A stretch of DNA of 48,496 bases. Source: Collimonas sp. OK607. GTDB taxonomy: Bacteria > Pseudomonadota > Gammaproteobacteria > Burkholderiales > Burkholderiaceae_D. Positions 1 to 48,496 of this stretch are shown here, piece by piece (the stretch's first letter is position 1; the number at the start of each line of letters is the position of its first letter). The stretch lies in assembly GCF_900111995.1 (NCBI RefSeq), contig NZ_FOKF01000035.1, positions 1 to 48,496 of the forward strand, in the 5' to 3' direction. Both the position numbers and the translations under genes were made by a program. The notes under the pieces are model-generated. The model had not been told where the DNA came from, searched no databases, and was given only the letters and a program-made list of their open reading frames with translations.

Positions 1-1
1 C

Positions 2-289
2 CAATTTGGATTGGGACTATCTCAGAGTCAAACGCGTGATCCACTGCGTTTTTCCATTCTGCTATTGATCGGAGCACTCGCCATGTATGCGCTCTGGATC
101 ATCGGATTAACCGCGCAACATCAGGGGTTCAAGATCCAATACGGTAGCCGGCACAAAGCCGAACAGACCTTGTCCATCCTCTCACTCGCACTGTGGTGGA
201 TGCGCGAAGCACCCCGACAGATCCCAATCTCGCAAATTAACCAGGCAATTCATACCCTGCGCTCTATGGCTATTCATGTTGTTATTTGA
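2..289 (+). pseudogene. IS4-family transposase, C-terminal part (cut by window edge)
   Basis: The frame is open from the first bases of the window, so this is the tail of a longer gene; the TTG at 11 is not a convincing start. The readable residues include LRFSILLLIGALAMYALWII and a following basic stretch (HKAEQTLSILSLALWW). This resembles the C-terminal end of IS4-type DDE transposases, where a hydrophobic helix of the form LLLIGALA..W.IG follows the catalytic glutamate region. The catalytic residues would lie outside the window, so it cannot be decided whether the element is intact. Listed as partial for that reason. A REP-like hairpin begins 12 bases after the stop codon. Confidence 0.55.
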
Positions 290-301
290 GGGGAAGGGTC
301 A

Positions 302-351
302 GGGTCAGAGTAATTTACGACGATGAGACTGTCGTAAAAAAACTCTGACCC
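302..351. repeat. REP-like hairpin with GGGTCAGAGT arms
   Basis: Outer arms GGGTCAGAGT (302-311) and ACTCTGACCC (342-351) are perfect inverted repeats. An inner stem TTTACGAC (314-321) pairs with GTCGTAAA (331-338) around a 9-base loop. The same outer arm occurs in the hairpin at 8941-9004 with an unrelated inner stem, so this is a dispersed palindrome family. Similar AGGGTCAGAGT-type palindromes are common in Proteobacteria and are often linked to REP-associated tyrosine transposases (recalled, not checked). Here it lies between the transposase tail and the 3' end of the small gene on the minus strand. Confidence 0.75.
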
Positions 352-358
352 CATTTAA

Positions 359-586
359 CTACAGTATTGGTAATTTGACGACTGTAACGCGGTCTATGAA
401 AAAATCGCCATCGACACACTTCCGATGCGGCACGCCGGCAACCTTGAATCCGGGGCCGCCCTCAGCCACCCAAATTTTAGCAACAGTATCGAAATCCTCC
501 AGCTCCAGCCCGAGCAAGGGCGCCGACAGCACAAATTGCGCGCCTTCTTTTTGTCTTGCCAGAACTTCTTCAATCGTCTTTGCCAT
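359..586 (-). CDS. Small hypothetical protein (75 aa)
   Basis: A 75-residue acidic soluble protein beginning MAKTIEEVLARQKEGAQFVL, with a later glycine-containing stretch (AEGGPGFKVAGVP) and an FFIDRVTVV strand. No signal peptide or membrane segment is visible. I do not recognise the family. It is preferred over the overlapping frame on the other strand because its composition is protein-like (amphipathic start, alternating strands) while the opposite frame is rich in Ser, Pro and Thr. No strong ribosome site precedes the ATG. Its 3' end points at the REP-like hairpin, which could end transcription. Confidence 0.5.
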   Translation of the reverse strand: MAKTIEEVLARQKEGAQFVLSAPLLGLELEDFDTVAKIWVAEGGPGFKVAGVPHRKCVDGDFFIDRVTVVKLPIL

Positions 587-626
587 GATTTCAATCTGAT
601 ATAGGGGAATTATTCGCTATCCGCGA

Positions 627-1103
627 TCAGGCATCCCGCAGCAATTCCCGCGGCAACTCGTAGGTTTCCTTAATCGCCTGCAGCACGATATTCGAACGGA
701 TATCCTGCACGCCCGGTATTTTATATAATTTTTCCAACACAAAAGCAGAATAGTGCTTCAAGTTACGCGCCTTCACCCGCAACAGGTAATTTGCATCCCC
801 CGTGATGATATAAGAACCAACCACCTCCGGATAATTCTGCAACGCCTGCATGAAATTCTCATGCCAACTCTCGACATCCCGCCGCATAGTCACCTGCACG
901 AACACATCCAGCTCCAGCCCCAGCTTTTCCGGATTCAGCAAAGCGCTGTAGCGGCTGATAATGCCTTCCTCCTCCAGAATCCGCACACGGCGCAAACACG
1001 ACGAAGGCGACAAAAACACCTGCTCCGCCAGATCCTGATTACTAATCCGGCCATTCTGCTGCAACAGCGTCAAAATGTTTAAATCGATAGTATCAAGCTG
1101 CAT
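627..1103 (-). CDS. kynR: Lrp/AsnC-family regulator of the kynurenine operon (KynR)
   Basis: A 158-residue Lrp/AsnC protein, the usual family length. The N-terminal winged helix-turn-helix covers about residues 1-60, with recognition region DLAEQVFLSPSSCLRRVRILEE. The ligand-binding RAM domain follows (about 67-140, containing GDANYLLRV). It is transcribed divergently from kynB-kynU-kynA across about 130 bp. In Pseudomonas and other Proteobacteria an Lrp/AsnC protein in this position, KynR, activates the kyn genes in response to kynurenine. A perfect palindrome (1102-1120) overlaps its own start codon, which suggests autorepression. The family is certain; the name rests on context. Confidence 0.88.
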   Translation of the reverse strand: MQLDTIDLNILTLLQQNGRISNQDLAEQVFLSPSSCLRRVRILEEEGIISRYSALLNPEKLGLELDVFVQVTMRRDVESWHENFMQALQNYPEVVGSYIITGDANYLLRVKARNLKHYSAFVLEKLYKIPGVQDIRSNIVLQAIKETYELPRELLRDA

Positions 1104-1120
1104 TGAAATTATCTTTCAAT
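1102..1120. promoter_or_regulatory. Palindrome over the kynR start codon, probable KynR operator
   Basis: ATTGAAA (1102-1108) and TTTCAAT (1114-1120) are perfect inverted repeats separated by 5 bases. The left arm covers the first bases of kynR. A second AT-rich palindrome, ATTATT-N3-AATAAT, lies at 1141-1155. Lrp-type regulators bind several spaced AT-rich imperfect palindromes in divergent intergenic regions, so both are candidate KynR sites. A possible kynB -10 element, TATAAA, is at 1170-1175. This is inference from symmetry and position. Confidence 0.5.
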
Positions 1121-1237
1121 ATTAAGTGTATATCCAACATATTATTCTAAATAATAAAAAAATCACCCACTAATTTCGTATAAAAATTCCAGCAAGGCCG
1201 CCTAAAATAATTCATCGAATCAGCACGGGAGAACGCC

Positions 1238-1870
1238 ATCTACACCACCAAACCCATCTGGGACATCAGCCCCATCCTCTCCGCCAAGACCCCGGTATGG
1301 CCAGGCGACACCACCTATAGCGCCCAAACCACCTGGGAAATCAGCGACGGCTGCCCCGTGCATGTCAGCCGCATCACGCTCTCCACCCACACCGGAGCGC
1401 ACTGCGACGCGCCCAGCCACTACGATCCGCAAGGCCTGCCTATCGACCATGTAGCTCTCGACGCCTATATCGGCCCCTGCCGCGTAATCCATTGCATTGG
1501 CGCCGCGCCAGTCACACCACAACACATCGAACATGCATTGGCAGACGTTCCGCCACGCGTCCTGTTACGCACCTATGCCAGCGCACCGCAAGAACAATGG
1601 GATCCGGCATTTGCCGCGGTAGCGCCCGAAACCATCGAGCTGCTGGCGCAACACGGCGTGCGCCTGGTAGGCATCGATACGCCTTCGCTCGATCCGCAAG
1701 AATCCAAAACCATGCTGGCGCACCACACCGTAAAACAGCACGGCATCGCCATACTGGAAGGCGTCGTGCTCGATGCAATCAGCGCCGGCGACTACGAATT
1801 GATTGCGCTGCCCTTGCGCCTGGCCGGCATGGATGCCAGTCCGGTGCGCGCCATCTTGCGCCCTCTTTGA
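1238..1870 (+). CDS. kynB: Kynurenine formamidase (arylformamidase), apparent ATC start
   Basis: Hydrolyses N-formyl-L-kynurenine to kynurenine and formate, second step of tryptophan breakdown to anthranilate. The conserved metal-binding motif [13 protein letters not shown] is present, and the family N-terminus [17 protein letters not shown] is encoded from about 1256. The upstream in-frame stop is TAA at 1208, and no ATG, GTG or TTG lies between it and the GTG at 1358. That GTG would delete about 40 conserved residues. The best-placed initiator is the ATC at 1238, six bases after a GGGAG ribosome site, giving 210 residues, the usual KynB length. So this is either non-canonical initiation, a start-codon mutation or a sequence error. 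The stop is 17 bases before kynU. Confidence 0.85.
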
Positions 1871-1887
1871 GCTTCACGCGCTCAGCT

Positions 1888-3174
1888 ATGACAACAACGA
1901 TGACCACAACCATGACAAACAACATCAAGACCCGGGCAGAATGCCAAACCCTGGATGCCAACGACCCGCTGGCACCGCTACGGACCTTGTTCGATTTGCC
2001 GCCAGGCGTGATTTACCTGGATGGGAATTCGCTCGGCGCGCGCCCGCACGCTTCGCTCCAGCGTGCACAACAAGTGATCCAGGAAGAATGGGGCAACGGT
2101 CTTATCCGCAGCTGGAACAAAGCCGGCTGGTTCGATCTGCCAGGCCGGCTAGGCAACAAGCTGGCAAGCTTGATCGGCGCCGCTGAAAACGAAGTAATGG
2201 TGACCGACTCCACCTCCATCAATCTGTTCAAGGTACTGGCCGGCGCATTGCAAATGCAGGCCGCCAAACCCGATGCGGCAACGCGTAAAGTAATCGTCAC
2301 CGAACGCGACAATTTCCCGACCGACATCTACATGGCGCAAGGCCTGACCGAATGGCTGGATCGCGGCTACCGCATCCACCTGATCGACACGCCGCAAGAA
2401 CTCGCCACCGCCGTCAATGCAGAAACCGCGATCCTGATGCTGACCCATGTCAACTACCGCAGCGGCCATCTGCATGACATGAAGGCAGTCACCAAAGCTG
2501 CGCAGGAACACGGTGCGCTGGTGGTCTGGGATCTGGCACATTCCGCCGGCGCCGTGCCGATAGATTTACATGCGGCCAATGCCGACTTCGCAGTGGGTTG
2601 CACTTACAAGTACATGAACGGCGGCCCCGGCGCACCAGCCTTCGCCTGGATCGCGCCACGCCATCATGCGCAATTCCGGCAACCGCTAAGCGGCTGGTGG
2701 GGCCATCGCGCACCGTTCACCATGCAGCCGGCATTCGCACCCGGCGAAGGCATACGCCGCGCACTGTGCGGCACCCAGCCGATCGTATCGCTGGCGATGG
2801 TGGAATGCGGCCTGGATATCTTCGCACAAACAGACATGCAAGCCCTGCGCCGCAAATCGCTGGCGCTGACCGATCTGTTCATCGCACTGGTCGAAAGCCG
2901 CTGCGCCGGTCTCGACCTGACGCTGGTGACGCCGCGCCCGCATGCAGAACGCGGCAGTCATGTCAGCTTCGCCCATCAACACGGCTACGCCATCATGCGC
3001 GAACTGATCGCGCGCGGCGTCATCGGCGATTACCGTGAACCGCAGGTGATGCGCTTCGGCTTCACGCCGCTATACACCCGGTTCATCGACGTCTGGGATG
3101 CGGTCGATACTCTGCACCAGATCCTGGCCGACAAAGACTACGAAATCAACGCACAGCAAGAAGCGGTTACCTAA
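1888..3174 (+). CDS. kynU: Kynureninase
   Basis: PLP-dependent enzyme cleaving L-kynurenine to anthranilate and L-alanine. The 428-residue product has the family's substrate-site motif [13 protein letters not shown] near residues 41-53 and the PLP lysine K241 in [10 protein letters not shown], followed by the GWWGH region. Starts at 1888, 1900 and 1912 are all in frame because the gene opens with a 12-bp near-repeat encoding [10 protein letters not shown]. 1888 is chosen as the first, 17 bases after kynB; none has a strong ribosome site, which suggests coupling to kynB translation. Homologues usually start nearer the NNIKTRAEC segment, so 1912 is also possible. Confidence 0.93.
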
Positions 3175-3191
3175 TATTCAGGAGTCACAAA

Positions 3192-4046
3192 ATGGAATGC
3201 CCTTTCAACCCCAAAGAGTCGTGGCATGGCGCGCAGATGAAATTCGGCGAGGCCGCCGGCGAAACCATGAGTTATGGCGACTACCTGGCCCTGGACCAGG
3301 TCTTGACGGCGCAACGGCCGCTCTCACCGAACCATAATGAAATGCTGTTCATCATCCAGCACCAGACCAGCGAACTGTGGATGAAACTGATGCTGCATGA
3401 ATTGCATGCGGTGCACGCGCAGCTGCGCAGCAACGATTTATCGCCGGCGTTCAAGATGATGGCCCGCGTGGCGCGCATCATGGATCAGCTGGTGCACGCA
3501 TGGGATGTGCTGGCGACCATGACACCGCCGGAGTACACCGCAATCCGCCCTTATCTCGGCCAGTCGTCCGGCTTCCAGTCGTTTCAGTATCGGGAAATCG
3601 AATTCCTGCTGGGGAACAAGAATGCCGCGCTGCTGCAGGTGCATCAGCATTCGCCAGAGTCGTATGCACGACTGCAGGATTCGCTGCAACAACCGTCGAT
3701 TTACGATGAAGCCGTGATGTTGATGGCACGTGCCGGCTTGCCGGTCGACCAGGCGCGCCTGAACCGGGACTGGCAGCAACCCACCGTCGCTGACCATTCG
3801 GTGGAAACGGCATGGCTGGCGGTTTATACAGCGCCGGACACCCATTGGGAGCTATACGAACTGGCCGAGAAACTGGTCGATCTCGAAACGGCGTTCCGCT
3901 ACTGGCGCTTCCGCCACCTGACCACGGTGGAGCGCATCATCGGATTCAAAAAGGGTACCGGCGGCACCGAGGGCGCCAGCTATCTGAAGATGATGCTGGA
4001 CGTAGTGTTATTCCCCGAACTGTTTTCACTGCGGACTTCCCTCTGA
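3192..4046 (+). CDS. kynA: Tryptophan 2,3-dioxygenase
   Basis: Haem dioxygenase that opens the indole ring of L-tryptophan to N-formylkynurenine, the first step of the pathway completed by kynB and kynU. The 284-residue length is typical. Recognisable segments are the helix with [19 protein letters not shown], the proximal haem ligand H242 in [10 protein letters not shown], and the substrate-loop motif GTGGTEG just after. A clear AGGAG ribosome site precedes the ATG. It lies 17 bases after kynU, so the three genes form one operon. The first committed enzyme is encoded last, a common order in Burkholderiales. Confidence 0.96.
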
Positions 4047-4070
4047 GGCAAGCCGCACTCAAGCAGTTTT

Positions 4071-4640
4071 TCAAGCAGTCTGATTGCGCTTTGCGATCCG
4101 TGTTCGTACATCTTGTACATCGACCGGATCGCAACGCAGTTCCAGCAACTGGTTGACGGCAATCTCATCGGCCAGTGAAGTTGCTGTCACCTTGGCGCCG
4201 AAAAAATCTGCATCCAGGCTGAGTGCATTACAAATGCGCTTGCGGCCTTGCTCATCGGCTGGCAGCTGCAGCACCACCGTCAGATAATTTGTTGCGACGC
4301 CTTCGACTGCGTTCTGTTTAAAGATCATCGCCGGCACTGCCTGAGATGGCGCAGACGCAATTTCTACAGGAATGCTTGCATGCTGTTCCTCTGCAATTTC
4401 ATCCACAGACACCAGCACAGTGCTATGCGGACCCGGCCACTTCTTGACGCCGCCAATCACGGCTGGCGTACCGCCGCTGACCTCATATTCGGTTTCGGAA
4501 ATCTTCTCGTAATGAAAAGGCTCCCAAGCCGGGTCGCCGTGCTTACGCATCGCCACCGTCTCCAGCACCTGGCTGGCGGGAGCGCCGTTGCCTAGCATGC
4601 CGACATCGCTTAGTCCCGTATCGGCTGTTGTGTCATCCAT
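4071..4640 (-). CDS. Hypothetical protein, third gene of the SOS-controlled nuclease unit
   Basis: A 189-residue soluble acidic protein with no signal peptide or membrane segment; I do not recognise a domain. Visible features are a central segment GDPAWEPFHYEKISETEYEV followed by GGTPAVIGGVKKWPGPHS and a C-terminal half rich in short helices and strands ending in a basic tail (RTRIAKRNQTA). It starts 29 bases after the 84-aa gene and is on the same strand as the nuclease, so the three probably share one transcript. Its 3' end converges on kynA with 24 bases between them. A role as partner, chaperone or immunity factor for the nuclease is possible but rests only on position. Confidence 0.65.
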   Translation of the reverse strand: MDDTTADTGLSDVGMLGNGAPASQVLETVAMRKHGDPAWEPFHYEKISETEYEVSGGTPAVIGGVKKWPGPHSTVLVSVDEIAEEQHASIPVEIASAPSQAVPAMIFKQNAVEGVATNYLTVVLQLPADEQGRKRICNALSLDADFFGAKVTATSLADEIAVNQLLELRCDPVDVQDVRTRIAKRNQTA

Positions 4641-4669
4641 CTTGCTTACCTCATTGATTTTCCGCTTAC

Positions 4670-4924
4670 TTAAAACGGATTGCTAACCTTCACCACCGGC
4701 GCAACAGCCAGCACCTCAGGCAATGTTCTCGATTCAAGTTCTGCCACCACCTGGTTGATCAGCGCTTGCAGTGCCTTTGCCTGCTCCAGTCCACCCTGGT
4801 CCAGCGTCAGGTCGACATCGCCAAACAAGCTGACCCGGTCCAGCCGATTTTCAACGTTCAGCTTGCCGATAGAGAGAGTTGCGCTTTCATCGGCGAACGG
4901 AATAAATTTAGCCTTGTTAACCAT
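4670..4924 (-). CDS. Small conserved hypothetical protein coupled to the nuclease
   Basis: An 84-residue protein starting MVNKAKFIPFADESATLSIG, with a predicted strand-rich N-terminal half (LNVENRLDRVSLFGDVDLTLD) and a helix (GLEQAKALQALINQVVAELE), ending in VSNPF. Its ATG overlaps the nuclease stop by 8 bases (ATGGTTAA), which implies translational coupling and co-regulation. It lacks a signal peptide, so it should be cytoplasmic, unlike the nuclease. I have the impression of similar small proteins in accessory regions of Proteobacteria, but no function is known to me. A cytoplasmic inhibitor that protects before secretion is one idea only. Confidence 0.72.
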   Translation of the reverse strand: MVNKAKFIPFADESATLSIGKLNVENRLDRVSLFGDVDLTLDQGGLEQAKALQALINQVVAELESRTLPEVLAVAPVVKVSNPF

Positions 4925-5840
4925 GCGACCATCCTTTATGTATCAAATTTGTGACGAAATTGAGCAGTATTTTCAACGCATCATTGAATAACCTGGTCAT
5001 CAGATCCGTCTCTATCTTTTTAACCTGGGCGGCCGGTTCCTCGGTTCTTTCAGCAAGGTTCCTGCCGCCGCGCTGTCCCGCTCCCGCTTTAGGTAATGGC
5101 ATCGCTACGTCCTTGATGCGTTTCGGCACACCTGGCAGCAGATCGATGTGCAAGGTATTTTCCAGCTGCGTTACCGACAAAGCCTGATAGCTGGAAGTAT
5201 CCTCGTTCTTGATGAAATAAGCGGCGGCCTGCTGTCTCTTGGGACTATAGACCACTTTATAGATATAAGTCGGCACCAGCACATTGCCGATCTTTTGCAG
5301 ATCCTGGCCGAGGAAGGCCGGTCCGGTAATCACATACAGCTCACCTTCTTTCACCGCCAGCCGCCGTACCGCGCTTTCGATCTCGGCCCAGATATGGCGG
5401 TTGTTTTGCGGATTCTGCGGAATCATGTTGGCAAGACTAAAACTTTCATACTGCGAAGTACGGTTCGCCATGTCGCCGTTCGGGCTCATGTGACCGCGAT
5501 CGAAACCGGAACGCGCGTAGTCTTTCAACTCGGCGCGGCCATTGATCAGCAACGCGGGTTCGGGATGAAAGGAATTTTCGCGCGACAGCGTGCGGGCAGC
5601 GTCGATGTTATTACGCGTCAGATGTTCGGCCGACCATAAAGGAGTACGCGTGATACCTGAGTGCATGACGGCAAAAGCCTGGTAGCACAACTCCTGCGTC
5701 TGGCGCGCCAGCTTGTCGTTAAGGATTTCAGGAGCGCGGCCGGCGGCGTAATGCGAGGGACAATCAGTGGCAAAAACCGGAGAATTGAGGAATACAAGGA
5801 ATGACAGGGACAGCAGGATGTGACGGAACTTGTGCGGCAT
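4917..5840 (-). CDS. Secreted DNA/RNA non-specific endonuclease (NUC1 family)
   Basis: A 307-residue beta-beta-alpha-metal nuclease. Residues 1-24 form a Sec signal peptide (LLSLSFLVFLNSPVFA, cleavage before TDCPSH), so it acts in the periplasm or outside. The catalytic motif DRGH is at 114-117 (H117 the general base) and the Mg2+-binding asparagine lies in NPQNNRHIWAEIE (N146/N147), as in Serratia nuclease and EndoG relatives. The C-terminal 50 residues add a charged stretch (RTEEPAAQVKKIETD) and a helix. The promoter overlaps a LexA box (5851-5870), so expression is predicted to follow DNA damage. It is the first gene of a three-gene unit with two unrecognised proteins. Confidence 0.9.
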   Translation of the reverse strand: MPHKFRHILLSLSFLVFLNSPVFATDCPSHYAAGRAPEILNDKLARQTQELCYQAFAVMHSGITRTPLWSAEHLTRNNIDAARTLSRENSFHPEPALLINGRAELKDYARSGFDRGHMSPNGDMANRTSQYESFSLANMIPQNPQNNRHIWAEIESAVRRLAVKEGELYVITGPAFLGQDLQKIGNVLVPTYIYKVVYSPKRQQAAAYFIKNEDTSSYQALSVTQLENTLHIDLLPGVPKRIKDVAMPLPKAGAGQRGGRNLAERTEEPAAQVKKIETDLMTRLFNDALKILLNFVTNLIHKGWSHG

Positions 5841-5850
5841 TGTTCACCAA

Positions 5851-5895
5851 AACTGTATAAATACACAGTATAAGGTTTATCCTAAATCACTCCAA
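5851..5895 (-). promoter_or_regulatory. LexA (SOS) box over a sigma-70 promoter for the nuclease unit
   Basis: The 20 bases AACTGTATAAATACACAGTA (5851-5870) match the E. coli SOS consensus TACTGTATATATATACAGTA at 17 of 20 positions and have the required CTG-N10-CAG core (5853-5855 and 5866-5868). On the minus strand a -10 hexamer TATACT (5867-5872) overlaps the box, and a -35-like TTGGAG lies at 5890-5895 with a 17-base spacer. LexA binding would block RNA polymerase. The box ends only 10 bases before the nuclease ATG. Betaproteobacteria use the same LexA motif as E. coli. Confidence 0.85.
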
Positions 5896-5924
5896 GTACT
5901 ATCCTAGAATTTTTGCCTGCGATT

Positions 5925-6470
5925 TCAATGCGGCGTGCGAAATTCGTTGGCAATCCATGCGCGTGCGCTGCTCTCGCTGAGCTTGAAAGTTGCCGCTACC
6001 CGCGCCTGAGCCAGTTGTTCGCCATCTTCATCGTGGGCGGTCAGCAAGGCGTAGGGAAAATCATCGTCGGGAATAATATCGAGCGTGACAGTGATCACTG
6101 CATCGGAGTCGGCATCGCTCGCCACGATGCTCTTGTGCAGCATCGCATGCAGTTGCTGCTCGTGCCTGCGCACGAATTCCGATGCGGTCTTGACCAGCGT
6201 GATGAAAGCCGAGGGATCCAGCGGTTTCGGATTTTTCTTGTCGCGCCCCATGGTCCAGGGCCCGATCAGCGCCGGTTCCGGTTCACCATCCTTGATCATC
6301 GCTACCGCCCAACCATCATCGTCGTCGTTCTTGATGATGCGTGCGGTCCAGCCGTCGTCGCGCCACAAGCGTGGTTCGTGGATTTTCTGAGCGTTGCCGG
6401 CATCGGCGGCGTCGTCAACGTATTCATCGGGGGCTGCTGCGGAATGATCTGTCATTACTGAATGCTTCAC
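5925..6470 (-). CDS. Hypothetical acidic protein (181 aa)
   Basis: A highly acidic soluble protein with aspartate runs (NDDDDGWAV) and the segments LWRDDGWTARIIKN, PALIGPWTMGRDKKNPKPLD and ITVTLDIIPDDDFPYALLTAHDEDGE. No signal peptide or membrane helix. It may be a conserved Burkholderiales hypothetical protein, but I assign no function. The ATG at 6455 (MTDHSAAAP) is an alternative start. It ends 30 bases from the SOS promoter region of the nuclease, which it faces head to tail, so it could weakly read into that unit. Confidence 0.7.
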   Translation of the reverse strand: MKHSVMTDHSAAAPDEYVDDAADAGNAQKIHEPRLWRDDGWTARIIKNDDDDGWAVAMIKDGEPEPALIGPWTMGRDKKNPKPLDPSAFITLVKTASEFVRRHEQQLHAMLHKSIVASDADSDAVITVTLDIIPDDDFPYALLTAHDEDGEQLAQARVAATFKLSESSARAWIANEFRTPH

Positions 6471-6557
6471 TGCAAATAGGGGTACAAAAAGGAAACCGTG
6501 AAAAACCCGGCAAGTGCGAATTGTATAGCAGAAAAGAATAACGCCAGGCGCAGTGGC

Positions 6558-7562
6558 TCACGAGCGCTGGAATTGCTTACGGTAGGCGGCGGGCGAAACC
6601 GAAAATGCTGCGGCGAAATGCTGCCGTAGTGAGACGGTGGATCCGAAGCCCACCGTTTCGGCAATACGGTCGACCGCCTGGTCGCTAGTCTCCAGCAATC
6701 GCTGGGCCGCAGCCAGTCGATGATTGAGCAACCATTGCGATACCGTGGCGCCGGTTTTCATCTTGAAGCGGCGGGTAAAATTGCGCCGGCTCATGGCCGC
6801 CCTGTCCGCCAGCACATCCAGGCTCAGGGGTTGTTCAAGGTTGGCTATGGCCCAGTCCAGGGTGACAGTAAGTTGGTCGCTGCCGCTGGCTTTGGGTAAC
6901 GGCTGTTCGATATATTGCGCCTGGCCGCCATGCCGATGCGGCGCCACCACCATGCGGCGGGCTACGCGGTTCGCCACTTCAGCGCCATGATCGCGACGCA
7001 GTAAATGCAGGCAACAGTCAATCGCGGCGGCGGTGCCGGCCGAGGTCAGGATATCGCCGTCATCTGCGTACAAGACTTTTTGATCCAGTTTCACGCGCGG
7101 GTATTTTCTGGCAAAGTCATCGGCCCACACCCAATGGGTAGAGGCGATGCGGCCATCCAGCAAACCAGCCTCGGCCAATACAAAAGCGCCGAGACACAAG
7201 CCGACAATCCTGGCGCCACGCGCATGCGCCGTGCGCAAAGCTTGCAGCAAAGCCTCCGGCGGCCGCTCATCGGGATCGCGCCAGGCCGGCACGATTACGG
7301 TGTCGGCCTGGGTCAGCACCGACAAATCATGCTGCACATCGATGTTGAAGCCCGACATGGTGGGAATCAAGCCCGTCTTCTCCCCACAAATCAGCAAACG
7401 GTAGCGCGGCACGCCCAGCCGGGCCAGATCGTCGCTAAATACCATGCAGGGCACGGACAGATGGAACGGGCTGATGCCTTCGAAGGCGATCACCCCTATG
7501 GTGTGCGCGTTCTCTGGATTGACGGCAGCGACGGTGATTGTGGCAGTGGCTGTAGAAAACAT
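6558..7562 (-). CDS. GlxA/FtrA-type transcriptional regulator (DJ-1/PfpI plus AraC HTH)
   Basis: A 334-residue regulator. The N-terminal DJ-1/PfpI-like domain (about 20-190) contains the elbow VGLCLGAFVLAEAGLLDGR and TSAGTAAAIDCCLHLL. The C-terminal AraC-type double HTH (about 232-332) contains MSRRNFTRRFKMKTGATVSQWL and FGSTVSLRQHFAAAFSVSPAAYRKQF. The DJ-1 domain usually acts as an effector sensor rather than an enzyme. It is divergent from the isochorismatase-family hydrolase across 98 bp, a common pairing, so that hydrolase is the likely target. Confidence 0.9.
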   Translation of the reverse strand: MFSTATATITVAAVNPENAHTIGVIAFEGISPFHLSVPCMVFSDDLARLGVPRYRLLICGEKTGLIPTMSGFNIDVQHDLSVLTQADTVIVPAWRDPDERPPEALLQALRTAHARGARIVGLCLGAFVLAEAGLLDGRIASTHWVWADDFARKYPRVKLDQKVLYADDGDILTSAGTAAAIDCCLHLLRRDHGAEVANRVARRMVVAPHRHGGQAQYIEQPLPKASGSDQLTVTLDWAIANLEQPLSLDVLADRAAMSRRNFTRRFKMKTGATVSQWLLNHRLAAAQRLLETSDQAVDRIAETVGFGSTVSLRQHFAAAFSVSPAAYRKQFQRS

Positions 7563-7660
7563 GGCCCGATCCTATCACAAGTTGTCTATCGGGACGCTTT
7601 CGCCCTCTATGCCAAAGCCCGATACTTTGCCATGTCAAATCACTAACAAGGAGTTCCAGA

Positions 7661-8272
7661 ATGAACCACCCGACCATCCGTACCATCGCCGGCGCTACCG
7701 CCCCGGGCAAAATAGACGCCAACAGTACAGCCTTGCTGGTAATCGATTTTCAAAACGAATACTTCAGCGGCAAAATGCCGATCCCCGACGGCATGCGCGC
7801 ACTCGACAACGCCAGGCAGCTGGTTGCATTCGCCGACCAGGCAAAGCTGCCGGTTTTCCATATTCAACATGTCACGCCGGCTGGCACGCCGATTTTCGCC
7901 GAGGATGGCGATACCGTTAAATTCCACAGCGCGCTGCAACCGGAAGCGCATCACACGGTAGTACAAAAATCGTCCGTCAGCGTCTTCCCCACCACCGATA
8001 TCGACGCCCGGTTGAAAGCAGCCAATATCAAGACACTGATCATTACCGGCTTGATGACCCACGCCTGCGTAGCCGGCGCCGCGCGAGACGCCGTGCCATG
8101 CGGCTATGAAGTCATCGTTGCGGACGACGCCTGCGCCACCCGCGACCTTGACATGGCTGACGGCAGCATCGTGCCACACGCCCAGTTGCATCATGCATCC
8201 CTGGCCACTATCGCCGACACCTTCGGCGATGTGATGACGACGACACAGATCCTGGAATTGCCGCTGGCCTAA
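7661..8272 (+). CDS. Isochorismatase-family cysteine hydrolase
   Basis: A 203-residue alpha/beta hydrolase of the isochorismatase/nicotinamidase superfamily. The catalytic triad is visible: D29 in LLVIDFQNEYF, K103 in VVQKSSVSVF and C136 in MTHACVAGAARDA, with the non-prolyl cis-peptide region just before the cysteine. The substrate cannot be read from the sequence; relatives act on isochorismate, nicotinamide, N-carbamoyl amides and ureides. A strong AAGGAG ribosome site precedes the ATG. Probable target of the divergent GlxA-type regulator. Confidence 0.92.
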   Translation: MNHPTIRTIAGATAPGKIDANSTALLVIDFQNEYFSGKMPIPDGMRALDNARQLVAFADQAKLPVFHIQHVTPAGTPIFAEDGDTVKFHSALQPEAHHTVVQKSSVSVFPTTDIDARLKAANIKTLIITGLMTHACVAGAARDAVPCGYEVIVADDACATRDLDMADGSIVPHAQLHHASLATIADTFGDVMTTTQILELPLA

Positions 8273-8344
8273 GCATCTGGTCTGGAAAATCAATCTGAGA
8301 CTCCCGGATTTCACCGCGTTTTTTTCACTATTGAAAGGTATCAA

Positions 8345-8803
8345 ATGAAAGCTCAATTAAAGACTTTACTGCTCCTCACCGCAACCTTGTGTTCCACCCA
8401 GCTGTTAGCGAGCAACGCCGCCTCTGCAACGCCTGCGGCCAAATTGATTTCCCTGCCTGCGGCAGATCTGAAGTGGACTGAAATCCCCGACACCGGCGGC
8501 ATCAAATTCGCCAATGCGCGCGGTAACCTGGCAGGTAAAGGGCCGTACGAGGCTTTTGTGATCTTCCCTGCCGGTAAAGACAACCCGTTCCACACCCACT
8601 CGCAAAACCTGCCAACCGTGGTGTTGAAAGGAACGTTCTATGCAGTCATCGACGGCAAACGCACTGAATATCCAGCAGGCTCTTTCTACGACCTGCCAGC
8701 AAAACTGCCTCACTACAGCGGTTGCGTCAAAGGTGAAGACTGCCTGCTGTTCCAATACCAGGCCGATCATTTCGATCTGGTTTCGCTAGATCAAAAGAAA
8801 TAA
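8345..8803 (+). CDS. Exported cupin protein (DUF4437-like)
   Basis: A 152-residue protein with a Sec signal peptide at about 1-22 (LLLLTATLCSTQLLA) and a single cupin barrel. The metal-site histidines appear in NPFHTHSQNLPTVVLKG, and a later His lies in PHYSGCVKGEDC, where two cysteines may form a disulfide, fitting a periplasmic location. Enzymatic activity is unknown. It lies 72 bases after the hydrolase, with a GAAAGG ribosome site. Confidence 0.82.
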   Translation: MKAQLKTLLLLTATLCSTQLLASNAASATPAAKLISLPAADLKWTEIPDTGGIKFANARGNLAGKGPYEAFVIFPAGKDNPFHTHSQNLPTVVLKGTFYAVIDGKRTEYPAGSFYDLPAKLPHYSGCVKGEDCLLFQYQADHFDLVSLDQKK

Positions 8804-9148
8804 ACTATGATTTTTTGTTAAAACATCCTGCCTGTTTTGGGTGTGGGCGATGTTTATGGGTGGTTAAAGCGGAGCGTTGTAGTTGCTTCTGATTAGCTCC
8901 AGCTCTCCGTCGAATGCCTGCGCATGTACTCCGTAGTCCATTAAATAGGGTCAGAGTCGAATTGGGCGATAAAGCCTGTGCAATTCGACTCTGACCCTAT
9001 TTAATTCTGATCCTGTTTAATTACTGTCTTGGTTGGTGCCTTTCTGACTTTACGCGAAATAATATGCGGGGAAATAAGTGGCATACTGTGCAAATCGAAG
9101 GGCTGGATGCGCTTAGCCGCAAGACATCGGAAATCACTGGAAGGTGGA
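8804..9148. other. Gene-free stretch of 345 bases
   Basis: No supported coding region. It contains a weak hairpin (AAACATC at 8821-8827 with GATGTTT at 8849-8855, without a T-run) and then the perfect REP-like inverted repeat at 8941-9004. The lepB frame remains open back to 9029, but there is no ribosome site there and the hydrophobic anchor begins only after 9149. Confidence 0.6.
8941..9004. repeat. REP-like perfect inverted repeat (24-base arms)
   Basis: Bases 8941-8964 are the exact reverse complement of 8981-9004, around a 16-base loop that itself contains GGC/GCC. The arms carry AGGGTCAGAGT (8947-8957) and ACTCTGACCCT (8988-8998), shared with the hairpin at 302-351. The inner part of the stem (CGAATTG) differs from that copy. 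The perfection of the arms suggests recent mobility or selection on the structure. Confidence 0.85.
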
Positions 9149-9823
9149 ATGAAAATGAAAAACTGGATTCGTCTCAATAAAGGATTCTTGCTATTTTTGT
9201 TTCTTTTCGGGATTTTCCGTACGGCAGTCGCCGACTGGAATCCGATCCCCTCGGGCTCCATGCGCCCCAACCTGCTGGAAGGCGACGTGGTATTCGTGAA
9301 TCGCCTGGCATTCAATCTCAAAGTGCCTCTCACTAATATCGTCATCAGCCACCTCGGCGAACCGAAACGCGGCGATATCGTCACTTTCTTTTCACCTCTG
9401 GACGACACCCGGCTCATCAAACGCGTGATTGCATTACCTGGCGATACTGTCGAAATGCGCGATGAAAAAATGATTATCAACGGCCACGAAGCCAGCTATG
9501 CCATGCTCGGCACCGCCCCCGAACCGTTGGAACAAGGCGGCGCCCTGGTCGCCTTGCGCCTGAACGAAAAAATGGGAGCGGAACAACACCGTATCCAGCT
9601 GTTGCCGCAAGTCGGCGCCAACCGCAATTTCGGCCCGATCACGGTACCGCAGGATCACTATCTGATGCTGGGCGATAATCGCGACAACAGCGGCGATTAC
9701 CGTCATTTCGGCTTCGTGCCGCGCGAGCTGCTGATCGGGCGCGCCGAACGCGTGCTGGTATCGGCCGATATCAAAGGCAATTGGATGCCAAGAACCGAAC
9801 GCTTCGGCATGGAATTGCATTAG
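9149..9823 (+). CDS. lepB: Signal peptidase I
   Basis: Inner-membrane serine protease that removes signal peptides. Start 9149 is chosen because GGAAGG lies just upstream and the membrane anchor follows at once (residues 11-28); earlier in-frame codons lack a ribosome site. The Ser/Lys dyad is visible: S37 in IPSGSMRPNLLEGD and K91 in RLIKRVIALPGD, followed by the conserved GDNRDNSGDYRHFGFVP. At 224 residues with one anchor it is shorter than the E. coli LepB (two anchors), and it is not next to rnc or lepA, so it is probably an extra paralogue. Confidence 0.9.
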   Translation: MKMKNWIRLNKGFLLFLFLFGIFRTAVADWNPIPSGSMRPNLLEGDVVFVNRLAFNLKVPLTNIVISHLGEPKRGDIVTFFSPLDDTRLIKRVIALPGDTVEMRDEKMIINGHEASYAMLGTAPEPLEQGGALVALRLNEKMGAEQHRIQLLPQVGANRNFGPITVPQDHYLMLGDNRDNSGDYRHFGFVPRELLIGRAERVLVSADIKGNWMPRTERFGMELH

Positions 9824-9834
9824 GAGCTGTTGAC

Positions 9835-10776
9835 TTAACCTTTGATGCGCTTCGGCGCTGTGCGGCTGCCGATGTTATGCAGCCGCTTTTCAATCAACTC
9901 CGACATGCCCTGAGCAGCAATGGAAAGAGAACGCTCTTTCTTTTTCACGATCAGGATCGGCCGCACGATTTCATCCGCATCGACCGGCGCGTCGACCGGG
10001 ATGCTCACCAGATTCATATGGCGGAACTGGAACAAGGTCAACTCCGGCACAATGCTGACACCCAAACCGGATTCAATCAAACCCGCTACGGTAGCCAGGT
10101 GCTCCACCTCCAAACCTGAATTCATCACCGGGATACCGCGCAGCAGCAGCTCGACGTGCTGACGCACGCTGGTGCTGCGCGCCAGGTGAATCAGTTCGCA
10201 ACCGCTCAGGTCAGACAGACGGATACGACGCTTGCCAGCCAGCGCGTGATCCTGCCGGCACACCAGGTAAAAAGGATCGCTGCACAAGGTTTTGGTATCG
10301 AACTCGGTCAAACCCGAACCCGGTGCGGTCAGGGCGATATCGACCTTACCTTGACGCAGCATGGCGAGGCACTGGTCCGACAGAGCGTCGAACAATTGCA
10401 CGGTAATTCCCGGATAAGCCCGCTTGTATTCGGCAATCACCGCCGGCAAGCCGTTCGCCGCCAGCGACGGCAAGGCCGCGATCGCCACCCTGCCTTTGCG
10501 GCGTGCAACGTAGTCGCTCATATCGGCAAAGGCAGCCTCGATATCGCTCACCAGCGAACGCGCCACTTCGGCAAACAATTCTCCCTCTGCGGTCAGAGTA
10601 ACGTTACGCGTATCGCGCTCGAACAGTTTAGCGCCCACCGCCACTTCCAGTTTTTGAATCATGACGCTGAAAGCGGATTGCGACATGAAGCAACGTTCTG
10701 CTGCGTGAGTGAAGTGTTTGCATTCCCGCAGTGCGAGGAACGCATGCAGCGAGCGTGTAGAGATGTTGAGTTTCAT
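9835..10776 (-). CDS. LysR-family regulator, divergent from the CitMHS module
   Basis: A 313-residue LysR protein. The HTH is at about residues 18-45 (HFTHAAERCFMSQSAFSVMIQKLE) and the periplasmic-binding-like effector domain at about 93-300. It is divergent from citMHS-like and AtuA-type genes across 136 bp, so it probably controls them in response to the transported carboxylate or a product. The 3' end lies 11 bases from the lepB stop (convergent). Confidence 0.93.
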   Translation of the reverse strand: MKLNISTRSLHAFLALRECKHFTHAAERCFMSQSAFSVMIQKLEVAVGAKLFERDTRNVTLTAEGELFAEVARSLVSDIEAAFADMSDYVARRKGRVAIAALPSLAANGLPAVIAEYKRAYPGITVQLFDALSDQCLAMLRQGKVDIALTAPGSGLTEFDTKTLCSDPFYLVCRQDHALAGKRRIRLSDLSGCELIHLARSTSVRQHVELLLRGIPVMNSGLEVEHLATVAGLIESGLGVSIVPELTLFQFRHMNLVSIPVDAPVDADEIVRPILIVKKKERSLSIAAQGMSELIEKRLHNIGSRTAPKRIKG

Positions 10777-10912
10777 CGATTAATCTCTTTTTACGATCAA
10801 TCTATCGGAAAAAACCATTTTACAGCACAAACCTCAACTACCAGAATGCAGTTAAAAGAAGATTAAAAACAAGTATTCCAAAAAAATATCCAAAGGATAG
10901 GAGACAGACAAT

Positions 10913-12211
10913 ATGCTGGCATTACTCGGCTTCATCACCATCGCCACCCTGCTCGCGGCGATCCTGACAAAAAAAATGTCGCCATTGGTGGCCCTGATAG
11001 CGATTCCCATCATTGCCGCCCTGATAGGCGGATTTGGACTTGAAACATCGAAATTCATCGTATCAGGCATCACCAGCATTGCTCCGGTGGCCGGCATGTT
11101 TGTATTTGCGATCCTGTTTTTCGGGATTGTCACCGATGCCGGCATGCTGGACCCGATCATCTCCGGCATCCTGCGCATCGTCGGCAGCCGCCCTACCCGC
11201 ATCGTTCCGGGTACGGCGTTGCTGGTCTTGCTAATCCACCTGGACGGTTCCGGCGCGGTTACCTTTCTGGTGACAATTCCCGCCATGCTGCCGCTATACC
11301 AGCGCCTCGGCATAGACAAACGCATCCTGGCCTGCGTCGCATCGCTCGCGGCAGGTGTGAATTTCCTGCCCTGGACCGGCCCCATGATCCGTGCCTCTGC
11401 CGCCTTGCATATTCCGGTCAGCGAAATTTTCACGCCCCTGATCCCGGTGCAGATCGTCGGCCTGGTGTTCGTTTTCTCGGTGGCTTACTACCTCGGTTTG
11501 AAAGAAGAGCGGCGCCTCGGCCTGACCAAGGGCGCCCCAACGGGATTCGTCCATACCCATGAATTGACGGACGCGGAAAAGAGTATCCGTCGTCCGAAAA
11601 ATTTCTGGATCAATATCGTTCTGACCGTGTTTGTACTAGGGGTGATGATCAGTGGAAAAGTCGATCCGGTGGTGATGTTCATGATCGGCGTAGTGCTGGC
11701 TTTGATGATCAATTACCGCAACGCGGACATGCAGCGCAGCCGCATCGATGCGCATGCCAAGGCGGCCTTGCTGATGGCCAGCATCTTGTTCGCTGCCGGC
11801 GTATTCACCGGCATCATGACCAAATCCGGGATGCTGAGCGCGATGGCCAAGATGGCGGTCGGTCTGGTTCCGCCCTCGATGGCTTCGCATATTCCGGTGG
11901 CGCTCGGTCTGCTGTCGATGCCGCTCTCCATGCTGTTCGATCCCGACTCTTTCTACTTCGGCGTGCTGCCGGTGATCGCGGAAGTTGGTCACATGCTAGG
12001 GGTACAGCCGTTGCATGTAGCGCAGGCCGCGTTGCTGGGTCAGATGACTACCGGCTTCCCTGTCAGCCCACTGACGCCGGCAACCTTCCTGGTCGCCGGC
12101 CTGGCCGGTATTGATTTGGCTGATCACCAGAAATACACATTCAAATATCTGTTCGCGGCATCCGTCATCATGACGATTACCTGTGTCGTGATCGGCGTCT
12201 TTCCGCTGTAA
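10913..12211 (+). CDS. CitMHS-family carboxylate transporter
   Basis: A 432-residue inner-membrane protein with about 11-12 hydrophobic helices. It carries the CitMHS-type signature region HLDGSGAVTFLVTIPAMLPLYQ and LPWTGPMIRASAALH, and a late FPVSPLTPATFLVAGLAGI loop. The family symports metal-citrate complexes with protons (Bacillus CitM and CitH); substrate range in Proteobacteria is broader and mostly untested. A GGATAGGAGA ribosome region precedes the ATG, next to a small TATCC-AAA-GGATA hairpin (10887-10899). First gene of a three-gene operon with the AtuA-type pair. Confidence 0.92.
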   Translation: MLALLGFITIATLLAAILTKKMSPLVALIAIPIIAALIGGFGLETSKFIVSGITSIAPVAGMFVFAILFFGIVTDAGMLDPIISGILRIVGSRPTRIVPGTALLVLLIHLDGSGAVTFLVTIPAMLPLYQRLGIDKRILACVASLAAGVNFLPWTGPMIRASAALHIPVSEIFTPLIPVQIVGLVFVFSVAYYLGLKEERRLGLTKGAPTGFVHTHELTDAEKSIRRPKNFWINIVLTVFVLGVMISGKVDPVVMFMIGVVLALMINYRNADMQRSRIDAHAKAALLMASILFAAGVFTGIMTKSGMLSAMAKMAVGLVPPSMASHIPVALGLLSMPLSMLFDPDSFYFGVLPVIAEVGHMLGVQPLHVAQAALLGQMTTGFPVSPLTPATFLVAGLAGIDLADHQKYTFKYLFAASVIMTITCVVIGVFPL

Positions 12212-12240
12212 GACGAAGACGAGAATCTGAGGAAATTATC

Positions 12241-13599
12241 ATGAAACACATCAGAATCGGCGCCGGCGCCGGCTACTCCGGCGATCGCATCGAACCCGCC
12301 ATCGAACTGGCGGAAAAAGGCGAGATCGACTATCTGGTCTTTGAATGCCTGGCTGAGCGCACCATCGCGATCGCCCAGCAAACCAGAATGAAAGATCCCT
12401 CTCTGGGCTTCGATCCGTTGCTGGCAGAACGGATGCACGCTGTGCTTGGCATCTGCAGCGAGAAAAAGATCAAGATCATAACCAATATGGGCGCGGCCAA
12501 CCCGTTGGCTGCCGCTGCCATGGTCAGGCAGATTGCGTTATCGATGAATCTTCAGCTGAAAGTGGCAGCGATCGGCGGCGACGATGTGCTGGACACCCTG
12601 AAAGCAGGCGCCTACATCAGCGACCAGGATATACAGGTCAGCAACCTGGGTGACAAGCTGCTTTCGGCCAACGCCTACATCGGCGCCGCACCGCTGGTCG
12701 AGGCGCTGGAGCTAGGCGCCGACGTCATCATTACCGGTCGGGTCGCCGATCCGGCCTTGTTCCTGGCGCCGTTGATTCACGAATTCAACTGGGCCATGGA
12801 TGACTGGCACAGGCTTGGACAAGGCACGCTGGTCGGTCATTTGCTTGAGTGCGCCGGCCAGATCAGCGGCGGTTACTTTGCCGATCCCGGTTATAAGGAT
12901 GTGCAAGGATTGGCGCGACTGGGATTCCCGATCGGTGAGGTAACGGAAGACGGTACAGTCGTTATCACCAAAGTGGCGGGCTCCGGCGGCCAGGTGACAA
13001 CCGCCACCTGCAAAGAACAGCTGCTATATGAAATACACGATCCCGCCAGCTATCTGACACCGGACGTGGTGGCCGATTTCTCTGCTGTGACGATGCGCGA
13101 AACCGGCCCTGACCGGGTGCGGGTGCAAGGCGCTACCGGCCGCGCCAGGCCGGATACCTTGAAAGTCTCGATAGGCTATATCGACAGCTACATCGGCGAA
13201 GGACAAATTTCCTATGCAGGGCCGGGAGCTCTGGTACGCGGCAAACTGGCGCAAGCCATCGTCGCAGAAAGATTGAAACTCAGCGCGGTAGCGTTCAATG
13301 AGTGCCGTTACGATCTGCTGGGCGTCGACGCCATCCACGGCGCCGTATTGTCGGCTCCCGCATTGCCGGCTCCCGCTAAGTCGGCTCAACCGTCCGAGCC
13401 TTACGAAGTTCGAGTGCGGGTAAGCGCCCGCTGCGACAATATGCGTGACGCGATCCGCATCGGCAACGAAGTTGAAACACTGTACACCTGCGGCCCTGCA
13501 GCCGGTGGCGGCGTCACCAAAACGGCCAAAGAAGTGGTGGCCGTGCAATCCTGCATGCTGCCGCGCCAGCACGTAACAACATCAGTTCATTTCGAGTGA
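12241..13599 (+). CDS. AtuA-type protein, large domain (DUF1446)
   Basis: A 452-residue soluble protein whose opening (IRIGAGAGYSGDRIEPAIELAE) and following GEIDYLVFECLAERT identify the DUF1446/AtuA family. Other family features are ITNMGAANPLAAA, DVIITGRVADPALFLAPL and GPAAGGGVTKTAKEV. AtuA is needed for acyclic terpene use in Pseudomonas, but most relatives lie in other clusters and no reaction is firmly assigned to this domain. It follows the transporter by 29 bases. In many relatives the large domain is fused to the small ferredoxin-fold domain; here the two are separate genes. Confidence 0.9.
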   Translation: MKHIRIGAGAGYSGDRIEPAIELAEKGEIDYLVFECLAERTIAIAQQTRMKDPSLGFDPLLAERMHAVLGICSEKKIKIITNMGAANPLAAAAMVRQIALSMNLQLKVAAIGGDDVLDTLKAGAYISDQDIQVSNLGDKLLSANAYIGAAPLVEALELGADVIITGRVADPALFLAPLIHEFNWAMDDWHRLGQGTLVGHLLECAGQISGGYFADPGYKDVQGLARLGFPIGEVTEDGTVVITKVAGSGGQVTTATCKEQLLYEIHDPASYLTPDVVADFSAVTMRETGPDRVRVQGATGRARPDTLKVSIGYIDSYIGEGQISYAGPGALVRGKLAQAIVAERLKLSAVAFNECRYDLLGVDAIHGAVLSAPALPAPAKSAQPSEPYEVRVRVSARCDNMRDAIRIGNEVETLYTCGPAAGGGVTKTAKEVVAVQSCMLPRQHVTTSVHFE

Positions 13600-13613
13600 G
13601 AGTGAGAGTGATA

Positions 13614-13931
13614 ATGAAACTACGCGACCTTGCCCATTCCCGCGCCGGCGACAAAGGCGACATCTCGAATATCTCGGTGATTGCCTATCAGGAAAAAGAT
13701 TATGCGCTGCTGGAAAAAAACCTGACCCCTGAGCTAGTCAAGGCGCATTTTGCCGGCATCGTGCACGGTGACGTGGTGCGCTATGCGCTGCCGAATCTGG
13801 GCGCCTTGAATTTCGTCATGCAGCGCGCCCTGGGCGGTGGCGTCACGCGATCCCTGGCTCTTGACGCCCACGGAAAATGCCTGAGTTCAGCGATATTGAA
13901 TTTGGAAATTCCTGACGAAATAAATAACTAG
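13614..13931 (+). CDS. AtuA-type protein, small ferredoxin-fold domain
   Basis: A 105-residue protein starting MKLRDLAHSRAGDKGDISNISVIAY, matching the small domain found at the C-terminus of fused AtuA proteins; RAGDKGD and ALGGGVTRSLALDAHGK are the typical segments. The frame extends back to a GTG at 13596 that would overlap the previous stop, but the ATG at 13614 fits the family start, and the intervening bases are a GAGTGA-type repeat. It should form a complex with the preceding product. No cysteine cluster is present, so despite the fold name there is no sign of an iron-sulfur centre. Confidence 0.88.
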   Translation: MKLRDLAHSRAGDKGDISNISVIAYQEKDYALLEKNLTPELVKAHFAGIVHGDVVRYALPNLGALNFVMQRALGGGVTRSLALDAHGKCLSSAILNLEIPDEINN

Positions 13932-14087
13932 TCAACCCAATTTCAGCATTCGCCATAGCCTGACTATCGTTGTCATTGCTGTCACTTTACCGAATTCGAA
14001 CGCAAGAACCAGAGTGTCCGGAGTCCGGATATGCCCTATGTTTCAATTGTGCGGCATCCGCTGCTCGCAAACTGACGGACACTCGCC

Positions 14088-14969
14088 ATGAATTTTATCG
14101 AACTGCTCCTGCTCGCCGCAATCTGGGGCGCATCCTTTCTATTCCTGCGCATTGCTGCGCCTGAGTTCGGCCCAATCGCGCTGATCGCACTACGTGTCGG
14201 CATTGCCGCGCTGGTGCTGTTACCGGTACTACGCACCGCCGCCGCTCGCAGCGAGTTCCGCAGCAAGGCATGGCCTTTATTTGTGGTTGGCATCAGCAAT
14301 TCTGCAATTCCGTTCGGCCTGTTTGCCTACTCGACGCTATACGTCAATGCCGGCCTCGACTCGATTTTGAATGCAACGACGCCGATCTGGACTGCATTGA
14401 TCGCCGCGGCATGGTTCCAGTCAGCTCTGGGCCGCCAGCAAATATGCGGTCTATTGTCAGGTCTTGCCGGTGTCGTGGTGCTGGTGTGGGATACCTTGGG
14501 CGCCGGGGTCTCCGGCGTACCGCTGGCGATCGCCGCCGCGCTCCTGGCCGCAGGATTTTACGGATTCGCGGTCAATTATTCGAAGCGACATCTGGCCGGC
14601 GTCAAGCCACTGGTGGTCGCCTTTGGCAGCCAGTTCTTCGCTTCTATCGTACTGCTGCCACCGGCGCTGCTGTACTGGCCGCAGCACGCTATCGCGCCGT
14701 CCATCTGGGCTTGCGTTGCGGCGCTAGGCGTCATCTGCACCGGCTTTGCCTACATCCTCTATTTTCGATTGATCGAACGAGTTGGCGCCGCTTATGCCGC
14801 ATCCGTGACTTTCCTGATTCCGGTTTTCGGGTTGGCCTGGGGCGCTGTCTTCCTGAATGAAAAAATTACGCCCGCCATGTTGGCCGGATGCGCCATCACC
14901 CTGCTGGGGACTGCGCTTGCCAGTGGAAAATTCAACGGCTTTTGGCTGGGGAAACGAAAATCGACGTAA
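14088..14969 (+). CDS. EamA-family (DMT) exporter
   Basis: A 293-residue protein with ten hydrophobic helices in two EamA repeats. The N-terminal signature AAIWGASFLFLRIAAPEFGP and the second-repeat VTFLIPVFGLAWGAVFLNEKIT are typical of the drug/metabolite transporter superfamily. Such proteins export amino acids or related metabolites; the substrate cannot be inferred. It stands alone, 156 bp after the AtuA-type pair, in a stretch holding a short TCCGGAGTCCGGA direct repeat. Confidence 0.9.
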   Translation: MNFIELLLLAAIWGASFLFLRIAAPEFGPIALIALRVGIAALVLLPVLRTAAARSEFRSKAWPLFVVGISNSAIPFGLFAYSTLYVNAGLDSILNATTPIWTALIAAAWFQSALGRQQICGLLSGLAGVVVLVWDTLGAGVSGVPLAIAAALLAAGFYGFAVNYSKRHLAGVKPLVVAFGSQFFASIVLLPPALLYWPQHAIAPSIWACVAALGVICTGFAYILYFRLIERVGAAYAASVTFLIPVFGLAWGAVFLNEKITPAMLAGCAITLLGTALASGKFNGFWLGKRKST

Positions 14970-15034
14970 ATCAAGGCGTATCGAGATCGATTTAAAAAAT
15001 AGTAATTAGCGATAAATGATCAATAAGCAGACAT

Positions 15035-15063
15035 TTATTATTGTTTTACGATAATTTTATAGT
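15035..15063 (+). promoter_or_regulatory. Possible promoter of the DUF2975 unit
   Basis: TATAGT (15058-15063) is a good -10 hexamer, with a weak -35 TTATTA (15035-15040) at 17 bases in an AT-rich stretch. If used, transcription would begin near 15070, after the ATG at 15067 but before the GTG at 15097, supporting the GTG start of the next gene. Confidence 0.35.
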
Positions 15064-15096
15064 AAAATGCGACCATCCTATCGAAAAGGAGGCGTC

Positions 15097-15318
15097 GTGC
15101 AGCAAAACATCATCACTTTAGCCCGTCGCTTCCTGGCTGCGCTGTTTTCCTGGCTTGCGATTGTCATTCTGGGGCTCTATCTCTTTAGCAAACTGATGCC
15201 CCACCTTGGCATCAGTGCGTCGCTCGACATGGCATTCCGTAGCAACTTGGCCGATCAGGCTGTGGCGCGTCTTGGCAATACCTTTCGCATTTCCATCCAT
15301 CTCAATGACAAACAATAG
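15097..15318 (+). CDS. Small single-span membrane protein (73 aa)
   Basis: Start GTG 15097 is chosen because a strong AAAAGGAGG ribosome site ends 4 bases before it; the ATG at 15067 has none. The product has a basic N-terminus (LARR), one transmembrane helix (FLAALFSWLAIVILGLYLFSKLM) and a polar tail of about 40 residues. I do not recognise the family. It is the first gene of a trio with a DUF2975 membrane protein (21 bases on) and a Cro/C1-type regulator, and it may be a partner subunit of the DUF2975 protein. Confidence 0.65.
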   Translation: MQQNIITLARRFLAALFSWLAIVILGLYLFSKLMPHLGISASLDMAFRSNLADQAVARLGNTFRISIHLNDKQ

Positions 15319-15339
15319 GGTCATCCCAAAGGACACCTC

Positions 15340-15882
15340 ATGAAGCAAGATCATATTGCGCAAACCAGCCAGCGTATGGCCAGCATCACCATGCTGCTGT
15401 TGGCGGGCATATTGGCCTTCAATATCGGCAGTTGGCTGTTCCCTGATGCGCTATGCGAAATCTCGAGCTTCGCCAACGCCGGGACTAAACTCGGCATCCA
15501 TCCATCCAGTCTGCCGTTATGGCAATTACTGGGCGCCATGGTGCTAACCAACATTCCATTGCTGGCGCTTGGATACGGTTTATTCCAGTTGCGCGCGCTG
15601 TTTCAGCGCTACGCCCAAGGCGAATATTTTTCGCCTGCAGCTGCTATCCATCTGGGCCGGGTCGGTCACGGCATAGCGTGGTGGGTATTGCTGGATTTTC
15701 TGTGCGGACCGTTATCGTCGGCATGGCTGACAATAACGCGGCCGGTTGGCCATCGCCTGCTCAACATCGACCTTGACTACAATATGATAGTCGCCCTCTT
15801 CATGGCGGCCTGCATTACCGTGATCGCCCGCATCCTGCAACGTGCCAGCGAGGTCGATGCAGAAAATCGGCAGTTTGTATGA
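15340..15882 (+). CDS. DUF2975 membrane protein
   Basis: A 180-residue protein with four predicted transmembrane segments (about 15-31, 60-85, 105-130, 148-165). The layout and the central LFQRYAQGEYFSPAAAIHLGRVG segment are characteristic of DUF2975. Members typically sit next to a very small Cro/C1-like repressor, as here (YoaS/YozG in Bacillus). The biochemical role is unknown; a membrane sensor that controls the partner DNA-binding protein is a common guess. Its stop is 7 bases before the regulator ATG. Confidence 0.82.
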   Translation: MKQDHIAQTSQRMASITMLLLAGILAFNIGSWLFPDALCEISSFANAGTKLGIHPSSLPLWQLLGAMVLTNIPLLALGYGLFQLRALFQRYAQGEYFSPAAAIHLGRVGHGIAWWVLLDFLCGPLSSAWLTITRPVGHRLLNIDLDYNMIVALFMAACITVIARILQRASEVDAENRQFV

Positions 15883-15889
15883 GGGTGAA

Positions 15890-16132
15890 ATGAGCATCGT
15901 CATTACGCTGGATATCATGCTGGCAAAACGCAAGGCGAAATCGAAAGATCTGGCCGCGGCTATAGGCATTACCGAGCAGAATCTGTCACTGTTAAAACAA
16001 GGCAAGGTAAAAGGAGTACGCCTGGAAACCCTGGAGGCGATTTGCCGATATCTGGACTGTCAGCCGGGTGACCTGTTGACCTATCAGCCGGATAGTGGAT
16101 CTGCCGAAATAGAATCGGATCCGACACCCTGA
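15890..16132 (+). CDS. Cro/C1-type small transcriptional regulator
   Basis: An 80-residue XRE-family HTH protein, MSIVITLDIMLAKRKAKSKD onwards, with HTH at about 17-40 (SKDLAAAIGITEQNLSLLKQGKV) and the family's C-terminal CRYLDCQPGDLLTY. Start 15890 follows a GAGGGTG ribosome site. It resembles the YozG-type partners of DUF2975 proteins and probably autoregulates the trio. Confidence 0.88.
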   Translation: MSIVITLDIMLAKRKAKSKDLAAAIGITEQNLSLLKQGKVKGVRLETLEAICRYLDCQPGDLLTYQPDSGSAEIESDPTP

Positions 16133-16147
16133 ACGGCGCTGATAAAA

Positions 16148-16750
16148 ATGTCTGACAAGACCGGTTGGCCTGCTGCCGTACATCCGCGTGCGATGAGCAT
16201 GGGCATAATGCTCTCCTTGTTGCTCCATGTCGGCCTAATGCAATTGTTTTGGCGTCATCAAGCGGTCGATATCAGACCAGCCAGCAGCTCGCAGGCAGAG
16301 ATAACTCTGTTGCTGTTGCCGGCAGCAATGCCGGCAGCACGAATAATTACGCCACCCGCCATCCAGCGCAACTCTCATCCCGTTAAATCCCCTGCTCGTG
16401 CAAATACAATAGCGCGAACCTTACCCTCAACGCTGCCGGAACACGGCACGAACGACGCCGCAATCACTGCCCAGGCAGCGGACCAGCAGCCTCGCGTGGA
16501 TCTTGACGCAGCATTAAAAACAGCCAGGCAACTAGCAATCGATCCAAAGGAGAGGCGTGCCGGGCCTGCCGTCGCGCAGTTGCAAACACATCCGCTCGAA
16601 GCCCGGCCGGATAGCCGCCTGGCGCGGGATATTCAACGTAGCGCGCGCGCTGATTGCAAGGAAATCGGCCAGCCCTACGGTTTATTCGCGCCTTTGGTTC
16701 TGGCCGCCGATGCGATGCTGTCAAAAAAAGATGGCGGATGCAAATGGTAG
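16148..16750 (+). CDS. Hypothetical membrane-anchored protein with a conserved C-terminal Cys motif
   Basis: A 200-residue protein. One N-terminal transmembrane helix (about 17-36, MSMGIMLSLLLHVGLMQLFW) is followed by a Pro/Ala/Thr-rich linker, as in TonB-like or GspC-like anchored proteins. The last 35 residues, from RADCKEIGQPYGLFAPL to DGGCKW, have two cysteines and look like a conserved tail of unnamed Burkholderiales periplasmic proteins. The tail would be periplasmic and could be disulfide-bonded. I cannot assign a function. Confidence 0.65.
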   Translation: MSDKTGWPAAVHPRAMSMGIMLSLLLHVGLMQLFWRHQAVDIRPASSSQAEITLLLLPAAMPAARIITPPAIQRNSHPVKSPARANTIARTLPSTLPEHGTNDAAITAQAADQQPRVDLDAALKTARQLAIDPKERRAGPAVAQLQTHPLEARPDSRLARDIQRSARADCKEIGQPYGLFAPLVLAADAMLSKKDGGCKW

Positions 16751-16906
16751 CGGCTTGCCGCTTCATAATGGCCCGATAGCAACCGCCATGGCAGGCACGG
16801 ATTGTCTTGTGATCAGTTACCGGCGATGTTACATTTTCTCCTTCGTAATTTCTAGCAGCATGGGGCCACGAGTCTTATGTCATGCTTTCATCAGGGAGAA
16901 AAAAAT

Positions 16907-17368
16907 ATGCGCGCCATCGGTAATTTTCTGTGGTTTGTTCTGGGCGGGGTGTTCATGGGCTTGGGCTGGTGGCTGGTTGGCGTGTTGGCCTTCATCACGA
17001 TTGTCGGCATCCCGTGGGGCAAAGCCTGTTTTGTGATCGGACAATTTACCTTCTTCCCCTTCGGCAAAGAAGCGGTGAGCCGAAAAGAACTGACGAAGAA
17101 AGACGATATCGGCACCGGTGGCCTTGGCCTGGTCGGCAATATCCTCTGGTTCGTGTTCGCCGGCGTCTGGCTGGCTATCGGCCATGTACTCTCGGCTATC
17201 GCCTGCTTCATCACTATCATCGGCATTCCGTTTGGCATCCAGCACCTGAAGCTGGCAGGTATTGCACTGGCGCCGATCGGGAAAACCATTGTGACGAAAG
17301 AAGTTGCAGCTGCGGCACGCAAACAAGGCGCAGAAGAACATGTTTCAAAAATGCGGAACAACGCCTGA
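16907..17368 (+). CDS. yccF: YccF-domain inner-membrane protein
   Basis: A 153-residue protein built from two YccF repeats: NFLWFVLGGVFMGLGWWLVG..ITIVGIPWG and NILWFVFAGVWLAIGHVLSA..ITIIGIPFGIQHLKLA. About four transmembrane helices are predicted. The function of YccF is unknown. Start 16907 has an AGGGAG ribosome site; the upstream in-frame ATG at 16877 lacks one. The 3' end converges on pbpC. Confidence 0.9.
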   Translation: MRAIGNFLWFVLGGVFMGLGWWLVGVLAFITIVGIPWGKACFVIGQFTFFPFGKEAVSRKELTKKDDIGTGGLGLVGNILWFVFAGVWLAIGHVLSAIACFITIIGIPFGIQHLKLAGIALAPIGKTIVTKEVAAAARKQGAEEHVSKMRNNA

Positions 17369-17378
17369 TGATCTGAAT

Positions 17379-19640
17379 TTATTTCTTTCCGGCGCGGCCG
17401 GATTTCTGCTGCGCCAGATTCTCGACCGCACCGCGCACCTCGAAACGCACCTGGTCGACCACGGCCATTTTATGATCCAGCAATTCCAGCACATGGCGGC
17501 CGGGCCATGGCATCCAGTCTAAAGCCAGTTGCGGATCTGCAGCAGCGGCCTGGTAACTAGTTTTCCTGCCTGCCTTCACCGCAGCCGGCGCCAGCAACTT
17601 GCCATCCAGCCGCCACCAGCCAATGGATAAACCATCTGCTGCAAAACGTATGCGTTGCCGCTGCGGCGGAATATCCGGATCGAGTGCGACCAGCATGCCT
17701 GGTGTCGGATAACGTATGGCGACGGCGATATCGTCGGATTTGGCGGTCGTGATCAGGCTTTGCTCGGTTCCGGCCAGAAAATATTCCTGGCGCGGTGCTT
17801 CGATCTTGTCGGTATAGCGAATTTCCTGTCGCACCACACCAGCCGGCTTTTGTGGAATCTGCTGACGCAGCTGATCACGGCTGTGCAGATATTGCATCAC
17901 CTCTTGCCAGATCGGCGCGGCGCCAGTTACGCCGGACACATCCCACATCGGCAAGCCGGATGCATTGCCGACCCAGACGCCGACCGTATATCGATCCGAA
18001 TAACCGACCGCCCAATTGTCGCGCATGTCTTTCGAGGTGCCGGTTTTCACTGCCGTCCAGATTCGCGTCGAAAGCGCATTTTCAAGGCCGAAGGTGCGGC
18101 TGCGGGCGCTGCGGTCGGACAGGATATCGCCGATGATGAAAGCGGCGCCGGGTTCCATCACCTTGTTCATTTTTACGGCAGGCTCTGCCAATGTAGTACG
18201 CACACCGCTATAGCTTCCCTGATTGGCCAGCGTGCGATAAGCGTTGCTCAGCGCCAGCAGGCTGACATCGGCGCTGCCCAGCGCCAGGCTGTAGCCGTAA
18301 TAATCGCCGGATTCGCGTAACTGAAAACCAAGTTTTTGCAGACGTTCGAAAAAAGTCGTGGGAGTGACCGTTACCAGGGTCCGCACGGCTGGAATGTTCA
18401 AGGATGAAGCCAGGGCCGTGCGTAAGCTGACCAGACCTTTGAATTGCTTGTCGTAGTTTTGCGGAATATACAAGCCGCTGGCGGTAGGCAGATTGATCGC
18501 CGCATCGTTCAATATCGAGGCTGCGGTCATCCATTTTTTTTCGATGGCCAGTTCGTATAGAAACGGCTTCAAGGTCGAACCTGCCTGACGTAAAGCAACC
18601 ACGCCATCGACATCGGCAGCGTTGGAAAACGAACCGCTGGAACCGACCCAGGCCAGCACGTCGCCGCTGGCATTGTCGAGCACGACAACGGCGCCGTCTT
18701 CAATATTGCGCTCGACCAGAGAGGCCAGCTGCCGCCGCAGAGCATCGTTGGCAAAATGCTGAACGCCTGCATCCAGTGTTGATCGCACAGTTTGTCCCGG
18801 CCCGCGCAACAGTTTGCGGGCCAGATGTGGCGCCAATTGCGGCGCGTTGGTAGTAACGATGACTTCTGAATTCGAGCCGGTGCGGACCAGGGCCAGTAAA
18901 GTAAAATCTTCCAGCCCCTTGCATTCCTGCGCCGCATGCTGTTCTTGCAAAATGCGGCAGGCGCGTTCGGCGACACGCGCCGGCTTCGCGTTCGGGCCAC
19001 GAATCAACGCCACCGCTATCGCCGCTTCGCGCTGGCTCAAGCCACTCGGATGCTTGCCGAACAATACCCGCGACAAAGCATGTATGCCGACCAGTTCACC
19101 ACGAAAACTGACCAGGTTCAGATAAGCTTCCAGGATCTGGTCCTTGCGCCAGTTGCGCTCCAGCTGCTGCGCCACCATAACCTGGGACATCTTCTGCGGG
19201 ATTGAACGAGGCGCGTTACGGCGTCGCAAATCGTCATCCAGCAAACCCGCCAGCTGCATGGTGATGGTCGATGCGCCGCGAGTTCTGGTGTTCCATAAAT
19301 TGCCCCATGCTGCGGCGGCCACGGCGTTCCAGTCAACTCCGCTGTGCTGATAGAAGCGCCGGTCCTCCGATGCTACCAGCGCGTTGCGCAACGCTGGCGA
19401 CACATCCTCCAGCGCTATCCATGACAGCCGGCGCTCATTCGGATTCAGGCGGATCTGCTGCAGCAACTGGCCCTTGCGATCGTACAAGCTGGCTTCGGAT
19501 GAGCGGAACTCGTGCTGCACATCGACGAAACTTTGCAGGGCGTGCACCGGTCCGGCGCTTAAGGCCAGCATCAGCACAGCGCCCAAAGACCAGCGCGTGA
19601 CGCCAGCCGAAATGCGGGTCGAACTCACTTCACCGTCCAT
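17379..19640 (-). CDS. pbpC: Penicillin-binding protein 1C
   Basis: A 753-residue bifunctional peptidoglycan synthase. After an N-terminal anchor (about 16-35) comes the GT51 glycosyltransferase (about 50-230, with SEDRRFYQHSGVDW holding the catalytic E92). The transpeptidase (about 290-560) has the SxxK serine S355 in AGSTLKPF, a later SLN and KTGT, and the last 90 residues form the BiPBP_C domain. Its start overlaps the end of the alpha-2-macroglobulin gene by 16 bases. The same pair occurs in E. coli (yfhM-pbpC) and many other Proteobacteria, where the two are thought to cooperate in envelope defence and repair. Confidence 0.95.
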   Translation of the reverse strand: MDGEVSSTRISAGVTRWSLGAVLMLALSAGPVHALQSFVDVQHEFRSSEASLYDRKGQLLQQIRLNPNERRLSWIALEDVSPALRNALVASEDRRFYQHSGVDWNAVAAAAWGNLWNTRTRGASTITMQLAGLLDDDLRRRNAPRSIPQKMSQVMVAQQLERNWRKDQILEAYLNLVSFRGELVGIHALSRVLFGKHPSGLSQREAAIAVALIRGPNAKPARVAERACRILQEQHAAQECKGLEDFTLLALVRTGSNSEVIVTTNAPQLAPHLARKLLRGPGQTVRSTLDAGVQHFANDALRRQLASLVERNIEDGAVVVLDNASGDVLAWVGSSGSFSNAADVDGVVALRQAGSTLKPFLYELAIEKKWMTAASILNDAAINLPTASGLYIPQNYDKQFKGLVSLRTALASSLNIPAVRTLVTVTPTTFFERLQKLGFQLRESGDYYGYSLALGSADVSLLALSNAYRTLANQGSYSGVRTTLAEPAVKMNKVMEPGAAFIIGDILSDRSARSRTFGLENALSTRIWTAVKTGTSKDMRDNWAVGYSDRYTVGVWVGNASGLPMWDVSGVTGAAPIWQEVMQYLHSRDQLRQQIPQKPAGVVRQEIRYTDKIEAPRQEYFLAGTEQSLITTAKSDDIAVAIRYPTPGMLVALDPDIPPQRQRIRFAADGLSIGWWRLDGKLLAPAAVKAGRKTSYQAAAADPQLALDWMPWPGRHVLELLDHKMAVVDQVRFEVRGAVENLAQQKSGRAGKK

Positions 19641-22600
19641 TTCTGGTTAGGGCTTTCACCAAACATTTCCGGCGCATACATCGCTTCTACCCGGGTCGGC
19701 GGCAAACTGAATTCGCCGGGATTGTTGATGCGGAAGGTATACGTCATGGTGAATTTCCCCTTCGGCACGTATTCGTAATAACTGCGGAACGCTTCAAAGC
19801 TGCGCTCTTCATACGCCACCCAGGCATTGTCGGCAGGCCGTTCGCTGCTGGTGGCGATCGCCGAATCACGTCCCAGGCCGGAACCCAGCAAGGTGGCGCC
19901 AGCCGGAATCGGATCGGTGACCACGACCCAGGTCATGTCGGACTGCGCATCGACTTCCAGGTCGATCCGCACGACGTCACCACGGGTATATTGTCCTTTT
20001 TCTTTTTGTTCGACCGGCACGATTTTCTTACTGATCCGATAGCCGCTGGAGAACGGTTTCTTGAGTACCACCGCTGCCAGGCTTTGCACTGTCACCCACG
20101 GCGCGCCGCTGCCGGTATGGTTCAGTTTCAACTCTGTCGGCGCCGCCACAGCTGATGACGGCCACGGCAATTGCAGCTTGCCGACGTCAGCGGTGGCAGC
20201 ACTGGCAGGCCAGTTGTAGCTTTGGCTACCACTCACAGTTGCGCCCTGCTCCAGGCTGGCTTTGGTAACACCGCCCACCTTTTCAGATTCAAATTTGCGA
20301 GCGAATTTTTGCAGTGCAAGCGAGCCCCACAGATTAGCCGTAGTGGTGGACCAGTGACCGCGCTGCTGCCGCTGGATAGCGCCATTGATCAGCTTCGGCA
20401 TGTCTTCTTTCCAGGCTGGATTTTCCAACATGGTCAGCACCAGCCGGTTGGCGTTGACATCGGCGCTGGCCATCAGCCACCACCAGTAATCGCTGCTCTC
20501 GGTCGAGAAACCCATGCGTGTGCTTTGGTAATTCAAGCGCGCCCGGATGATCTGGTCGGCTTCGGCCTGGCGTTTGGCGCGGTCCGGAATGCTGGATACG
20601 CGTTGCAGGATATTGATCCAGTCCAGTACTGCCGACGTCGGCCACAGGTTGGGCGACAACTGGATCGAATCAAGCATCGACGGCCGTACCCGGTCATAAC
20701 GCGACAACGCTTCCAGCGCCGCCAGTTTGCGCACATCCAGATCTTTCTGCGGCGACCAGAAATCGCGAGTGATATTGCCTTCCACAAACGCCGCCAGGCC
20801 ATCCAGCATCTTGTCGCGGCTTTGCTGCGGAATCGCAAAACCGGATTCCTGTGTCACCGCCAGCAGATAGGCGGTCAAAGTGTCGCTGCCGCGGCGCGCG
20901 TTGCCTTCGTTCGGGGGATAATAATAAGCCAGGCCGTCGCTATCCAGATAAGTCGGCAAGTCGTTCAATACCTTTTGCCACATGGCGTCGTCGCGCAAAC
21001 CGATCGCCTTCGATGTCTTTTGCTCCAGGCAGGAGAAAGGGTAGCTGACGAAGTAGCGGCGCAAACCATCGCTACCCGAAGCCAGCGACGGTGCCAGCGA
21101 AATCGCCAAGCCTCCACGGCCCGGCAGGCCGTCGGCGGGTGGCGCCACCGCCATGCTGAACGGTTTATCGAGCTGGAACAAGGTAGCTTGCTGCACCGTC
21201 ACAGGCACCGCCGGCACCACTCGCTGAGTGAATTTGATGCTGTCTTTGACCTTGGGGCCGCCTTGTTCCTGGGCGTTGATTTCCCACACCAGCTGGCCGA
21301 CATCCGCCGGCACCGTCACCACCCAGGTCAATTCACGCGTCTCACCGGCGGGAATGTTCTCGTCCTTGGCCGGCAATGGCGTGGCGGCCGGCAAGCCGCC
21401 AGCCTGCGCCGTGGCATGGACTTGCATCGCACGGGTGGTGGTGTTGCGCACCGTTACCAGCGCACTGAAATTGTCGCCTTCGCGTACCAGCGGCGGCAAG
21501 CCGGAAATCAGTTGCAGATCCTGAGTCGAGCGGATGCTGACGGCGCCGGTGCCGAACAGGCTGTCGCCGCTTTGCGCCACCGCGACTATCTTGAAACTGG
21601 TCAAGGCATCGTTCAAGGGCACGTCAACCTGAGCCCTGCCGTTTGCATCCAGCACGATGGCCGGCTTCCACAGCAACAGGGTATCGAACAATTCACGGGT
21701 CGGCGATTTACCGCCGCCACCGCCAGCCGGAATGGCTTTGCGGCCGTAATGGCGCTTGCCGACTACCTGCATCTGCGCGGTCGAGGTTTCCACGCCATAG
21801 CTGCGCCGTTGCAGCATCGCTTCCAGCAAATTCCAACTCTTGTTGGGCTCCAGTTCAAGCAAGGCTTCATCGACCGCCGCCAAGGCGATTTCAGCGCCGG
21901 CCGCCGGTTTACCGTTAGGCAGATTGACCTGGATATTCACTTTGGCAGTGGTGCGTATCGCATAACTAGGCTGATCCGCCTTGACCGTCACCGCTAGCTG
22001 GTTGGCAGCAGTGCCGACGGTGATTTCAGCGATACCGTATTTATAGGCCGGCTTGGCCAGATCGACGGTGGCGCTTGGCGCCTGGTATTCCTTGAACTCG
22101 CTCCACCAGTTCAAAGGTTCTTTCCAACCCCAGGTAAAGAAGGAGTACCACGGCACATCGCGCATGCGGCCACGCACCGCCAGCACCGAGACGTACACAT
22201 TGGGACCATAGCTAGCCTTGACCGGCAAGCTAAAGGTTGGATCCTGGCCATTCAGTTGCACCACCTGGGTTTCGATGACGCCTTCACGCTCCACCGCGAT
22301 CAGCGCGGTAGCGTAGCGGAACGGCATGCGCACCTGGAACTTCGCGCTTTCACCAGGCTGGTAAGTCTTTTTCTCGGGCAGGATATCGATGCGGTCCTGG
22401 TTCTCGCCATCGAACCATAGTTCGCCCTGCTTGGTCACCCATACCGAACTAGTGGCAAGCGCCGGATAGCCGTTGCCATCCTGGCCCTTCGCGGTCAATT
22501 CAACATTACCCGGCTCCAGCAATTCGACAGTACAGATCATCAATCCGCGGGCATCGGTTTTCCCGGAACACATCGGCCCCAGGTTGCTGCCGGTGGCGGT

Positions 22601-25528
22601 ATTTTCGTAGGCGTAGAAACCGCCGACCATACGCTTGCGGTGCGAGTTGGTTTGCTTGCTCGATCCGGCAATTTCAATCGGCACGCCGGCTTGCGGCTGG
22701 CCCGCCGGATTCAGCGCAACCGCGGTCAAAGTCAATTTCTTTTTGACAGAAACCCACTCCCCCGCTTTCAAACCGACCACCACCGCCGAAGGCCATATCG
22801 GCGTGACGCTCGATACGGTCTGGATCTCGCCGTTCGGATCGGCATACGTCATTTCAGTTAGCAATTCCTTTGGCGCAGTGATGGCAGGCAGATCCTTAAC
22901 CACCGTTTTTCCGGCCCCGTTTTTATCCAGCGTCACCGGTAATTTATCGGCCACGATCTTCTGGTTGTCGGCGCTGTTGTCATCGTCATTGCGCTTCACA
23001 AAAGAATAACCGTCGTAACCGGCAAAACTGACGTCCTTGCCGCGCAACAGGCTGGTGATGTGCACAGCCTGGCCGGAAGCACCGCCGCCGTTCAGATAAT
23101 TCAGTTGCACATCCAACGGCACTTCCTTGGGCGCGATCAAAGTCTTCGGCGGTGTAATCCGTCCCTGCAACAGCGGCAAACGGAATTCTTCGACGCGGAA
23201 ACTGCCGGTGCTGTAGCTGCGCCGGCCCTGGTCATAGCCGCCATCGCCGTTATCCGCGCTGTCAGCATCCGCGTCATCAGCATCCGTGTTGTTACCGCCA
23301 CTGACGCCGCTCTTGACCTTGCCGCCGTCCAGTACTACCTCATAGCTGCCGAGCTTGGCTTCTTTCGGAATCTGGAACACGGTTTCGGCATTTTTCCGGC
23401 CACGCCAGGTCAATGCAAACTGATATTCCTGACCGCTGCCCTGGTGCGTGATGCGCGCCCGTGTTGGTAGTTTATCGTTTGGCAGCAGGCCGAAACCTTG
23501 CATGGTTTCGGTGCGGATCACATGTTTCATCGACACCGTTTCGCCGGCGCGGAACAGCGTGCGATCGAATATCGTGTGGGCGCGCACCGTGACCGATTTG
23601 TCGTAGTCCATCGGCAAATTGAAACGCCAGGACTCGATGCCGTCATTCCATGAGGTCAGCGCAAATGCCATGTCGGCGCGGCCTTTCTCATCGTTCTTGC
23701 GGGCGCTGACGAAGAAACCGTCGATTTGCCCCGGCTGGTTGCCGGCGCCGTTGCGGCAGCCATCGACCGGGAACTCCGGCACCATGGCGATGCCTTGCTT
23801 ATCGGTCTTACCGCGCCACAGCTCGGTGCCGCGGCAATCGGAAATCCGCACATCGGCATCGCTCACCGGTTTGGCGTTATCCAGGGTGGTGACCCATACC
23901 GCACCGTTTTGCCGGCCGATCTTGACATGTACCGATAAATTGGTCACCAGCGCGCTGGTCCGTACATACATTGGCGCGGCTTTGCCTAGCAAGGCCGCAC
24001 CCAGCTTTTGCGATTCCAGTTCGACCACATAGAAACCGGGATCCTTGAGAGGAATGCCGATCACTTCAAACGGCCGCACGCCGTCTTTACTATCCGGCGA
24101 CGGCGGCAAGGTCAAGATTTTCGCGCCTGCCTGCTTTGCCAGCAAACCGATGCTACGGGTTTCGACCCGCTTCTTGTCGATGGTGATGCTGGTTTCATGA
24201 TAACGCCTGAGTTTCGTCAGCCAGGCGATGATGTTCTGGTCGTCGCTGACTTTCAGATTACTGACCGTGCCGGGATTGACCTTGCCGTCGGCGCTGCGCA
24301 CCAGCATGCTGGTTTCAACGCTACGCAAGGTGACCGGCAGCGTGGCGTCGGCATTCAGTTCAATGATGCCGAACGGAGCTGACGGGAATTTTGCCAGCGG
24401 CGGATAATCCGCCATCCGTATTTTCAGTGGAAACGCGGCGGCATTCGACAGTGGCCGGCCGGTCTCATCCTGGAAACCCTTCGGCAGTTCGACGCTAAGC
24501 TCCGCTTTCTCGGCAAACGGCGGCTTGAATGTCAGTTGCGAGACCGTGTCATCGTTATCGTTTTTTTCAAAAAACGGTTTCAGCTTGCCATTGTCGGCGT
24601 GCAGCGTCACGCCTTCAGCCAGCTTACGTGGCACCGGCGTAGTGAACAGTATACGCAGCGGCAGGATCGGTGCGCAAGCGGCGTTGGCGTTTTCGCGCTC
24701 GCAGCTGACGCTGGCGGTGAATACCGGCCGTACCGTGAACTTGAACACCTGCGGCTGGCTGCTGGCGATGCCTGACGGCGTGCTTACGCCCTTGTCCCAT
24801 ACCAGGCGAACCGCGGCATCGTTAGGCAAGCGTTGCTGGCATTGCACGGTGCTGACTCTTTCGGGATTGATCTTGTCGGCAAAATGGTCGAGCAGCTGCT
24901 TGCGTTCTGCCGCGGCGATGAATTTGACCGGAATCCGTTCATGCACGCCTTCAGCTTCGCAATACACGTGCTTCAATATGCTATCGCTGGTGGCGGCGCC
25001 GTTTTGTATCAGGATGAACACTTGCTCTTCATCGATCTTGTCCCCGTACGGCATAGCATTGATGACAGCAGGTCCGCCGGTATTGAACTGGAATGTGTTC
25101 TTGCCGCTGACTGCCGCGCCGGATAGCAATTTGAATCCCGGTTTCAGGGCAAAGCTGCAACGCGTCCCCGGCGGTACATCGCGCACGAAATCATAGATCC
25201 AGTTACGCTCGTCGGCCCAACGCCCGCTGCCGGCTTCAGAACAACTGATATCGAACGGCATGGGCGCCTTCGGATCGCCGAACTTGACAGCGGCTTCGGA
25301 GAAATTAACCCGCACCTGGCGCACCTGGGCGATCTCACCTTGCGGCGCAAAACTGCTGATATTGGCCGCATGGGCTGCCGGCGCCATCTGGCTACCCAAC
25401 AATGCCATGAGTAACGCCAGGGTATTGCGCGCGCCGTTGGCGCCGATGAACTTGTGGCCGAAAAAAAGCAGCCCCGGAAATCTCACGGCGCTGCAGTTGG
25501 CTTTTTTCCGCTCTGTCGCTGATTGCAT
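19625..25528 (-). CDS. yfhM: Bacterial alpha-2-macroglobulin with intact thioester
   Basis: A 1967-residue periplasmic protease trap. Start 25528 is chosen because GAGG lies 6 bases upstream; the frame itself opens 12 bases earlier at a TTG. A hydrophobic segment near residues 35-55 (LALLMALLGSQMAPAAHA) is a signal peptide preceded by an unusually long basic N-terminus. No lipobox is seen, unlike the E. coli lipoprotein. MG-type beta domains fill the centre, including an Asp-rich insert (NNTDADDADADSADNGDGG). The thioester motif CLEQ has Cys at about residue 1500. It traps attacking proteases by covalent capture. Translationally coupled to pbpC. Confidence 0.94.
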   Translation of the reverse strand: MQSATERKKANCSAVRFPGLLFFGHKFIGANGARNTLALLMALLGSQMAPAAHAANISSFAPQGEIAQVRQVRVNFSEAAVKFGDPKAPMPFDISCSEAGSGRWADERNWIYDFVRDVPPGTRCSFALKPGFKLLSGAAVSGKNTFQFNTGGPAVINAMPYGDKIDEEQVFILIQNGAATSDSILKHVYCEAEGVHERIPVKFIAAAERKQLLDHFADKINPERVSTVQCQQRLPNDAAVRLVWDKGVSTPSGIASSQPQVFKFTVRPVFTASVSCERENANAACAPILPLRILFTTPVPRKLAEGVTLHADNGKLKPFFEKNDNDDTVSQLTFKPPFAEKAELSVELPKGFQDETGRPLSNAAAFPLKIRMADYPPLAKFPSAPFGIIELNADATLPVTLRSVETSMLVRSADGKVNPGTVSNLKVSDDQNIIAWLTKLRRYHETSITIDKKRVETRSIGLLAKQAGAKILTLPPSPDSKDGVRPFEVIGIPLKDPGFYVVELESQKLGAALLGKAAPMYVRTSALVTNLSVHVKIGRQNGAVWVTTLDNAKPVSDADVRISDCRGTELWRGKTDKQGIAMVPEFPVDGCRNGAGNQPGQIDGFFVSARKNDEKGRADMAFALTSWNDGIESWRFNLPMDYDKSVTVRAHTIFDRTLFRAGETVSMKHVIRTETMQGFGLLPNDKLPTRARITHQGSGQEYQFALTWRGRKNAETVFQIPKEAKLGSYEVVLDGGKVKSGVSGGNNTDADDADADSADNGDGGYDQGRRSYSTGSFRVEEFRLPLLQGRITPPKTLIAPKEVPLDVQLNYLNGGGASGQAVHITSLLRGKDVSFAGYDGYSFVKRNDDDNSADNQKIVADKLPVTLDKNGAGKTVVKDLPAITAPKELLTEMTYADPNGEIQTVSSVTPIWPSAVVVGLKAGEWVSVKKKLTLTAVALNPAGQPQAGVPIEIAGSSKQTNSHRKRMVGGFYAYENTATGSNLGPMCSGKTDARGLMICTVELLEPGNVELTAKGQDGNGYPALATSSVWVTKQGELWFDGENQDRIDILPEKKTYQPGESAKFQVRMPFRYATALIAVEREGVIETQVVQLNGQDPTFSLPVKASYGPNVYVSVLAVRGRMRDVPWYSFFTWGWKEPLNWWSEFKEYQAPSATVDLAKPAYKYGIAEITVGTAANQLAVTVKADQPSYAIRTTAKVNIQVNLPNGKPAAGAEIALAAVDEALLELEPNKSWNLLEAMLQRRSYGVETSTAQMQVVGKRHYGRKAIPAGGGGGKSPTRELFDTLLLWKPAIVLDANGRAQVDVPLNDALTSFKIVAVAQSGDSLFGTGAVSIRSTQDLQLISGLPPLVREGDNFSALVTVRNTTTRAMQVHATAQAGGLPAATPLPAKDENIPAGETRELTWVVTVPADVGQLVWEINAQEQGGPKVKDSIKFTQRVVPAVPVTVQQATLFQLDKPFSMAVAPPADGLPGRGGLAISLAPSLASGSDGLRRYFVSYPFSCLEQKTSKAIGLRDDAMWQKVLNDLPTYLDSDGLAYYYPPNEGNARRGSDTLTAYLLAVTQESGFAIPQQSRDKMLDGLAAFVEGNITRDFWSPQKDLDVRKLAALEALSRYDRVRPSMLDSIQLSPNLWPTSAVLDWINILQRVSSIPDRAKRQAEADQIIRARLNYQSTRMGFSTESSDYWWWLMASADVNANRLVLTMLENPAWKEDMPKLINGAIQRQQRGHWSTTTANLWGSLALQKFARKFESEKVGGVTKASLEQGATVSGSQSYNWPASAATADVGKLQLPWPSSAVAAPTELKLNHTGSGAPWVTVQSLAAVVLKKPFSSGYRISKKIVPVEQKEKGQYTRGDVVRIDLEVDAQSDMTWVVVTDPIPAGATLLGSGLGRDSAIATSSERPADNAWVAYEERSFEAFRSYYEYVPKGKFTMTYTFRINNPGEFSLPPTRVEAMYAPEMFGESPNQKWTVK

Positions 25529-25668
25529 GGCTATCCTCAAGCTAGGAATATATGAAATATGTCCTTGCGAGGATACAGCAGTTTTGTGTCTTTATGGCAA
25601 TTTTACAATATGGATAATGCTTACGATCTGGCGGCGCAGGGTGTGCAAAGCACGTATGACCGCAATAC

Positions 25669-27090
25669 TTACTCTCTGGTTGGCACAGGTATTCGGGGGC
25701 TCGTTAACATAGTCGGCTGTAATATTTCGTCCAGCTGCAATTTGGTCAGCAAGCCTTTATCCAGTACCAGTTGATACACACTTTTACCGGTAAGCAAGGC
25801 CTCTTGCGCGACTTCCGTGGCGTTGCCATAGCCGATGTATGGGTTCAATGCAGTGACAATGCCGATCGAGTTTTCAACGATGGCGCGCAAACGATCGCGG
25901 TTCGCAGTGATGCCGTTGACGCAATGTTCTGCCAGAGTCAGGCAACCATTACGCAAATGGGTAATGCTTTTGAACAGGCTATGCGCGATGATCGGCTCGA
26001 ACGCGTTGAGTTGCAACTGCCCGGCCTCGGCGGCAAAACTGACTGTAATGTCGTTACCGATCACTTCGAATGCAATCTGGTTCACAACTTCCGGAATCAC
26101 CGGATTCACCTTACCCGGCATGATGCTGGAGCCAGCCTGCATCGACGGCAGATTGATTTCCCCCAGGCCGGCACGCGGTCCGCTTGAAAGCAGGCGCAGG
26201 TCGTTGCAAGTCTTGGATAGTTTGACCGCGACGCGTTTCAATACACCGGAAAGCTGAACGAAGGAACCGACGTCCTGGGTTGCTTCCACCAGATTTGGCG
26301 CTGTAAGCAACGGGATGCCGGTGATTTCCGAAAGATGTCCGCACACCAGGCGTGCATAGTCCGGATGGGCATTGATGCCCGTACCGATCGCAGTTGCACC
26401 AAGATTGATTTCGCGAATCAAGCCAGCTGCTTCCCGCAGCCGTTCCTGATCCTCTGCCAGCATCACCGCATAGGTGCTGAATTCCTGACCCAAGGTCATC
26501 GGGACTGCATCCTGTAACTGGGTGCGCCCCATTTTCAGGTCGTCCTTGAATTCCTCTGCCTTTGCCTGAAAGGCCTGACGCAGCACTTCCATCGCGTCTA
26601 CCAACTGGAATATGCCCATATAGGTCGCAACTTTTAATGCCGTAGGATAGACATCGTTGGTACTTTGACTCAGGTTGACATGCTCGTTCGGGTGCAGATA
26701 CTGGTACTCCCCGCGCTGATGGCCGAGGTATTCCAAAGCGATATTAGCGATTACCTCATTGGCGTTCATGTTGGTAGAGGTACCCGCGCCGCCTTGAATC
26801 ACGTCAACCACAAAGTGCTCGTGCAATTTCCCGCTGCGAATATCGGTACAAGCTTTTACGATTGCAAGAGCAGTGCTCTCATCGAGTAACGCGAGCTCTT
26901 GATTGGTGATCGCAGCAGCTTGCTTGACGCAAGCCAAGGCATTGATCAGATCCGGGTAAATCGAAATAGGCGTTCCGGTGATGGCAAAATTATGCAATGC
27001 CCGCAGCGTGTGGATACCGTAGTAGGCTTGCTCAGGGACCGCGCGCTCGCCGAGCAGATCATGCTCGATTCTATGTGTACCAGATAGCAT
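25669..27090 (-). CDS. aspA: Aspartate ammonia-lyase (aspartase)
   Basis: Converts L-aspartate to fumarate and ammonia. The 473-residue product begins MLSGTHRIEHDLLGERAVPE, the usual aspartase N-terminus; earlier residues in the open frame are not conserved, so the ATG at 27090 is taken. The superfamily signature GSSIMPGKVNP is present, with TSTNMNANEVIAN and SQSTNDVYPTALK earlier, as in the fumarase/aspartase family. It is the last gene of the amino-acid operon, 120 bp after the asparaginase, and would finish the route asparagine to aspartate to fumarate. Confidence 0.94.
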   Translation of the reverse strand: MLSGTHRIEHDLLGERAVPEQAYYGIHTLRALHNFAITGTPISIYPDLINALACVKQAAAITNQELALLDESTALAIVKACTDIRSGKLHEHFVVDVIQGGAGTSTNMNANEVIANIALEYLGHQRGEYQYLHPNEHVNLSQSTNDVYPTALKVATYMGIFQLVDAMEVLRQAFQAKAEEFKDDLKMGRTQLQDAVPMTLGQEFSTYAVMLAEDQERLREAAGLIREINLGATAIGTGINAHPDYARLVCGHLSEITGIPLLTAPNLVEATQDVGSFVQLSGVLKRVAVKLSKTCNDLRLLSSGPRAGLGEINLPSMQAGSSIMPGKVNPVIPEVVNQIAFEVIGNDITVSFAAEAGQLQLNAFEPIIAHSLFKSITHLRNGCLTLAEHCVNGITANRDRLRAIVENSIGIVTALNPYIGYGNATEVAQEALLTGKSVYQLVLDKGLLTKLQLDEILQPTMLTSPRIPVPTRE

Positions 27091-27210
27091 GGATAATCTT
27101 TCTATTAACGTGAAAGCAACGCTGACAATGGCCCGGCTTGATTGTAGAAAATGTGCATCGGCAGCGGCCACCTGTCAGTTGCTTGTACTCTTCATTCGTA
27201 ACTTGGTAAC

Positions 27211-28266
27211 TTAGTAACGATCGAAATAACTTTGAACGCGGCGAAAATCGCCCGTCCTGCCCAATGCCAGCATCAGCAGCATGCGCGCCTTCTGCGGGTT
27301 GAGTGAATCTGCAGCGACCAGCCCGAGCAATTCGTCATCAGAAGACGAAGTGACGGTGCCCTGCCCCACCCGGCTTGATCGTACGAACATGACACCGTTC
27401 CGCCTGGCTAGCTCTGCACCCGAACGGGCTGCCGGCGACAGGCTCCCATTGCCGGTCGCTGCCAGCACGATACCCTTCGCGCCGGCGTCGATCGCCGCCT
27501 GATAGAGATGAATTCCCGCCCCCTGATGGTCGTAGAGAATGTCAACCTGAGGCAACTCGCCGATATCAGCCAGGGAGAATTCCGTGGCTAGCGTATGCAG
27601 TCGCGTTGGCGCGTTGAGGAAGTGCACTACACCACCGGCGATTTCCCCCAGGTTACCTTGTTCGCATGAACGGAAGGCATCGGTCATGGTGGTGTTGGTT
27701 TTTGTGACGTAACGCGCCGCACCGATCCGGTCGTTAAGCATGACCAGTACACCTTTTCCACTTGCCTCAGGACAGATTGCGAGCCGAAACGCGTTGTACA
27801 GGTTAAGCGGGCCATCTGCGCTCAACGCCGTAGCCGGTCGCATTGCGCCAACCAACACAACGGGCTTGGCAGTCTTGAGCGTCAGATTGAGAAAATATGC
27901 TGTCTCCTCGAGCGTGTCGGTTCCATGCGTAATCACCAAACCGTCGGCCTCGGAATCCAGCAACACAACCTCGGCGCGCCTTGCAATGGTCATCAGCATG
28001 GTATTGTCGATCTCGTGGCTATCGACATTGCAAATCTGTTCGCAACGGATGTCGCCCAGCTCCTGCACCTGAGGCACTGCGGCCAGAACCGTATCGATCG
28101 TGGCTGTCACCTTGTAATCGTGCAGTTGCGTCGGGTTGTCCGCCGATGAAGCAATCGTGCCGCCCACACCCATCAGTACGATCCTGGGCAGCCTCCGATG
28201 GGGTGACAATGTCTTGTCGTTGTCTGATACGTTGGCAGATAAATCAGACCTCCGGTCACGAATCAA
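27211..28266 (-). CDS. ansB: L-asparaginase, type II sequence without signal peptide
   Basis: Hydrolyses asparagine (often also glutamine) to aspartate and ammonia. The two catalytic threonine motifs are [12 protein letters not shown] (T37) and [16 protein letters not shown] (T116/D117), with the assisting lysine in YVTKTNTT. The end, [16 protein letters not shown], is typical of type II enzymes. Those are normally periplasmic, but here residues 1-28 are charged and polar ([20 protein letters not shown]) with no signal peptide, so the enzyme should be cytoplasmic. That fits use on substrate imported by the adjacent ABC transporter. The start overlaps the ATPase stop by 4 bases (ATGA). Confidence 0.93.
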
Positions 28267-28997
28267 TGCTGCAAAATCCTCGACAGGAACTCCCCTACCC
28301 GAGGTGAACGGACAGCGGGGTTGCCGAAGAACTCATCCTTTCTGCAGTCCTCGACAATTTTCCCATGGTCCATGAAAATTATCCGATTACTGACTTTCCT
28401 GGCGAAGCCCATCTCGTGCGTCACGCACATCATGGTCATGCCCTCGTTGGCAAGTTGTACCATGACGTCAAGCACTTCACCGACCATTTCCGGGTCGAGC
28501 GCCGAAGTCGGTTCGTCGAACAACATCACGATCGGGTCCATGCTCAGTGCGCGTGCGATCGCCACACGCTGCTGCTGCCCGCCCGAAAGCTGTCCGGGGA
28601 ATTTGTCCTTGTGCGCCATAAGGCCAACCCGGTCCAGCATCTTCAAGCCGCGGGTTCTGGCATCGTCCTTGCTGCGCTTGAGTACGTTCACCTGTGCCAG
28701 CGTGAGATTCTCGGTGACCGACAGATGCGGAAACAACTCAAAGTGCTGAAACACCATGCCCACACTCGAGCGCAGCCTGGGCAGATTGGTCTTGCTGGCG
28801 GCGACGCTGACGCCGTCGACGTGGATGTCGCCCTTCTGGAAAGGCTCTAGCGCGTTCACAGTCTTGATCAGCGTGCTCTTTCCTGACCCGGACGGGCCAC
28901 AAACCACCACCACCTCGCCCTTCTTGATAGTGCTTGTGCAGTCGGTTAATACCTGAAAATTGCCGTACCACTTAGAGACATTTTTAATATCGATCAT
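28263..28997 (-). CDS. Polar amino-acid ABC transporter, ATPase
   Basis: A 244-residue ABC ATPase of the GlnQ/HisP group. Walker [11 protein letters not shown], signature [15 protein letters not shown], Walker [13 protein letters not shown] and the H-loop CVTHEMGFA are all present. It energises the two permeases encoded upstream and is translationally coupled to the asparaginase downstream. Unusually, the ureohydrolase gene separates it from the permeases. Confidence 0.95.
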
Positions 28998-29052
28998 TAC
29001 GCGTCCGGATCAAAATATGAAGAGAGTGAACTGGCCTGAGACGGCGTCGACA

Positions 29053-30012
29053 TCATTTGTCGAAGTAGCCGGCCTTAATCGTCGAACCGATCAGATTGAC
29101 GATCAGCCGCCCCGCGGTCACGCAGGTCAATTTGCTGGCATTGTCCTTGGATGGCTGGATTTCCACGATATCCATCCCGACCACGCGCCCTTTTTTCACC
29201 AAACCGTGGATCAGCTTGCGTGCCTGCACGAAATTCATGCCGCCCGGCGCCGGACCGTCGACTGCCGGCATGATCGTCGGATCCATGCCATCGGCGTCGA
29301 TCGACAAATAGTAGTTGCCGCCATCGGGAATCCGCGCCAGCACCGCATCCATGCCAACGTCGTGCAATTCGTATGCAGTGATGATATCGGCGCCGTAGCG
29401 GCGGGCCACCTCGAGATCTTCGGGCCGTGCACTGCCCTGCGCCCGCAAGCCGATCTGCACGATGCGGACCACGTGTTTCATTTCCGACGCGCGGCGGATC
29501 GGGCTGGACAAACCTTCCTTGACGCCATTGACATCGTCGCGCCAGTCAAGATGGGCGTCGACATGTACCAATGTGATCGGCCCGGTTTCGCTGAACGCGC
29601 GTAACACTGGAGTGGTAACGCCGTGATCGCCGCCGAGCACGATCGGCAGGCCGCCGCCTTTCAGAATCTGGCGCACTGCCAGTTCGACGCGCCGATAATG
29701 ATCGCCCGGCTTTGCCAGGTCCGGGATGACGTCGCCGCAATCGACAAATCGAATGTCTGTGCGCCCTTGAAGCAGTGGGCCGTCGATATCGAAATCGTAA
29801 TGATCAGGCGCACGCACGATGCGGTCGGTGACGTCGCGAATCGCTTGCGGTGCATTGGTCTGGTCGTTAGTGAAAGACCTGGCGCCATAGGCCGAACCGA
29901 ACGGCATGCCGAGCACCGCGATATCTGCCTGCAGGTTTTCCAGGTCGGTCACCAGCTCGGAATAGAGTAGCGTTGCATGCCCGGTACGTGGGGCGACAGT
30001 CAATTTTTCCAT
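29053..30012 (-). CDS. Ureohydrolase (agmatinase/guanidino-acid hydrolase family)
   Basis: A 319-residue binuclear-metal hydrolase that would release urea from a guanidino compound. The metal ligands are visible: H130 in LGGDHGVTTP, D152/H154/D156 in VHVDAHLDW, and D239/D241 in LSIDADGMDP. The family also acts on agmatine, guanidinobutyrate, guanidinopropionate and others; substrate cannot be read. SIDADGMDP differs from the commoner SIDIDxxDP. Start 30012 is the ATG with GGAGA 5 bases upstream; a TTG precedes it. A 14-bp tandem repeat lies immediately upstream. With asparaginase and aspartase in the same operon, a guanidino-aspartate-type substrate is possible (inference). Confidence 0.88.
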   Translation of the reverse strand: MEKLTVAPRTGHATLLYSELVTDLENLQADIAVLGMPFGSAYGARSFTNDQTNAPQAIRDVTDRIVRAPDHYDFDIDGPLLQGRTDIRFVDCGDVIPDLAKPGDHYRRVELAVRQILKGGGLPIVLGGDHGVTTPVLRAFSETGPITLVHVDAHLDWRDDVNGVKEGLSSPIRRASEMKHVVRIVQIGLRAQGSARPEDLEVARRYGADIITAYELHDVGMDAVLARIPDGGNYYLSIDADGMDPTIMPAVDGPAPGGMNFVQARKLIHGLVKKGRVVGMDIVEIQPSKDNASKLTCVTAGRLIVNLIGSTIKAGYFDK

Positions 30013-30029
30013 CAAATTCTCCAGTTGTT

Positions 30030-30085
30030 CAAGTTGCGATTATCAAATTGCGACAATCAAGTTGCGATAATCAAGTTGCAAAAAA
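30030..30085. repeat. 14-bp tandem repeat, three full copies and a partial
   Basis: Units: CAAGTTGCGATTAT (30030-30043), CAAATTGCGACAAT (30044-30057), CAAGTTGCGATAAT (30058-30071), then the partial CAAGTTGC (30072-30079). It fills most of the gap between the second permease and the ureohydrolase and ends just before the latter's ribosome site. On the transcript it lies in the leader of the ureohydrolase cistron. Possible roles: a copy-number-variable spacer, a repeated RNA-binding site, or chance slippage product. Confidence 0.85.
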
Positions 30086-30090
30086 AGCGA

Positions 30091-30753
30091 TCAGCGGTGG
30101 TTCCAGCGGCGCACGCGCCTCTCCATGGCGTGCCCGAAGGCATCCAATACCACGCTGACTCCCCAATAGATAAGTGCGGTCATGCCGAGTACCTCAAGAT
30201 AGGCGAAGGTGTCGGCGGTCATCAGATTGCTCTGGTAGGTCAGTTCCGGCAGGCTCATGACTGAGAACACTGCCGTATCCTTGAACATCATGATCGTCAG
30301 GCTGACGGTCGGCGGAATCAGGAAACCGAAAATCTGCGGCACGACCACATGGCGCTGGATGTGCCAGCCAGACATCCCCAGCGACAGCGCCGCACGCACC
30401 TGCCCCTTCGATACGCTACGAAATGCGGCGCGCAGAATTTCACAGAAGTAGCCCCCCGTATAAAATACTGTGGCGCCGATCGCTATCGAAAATGCCGACG
30501 ACTGCAGGCCCAGTTTGGGCAAGCCGAAGAACGACAGGTACACCAGGATCAGGAACGGGATGTTGCGCACCAGTTCAACATAGCCAAGCGCCACCGCACG
30601 CAATAGCTTGTGCCTTGAATCGGCCATGTAAGCGGCCGTCGTACCAGCTGCGATGCCCAGCGGAATACCGATGGCGCTAACGGTTGCGGTAATCTTTAAA
30701 CCTTGCAGCAATGCTGGCGTCGCGTGTTCGACGACGTTGAAATCAATGAACAT
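30091..30753 (-). CDS. Polar amino-acid ABC transporter, permease 2
   Basis: A 220-residue HisM/GlnP-type permease starting MFIDFNVVEHATPALLQGLK. About five transmembrane helices; the EAA-type loop is SKGQVRAALSLGMSGWHIQRHVVVPQ. The start at 30753 is set by the conserved N-terminus; the frame is open further but codes for unrelated sequence in the shadow of permease 1. It overlaps permease 1 by 11 bases, so the two are co-translated and probably heterodimerise. Confidence 0.92.
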   Translation of the reverse strand: MFIDFNVVEHATPALLQGLKITATVSAIGIPLGIAAGTTAAYMADSRHKLLRAVALGYVELVRNIPFLILVYLSFFGLPKLGLQSSAFSIAIGATVFYTGGYFCEILRAAFRSVSKGQVRAALSLGMSGWHIQRHVVVPQIFGFLIPPTVSLTIMMFKDTAVFSVMSLPELTYQSNLMTADTFAYLEVLGMTALIYWGVSVVLDAFGHAMERRVRRWNHR

Positions 30754-31426
30754 TGGGAAGCAGCCTGGAAAAGTGACGTTCGATGCGTCGTGAAACAGAC
30801 GAGACGCACCACAGCATGACAAAATAGACCAGCGCGGTAGCGGCAAACACTTGTAGCGGCAGATCGCTCTGCAACGAGGCATTACGCGCCACCGTCGCCA
30901 ACTCGGTGACCGCAATGATTGACAGCAACGACGAAGCCTTGAGCAATACCGTGTATTCGTTAGTGAGCGGCGGTATGGCCCGGTGGAATAGCTGCGGCAG
31001 CAGGACATGACGCCAGACTTGCCAGGGCCGCATGCCCAGCGCACGGGCAGATGCGGCTTGACCACGCGGGATAGTTGATAGTGCGCCGCGCATGATCTCG
31101 CTCACATAGGCAGTAGTGTTCAGCGCCAGCGCCAGGATGCCGGCGCCAATCGGAGAGATGTTTATGCCTAGCAAACCCGGTATGACGTAATAGGCAATCA
31201 ACAACTGGATCAGCAATGGCGTACCGCGCATCGCGCTGACATAGACGATCACCACGGTGCGCGCGACGGTTCCGCCGACCACCCGTACGATCATCAACAG
31301 CACCCCCAGTACGATCCCGATCACGAACGCGCAGCTGCTGGTGTAAAGGGTCACACCGGCGCCCTGCACCACGCCATCGAAGAACGGCTTGAGAGCGCCG
31401 TGCCAATTGATCCACTCGATCATCAT
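30743..31426 (-). CDS. Polar amino-acid ABC transporter, permease 1
   Basis: A 227-residue permease of the HisQ/GlnP group, MMIEWINWHGALKPFFDGVV onwards, with five hydrophobic helices. The EAA loop is PRGQAASARALGMRPWQVWRHVLLPQ, and LKASSLLSIIAVTEL is typical of polar amino-acid systems. It lies 11 bases after the binding-protein gene. The second ATG (31423) is an equally possible start. Confidence 0.93.
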   Translation of the reverse strand: MMIEWINWHGALKPFFDGVVQGAGVTLYTSSCAFVIGIVLGVLLMIVRVVGGTVARTVVIVYVSAMRGTPLLIQLLIAYYVIPGLLGINISPIGAGILALALNTTAYVSEIMRGALSTIPRGQAASARALGMRPWQVWRHVLLPQLFHRAIPPLTNEYTVLLKASSLLSIIAVTELATVARNASLQSDLPLQVFAATALVYFVMLWCVSSVSRRIERHFSRLLPNVH

Positions 31427-31437
31427 GATTACCCCGC

Positions 31438-32292
31438 TCAGAGTGCGCCTTTAGGGAGGTAACCCGAAACCGGCAGATTCAGCGCTTCGCCGAACCATTT
31501 CTTCTGCAGCTCGGCCAACTTGCCATTGGCGCGCATTTCCTCCAGCGTCTGGTTGATGAAGGCACGGATCGCAGGATCCTGCGGGTTGGCGACCCACGCT
31601 AGCATTTTCGGTTCGCCGACTTCGCCGATAGACTTGAATGCGCCCGGCTGGTGCCGCATCTGCACCGCTAGCACGTTCGATGGGATCACACCGATGTCCA
31701 GCGTCCCATTGCTCAACGCCACGCTGACGTCGGGATAGGCCTGGAATAACTTGAGCTCGGCAAAGCCCTTGCCCGACCTCGTCTTCAGCTGACGCTCGAA
31801 TTCCTGAATCATCGGTTGCGCCAGCGAGCCCATCTGCGTGCCAACTGTCTTGCCAACGGCATCGTCGGGCTTGGTAATCGTCTTGTTGGTTGAGTTGACA
31901 ACGAACAGCGAACGCACAATGCCGACCGGGCTGCTGAACGCGAAGCGCTTGGCGCGCTCTTCCGTGATGCCTACACTGGTCGCGACAAAGTCGAATTTGT
32001 GCGACATCAGCCCCGGCAGCAGGCCCTGGAACGGCAGGTTCAACTGCACCAGCTTTACGCCCAGCTTGCGTGCCATGTACTCAAGGATATCGTGGCCGTA
32101 GCCGACGACGACGCCGTTCTCCACGAATTCGTAGGGCTCGTATGCCGCCTCGGTGCCAACTGTCAGTTGGCCGCGGGCTTTAATATCCGCCAGGGTGCCG
32201 CCTTCAGCCAGCGCCAGCGTGGGTATGCTTACGGCAAAAGCTGTGACTACGGCGGCCTTGATGATGCTGCGTCGATTCAGTTTGATATTCAT
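31438..32292 (-). CDS. Polar amino-acid ABC transporter, periplasmic binding protein
   Basis: A 284-residue family-3 solute-binding protein. Residues 1-29 form a signal peptide (AAVVTAFAVSIPTLALAEGG). The mature part begins GTLADIKARGQLTVGTEAAYEPYEFVENG, the usual opening of amino-acid receptors, and contains FDFVATSVGITEERAKRFAFSSP. It is the first gene of the operon that continues to aspA and should define what the system imports. The lysR gene 32411 diverges from it. Confidence 0.94.
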   Translation of the reverse strand: MNIKLNRRSIIKAAVVTAFAVSIPTLALAEGGTLADIKARGQLTVGTEAAYEPYEFVENGVVVGYGHDILEYMARKLGVKLVQLNLPFQGLLPGLMSHKFDFVATSVGITEERAKRFAFSSPVGIVRSLFVVNSTNKTITKPDDAVGKTVGTQMGSLAQPMIQEFERQLKTRSGKGFAELKLFQAYPDVSVALSNGTLDIGVIPSNVLAVQMRHQPGAFKSIGEVGEPKMLAWVANPQDPAIRAFINQTLEEMRANGKLAELQKKWFGEALNLPVSGYLPKGAL

Positions 32293-32377
32293 ATCGTCTC
32301 CAGGGTTATCTGTTTTTTTCGAATCTGTGAATTAATTCTAGTAGACGGCAAAGTAGATGAAAAATGATTCTTTTAGT

Positions 32378-32401
32378 GGTATGGTCTCAAAAAACGATAC
32401 C
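32378..32401. promoter_or_regulatory. Inverted repeat, probable LysR autoregulatory operator
   Basis: GGTAT (32378-32382) and ATACC (32397-32401) are inverted repeats around 14 bases, with the adjoining bases also largely symmetric (GGTATGG / CGATACC). It ends 9 bases before the lysR start at 32411 within the divergent region controlling the ABC operon. LysR regulators often bind such a site over their own promoter. Confidence 0.45.
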
Positions 32402-32410
32402 TTTTAAGTT

Positions 32411-33307
32411 ATGAGCCAACTAGACTTCGATGAACGTGACCTGCGCTCGCTGCGCATCTTCTGTACAGTTGCCGAAGCGGGTGGATTTGCTGCTGCGGAG
32501 CAACGACTTAACATGTCGAAAGCGTCGATCAGCCGTCATATCCGGATGGTGGAGGAGCGATTGGGGGTCAGGCTTTGCGAGCGTGGACCGGCGGGCTTTA
32601 AACTGAGCGCAGCCGGCATCGTCGCGCTGGATCTGGCATCAGTTGCTCTTAAGTCGCTGGGGCGGATACGGCCGGAGATCGATTCGGTGCGAGGGGTACT
32701 GTCCGGCACGTTGTCGATCGGCATGTCCGAGCAACTGCTGACACACCCGGACTGCCGTATTCCGGAAGCGCTGGCAGAGCTCAAACGGCGTGCGCCTGAC
32801 GTCCAGCCGGAAGTCGTCGCGATGACTTTCGCAAACCTCAGCCAGGCTCTGCGCGAGCGCCGGCTTGAGGTCGCAATCAGGGGCATGTACAAGAGGGACC
32901 CGCTGTTCAACTACCGTGCCCTGTTCGTCGAAATTCATCGCGTCTATACCTTGGCAGACGCTGCGCAAAAGAAGGGCTTACATACGAAGAGCCTGCTGCC
33001 GGTGGTCTACCGCCCCCATCCCTTCGTCGAACAAACCCTGGCCGTACACGGTTATGAACGCGGCCCGGATGCAGGTGGCCTGGAAGCGATCGGGCTTTTG
33101 GTCGCCACCGGCAACTACGCCGGCCTGCTGCCGGAGCATTACGCAAACATGGTTGGACATCGCTATGTACTGGAAGCGCTTGCCGATGGTCCCGTGTTTC
33201 ACAACACGATCTGCGCCATCACCGAAGCATCGCGCCCGCTGACCCGTCGCCTGGAGTTGTTCCTCGATATCCTGGACGAACTGCATGACTGCCATCCTGG
33301 TCAATGA
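32411..33307 (+). CDS. LysR-family regulator of the amino-acid operon
   Basis: A 298-residue LysR protein with HTH at about 22-45 (GGFAAAEQRLNMSKASISRHIRMVEE) and an effector domain from about 92. It is divergent from the binding-protein gene across 118 bp, which holds an inverted repeat. It likely responds to the imported amino acid or a breakdown product. A strong bidirectional terminator follows at 33376. Confidence 0.93.
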   Translation: MSQLDFDERDLRSLRIFCTVAEAGGFAAAEQRLNMSKASISRHIRMVEERLGVRLCERGPAGFKLSAAGIVALDLASVALKSLGRIRPEIDSVRGVLSGTLSIGMSEQLLTHPDCRIPEALAELKRRAPDVQPEVVAMTFANLSQALRERRLEVAIRGMYKRDPLFNYRALFVEIHRVYTLADAAQKKGLHTKSLLPVVYRPHPFVEQTLAVHGYERGPDAGGLEAIGLLVATGNYAGLLPEHYANMVGHRYVLEALADGPVFHNTICAITEASRPLTRRLELFLDILDELHDCHPGQ

Positions 33308-33375
33308 GCAAGGTCTTGAAGCATTTTTGAATCACATTTGCAGGAGCAACACCCGCAGATCTGAACAACCAAAAG

Positions 33376-33425
33376 AAAAAGCGCTTAATAAGCAAATGGT
33401 TAATTTTATTATTAAGCGCTTTTTT
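33376..33425. terminator. Bidirectional rho-independent terminator
   Basis: Arms of 16 bases, AAAAAGCGCTTAATAA (33376-33391) and TTATTAAGCGCTTTTT (33409-33424), are perfect reverse complements around a 17-base loop. The A-run on one side and T-run on the other make it work in both directions. It ends the lysR transcript about 70 bases after its stop codon. Confidence 0.85.
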
Positions 33426-34024
33426 CTTGCTATCCCAGATAACTATCTGAGCAGCGGACTCTTTGGCGGTGGGTGCAGTCTTGTGCGAACCTATCTCTGC
33501 ACCTTATTCCCTGTAACAGGGAAAAATACAGCGAATTGACTGAATTTGTTCTGTTTTTAGCTGAGGGCGCCGTGGACAAACCCGCGCTAGCGCTTACGTT
33601 CCGGGCTATTTGAAGCAATTGGCAGAATGACAGAACAGGGAACGTCTAGGGAATGAGCAGGGATTTTGTAATTCGCGTTCGCAGTTCGAATCCTGTTTTA
33701 GGGATTCCAACTGCGGATTACCCTGTTTTTTCACCGGTTAAATTTGGACGGTGAGGACGGTGCTGCATTTATCCCTATCAGCCGGCAAAACTTACCATCG
33801 TTACGTTGATACCGAACTTCTGACGAATGCGTAAAAGAAGAAATCGGACCTCTCAAACTGGCGAAACGCTCGCTGCAGCCTTCCCAGGACATCGGATGGC
33901 GAGATAATGAATCGCTTGATGCCCATTACCTCGTTGTTATCAATGGCAATTTGATCGATTGTTGGCAATAAATTGGGCAAACAATCTAAACGTGAAGCCC
34001 ACGGTAATTGCGTAGCCGACAACG
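33426..34024. other. Gene-poor scar with clustered YAGGGAW motifs and hairpins
   Basis: About 600 bases without a convincing gene. Between 33507 and 33725 the motif C/T-AGGGA-A/T or its complement recurs: TTCCCTGT-A-ACAGGGAA (33507-33523, perfect palindrome), CAGGGAA (33636-33642), TAGGGAA (33647-33653), CAGGGAT (33658-33664), TAGGGAT (33699-33705) and ACCCTG (33720-33725). A frame on the minus strand (33801-34022, TTG start) codes for a plausible-looking 73-residue peptide but has no ribosome site. The layout suggests the remains of a mobile element. Confidence 0.5.
33658..33725. repeat. Nested hairpin ending in a T-run
   Basis: Inner stem GCAGTT-C-GAATCC (33681-33693) pairs with GGATTC-C-AACTGC (33702-33714) with one C/C mismatch. 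Outer pairs are GTAAT (33668-33672) with ATTAC (33717-33721) and CAGGG (33658-33662) with CCCTG (33721-33725), sharing the C at 33721 so only one can form fully. Six T residues follow, so it may act as a terminator. It could equally be the end structure of a lost element. Confidence 0.5.
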
Positions 34025-35392
34025 CTATATGGGTACGGCCGGTGACAAACCGACTCGCCTCAGACTAACGCAGCAAGCCGCGCCCGATAAAATCGCCGCG
34101 CTCACGAGAATGACAACGTACGGTGACGATGTCGCAGTAAGAGCGAATGCCACTATCGACGCTCCCGCTGTCTGCCCCATAAGGCGCCCCGTTCCTAGCA
34201 TGCCGCTTGCTGCTCCGCTGCGCAATGACGGTGCAACGCTGATCATTGTGCGGTTATTGGGGGACTGGAACATCCCAAAACCAAAACCGCAGACCGCCAG
34301 CCGCATGGCAACAAGACCGTCAGCACTATCCGCTGTCACGGTCAACAACGAGAGTAGTCCAAGCGTTAAAATTGCCAAGCCTATGCCCCCCAATAAACCG
34401 GCAGAAATACGATCGGACATTTTCCCCGCCACCAGTGCGGTCAACGCGACTGCCGCCGGCCATGCAGTCAGCAATAGCCCCGCATGCGCGGCACTTTGTC
34501 CCAAATGCTCCTGCAAGTAAAAAGGTAGCATCACATAAGCGGCTGTCTGCGCCGCGAACGAACATATGGAAGTACCTATCGATAGCGAAAACAGCGGGAT
34601 TTTAAGTAAATCGATGGGGAGCATAGGCGCGTTGGCTGACTGAAAGCGCAGCAACAAGACGACGACGAAAACCGTGATAGCTGCACTGCCGAGAATTGGT
34701 AAAATTCCCTGGAGATGTCCGATTGCGTCGACGGTATATAGCAACGAACCTACTGAAACCATACACAATATCGCACTTAGCGTGTCGTAGCGGCGGTCCG
34801 CCAACGGGTTGGTCGGCAATGCCCGATAGCCGATGGCTAACACCACAATGCCAACCGGAACATTGATCAGAAAAAGCCAGTGCCACGAGGCGACACTAAG
34901 TATCAATCCGGCTACGGTAGGGCCGAGCGCTGTCGCGGAACCGGCAACCAGCGCGTTGTAGCCAACTGCACGGCCAAGCATGTTCGCCGGATAGATAAAC
35001 CGGATCAACGCAATATTGACACTCAACATTCCCGCCGCTCCGAAGCCCTGGAGAACGCGCGCAATGCTCAGTTGCGCGATGGTGTTGCTCGAGCCGCAAG
35101 CCAACGAGGCAAGGGTGAACATAATCAAGCCAATCAGGTAGATGCGGCGATAACCGACAATTTCGCCCAGCGACGCTAGAGGTAACAGGCAAATGGCCAT
35201 TGCGATCTGGTATGAATTGATGATCCAGATGGACTCTGCCGCCGACGCATGCATATCGCGCGCGATCGAAGGCAGGGCAAGATTGGCAATCGTGCCATCC
35301 ATGACCGCCATCGCCAAGCCGCAGATGACCGTGGCAATGGCAAGTCTTCGCTGATCGAATGGAAGACCATCATTTTTCTTTGCGTCTGACAT
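34025..35392 (-). CDS. MFS exporter, DHA2 (14-helix) type
   Basis: A 455-residue transporter with about 13-14 hydrophobic helices. Motif A is GEIVGYRRIYLIG (a variant of GxLaDrxGrkr), motif C-like sequence NALVAGSATALGPTVAGLI, and the helix 1 signature VMDGTIANLALPSIARDM is typical of DHA2 members such as SmvA, EmrB and MdtD-like proteins. Likely a proton-driven exporter of drugs or metabolites; the substrate is unknown. It is separated from the MFS remnant by only 14 bases. Confidence 0.9.
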   Translation of the reverse strand: MSDAKKNDGLPFDQRRLAIATVICGLAMAVMDGTIANLALPSIARDMHASAAESIWIINSYQIAMAICLLPLASLGEIVGYRRIYLIGLIMFTLASLACGSSNTIAQLSIARVLQGFGAAGMLSVNIALIRFIYPANMLGRAVGYNALVAGSATALGPTVAGLILSVASWHWLFLINVPVGIVVLAIGYRALPTNPLADRRYDTLSAILCMVSVGSLLYTVDAIGHLQGILPILGSAAITVFVVVLLLRFQSANAPMLPIDLLKIPLFSLSIGTSICSFAAQTAAYVMLPFYLQEHLGQSAAHAGLLLTAWPAAVALTALVAGKMSDRISAGLLGGIGLAILTLGLLSLLTVTADSADGLVAMRLAVCGFGFGMFQSPNNRTMISVAPSLRSGAASGMLGTGRLMGQTAGASIVAFALTATSSPYVVILVSAAILSGAACCVSLRRVGLSPAVPI

Positions 35393-35406
35393 TTACCCGT
35401 GCTCGA

Positions 35407-35595
35407 TTATTTTAGTTGTCGTCCTTTAGTCTCTCGGGCGAAAAATATGACCACGGCAGCGAAAACAAAAGCGGCAATTGTGGCACTCATTCTCAACTCT
35501 GCCCCACCGTGCGTTGCCAGCAATCCGCCCATACGTCCGCCATTATAGGCAAGTCCGATCAGGAAGGCACGGGACACCACGAAAAACCAACGCGG
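35407..35595 (-). pseudogene. C-terminal remnant of an MFS transporter
   Basis: Only about 60 codons remain: PRWFFVV..GLAYNGGRMGG, then one transmembrane helix (MSATIAAFVFAAVVIFFA) and the family ending RETKGRQLK. P..R....G..YN.GR and a final ETKGREL are hallmarks of aromatic-acid/sugar-type MFS C-termini. The preceding eleven helices are absent, and the frame runs directly into the aldolase gene. A deletion has evidently fused the 3' end of ligK to the last part of a transporter gene that probably belonged to this cluster. Confidence 0.75.
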
Positions 35596-35675
35596 CATCA
35601 CGTGGCATCTGCAACAAAGCATTCGCATCATGGCGACGTGAAACTGTACCCCATCTCGGATTCGATTGACTCTTT

Positions 35676-36371
35676 TCAATCGAGGTATATCAAACCGGCG
35701 GCAGCCAGCGGTTCACGCATCTTGTACATATCCAGACCGAGCTCGCCGCTTGCCAGTCTGGCGCGCTTGTCTCGCTCATTGTTTTCACGGGCTTCAGCCG
35801 CATCGGCCACTTGCTGCGCCACTGCTGCAGGCACCACCACCACGCCGTCGGCATCGGCGATAACAACGTCGCCCGGGTTGACCGCTACACCTGCGCAGAC
35901 GACCGGAATATTCACCGAACCCAGCGTCGCCTTCACCGTCCCCTTGGCGCTGACGGCACGCGAAAACACTGGGAAGTCCATCTCGGCCAGATCCCTCACA
36001 TCGCGCACCCCACCATCGATGATCAGCCCCAGCGCGCCACGCGCACGGAACGATGTCGCCAGCAGATCGCCGAAAAATCCGTCTTCGTTATCGGTCGTGC
36101 AGCCCGCCACTACTACGTCGCCGAGATGGATTTGCTCAGCCGCGACATGCAGCATCCAGTTGTCGCCGGGCTGCAGCAGCACGGTCACGGCGGTGCCGCA
36201 CATGGTGGCGCCGGTGTAGATCGGACGCATATAGGTTTTCATCAGCCCCACGCGGCCCATCGCCTCATGGATGGTGGCGACGCCGAAGCGCGACAGCTTG
36301 TCAACCGCTGCCTTATCGGCGCGGACGATGCTGCGTTTGACGATGCCGAGATTGTTCATTGGAACGGTCAT
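35676..36371 (-). CDS. ligK: 4-carboxy-4-hydroxy-2-oxoadipate / HMG aldolase
   Basis: A 231-residue RraA-fold aldolase that cleaves 4-carboxy-4-hydroxy-2-oxoadipate to pyruvate and oxaloacetate, the last step of the protocatechuate 4,5-cleavage and gallate pathways. It also acts on 4-hydroxy-4-methyl-2-oxoglutarate. The active-site motif [25 protein letters not shown] is present, with early [17 protein letters not shown] precedes the ATG. It begins 2 bases after the hydratase gene, so the two steps are encoded together. Alternative symbols: galC, proA. Confidence 0.92.
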
Positions 36372-36373
36372 GA

Positions 36374-37402
36374 TTAAAGTCCTTTCGTTTTGAGCGCTGT
36401 ATCAAGCAGCGGGAACACGCGCCGGGCATTGCCTTCGTAGACCTTATAGCGCGTATCGGCATCAAGGTAAGGAGTATTCTCGATGTAGCGCCTGGTGTCA
36501 TCGTAGTAATGGCCGGTCTCGGGATCGATGCCGCGCACGGCGCCGATCATTTCGCTGCCGAAAAGGATGTTGTCGACCGGGATCACCTTGCTCAGCAGAT
36601 CAATGCCGGGTTGATGGTAGACACAGGTGTCGAAGAAGATATTGTTCAGCAGATGGTCCTTCAGCAGCGGCTTCTTCAATTCCTGAGCCAGTCCGCGGAA
36701 GCGTCCCCAGTGATACGGCACCGCGCCGCCGCCGTGCGGAATCAGAAAACGCAACGTCGGGAAATCTTTGAACAGATCCGAGGTCAGGCATTGCATGAAA
36801 GCGGTAGTGTCCGCATTCAGGTAATGCGCGCCTGTCGTATGGAAACAGGCGTTGCAGCTGGTGCTGACATGGATCATCGCCGGGATGTCGTATTCAACCA
36901 TTTTTTCGTAGACCGGATACCAGTGGCGATCCGACAGCGGCGGCGATGTCCAGTGACCACCGGACGGATCCGGATTGAGATTGATACCGACAAATCCGTA
37001 TTCCTTTACACACTTCTCCAGTTCCGCAATACTGGTGCGCGGATCGACGCCGGGCGATTGCGGCAACATGGCGGCGCCGGCGTAGTGATCAGGAAACAGT
37101 TCTTTGATACGAAAGCAGAGCTCATTGCAAATGGCTGACCAGGCCGCAGATACGTTGAAGTCGCCGATATGATGTGCCATGAAGCTGGCGCGAGGCGAGA
37201 AAATTACCATATCGATCCCGCGTTGCTTCATCAGTGCGACCTGATTAGTTTCGATGGTCTCACGTAGTTCGTCGTCGCTGATTTTCAGTTCCGCGACAGA
37301 TGGCATAGCTGTAGGATCCGCTATACCGGCGATCTGTCGTTTTCGCCACTCTTCCAGGGATTTGGGGGCCGTGGTGTAGTGGCCGTGACAATCGATGATC
37401 AT
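36374..37402 (-). CDS. ligJ: 4-oxalomesaconate hydratase (amidohydrolase fold)
   Basis: A 342-residue protein beginning [19 protein letters not shown], the LigJ hallmark, with HxH metal ligands at residues 6 and 8 and later [19 protein letters not shown] and [16 protein letters not shown]. LigJ hydrates 4-oxalomesaconate to 4-carboxy-4-hydroxy-2-oxoadipate, substrate of the downstream aldolase. An AGGAG-type ribosome site (CAGGAGAG) precedes the ATG. Confidence 0.92.
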
Positions 37403-37455
37403 GAAAACTCTCCTGTTTATAAACTTGCTGACCGCTTCTGCGAAACGATCGGATA

Positions 37456-38493
37456 CTAGAATCGATGGTTGATACCGACGGTAAATGCAGTCTGATTGGA
37501 TACACCTGCCATATTGAGTGTTGAAACGACCGTTTTCCGGTATTTCGTATAGTCGACTTCGGTGTAAAGTTTTGTGCGCCTGGACAGGTAGTAATCCAGG
37601 CCGACGATGGCCATGTCCTTGCGTACGGCCTTGTCTGTCGACACGCTGGTCCGATAGAAGCCACCAGTCAACTTGACTCTGTCGCTGATGGAGTAGCTGC
37701 CTCCGCCGAAGGTGTTGCGTGTTACCGTATCAGGCGCCGCCGATTGCATATCCAGCGTGTCGGACATGAAACCACCGGAGATTTTCAGGTCTCCGAACTT
37801 ATAGGAAGCGCCCGTCAGATAGTATTTTTCATTGCGATAGGTGGAGCCGACCAGAACGCTGCGGCGGTTATAGGACGCACCGATAATCAGATCGCCTACG
37901 TAATATTGCAATCCGACGCCGTGAGCCGAAGCGTTGTTGAAACTGCCCGCCGTCTCTCCAAAAGAGTTTTCAAGCTCCAGTTTGACGGGGCCGATCATGC
38001 CAACGTATTTGACGTCGTTACTAAAGCGCGTACCACTGGAAGCCTGAGTCAGCGGAATCAGCGGCGTGTAGTTGAAACCGAACGGATCGTATTCAAGAAT
38101 GAAGTCATGCGAAATCGTGTATTGACGTCCCAGATCGATGGAGCCGTAGGCGCCCTTCAGACCCACAAAGGATTGCCGGCTGAACAGCGCGCCCGTGGTG
38201 TTGTCCAGAGCACCTGTGGCGAGGTTAAAGCCGTTCTCGAGCAGGAAATGCGCTTCCATCCCTCCACCTAGATTCTCGGTACCGGCAATGTCCAGCTTGT
38301 TGGAGCTATTCCAGCCATTCGAACCCATAAAGACCTTGCTGCCACCGGCTGCGTTGGCATTGGTCTGGTAACGGACGCCGCCGTCAACGGTGCCGAAGAT
38401 CGTGACGTTGGATTGAGCCAGCGCAGTGTTCATCAATGTCGTCAATGGAGCAAAAAAAGCGAAAGCGGCGGCGGTGTAGGCAATTTTTTTCAT
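37456..38493 (-). CDS. Outer-membrane porin (OmpC/Omp32-like)
   Basis: A 345-residue trimeric porin of the Burkholderiales type. Residues 1-26 form a signal peptide ending in ALAQS; the mature part starts NVTIFGTVDGGVRYQTNA, and the protein ends GINHRF with the terminal phenylalanine needed for outer-membrane insertion. RQSFVGLKGAYGSIDLGRQ is the usual early strand pair. Placed between transporter and pathway enzymes, it probably admits the cluster's acidic substrate. Confidence 0.93.
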   Translation of the reverse strand: MKKIAYTAAAFAFFAPLTTLMNTALAQSNVTIFGTVDGGVRYQTNANAAGGSKVFMGSNGWNSSNKLDIAGTENLGGGMEAHFLLENGFNLATGALDNTTGALFSRQSFVGLKGAYGSIDLGRQYTISHDFILEYDPFGFNYTPLIPLTQASSGTRFSNDVKYVGMIGPVKLELENSFGETAGSFNNASAHGVGLQYYVGDLIIGASYNRRSVLVGSTYRNEKYYLTGASYKFGDLKISGGFMSDTLDMQSAAPDTVTRNTFGGGSYSISDRVKLTGGFYRTSVSTDKAVRKDMAIVGLDYYLSRRTKLYTEVDYTKYRKTVVSTLNMAGVSNQTAFTVGINHRF

Positions 38494-38576
38494 GATATCT
38501 CCCTCCCGAATGGATATGACATTCGGTGTAATGTGTGTTGATGCATAGGTTGTGTGCAGCGATTTTCAGCCACGCC

Positions 38577-38604
38577 CGGCCTCGATGCATGCTTGATCGG
38601 GCCG
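38577..38604 (-). other. Intergenic hairpin between dctA and the porin gene
   Basis: CGGCC-T-CGAT (38577-38586) pairs with ATCG-GGCCG (38596-38604), nine base pairs with a single bulge around a 9-base loop. There is no T-run, so it is more likely a transcript-stabilising or attenuating structure than a full terminator. It could adjust porin expression relative to the transporter. Confidence 0.4.
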
Positions 38605-38627
38605 AAAACAATTCCGGCGCGGGATGC

Positions 38628-39968
38628 TTACGTGCCCATAGTCGTAGTCTTGCGAATGGCAATGTCGGGCTCGATATAACCCGCATCCAGTTCGGCCTGC
38701 ATCCTGGTGCGGTCCAGCGCGTTCTCCCACCCTGCCACTACCACCGTCGCCACCGCATTGCCTGTAATGTTGACGACGACAAATGCAGAAGAAAGCAAAC
38801 GGTGCACGCCAAGAATCAGGGCGATCGACGACACTGGAATGGCGTTGGTCGCAGCCAGCGTGGCGGCCAGCACGGCAATGGCCGATCCGGCGACACCCGC
38901 CCCGCCCTTCGATGTGACCAACAACACCAACAGCAGCCCGACTTGTTGTTCCCAACCGAGCGCGGTATTGGTCGCTTGCGCCAGAAACACCGCGACGGCG
39001 GCGAAGTACAGACAGGTGCCGTCATGGTTGAAGGAATAGCCGCCCGGCAACACCAAACCGACCACCGACTTTTCACAACCCAGTTGTTCCAGTTTTTTCA
39101 GTAATTGCGGAAAAACGCTTTCGGACGAGCTGGTGCCGAACACCAGCAGCAATTCGGTGCGAATGTAACGCATCAGCTTAAACAGATTGAAACCACTGAC
39201 ATATGTGACCGGCAACAGGATCAAAACGAAGAACAGTCCACAGGTTAGATAAAACTCCCCCACCAGTTTTCCCAGCGAGACCAATGATCCGACGCCAAAT
39301 TTGCTGACGGTGAAGGCGATGGCGCCGAACGCGGCGATCGGAGAAATTTTCATCGCCAGCCCGATGATCCAGAACATTCCCGCCGAAAAACTATCGATGA
39401 CGTTCATCATCGGCTTGGCGCGTTCACCGGCTGCAGCCATGCCGAAACCGAACAGGACCGAAAAGAACAATATCTGCAACACATCGCCATTGGCAAAACC
39501 GGAAACCATGGTTTTCGGAATCAGGTTGAGCAGGAAAGCGCTGGTCGAGACAAACTGATGCGCCTGCGTGATATACGTGCTGGCCGCGCCGGTATCAAGT
39601 GCATTGACATCAATATTCATGCCGACGCCAGGCTGCAGGACGTTAATCGTGACCAGGCCGATCACCAGCGCCAGCGACGTGATCACCTCGAAATAGATCA
39701 GCGCCTTGATCGCGACCCGTCCGACCTTTTTCATATCGCCGGCATTAGCGATGCCGCTGCAGACCGAACAGAAAATGATCGGGCCGACCACCATCTGAAT
39801 GAGGCGGATGAACGCGTCGCCGAGTGGTTGCATCGTTTTGCCGATATCCGGATAGTAATGTCCGACTGCGACGCCAATGACTATGCCGAAAAACACCTGA
39901 AAAGAGATGTCTTCGTAAAATCGCCGCTTTCGTTTAAGTCGCTGGACGGGTATGTCTTTCATGTCCAC
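38628..39968 (-). CDS. dctA: DctA-type dicarboxylate:cation symporter
   Basis: A 446-residue member of the DAACS family. It carries VGPIIFCSVCSGIANAGD near the N-terminus, the serine-rich hairpin GTSSSESVFPQLLKKLE, and PGGYSFNHDGTCLYFAAVAVFLAQA, all typical of DctA. The start is taken as GTG 39968, eight bases after AGGAG; the ATG at 39962 is the alternative. DctA imports C4-dicarboxylates, but in this cluster the cargo may be a pathway carboxylate. Tandem palindromes lie upstream at 40081-40113. Confidence 0.92.
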   Translation of the reverse strand: MDMKDIPVQRLKRKRRFYEDISFQVFFGIVIGVAVGHYYPDIGKTMQPLGDAFIRLIQMVVGPIIFCSVCSGIANAGDMKKVGRVAIKALIYFEVITSLALVIGLVTINVLQPGVGMNIDVNALDTGAASTYITQAHQFVSTSAFLLNLIPKTMVSGFANGDVLQILFFSVLFGFGMAAAGERAKPMMNVIDSFSAGMFWIIGLAMKISPIAAFGAIAFTVSKFGVGSLVSLGKLVGEFYLTCGLFFVLILLPVTYVSGFNLFKLMRYIRTELLLVFGTSSSESVFPQLLKKLEQLGCEKSVVGLVLPGGYSFNHDGTCLYFAAVAVFLAQATNTALGWEQQVGLLLVLLVTSKGGAGVAGSAIAVLAATLAATNAIPVSSIALILGVHRLLSSAFVVVNITGNAVATVVVAGWENALDRTRMQAELDAGYIEPDIAIRKTTTMGT

Positions 39969-40080
39969 GTTTTGTTCTCCTGTAAAGAAAAATTGGTTAT
40001 ATCCGTGTCGCTCTCGGGTGGCAACTTCGGGTTGACGCCAACGATTTGGCGGTGCCACTACTCGGCCATGATTCGGCCTA

Positions 40081-40113
40081 CACGCAATATGCGTGATCTA
40101 CGTAATGTGCGTC
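40081..40113. promoter_or_regulatory. Two tandem palindrome-like 15-mers upstream of dctA
   Basis: CACGCA-ATA-TGCGTG (40081-40095) is a perfect palindrome. TACGTAATGTGCGTC (40099-40113) matches it at 11 of 15 positions, 18 bases further on. Two such sites less than two helical turns apart in the 160-bp gap before dctA suggest an operator, possibly for the two-headed LysR protein encoded at 42050. Confidence 0.5.
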
Positions 40114-40128
40114 ATTTTCACTCACTGC

Positions 40129-41037
40129 TCAGTGGGCATCGTCGCCAAGAAATTCAATGCAATCGGCAAAGATGGTGTCCAGTTCGAGTTTACGCGGCAG
40201 CAGCTTTTGTTTCTCGCAAAATGCCAGGATCATTTCCATCGGACGGCGCAACGCGTCAATGCCGTCGGGTAATCGCTTCTGCAATTCGGCAGGTGAATCG
40301 ACAGCAGCTTTACCCTGCATGAATAATTTATACACCGACTTGACACTGTCCGGATTTGCCTCGGCAACAGCGCGATGCATGACGGCGACATGATTGATGG
40401 GAATGAAACCATGCTTTGCATACCAGATCCGGTCAGCTTCGACAGGATCCGGAATCAGCGATGCGATGCCGTCGTCGCCGGGTAGATCGTTACCAAAAAT
40501 GGCTGCATCGATTTCACCAGACTTCAACATCGTCAGCATGTCCTTGCCGACCGGTGCGCGCCTAACGAAGGAGGGATCCTTATATTCGAGGAGATGGCCG
40601 CCTTCAAAGGTGATCCAATCTATCTTTTCGGTGGGAATGTCATAGGTTTCTTCCAAGATGGCACGCACCCACATCCCGGTGGTTTGTGTATAGGCGCGCA
40701 CGCCGACCCGGGCGCCGATCAGATCGTTCACCGACATGGGCCCGCGCTGCGCGTTGTACACGATGCAGCCTTGTTGCAAGCGCGCCGCGAGAACGGTCGG
40801 CAACATGATCAGGGGCTTGCCATAGGCTTTTGCCTGCAGGTAAGTCGCGATTGCCAGTTCGCTGACATCGTAAGTCTGGCTGCGCGCCATCGGCGCAAAT
40901 GCGCGATGGATGGGTTCAATATCGAGGCAGTCCAGGCGAACATCGAGGGCGCTGATGTCGCCACTGATCAGCTTGCTGGTATGAGGATATTTTTTTAACG
41001 CCGTGCTCAGATGCAATACGCCGTTGTCGATCTTCAT
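40129..41037 (-). CDS. 4,5-dihydroxyphthalate decarboxylase-like protein
   Basis: A 302-residue protein with periplasmic-binding-protein fold but no signal peptide. The opening and the segments QTYDVSELAIATYLQAKAYGKPL, LIGARVGVRAYTQTTGMWVRAILEE and GEIDAAIFGND match the 4,5-dihydroxyphthalate decarboxylase family (Pht5/PhtD). That enzyme converts 4,5-dihydroxyphthalate to protocatechuate; relatives are often mis-annotated as ABC receptors. The true substrate here is uncertain. The start overlaps the preceding amidohydrolase stop by 4 bases (ATGA), so the two are co-translated. Confidence 0.78.
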   Translation of the reverse strand: MKIDNGVLHLSTALKKYPHTSKLISGDISALDVRLDCLDIEPIHRAFAPMARSQTYDVSELAIATYLQAKAYGKPLIMLPTVLAARLQQGCIVYNAQRGPMSVNDLIGARVGVRAYTQTTGMWVRAILEETYDIPTEKIDWITFEGGHLLEYKDPSFVRRAPVGKDMLTMLKSGEIDAAIFGNDLPGDDGIASLIPDPVEADRIWYAKHGFIPINHVAVMHRAVAEANPDSVKSVYKLFMQGKAAVDSPAELQKRLPDGIDALRRPMEMILAFCEKQKLLPRKLELDTIFADCIEFLGDDAH

Positions 41038-41900
41038 GATGCTGCCCCCATTTTGTTGAGTGCAGGATAAATCGAACGCGCGGTGTCGCCGAAGATCCAT
41101 GCCTGGTCTTCGGCGGATAACATCGACAGACCTGCTTTGGCCTCGGCCAGCAGCGACTCGAGTGATCCCGCGGCCGATGGAAAATTGGACCCCCATGCAA
41201 TGCGTTTGGCGCCGAACGCTTCTACTACACGCGGAAAGAATGCCTGCGGAGTCGAAACACCGCGCGCAGCTTCGCTGATGGTCCGGTTGGTCAATTTCAG
41301 GTAGACGCCGGGGTGGGCGGCAAGATCAAACAACGATGCGGCCGATGCATACGGCGGGCCGCCGGCCAGATCCGGGCGTGCCAGATGATCCAGCAACACG
41401 CGGGCCGCAGGGAAAAGTCCCAGCATACGCGTCAGCGCTGGAATACCTGCCGCAGTCATCTGGAGACAGATGGAGATGTTGTTCGCCTGTGCGTACTCCC
41501 AGACCGGATACGAGCGCTCGTCATCCAGCCAGGAAGCCTGGCCAGGCATGGTGGTTCCGGTCAAAAACAAACGCAGGCCGCGCATGCCTTCGGCGATCCA
41601 GTACTTGAATTTGTCGACGGCGTCCTCTACCAGCACATCGATGGAAAATACGCCACAGAAACGATCAGGGTGAGCCTTTACCGCGTCGACCACATAACGG
41701 TTGTCGTTGCCGTATGCGGTAGAGGCTTGCACGACCATTGCGTGCGCGATTCCCGCAACATCCATGGCGGCGAGCAAGGTTTCATAGTCGGCTGGACGAT
41801 GGGCGGACCAGTCAGACTGGCGACCTCCGACCGGTGCCAATGGATAGCGCACATGATCCGGCGATATAGCGTGAGTATGCGTATCGACGATGTCGTACAT
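41034..41900 (-). CDS. COG3618 amidohydrolase, lactonase-like
   Basis: A 288-residue TIM-barrel metal hydrolase starting MYDIVDTHTHAISPDHVRYP with the HxH motif at residues 8 and 10, and later MVVQASTAYGNDNRYVVDAV, RGLRLFLTG and KRIAWGSNFPSA. This is the family of 2-pyrone-4,6-dicarboxylate lactonase (LigI) and sugar lactonases. With ligJ and ligK in the same cluster a LigI-like role, opening a lactone to 4-oxalomesaconate, is attractive but unproven; the N-terminus is not closely LigI. First gene of the cluster. Confidence 0.82.
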   Translation of the reverse strand: MYDIVDTHTHAISPDHVRYPLAPVGGRQSDWSAHRPADYETLLAAMDVAGIAHAMVVQASTAYGNDNRYVVDAVKAHPDRFCGVFSIDVLVEDAVDKFKYWIAEGMRGLRLFLTGTTMPGQASWLDDERSYPVWEYAQANNISICLQMTAAGIPALTRMLGLFPAARVLLDHLARPDLAGGPPYASAASLFDLAAHPGVYLKLTNRTISEAARGVSTPQAFFPRVVEAFGAKRIAWGSNFPSAAGSLESLLAEAKAGLSMLSAEDQAWIFGDTARSIYPALNKMGAAS

Positions 41901-41977
41901 TGTTAAGCTCCAATCTTTTTTTCATAGAGAAAGTATGTAAAGTATATTGAGTCCATCCGTATTTAACTAATTTTAAG

Positions 41978-41993
41978 TATGCAACTTGGCATA
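41978..41993. promoter_or_regulatory. LysR-type T-N11-A box between regulator and cluster
   Basis: TATGC (41978-41982) and GCATA (41989-41993) are perfect inverted repeats around 6 bases, the usual LysR recognition-site form. It lies 77 bases upstream of the amidohydrolase start and 56 bases upstream of the regulator start, in the AT-rich divergent region. Confidence 0.55.
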
Positions 41994-42049
41994 AATTTAT
42001 ATTAAGCTGTATATCAAAAACATGGTCTTCCATAGAAAGCGAGAATTAG

Positions 42050-43261
42050 ATGTCCTATGAGAGCGTTCGTTTGCGGCGCCTGATTTTCTTCGATGCGGTC
42101 TGCCGCGAAGGTGGCATCGGCCAGGCTGCCGAAGCTATCGGGTTGACGCAGCCAGCAGTCAGTCTTGCCATCAAAAAACTAGAGGAAAGTTTCGGTGCGG
42201 TGTTATTCGAGCGCGGCTACGGCGGTAGTGATCTGACGCTGGAAGGCACGCTGTTGCATCGCCGCGTGCGAAGAATGCTGGATCAGATCGAGTCTGCGGT
42301 AAGCGAATTGTTGGGCCACTCGAAATCGCGGGTCCACGATGCCGGTGCAGTCTGCCGGCATCTGACCGACGCGCAGATACGATGTCACATTGCCATTGCG
42401 CAGCTGGGCTCGGCAGCCGATGCAGCAAGAAAACTCGGCATTTCGCAGCCGGCGGTGCATCGCGCCGCGCGTGAGCTCGAAGAAACGGTAGGCGTCACGC
42501 TCTACCGGCGCCGCGTGCATAGCGTTTCTGCCAATCCCATGGGTACCGAATTCGCCCGCAGGCTCAGCCTTGCGTTGAATGAAATCAATCAGGCTGAGGT
42601 GGACCTGGCTTCGGCGCGTGGCCAGGCCAGCGGTCAGGTATCGGTGGGAGTGTTGCCATTGCTCCCACAGCGCTTGCTGGCGCGCACGATTGGCCGGCTA
42701 CAGGAAAAATTTCCGAATGTTGCACTGACGATCCGCGAGGGAGCGCATTCGCGCCTGATGAACGACTTAAGGTTCGGCGATCTCGACATCATCGTCGGTG
42801 CACTGCGCGAACCGCGACTTGAAGGTAACGTGGTGGAATTCGAATTATTTACCGATCCCTATGTCGTCGTGGTACGGCGAGGACATGATCTAGCCGGGCG
42901 CAAGAACATTACCCGCAAGGACCTGACGGCCTACGGCTGGGTCGTTCCACAAAAGGACATGCCGCGGCGCGCCGTGGTCGAGATGATGATGGAGACGCTG
43001 CCGCAACGGCCGCGCTTGGTAGTCGAGACCAGTTCGCTGGCAATGATGATGGCGATGCTAGAGGAAAACGATTGCATTTCGTTGCTGTCGCGCTCCCACA
43101 TTTTGTATGGCAACTACAGGAACGATGTGGTGGCGCTCAATATCGCGCCGCCCAAGGCCGAGCGAACCGTCGGATTCACGACACGCGCCGATTGGCTGGC
43201 GACGCAGGTGCAGCAAGCGTTCATCGAATATCTGCGCGAGCAATGCCGCATGGACCACTAA
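42050..43261 (+). CDS. LysR-type regulator with two tandem HTH domains
   Basis: A 403-residue protein, about 100 longer than usual. The first LysR winged HTH spans about residues 7-80 (IGQAAEAIGLTQPAVSLAI). A second complete HTH spans about 104-175 (SAADAARKLGISQPAVHRAA). A short linker (SELLGHSKSRVHDAGAVCRH) joins them. The effector-binding domain follows from about 195 (GQVSVGVLPLLPQRLLA). The reading frame is continuous, so this is a real fusion. It diverges from the catabolic cluster and probably controls it; two HTHs per chain could bind two half-sites or two spaced palindromes. Confidence 0.9.
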   Translation: MSYESVRLRRLIFFDAVCREGGIGQAAEAIGLTQPAVSLAIKKLEESFGAVLFERGYGGSDLTLEGTLLHRRVRRMLDQIESAVSELLGHSKSRVHDAGAVCRHLTDAQIRCHIAIAQLGSAADAARKLGISQPAVHRAARELEETVGVTLYRRRVHSVSANPMGTEFARRLSLALNEINQAEVDLASARGQASGQVSVGVLPLLPQRLLARTIGRLQEKFPNVALTIREGAHSRLMNDLRFGDLDIIVGALREPRLEGNVVEFELFTDPYVVVVRRGHDLAGRKNITRKDLTAYGWVVPQKDMPRRAVVEMMMETLPQRPRLVVETSSLAMMMAMLEENDCISLLSRSHILYGNYRNDVVALNIAPPKAERTVGFTTRADWLATQVQQAFIEYLREQCRMDH

Positions 43262-43728
43262 TAATTAATATTCTCGCTGGCTGATCCGGCGACGGCACAA
43301 GTGGCGAGATCAAGTTGCCGTGCATTGAGCATGGTCGCCAGGTTGCCTGACAGGCTTTCGACAAGATGCAAACGGATGTCGGGGTAGCGGGCACGTAAGC
43401 CGCTCATGAAGGTCAGCGCCAGAACCGATGCCGTCGATGGTGCAAAGCCGACACTGACATGCCCGGACATGCGTGCGTGCTGCGCAGCACGCGCAGCCTC
43501 GTCGACATGTCGTAGCGCTAGTTGCGCTTGGTGCCAAAATGCCAAACCGGCGTCGGTGGGAACAACGCCGGTCGTCGTGCGTTGCAACAGCCTGGTAGAG
43601 AGTTCGCCCTCGAGTCGACTGATTTGCTGACTGAGCGCAGAAGTGACCACACCCAAATCCACCGCAGCTCGCCCCATACTTCCCAGCTCAACGACCCGTA
43701 TGAAATAGCGGAGTTGTCTTAATTCCAT
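43258..43728 (-). pseudogene. Truncated LysR-family regulator
   Basis: Starts MELRQLRYFIRVVELGSMGR with an intact HTH (GRAAVDLGVVTSALSQQISRLEGEL). After about 140 residues (LNARQLDLA) it runs into unrelated sequence and stops at 156 residues, half the family length, lacking the second lobe of the effector domain. The break is near 43300, right where the gene meets the 3' end of the two-headed LysR gene, which it overlaps by 4 bases. An upstream in-frame extension to 43797 is not conserved. It may still bind DNA but cannot sense ligand normally. Confidence 0.8.
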
Positions 43729-43820
43729 GGCGTGTTCACTGGTGTGATCAAAGGCGGATATTAGCATGAGGATTTCCTTGAAGCTGCCTTTTGCCAATGC
43801 CGGGAACTTGGTCTGTCAAA

Positions 43821-43963
43821 AAGTAACGCCAATGTATTTGCTGTATAAATCCGCGAACGGAAGTGATGTCAGGTGAAGCCGCAACTCAGAATCACGTATA
43901 AGAAAGGGCAATACCCTCGACATTAATAATCGCGTCATAAAAAGCGAATGACCGCAATCGCTG
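43821..43963. repeat. Diverged 143-bp repeat, copy A
   Basis: Aligns without gaps to 48133-48275 (constant offset 4312); by hand count 106 of 143 positions agree. The gapless alignment, with conserved blocks such as AAGTAAC, AACGG and GACCGCAA, suggests a former coding or structured RNA segment. On the minus strand both copies share fragments like LPFADL..KY.GVTF. Lies between the truncated LysR and the next LysR gene. Confidence 0.65.
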
Positions 43964-44026
43964 GCGGATTTAGCCGGTCGACCCGCGAGTAGCGACAGGC
44001 AGCTTGGGGTCGTTTGCTGCCTGTCG

Positions 44027-44920
44027 CTACGCCTTGTGGCGAATAGCTTCGACAACAATCCGCAGCGCCCTCGATTCGTGGCGGCGGGTGGGATAGTACG
44101 CATGGAGGCCAGGAAACTTTCCACACCAGTCGCTCATGACGCTGATTAATCGGCCGTCACGTACATGCTCGCCCACCAGATCCTCCGTTACGAATGCTAA
44201 GCCATTGCCGCTCAAGGCGGCCTGCACCATGGGCAAGGCGCTGGTGAACACGGTCTGACCGCTTACCCGGGCTTCAACGTTACGCCCATCATGCTGCAGT
44301 TCCCAAGCGTAGATGCCGCCACTACTTGCGAGCCGCAGAGTGATGCAATTGTGTTTCATGAGATCTTGCAGGTTGACTGGTTGCGAATGCCATGAGAAGT
44401 AGCCAGGCGAGCCAACGATCATGGTAGGAATGTCGGGCGTGAGCCGGACTGCAATCATGTCCTCCTCCACCTGATCTCCGTAGCGTACTCCAATGTCATA
44501 ACGGTCTGCCGCGATATCTATCAGTTTGTAATCCGATTGAATCTCGATATGCAGGTCGGGATAGTGGGGCAGCACCGGCGCCAGTCTTGGCCACAGCAGG
44601 GTATCAATAATATGGTCGATGGCAGTTATACGCACAGTGCCCGCCGGCTTGCCATTCAAATCGCTGACAGCAGCGATTTCGGCATGGACCTCATCAAGCC
44701 GCGGCGCGACATTTTTCAGCAGGCGCTCGCCTGCTTCTGTCGGTGAGACACTCCGGGTCGTACGATTTAGCAGCCGCACGCCCAGCCTGGCCTCCAGATC
44801 CCGAACGATGTGACTGAGGGTGGATTGGGACATGCCAAGCTTGATTGCGGCACGGGTGAAACTGCGTTGGCGAGCGACCTCAAAAAATATAAGAATATCA
44901 ATAATGTTGTCTCTGGCCAT
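44027..44920 (-). CDS. LysR-family regulator of the hydrolase/MFS module
   Basis: A 297-residue LysR protein of the CrgA/DmlR-like subgroup, with HTH at about 19-42 (RSFTRAAIKLGMSQSTLSHIVRDLEARLGVRLL), the NRTTRSVSPTEAG wing, and the effector domain from about 90. It diverges from the hydrolase gene across 226 bp. That region carries two copies of CAGTTTTCGAT (44998-45008 and 45053-45063), possible control sites. Confidence 0.93.
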   Translation of the reverse strand: MARDNIIDILIFFEVARQRSFTRAAIKLGMSQSTLSHIVRDLEARLGVRLLNRTTRSVSPTEAGERLLKNVAPRLDEVHAEIAAVSDLNGKPAGTVRITAIDHIIDTLLWPRLAPVLPHYPDLHIEIQSDYKLIDIAADRYDIGVRYGDQVEEDMIAVRLTPDIPTMIVGSPGYFSWHSQPVNLQDLMKHNCITLRLASSGGIYAWELQHDGRNVEARVSGQTVFTSALPMVQAALSGNGLAFVTEDLVGEHVRDGRLISVMSDWCGKFPGLHAYYPTRRHESRALRIVVEAIRHKA

Positions 44921-45146
44921 TTGGATGTTTCCTAAAACCGGCTGTTGATGGTGTCGCGACGTGGCGCCCGACTACCCATGATATCAAGGGAAATGTGCAG
45001 TTTTCGATATAAATATACAGAACATTCATGGCTGTCACACATATACCTGTTCCAGTTTTCGATGCGCCGACGCATTAACCGCAACGTACGATGTCGCTGA
45101 ACGTATGAAGCCCGACCCATACCTAACGAAAATTGGAGAAACAGAC

Positions 45147-46238
45147 ATGACCATAGAAGATGTAGCGCGCCGCGATTTCTTAAAGACTGCTGGCACCGGC
45201 ATAGCCGTGCTGGGTAGCATTTCCGTCGCCGGTAGTTCAGCGTTCGCTGCCGATAACAAGCCAGTGCCGGATATGTCCAACAACGCCGACAATTTCTACA
45301 GGAGCGAGAAAGTTGTCACGCAAAAGGTCACGTTTGACAACCAATACAAAATGAAGATCGTTGGGAATCTATTCACGCCCAAGGACCTCAACCGCAATTC
45401 CAGGCATCCCGCGATCATCATCGGCCATCCGATGGGCGCGGTGAAGGAGCAAAGTTCGAACCTGTATGCGCAGAAACTGGCAGAGCAGGGCTTCATCACA
45501 TTGGCCATCGATCAGTCGTTCTGGGGCGAAAGCGAAGGCCAGTCGCGCAATGCCGTGGCGCCGGACATCTACGCCGAGGCGTTCAGCGCGGCGGTGGACT
45601 ACCTAGGCACCCAGTCGTTCGTGGACAGGGAACGGATCGGCGTTCTCGGCATTTGTGGCAGCGGCAGTTTCGTCATCAGTGCGGCCAAGATCGATCCGCG
45701 CATGAAGGCGATTGCGACTGTCAGCATGTACGACATGGGCGCAGCCAACCGCAATGCGCTGAACCACTCGCAGACGCTTGAACAACGCCAGCAGATCATT
45801 GCCGAGGCGGCGCAACAGCGCTACGTGGAATTTACTGGTGGCGCAATCAAATACACCGGCGGAACGGTGCACAAGCTGGACGGAAATACGCATCCAATCC
45901 AGCGCGAGTTCTACGACTTCTATCGCACGTCGCGCGGCGAGTTCACACCGGCAGGTTCATCGCGCGAACTGACGACGCACCCGACGCTGACCAGCAACGT
46001 CAAGTTCATGAACTTTTATCCGTTCAACGACATCGAGACGATTTCGCCACGTCCATTGCTGTTCATCACGGGCGACCAGGCGCACTCCAAGGAGTTCAGC
46101 GAAGAGGCCCACCGGCTTTCGGCCCAGCCCAAGGAACTAGTGATCGTTCCAGGTGCCGGGCACGTCGATCTGTATGATCGGGTGAAACTCATCCCCTGGG
46201 ATAAGCTGCACTCGTTCTTCCACAACAATCTGGCATAG
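45147..46238 (+). CDS. Tat-exported alpha/beta hydrolase (dienelactone-hydrolase-like)
   Basis: A 363-residue protein with a twin-arginine signal peptide (RRDFLK at 8-13, hydrophobic core to about 33, AFAAD cleavage). The catalytic fold has HPMGAVKEQ, the nucleophile elbow LGICGSGSF with Cys170 in place of the usual serine, as in dienelactone hydrolases, and the histidine in PGAGHVDLYD. It resembles the YcjY-type group. Start 45147 follows TTGGAGA. The substrate is unknown; Tat export means it folds before reaching the periplasm. Confidence 0.85.
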   Translation: MTIEDVARRDFLKTAGTGIAVLGSISVAGSSAFAADNKPVPDMSNNADNFYRSEKVVTQKVTFDNQYKMKIVGNLFTPKDLNRNSRHPAIIIGHPMGAVKEQSSNLYAQKLAEQGFITLAIDQSFWGESEGQSRNAVAPDIYAEAFSAAVDYLGTQSFVDRERIGVLGICGSGSFVISAAKIDPRMKAIATVSMYDMGAANRNALNHSQTLEQRQQIIAEAAQQRYVEFTGGAIKYTGGTVHKLDGNTHPIQREFYDFYRTSRGEFTPAGSSRELTTHPTLTSNVKFMNFYPFNDIETISPRPLLFITGDQAHSKEFSEEAHRLSAQPKELVIVPGAGHVDLYDRVKLIPWDKLHSFFHNNLA

Positions 46239-46247
46239 GCGCATCCC

Positions 46248-47471
46248 ATGACAGCACCAATAGGTAGCGCCGCCCAGAATGGCGTCCACGGGCACATTGA
46301 TGCCGGGGCGCAACAAGCCATGTGGGGCGGTGTCTTCGCGATGACGCTGTGCGTTTTCGCGCTGATCGCCTCGGAGTTCATGCCGGTCAGTCTGTTGACG
46401 CCGATGGCCAAGGATCTCCTGGTCAGCGAAGGCCTGGCAGGACAGGGAATTACCATATCCGGCGCGTTTGCGGTACTGACCAGCCTGTCGATTTCGGCAA
46501 TGGCTGGCAGAATGAACCGCAAGACCCTTTTGTTGGGGCTGACCGCACTTATGGCCATCTCCGGGGCGGTTGTCGCGATGGCGCCGAACTATCTTCTGTA
46601 CCTCGTCGGCCGCGCGCTGATTGGAGTGGTGGTTGGCGGGTTTTGGTCTTTATCGGCGGCCACCGCGATACGCTTGGTGCCATCCGATCGGGTGCCACGT
46701 GCCCTGGCCATCTTCAATGGCGGCAATGCGCTGGCAACCGTGGTCGCTGCTCCCCTGGGCAGTTACTTAGGTTCAGTCATCGGATGGCGTGGTGCGTTCT
46801 TCGGCTTGGTGCCGGTGGCGTTGATTGCCTTTATCTGGCAGTGGATCAGTCTGCCTTCGATGCCAACTCAGGCTAGGTCGGCGGGCTCCGGTAATGTCTT
46901 TAGACTGCTTCAGGATCGGAAAGTCGCTTTGGGTATGCTGGCTGTAAGCACGTTCTTCATGGGACAGTTCGCATTGTTCACCTATTTGCGCCCGTTCCTT
47001 GAAACGGTGACGCACGTGAACGTATCCACACTTTCGCTCATTCTGCTGGCGATTGGCGTTGGAGGATTTATCGGAACCACTGTCATCAGCAGGTTCCTGA
47101 AGTTGAACTTCTACCGGACGCTGGTCGCCATTCCAATCCTGATGGCACTGATCGCAGTGGCGCTCACCATCTTTGGCAGCAAGGTCGCCGCCGTCGCAGC
47201 ACTGCTGGGCATCTGGGGAGTCGTCGCGACCGCTGCGCCGGTCGGCTGGTGGTCCTGGCTGGCAAGAACGCTGCCCCGAGATGCAGAGGCTGGAGGTGGG
47301 CTGATGGTTGCCGTTGTGCAGCTCGCCATCGCATTGGGCTCCACTATCGGTGGCCTGCTGTTCGACAAGACCGGATACCAGAGCACGTTCGTCGCGAGCG
47401 CGGCCGTGCTGTTGTTCGCAGCCGTCTTGACCTTCCTGACCTCGCGCTCGCAAGCGATTCGGGCCACCTGA
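46248..47471 (+). CDS. MFS transporter, DHA1 (12-helix) type
   Basis: A 407-residue transporter with about 12 hydrophobic helices and a helix 1 region ALIASEFMPVSLLTPMAKDL typical of AraJ/NepI/YdhP-like exporters, followed by GRALIGVVVGGFWSLSAA. It starts 10 bases after the hydrolase gene and is thus co-transcribed. Likely exports a small organic molecule whose link to the Tat hydrolase is unclear. Confidence 0.92.
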   Translation: MTAPIGSAAQNGVHGHIDAGAQQAMWGGVFAMTLCVFALIASEFMPVSLLTPMAKDLLVSEGLAGQGITISGAFAVLTSLSISAMAGRMNRKTLLLGLTALMAISGAVVAMAPNYLLYLVGRALIGVVVGGFWSLSAATAIRLVPSDRVPRALAIFNGGNALATVVAAPLGSYLGSVIGWRGAFFGLVPVALIAFIWQWISLPSMPTQARSAGSGNVFRLLQDRKVALGMLAVSTFFMGQFALFTYLRPFLETVTHVNVSTLSLILLAIGVGGFIGTTVISRFLKLNFYRTLVAIPILMALIAVALTIFGSKVAAVAALLGIWGVVATAAPVGWWSWLARTLPRDAEAGGGLMVAVVQLAIALGSTIGGLLFDKTGYQSTFVASAAVLLFAAVLTFLTSRSQAIRAT

Positions 47472-47496
47472 GCATGTGTAAACGAAGGATTAACCT

Positions 47497-48057
47497 GTGA
47501 CCACGAGCAACCCCAAGGTCCGCAACGTCGTTCAGCATCCATTCACCAGAAAGATTGAATCCCGCATATCTCAGTGTCTGCATAAACTGGGTCTGTTGCT
47601 AGGCTTACTCTTCCTTGGCGGTTGCGAAGCCCGGCAGCAGTCGGCTTCTGGGCCATTCGCTTCTGCTGTCGCAGTTGCGGGTGCAACATCTGTCAAACCG
47701 GAGGAATCACGCATGTGGATGATCGTCGGAGAACGTCGCTTCACCGTCACCGTGACCGACAACGCTACTGGGTATGCATTTGCTGAGATGCTGCCGCTGA
47801 CGCTGGATATGGCCGAACTCAACGGAAACGAGAAACATGTAGATCTACCGAAGGCGCTGCCGGCTAACGCGACCAGGCCGGGAATGATCCGCAATGGCGA
47901 CCTCATGCTGTACGGTTCGAAGACCTTGGTTGTCTTCTATAAGACATTTACTTCGCCCTATTCCTACTCAAACGTCGGCCGCGTGGCCGACCCTGCTGGA
48001 TTGGCGCAGGCGCTGGGCCAGCACGGTGCTCGGATCGAGTTTCTTAAATGCAAATGA
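47497..48057 (+). CDS. Cyclophilin-like-fold lipoprotein
   Basis: A 186-residue protein with a hydrophobic segment ending in LGGC (about residues 31-43), a lipobox after a rather long basic N-terminus. The C-terminal 115 residues (VGERRFTVTVTDNATGYAFAEMLPLTLDMAELNGNEK ... ATRPGMIRNGDLMLYGSKTLVVFYK, IEFLKCK) match the cyclophilin-like domain family often annotated beside oxidoreductases. Enzymatic activity is not established for that family. The GTG start follows AAGGATT. Confidence 0.8.
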   Translation: MTTSNPKVRNVVQHPFTRKIESRISQCLHKLGLLLGLLFLGGCEARQQSASGPFASAVAVAGATSVKPEESRMWMIVGERRFTVTVTDNATGYAFAEMLPLTLDMAELNGNEKHVDLPKALPANATRPGMIRNGDLMLYGSKTLVVFYKTFTSPYSYSNVGRVADPAGLAQALGQHGARIEFLKCK

Positions 48058-48496
48058 ACGCCCGCAAGGCTTGCTCAATGACCGTTTGGGTCGGATCCGG
48101 TCTTCCAAAGCTTAGAAACCGGCCATCCAAAAAAGTAACACCAAAGTATTTCTTGTTTAAATCAGCAAACGGCAGCTATGTGAAGTATAGCCGCCGCGCA
48201 GAGTTACGCCTGTGAGAGGCAAATACCGCCGACATCAATAACTGCGTCATGGAAGGCCAACGACCGCAACCGCTGCATTGCAGACGCTCATGGACTTCGA
48301 CTGGAACACTGGGGAATTGGCTAACGTGGTCAGCGCTGATAGGCCTGGCCGGATCAACACGGCGGTCAATTCGCAGCAACGCCTGCGACTGGTGACCTAC
48401 TGTAAGCGTCTGCTTAGCGCCGTCTGTACTACCTGATCCGATGCCTGCATGATTGAATTGGGTGCACAAATTGAATGTGCCCACAATTTCAATTAT
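48058..48496. other. Gene-free right end of window
   Basis: No supported coding region in these 439 bases apart from the repeat copy B (48133-48275). Near the edge a weak imperfect palindrome (about 48451-48490, TTGGGTGCACA against TGTGCCCACAA) is present. Frames on either strand are broken by stops. Confidence 0.5.
48133..48275. repeat. Diverged 143-bp repeat, copy B
   Basis: Same orientation and gapless with copy A at 43821-43963. The minus-strand frame that runs through copy A is interrupted here by a stop near 48176, so neither copy is a whole gene. The two copies bracket the LysR/hydrolase/MFS/lipoprotein module. Confidence 0.65.

What the first reader, a model, noticed from the sequence alone, without database searches (positions are those of the whole stretch)
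4071..5895. SOS-controlled operon: secreted non-specific nuclease plus two unrecognised proteins
A 20-base LexA box matching 17 of 20 consensus positions overlaps the -10 of a promoter that ends 10 bases before a signal-peptide-bearing DRGH nuclease. The nuclease gene overlaps an 84-aa gene by 8 bases and is followed by a 189-aa gene. DNA-damage-inducible exported nucleases are typical of bacteriocin or competition systems, but neither partner is a known immunity or lysis protein. It could be a new damage-induced extracellular DNA degradation or weapon cassette. The LexA box and coupling are seen; the function is inference.
Basis: partly seen in the sequence, partly recalled or inferred. Interest (0 to 1): 0.75.

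Follow-up and report, generated by a model that had tools for sequence, protein, structure and literature searches.

The report
Exported nuclease with conserved small partner
A gene for an exported DNA- and RNA-cutting enzyme sits beside a tiny gene that follows this kind of enzyme in many Proteobacteria, probably a guard that keeps the enzyme harmless inside the cell; the DNA-damage switch in front of it looks like a local addition.

Summary
A LexA-type box (17 of 20 to consensus) lies 10 bases before an exported EndoG-like DRGH nuclease gene, which overlaps an 84-aa gene by 8 bases; a 189-aa gene follows. The interpretation needs re-weighting: the deep feature is the nuclease/84-aa pair, not SOS control. 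The 84-aa protein matches no Pfam, NCBIfam, PHROG or PADLOC model. The nuclease lies upstream in 102 of 105 partner loci (100 of 103 distinct). In one order, 14 of the 15 closest nucleases carry the partner and 0 of 35 remoter ones; on plasmids only 4 of 8 examined do. The partner lacks a signal peptide, has a predicted beta-beta-beta-alpha fold without significant PDB match, and ends in NPF/NPW wherever a nuclease is present. SOS control is local: intact CTGT-N8-ACAG in 5 of 14 genus loci, CTGG in 9; a box in 1 of 97 loci outside the genus. The 189-aa gene is a genus-level addition. Best reading, inferred: exported nuclease plus cytosolic guard, working like Anabaena NucA-NuiA or B. subtilis NucA-Nin with an unrelated partner. 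A bacteriocin cassette is not supported.

The parts
5867..5895 (-). Sigma-70-like promoter TTGGAG-17-TATACT (my reading)
   Evidence: Sequence; -10 region unchanged in 14 of 14 genus loci, -35 TTGGAG or TTGGTG. Not listed by the consensus scanner.
5851..5870 (-). LexA (SOS) box TACTGTGTATTTATACAGTT, overlapping the -10
   Evidence: 3 mismatches, none in shuffles; one of 7 such sites in the genome; right-half ACAG in 14 of 14 genus loci, left half CTGT in 5 and CTGG in 9.
4917..5840 (-). Exported DNA/RNA non-specific (EndoG/EXOG-like, DRGH) nuclease, 307 aa; signal peptide at about residues 1-25, C-terminal LP motif and amphipathic tail
   Evidence: PF01223 E 4.8e-46; PDB EXOG E 6.4e-18, EndoG E 8.7e-17; tail comparison.
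4670..4924 (-). 84-aa acidic partner protein, no known family, no signal peptide, C-terminal NPF; proposed cytosolic guard/inhibitor
   Evidence: No match up to E 1 in Pfam, NCBIfam, PHROGs, PADLOC; paired with the nuclease; model pLDDT 88.9, no Foldseek match at E 0.001.
4071..4640 (-). 189-aa acidic third gene of the operon; genus-level addition; C-terminal domain related to small phage and plasmid proteins
   Evidence: phrog_28801 E 4.8e-07; Pseudomonas phage hits E 0.005-0.01; Acinetobacter plasmid E 1e-5; found in 12 of 14 genus loci.

Best explanation
A two-gene unit: an exported (periplasmic or secreted) EndoG-type nuclease made together with a small acidic cytosolic protein that most likely binds and silences nuclease that has not left the cytoplasm, as a guard or immunity protein. 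Outside the cytoplasm the nuclease degrades extracellular or incoming DNA and RNA. In this genus the unit stands behind a promoter whose -10 overlaps a LexA-type box, so in strains with the intact box it would rise after DNA damage, and a third gene with a phage-like domain has been added. Shown here: gene order, conservation of the pair, lack of a signal on the partner, its acidity, the link between the NPF end and the presence of a nuclease, and the box. Inferred: inhibition, location, induction, and what the nuclease is for.
For: Pairing in alpha- (Azospirillum, Microvirga), beta- and gammaproteobacteria (Acinetobacter): nuclease upstream in 80 of 80 genome-contig loci, 14 of 16 order loci and 8 of 9 further phylum loci (two loci occur in two sets, so 100 of 103 distinct). 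Reverse test: partner in 14 of the top 15 nuclease places of the order and in 0 of 35 remoter ones. 34 partnerless nucleases form one supported clade (100/97). N-terminal hydrophobic stretch in 110 of 111 nuclease ORFs and 5 of 118 partner ORFs, repeats included. Partner acidic: median pI 4.74, 84 of 107 below 5. NPF/NPW end in 106 of 106 distinct partners beside a nuclease or nuclease remnant, 0 of 3 orphans. Precedent: the presumed inhibitor Nin is encoded beside B. subtilis NucA, and NuiA binds Anabaena NucA over its DNA site (PMC5758888, passages).
Against: No inhibition or binding was tested. Some close nucleases lack the partner: G129 and a second copy in G158, and 4 of 8 plasmid nuclease loci examined, so the partner is not strictly required. 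In three loci the partner stands without a nuclease (L021, L024 and the degraded L046). The nuclease cores are not uniformly basic (pI 5.2-10.0, 54 of 101 above 7.5), so charge pairing is weak support. No fold or sequence link to a known inhibitor. In an Acinetobacter record, a Cupriavidus plasmid and G158 another gene, or about 600 bases, lies between nuclease and partner.
Confidence: 0.5

Rival explanations
1. The 84-aa protein is a dedicated folding or export helper (SecB-like pilot) of the nuclease, keeping it unfolded and feeding it to export, rather than an inhibitor of activity.
For: No signal of its own, small, made with an exported client, tight gene coupling; the paired nucleases carry a C-terminal extension with a conserved LP motif (28-29 of 30 rows) that most of the 34 partnerless rows lack, a possible docking site.
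Against: Partnerless relatives also have export signals by family and exist close by. Acidity and orphan copies fit an inhibitor as well or better.
Confidence: 0.2
2. The pair is a barrier to incoming DNA (transformation, conjugation or phage), with the guard protecting the own cytoplasm; damage induction is a local refinement. (This concerns the nuclease's purpose and can hold together with the guard reading.)
For: Partner homologues occur in 48 plasmid records, 25 of them typed mobilizable or conjugative; one copy, with a shortened nuclease, lies between gmtY and a Hachiman locus, others within a few kilobases of a TIR-domain gene and a HipA gene. Prophage-borne DNases including the DNA/RNA non-specific nuclease CJE1441 are reported to block transformation in Campylobacter (PMC3995785, passages).
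Against: In the window's genus the pair is chromosomal and present in 14 of 15 genomes, and it is on many Massilia contigs, which suits a housekeeping or nutritional DNase as well. Neighbours on plasmids vary. No PADLOC match. Not tested.
Confidence: 0.3
3. SOS-induced secreted DNase for eDNA turnover or nutrient recycling after neighbours die; the partner is a minor accessory.
For: Secreted or membrane-bound non-specific DNases act on eDNA in other bacteria (Ralstonia NucA/NucB, PMC4919084, passages; whether those belong to the same family was not checked).
Against: Does not explain why the partner is kept across three classes; 96 of 97 loci outside the genus have no SOS box.
Confidence: 0.25
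4. Damage-induced weapon (bacteriocin) or suicide cassette.
For: LexA box over the promoter; exported nuclease.
Against: Pfam finds only the nuclease domain, no receptor or translocation domain; no lysis gene recognised in the operon; an N-terminal Sec signal is unlike colicins (recalled); 14 of 15 genus genomes carry it and most relatives lack a LexA box.
Confidence: 0.05

Closest known systems
Anabaena NucA-NuiA
   Same: DNA/RNA non-specific nuclease of the same superfamily with a protein inhibitor; NucA (2o3b) is found by sequence, E 4e-16.
   Different: The 84-aa protein has no match in Pfam, none in PDB sequences and no Foldseek match at E 0.001.
Bacillus subtilis NucA-Nin
   Same: Nuclease gene next to the gene of its presumed inhibitor (PMC5758888, passages).
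   Different: Different nuclease subfamily: the paper says that Anabaena NucA and its NucB, a 78% relative of B. subtilis NucA, share no significant sequence homology. Nin (4MQD) is not among the Foldseek rows shown, and no match reached E 0.001.
Drosophila EndoG-EndoGI
   Same: Closest solved nucleases are EXOG and EndoG, including 3ism; that EndoGI guards a compartment where the nuclease should not act is recalled.
   Different: Eukaryotic; no sequence or fold match of the 84-aa protein to any PDB entry.
Campylobacter CJIE2/CJIE4 nucleases (CJE0566, CJE1441)
   Same: DNA/RNA non-specific nuclease (CJE1441) and a similar DNase (CJE0566) on mobile elements, described there as extracellular or periplasmic (PMC3995785, passages).
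   Different: The next gene, CJE1442, is listed there as PLDc_N-like; in the passages seen no 84-aa partner is mentioned.
SNIPE
   Same: Membrane-located nuclease acting on incoming phage DNA (PMC13190303, abstract); a works-like comparison only.
   Different: A different defence protein; no shared domain was shown or tested.

Membership tests
DNA/RNA non-specific endonuclease (PF01223) | Domain match above the curated cut-off and DRGH motif | tested here: met
   157.6 bits against a cut-off of 23; DRGH at residues 114-117.
DNA/RNA non-specific endonuclease (PF01223) | Nuclease activity | not testable with these tools
   Needs protein.
LexA regulon | High-scoring box over the promoter and a LexA gene in the genome | tested here: met
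   the promoter itself is my reading.
LexA regulon | Box conserved among close relatives | tested here: inconclusive
   CTGT-N8-ACAG in 5 of 14, CTGG in 9 of 14 genus loci; five T/G changes on the tree; 1 of 97 loci outside the genus.
LexA regulon | Induction by DNA damage, LexA binding | not testable with these tools
   Needs experiment.
NuiA / Nin nuclease inhibitors | Gene adjacent to a nuclease gene | tested here: met
   Nuclease upstream in 102 of 105 partner loci, within 100 bases in 98 of these.
NuiA / Nin nuclease inhibitors | Sequence or fold similarity to NuiA or Nin | tested here: not met
   No Pfam match up to E 1, no PDB sequence match up to E 1, no Foldseek match at E 0.001. So it is not shown to be a member; it may still work alike.
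NuiA / Nin nuclease inhibitors | Inhibits its nuclease | not testable with these tools
   Needs protein.
Nuclease bacteriocin (colicin type; features recalled) | Receptor-binding and translocation domains and a lysis gene beside an SOS promoter | tested here: not met
   Only the nuclease domain found; no lysis gene recognised in the operon; the SOS-type promoter alone is present.
Known anti-phage defence system | Match to PADLOC models | tested here: not met
   No match up to E 1 for the three proteins.

The most novel reading that the evidence does not exclude
An undescribed, widely mobile nuclease-guard system of Proteobacteria: an EndoG-like nuclease stationed outside the cytoplasm, perhaps on the outer face of the inner membrane (13 of 30 paired rows have a strongly amphipathic C-terminal tail), destroys DNA on its way in, while an unrelated beta-beta-beta-alpha guard with an NPF tail, possibly entering the active site, protects the cytoplasm; some soil bacteria have wired it to LexA so that incoming or damaged DNA raises the barrier.
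Probability: 0.22. Interest if true: 0.75.

Novelty: new variant of a known kind. Interest (0 to 1): 0.5.

Why it matters
DRGH nucleases are mostly seen as lone secreted enzymes. A supported subfamily that carries its own small partner across three classes of Proteobacteria would add a new nuclease-inhibitor pair, give a role to a family that records name only 'hypothetical protein', and offer a compact system to test how exported nucleases are kept safe. The EndoG link also bears on how such nucleases were tamed before they became mitochondrial (speculation).

Tried and rejected
SOS control as the shared trait of the pair: rejected. The 189-aa gene as core partner: rejected; its structure model, made from a single sequence, is unusable (mean pLDDT 34.3). 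Phage origin of the pair: pattern-based scans of viral contigs with the 84-aa and 189-aa proteins confirmed no relative, which reaches close relatives only for single proteins; the 'Acinetobacter phage' hit lies among chromosomal-looking genes such as kup, hisF and thrB. Fold relatives of the 84-aa protein: no match at E 0.001 in PDB or viral models (50 rows of each shown). Papers: the listings of ten searches (one found none) and the passages or abstract read of six papers showed no description of this nuclease/84-aa pair; that library lacks most subscription journals and bioRxiv preprints.

Weak points of my own counts. The first script for partners beside nucleases missed three (L131-L133) because of a limit on where the reading frame begins; a re-check without that limit gives 14 of 50 with a partner. 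One of 51 nuclease places (G384, a fragment) was not examined. In one search L037 was printed as unpaired because of a similar limit; one search shows it paired, 3 bases apart. The 105 partner loci hold two repeats. The 80 genome-contig loci are the best of 221 relatives, found with one peptide pattern and nearly all from one family, so they are close kin, not independent. Four partner loci (L025, L028, L030, L031) sit beside nuclease frames without DRGH, that is shortened or broken genes. The tree holds one row (L030) from one frame of a broken gene, with a branch of about 7; it carries no weight; the labels need three changes, not one. The controls are first-order Markov resamples. In one search one of eight genomes (G007) had one match to the reversed control. 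Recalled, from no call: the LexA consensus; that G007 (5,186,898 bases) is Collimonas fungivorans Ter331; that the E. coli dinG box works with a damaged left half, so CTGG need not mean loss.

Full report
What is there. On the minus strand a 20-base LexA-type box (5851-5870) overlaps a -10 (TATACT) and stops 10 bases before the ATG of a 307-aa nuclease (4917-5840). The nuclease gene overlaps an 84-aa gene (4670-4924) by 8 bases, and a 189-aa gene (4071-4640) follows 29 bases on. The box is the only match within 3 mismatches in the window, with none in shuffles, and one of seven in the genome, with none for the reversed control. Of the other six, one precedes dinB, one imuA, one (no mismatch) a PA0069-family radical SAM gene and one a DUF2471 gene; the last two I did not identify. 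A LexA gene is there with two boxes upstream at 5 and 7 mismatches.

How far the box goes. In the genus 14 of 15 genomes have the nuclease (the one without is 1.7 Mb); 14 of these 14 loci have the 84-aa gene and 12 the 189-aa gene (in L160 and L161 no match to it was found after the pair). The -10 and the ACAG of the right half are the same in all 14, but the left half is CTGT in 5 and CTGG in 9. On a tree of the loci this letter needs five changes, always between T and G. Among eight genus genomes searched for boxes within 3 mismatches, the site is listed in G765, G766 and G768 and not in G007, G764, G770, G775 and G776, which carry CTGG or further changes. Outside the genus, of 97 distinct loci with at least 200 bases upstream, one (L086) has a CTGT-N8-ACAG core, at 5 mismatches; resampled controls give on average 0.11 loci with the core and 0.01 with 5 mismatches or fewer. 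SOS control is thus plausible here, labile in the genus, and rare elsewhere.

The conserved thing is the pair. The window's 84-aa protein matches no model in four libraries up to E 1. By tblastn relatives are in 48 plasmid records; by genome search in 15 of 399 genomes of the order and, with a profile, in 15 of 398 of the phylum (six of them the same genomes as). A pattern scan of the species genomes gave 221 relatives, of which the best 80, nearly all Oxalobacteraceae, were kept. In all 80 the DRGH-type nuclease lies upstream, 77 within 100 bases; in the order set in 14 of 16, 13 within 100 bases; in nine further phylum loci in 8, all within 100 bases. The three without are two stand-alone copies (L021, L024) and one degraded copy (L046). 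Two loci occur in two sets, so 100 of 103 distinct ones are paired. All 106 distinct partners that lie beside a nuclease or a remnant of one end in NPF or NPW, give or take six residues; the three orphans do not.

The reverse test is clear in the order and weaker on plasmids. 47 of 399 genomes hold 51 nuclease places. Of 50 examined, the 15 that score highest against the window's nuclease have the partner in 14 cases, the other 35 in none. On a tree of 67 nucleases, 34 of 36 partnerless ones form a clade with support 100/97; the two others, L136 and L183, lie among the paired ones, and the labels need three changes. The paired nucleases have a C-terminal extension with a conserved LP (28 and 29 of 30 rows) that is absent in most of the 34 partnerless rows, and 13 of the 30 (two of them the same sequence) end in a linker and a strongly amphipathic stretch, among them the window's genus, Azospirillum, Microvirga, Acinetobacter and Cupriavidus. 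On plasmids, 4 of 8 nuclease loci looked at have the partner and 4 do not.

What the partner may be. A hydrophobic N-terminal stretch is seen in 5 of 118 partner ORFs against 110 of 111 nuclease ORFs. The partner is acidic (median pI 4.74, 84 of 107 below 5), while the nuclease cores have median pI 8.6 with a wide spread (5.2-10.0, 54 of 101 above 7.5), so the charge argument is weak. AlphaFold2 on 79 rows gives a confident beta-beta-beta-alpha model (pLDDT 88.9, pTM 0.72) without match at E 0.001 in the PDB or viral models. The nuclease is closest to EXOG and EndoG among solved structures. A cytosolic partner of an exported nuclease is best read as a guard, as with Nin and NuiA, which share little structure with each other (PMC5758888, passages). 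An export helper is the main rival.

What the nuclease is for stays open. Non-specific DNases of other bacteria degrade extracellular DNA (PMC4919084, passages; family not checked) or block transformation (PMC3995785, passages). The plasmid copies lie in varied surroundings, among them a gmtY-Hachiman region, a HipA gene about 1.7 kb upstream and a TIR-domain gene about 4 kb upstream, which fits a barrier to DNA but does not prove it. The weapon reading has no support beyond the box.

The third gene. Relatives of the 189-aa protein were found in 5 of 399 genomes of the order: two of the window's genus and three of another genus of the family, where the 84-aa gene was not found and no nuclease match lies in the loci held. 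Its C-terminal 70 residues resemble a small protein of Pseudomonas phages such as KPP25 (E 0.005-0.01), a PHROG of unknown function (E 4.8e-07) and a protein of an Acinetobacter plasmid (E 1e-5). It is best seen as an add-on of the genus with unknown role.

Noticed in passing
L169 (G000:C32:53758-53777): A 20 of 20 LexA palindrome lies 11 bases (from the CTGT-N8-ACAG core) before a PA0069-family radical SAM gene in the same genome.
   Followed up: partly
L170 (G000:C31:19236-19255): A 1-mismatch LexA box lies 5 bases (from its core) before a DUF2471 ORF (108 aa), a family of unknown function.
   Followed up: no
window 5851-5870 and genus loci L127, L128, L157-L168: One letter of the LexA half-site changes between T and G five times on a 14-leaf tree, never to A or C, while its surroundings hardly change.
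   Followed up: partly
L180 4715-4981 and L181 4459-4749: Orphan copies of the 84-aa family without a nuclease beside them have lost the NPF end.
   Followed up: partly
phage records H94-H102: Klebsiella phages of the K64-1/RaK2 group carry relatives of the nuclease, two of them annotated as periplasmic.
   Followed up: no
L031: On Polaromonas plasmid pPNAP01 a shortened nuclease frame without DRGH and the 84-aa gene lie between gmtY and a Hachiman locus.
   Followed up: no
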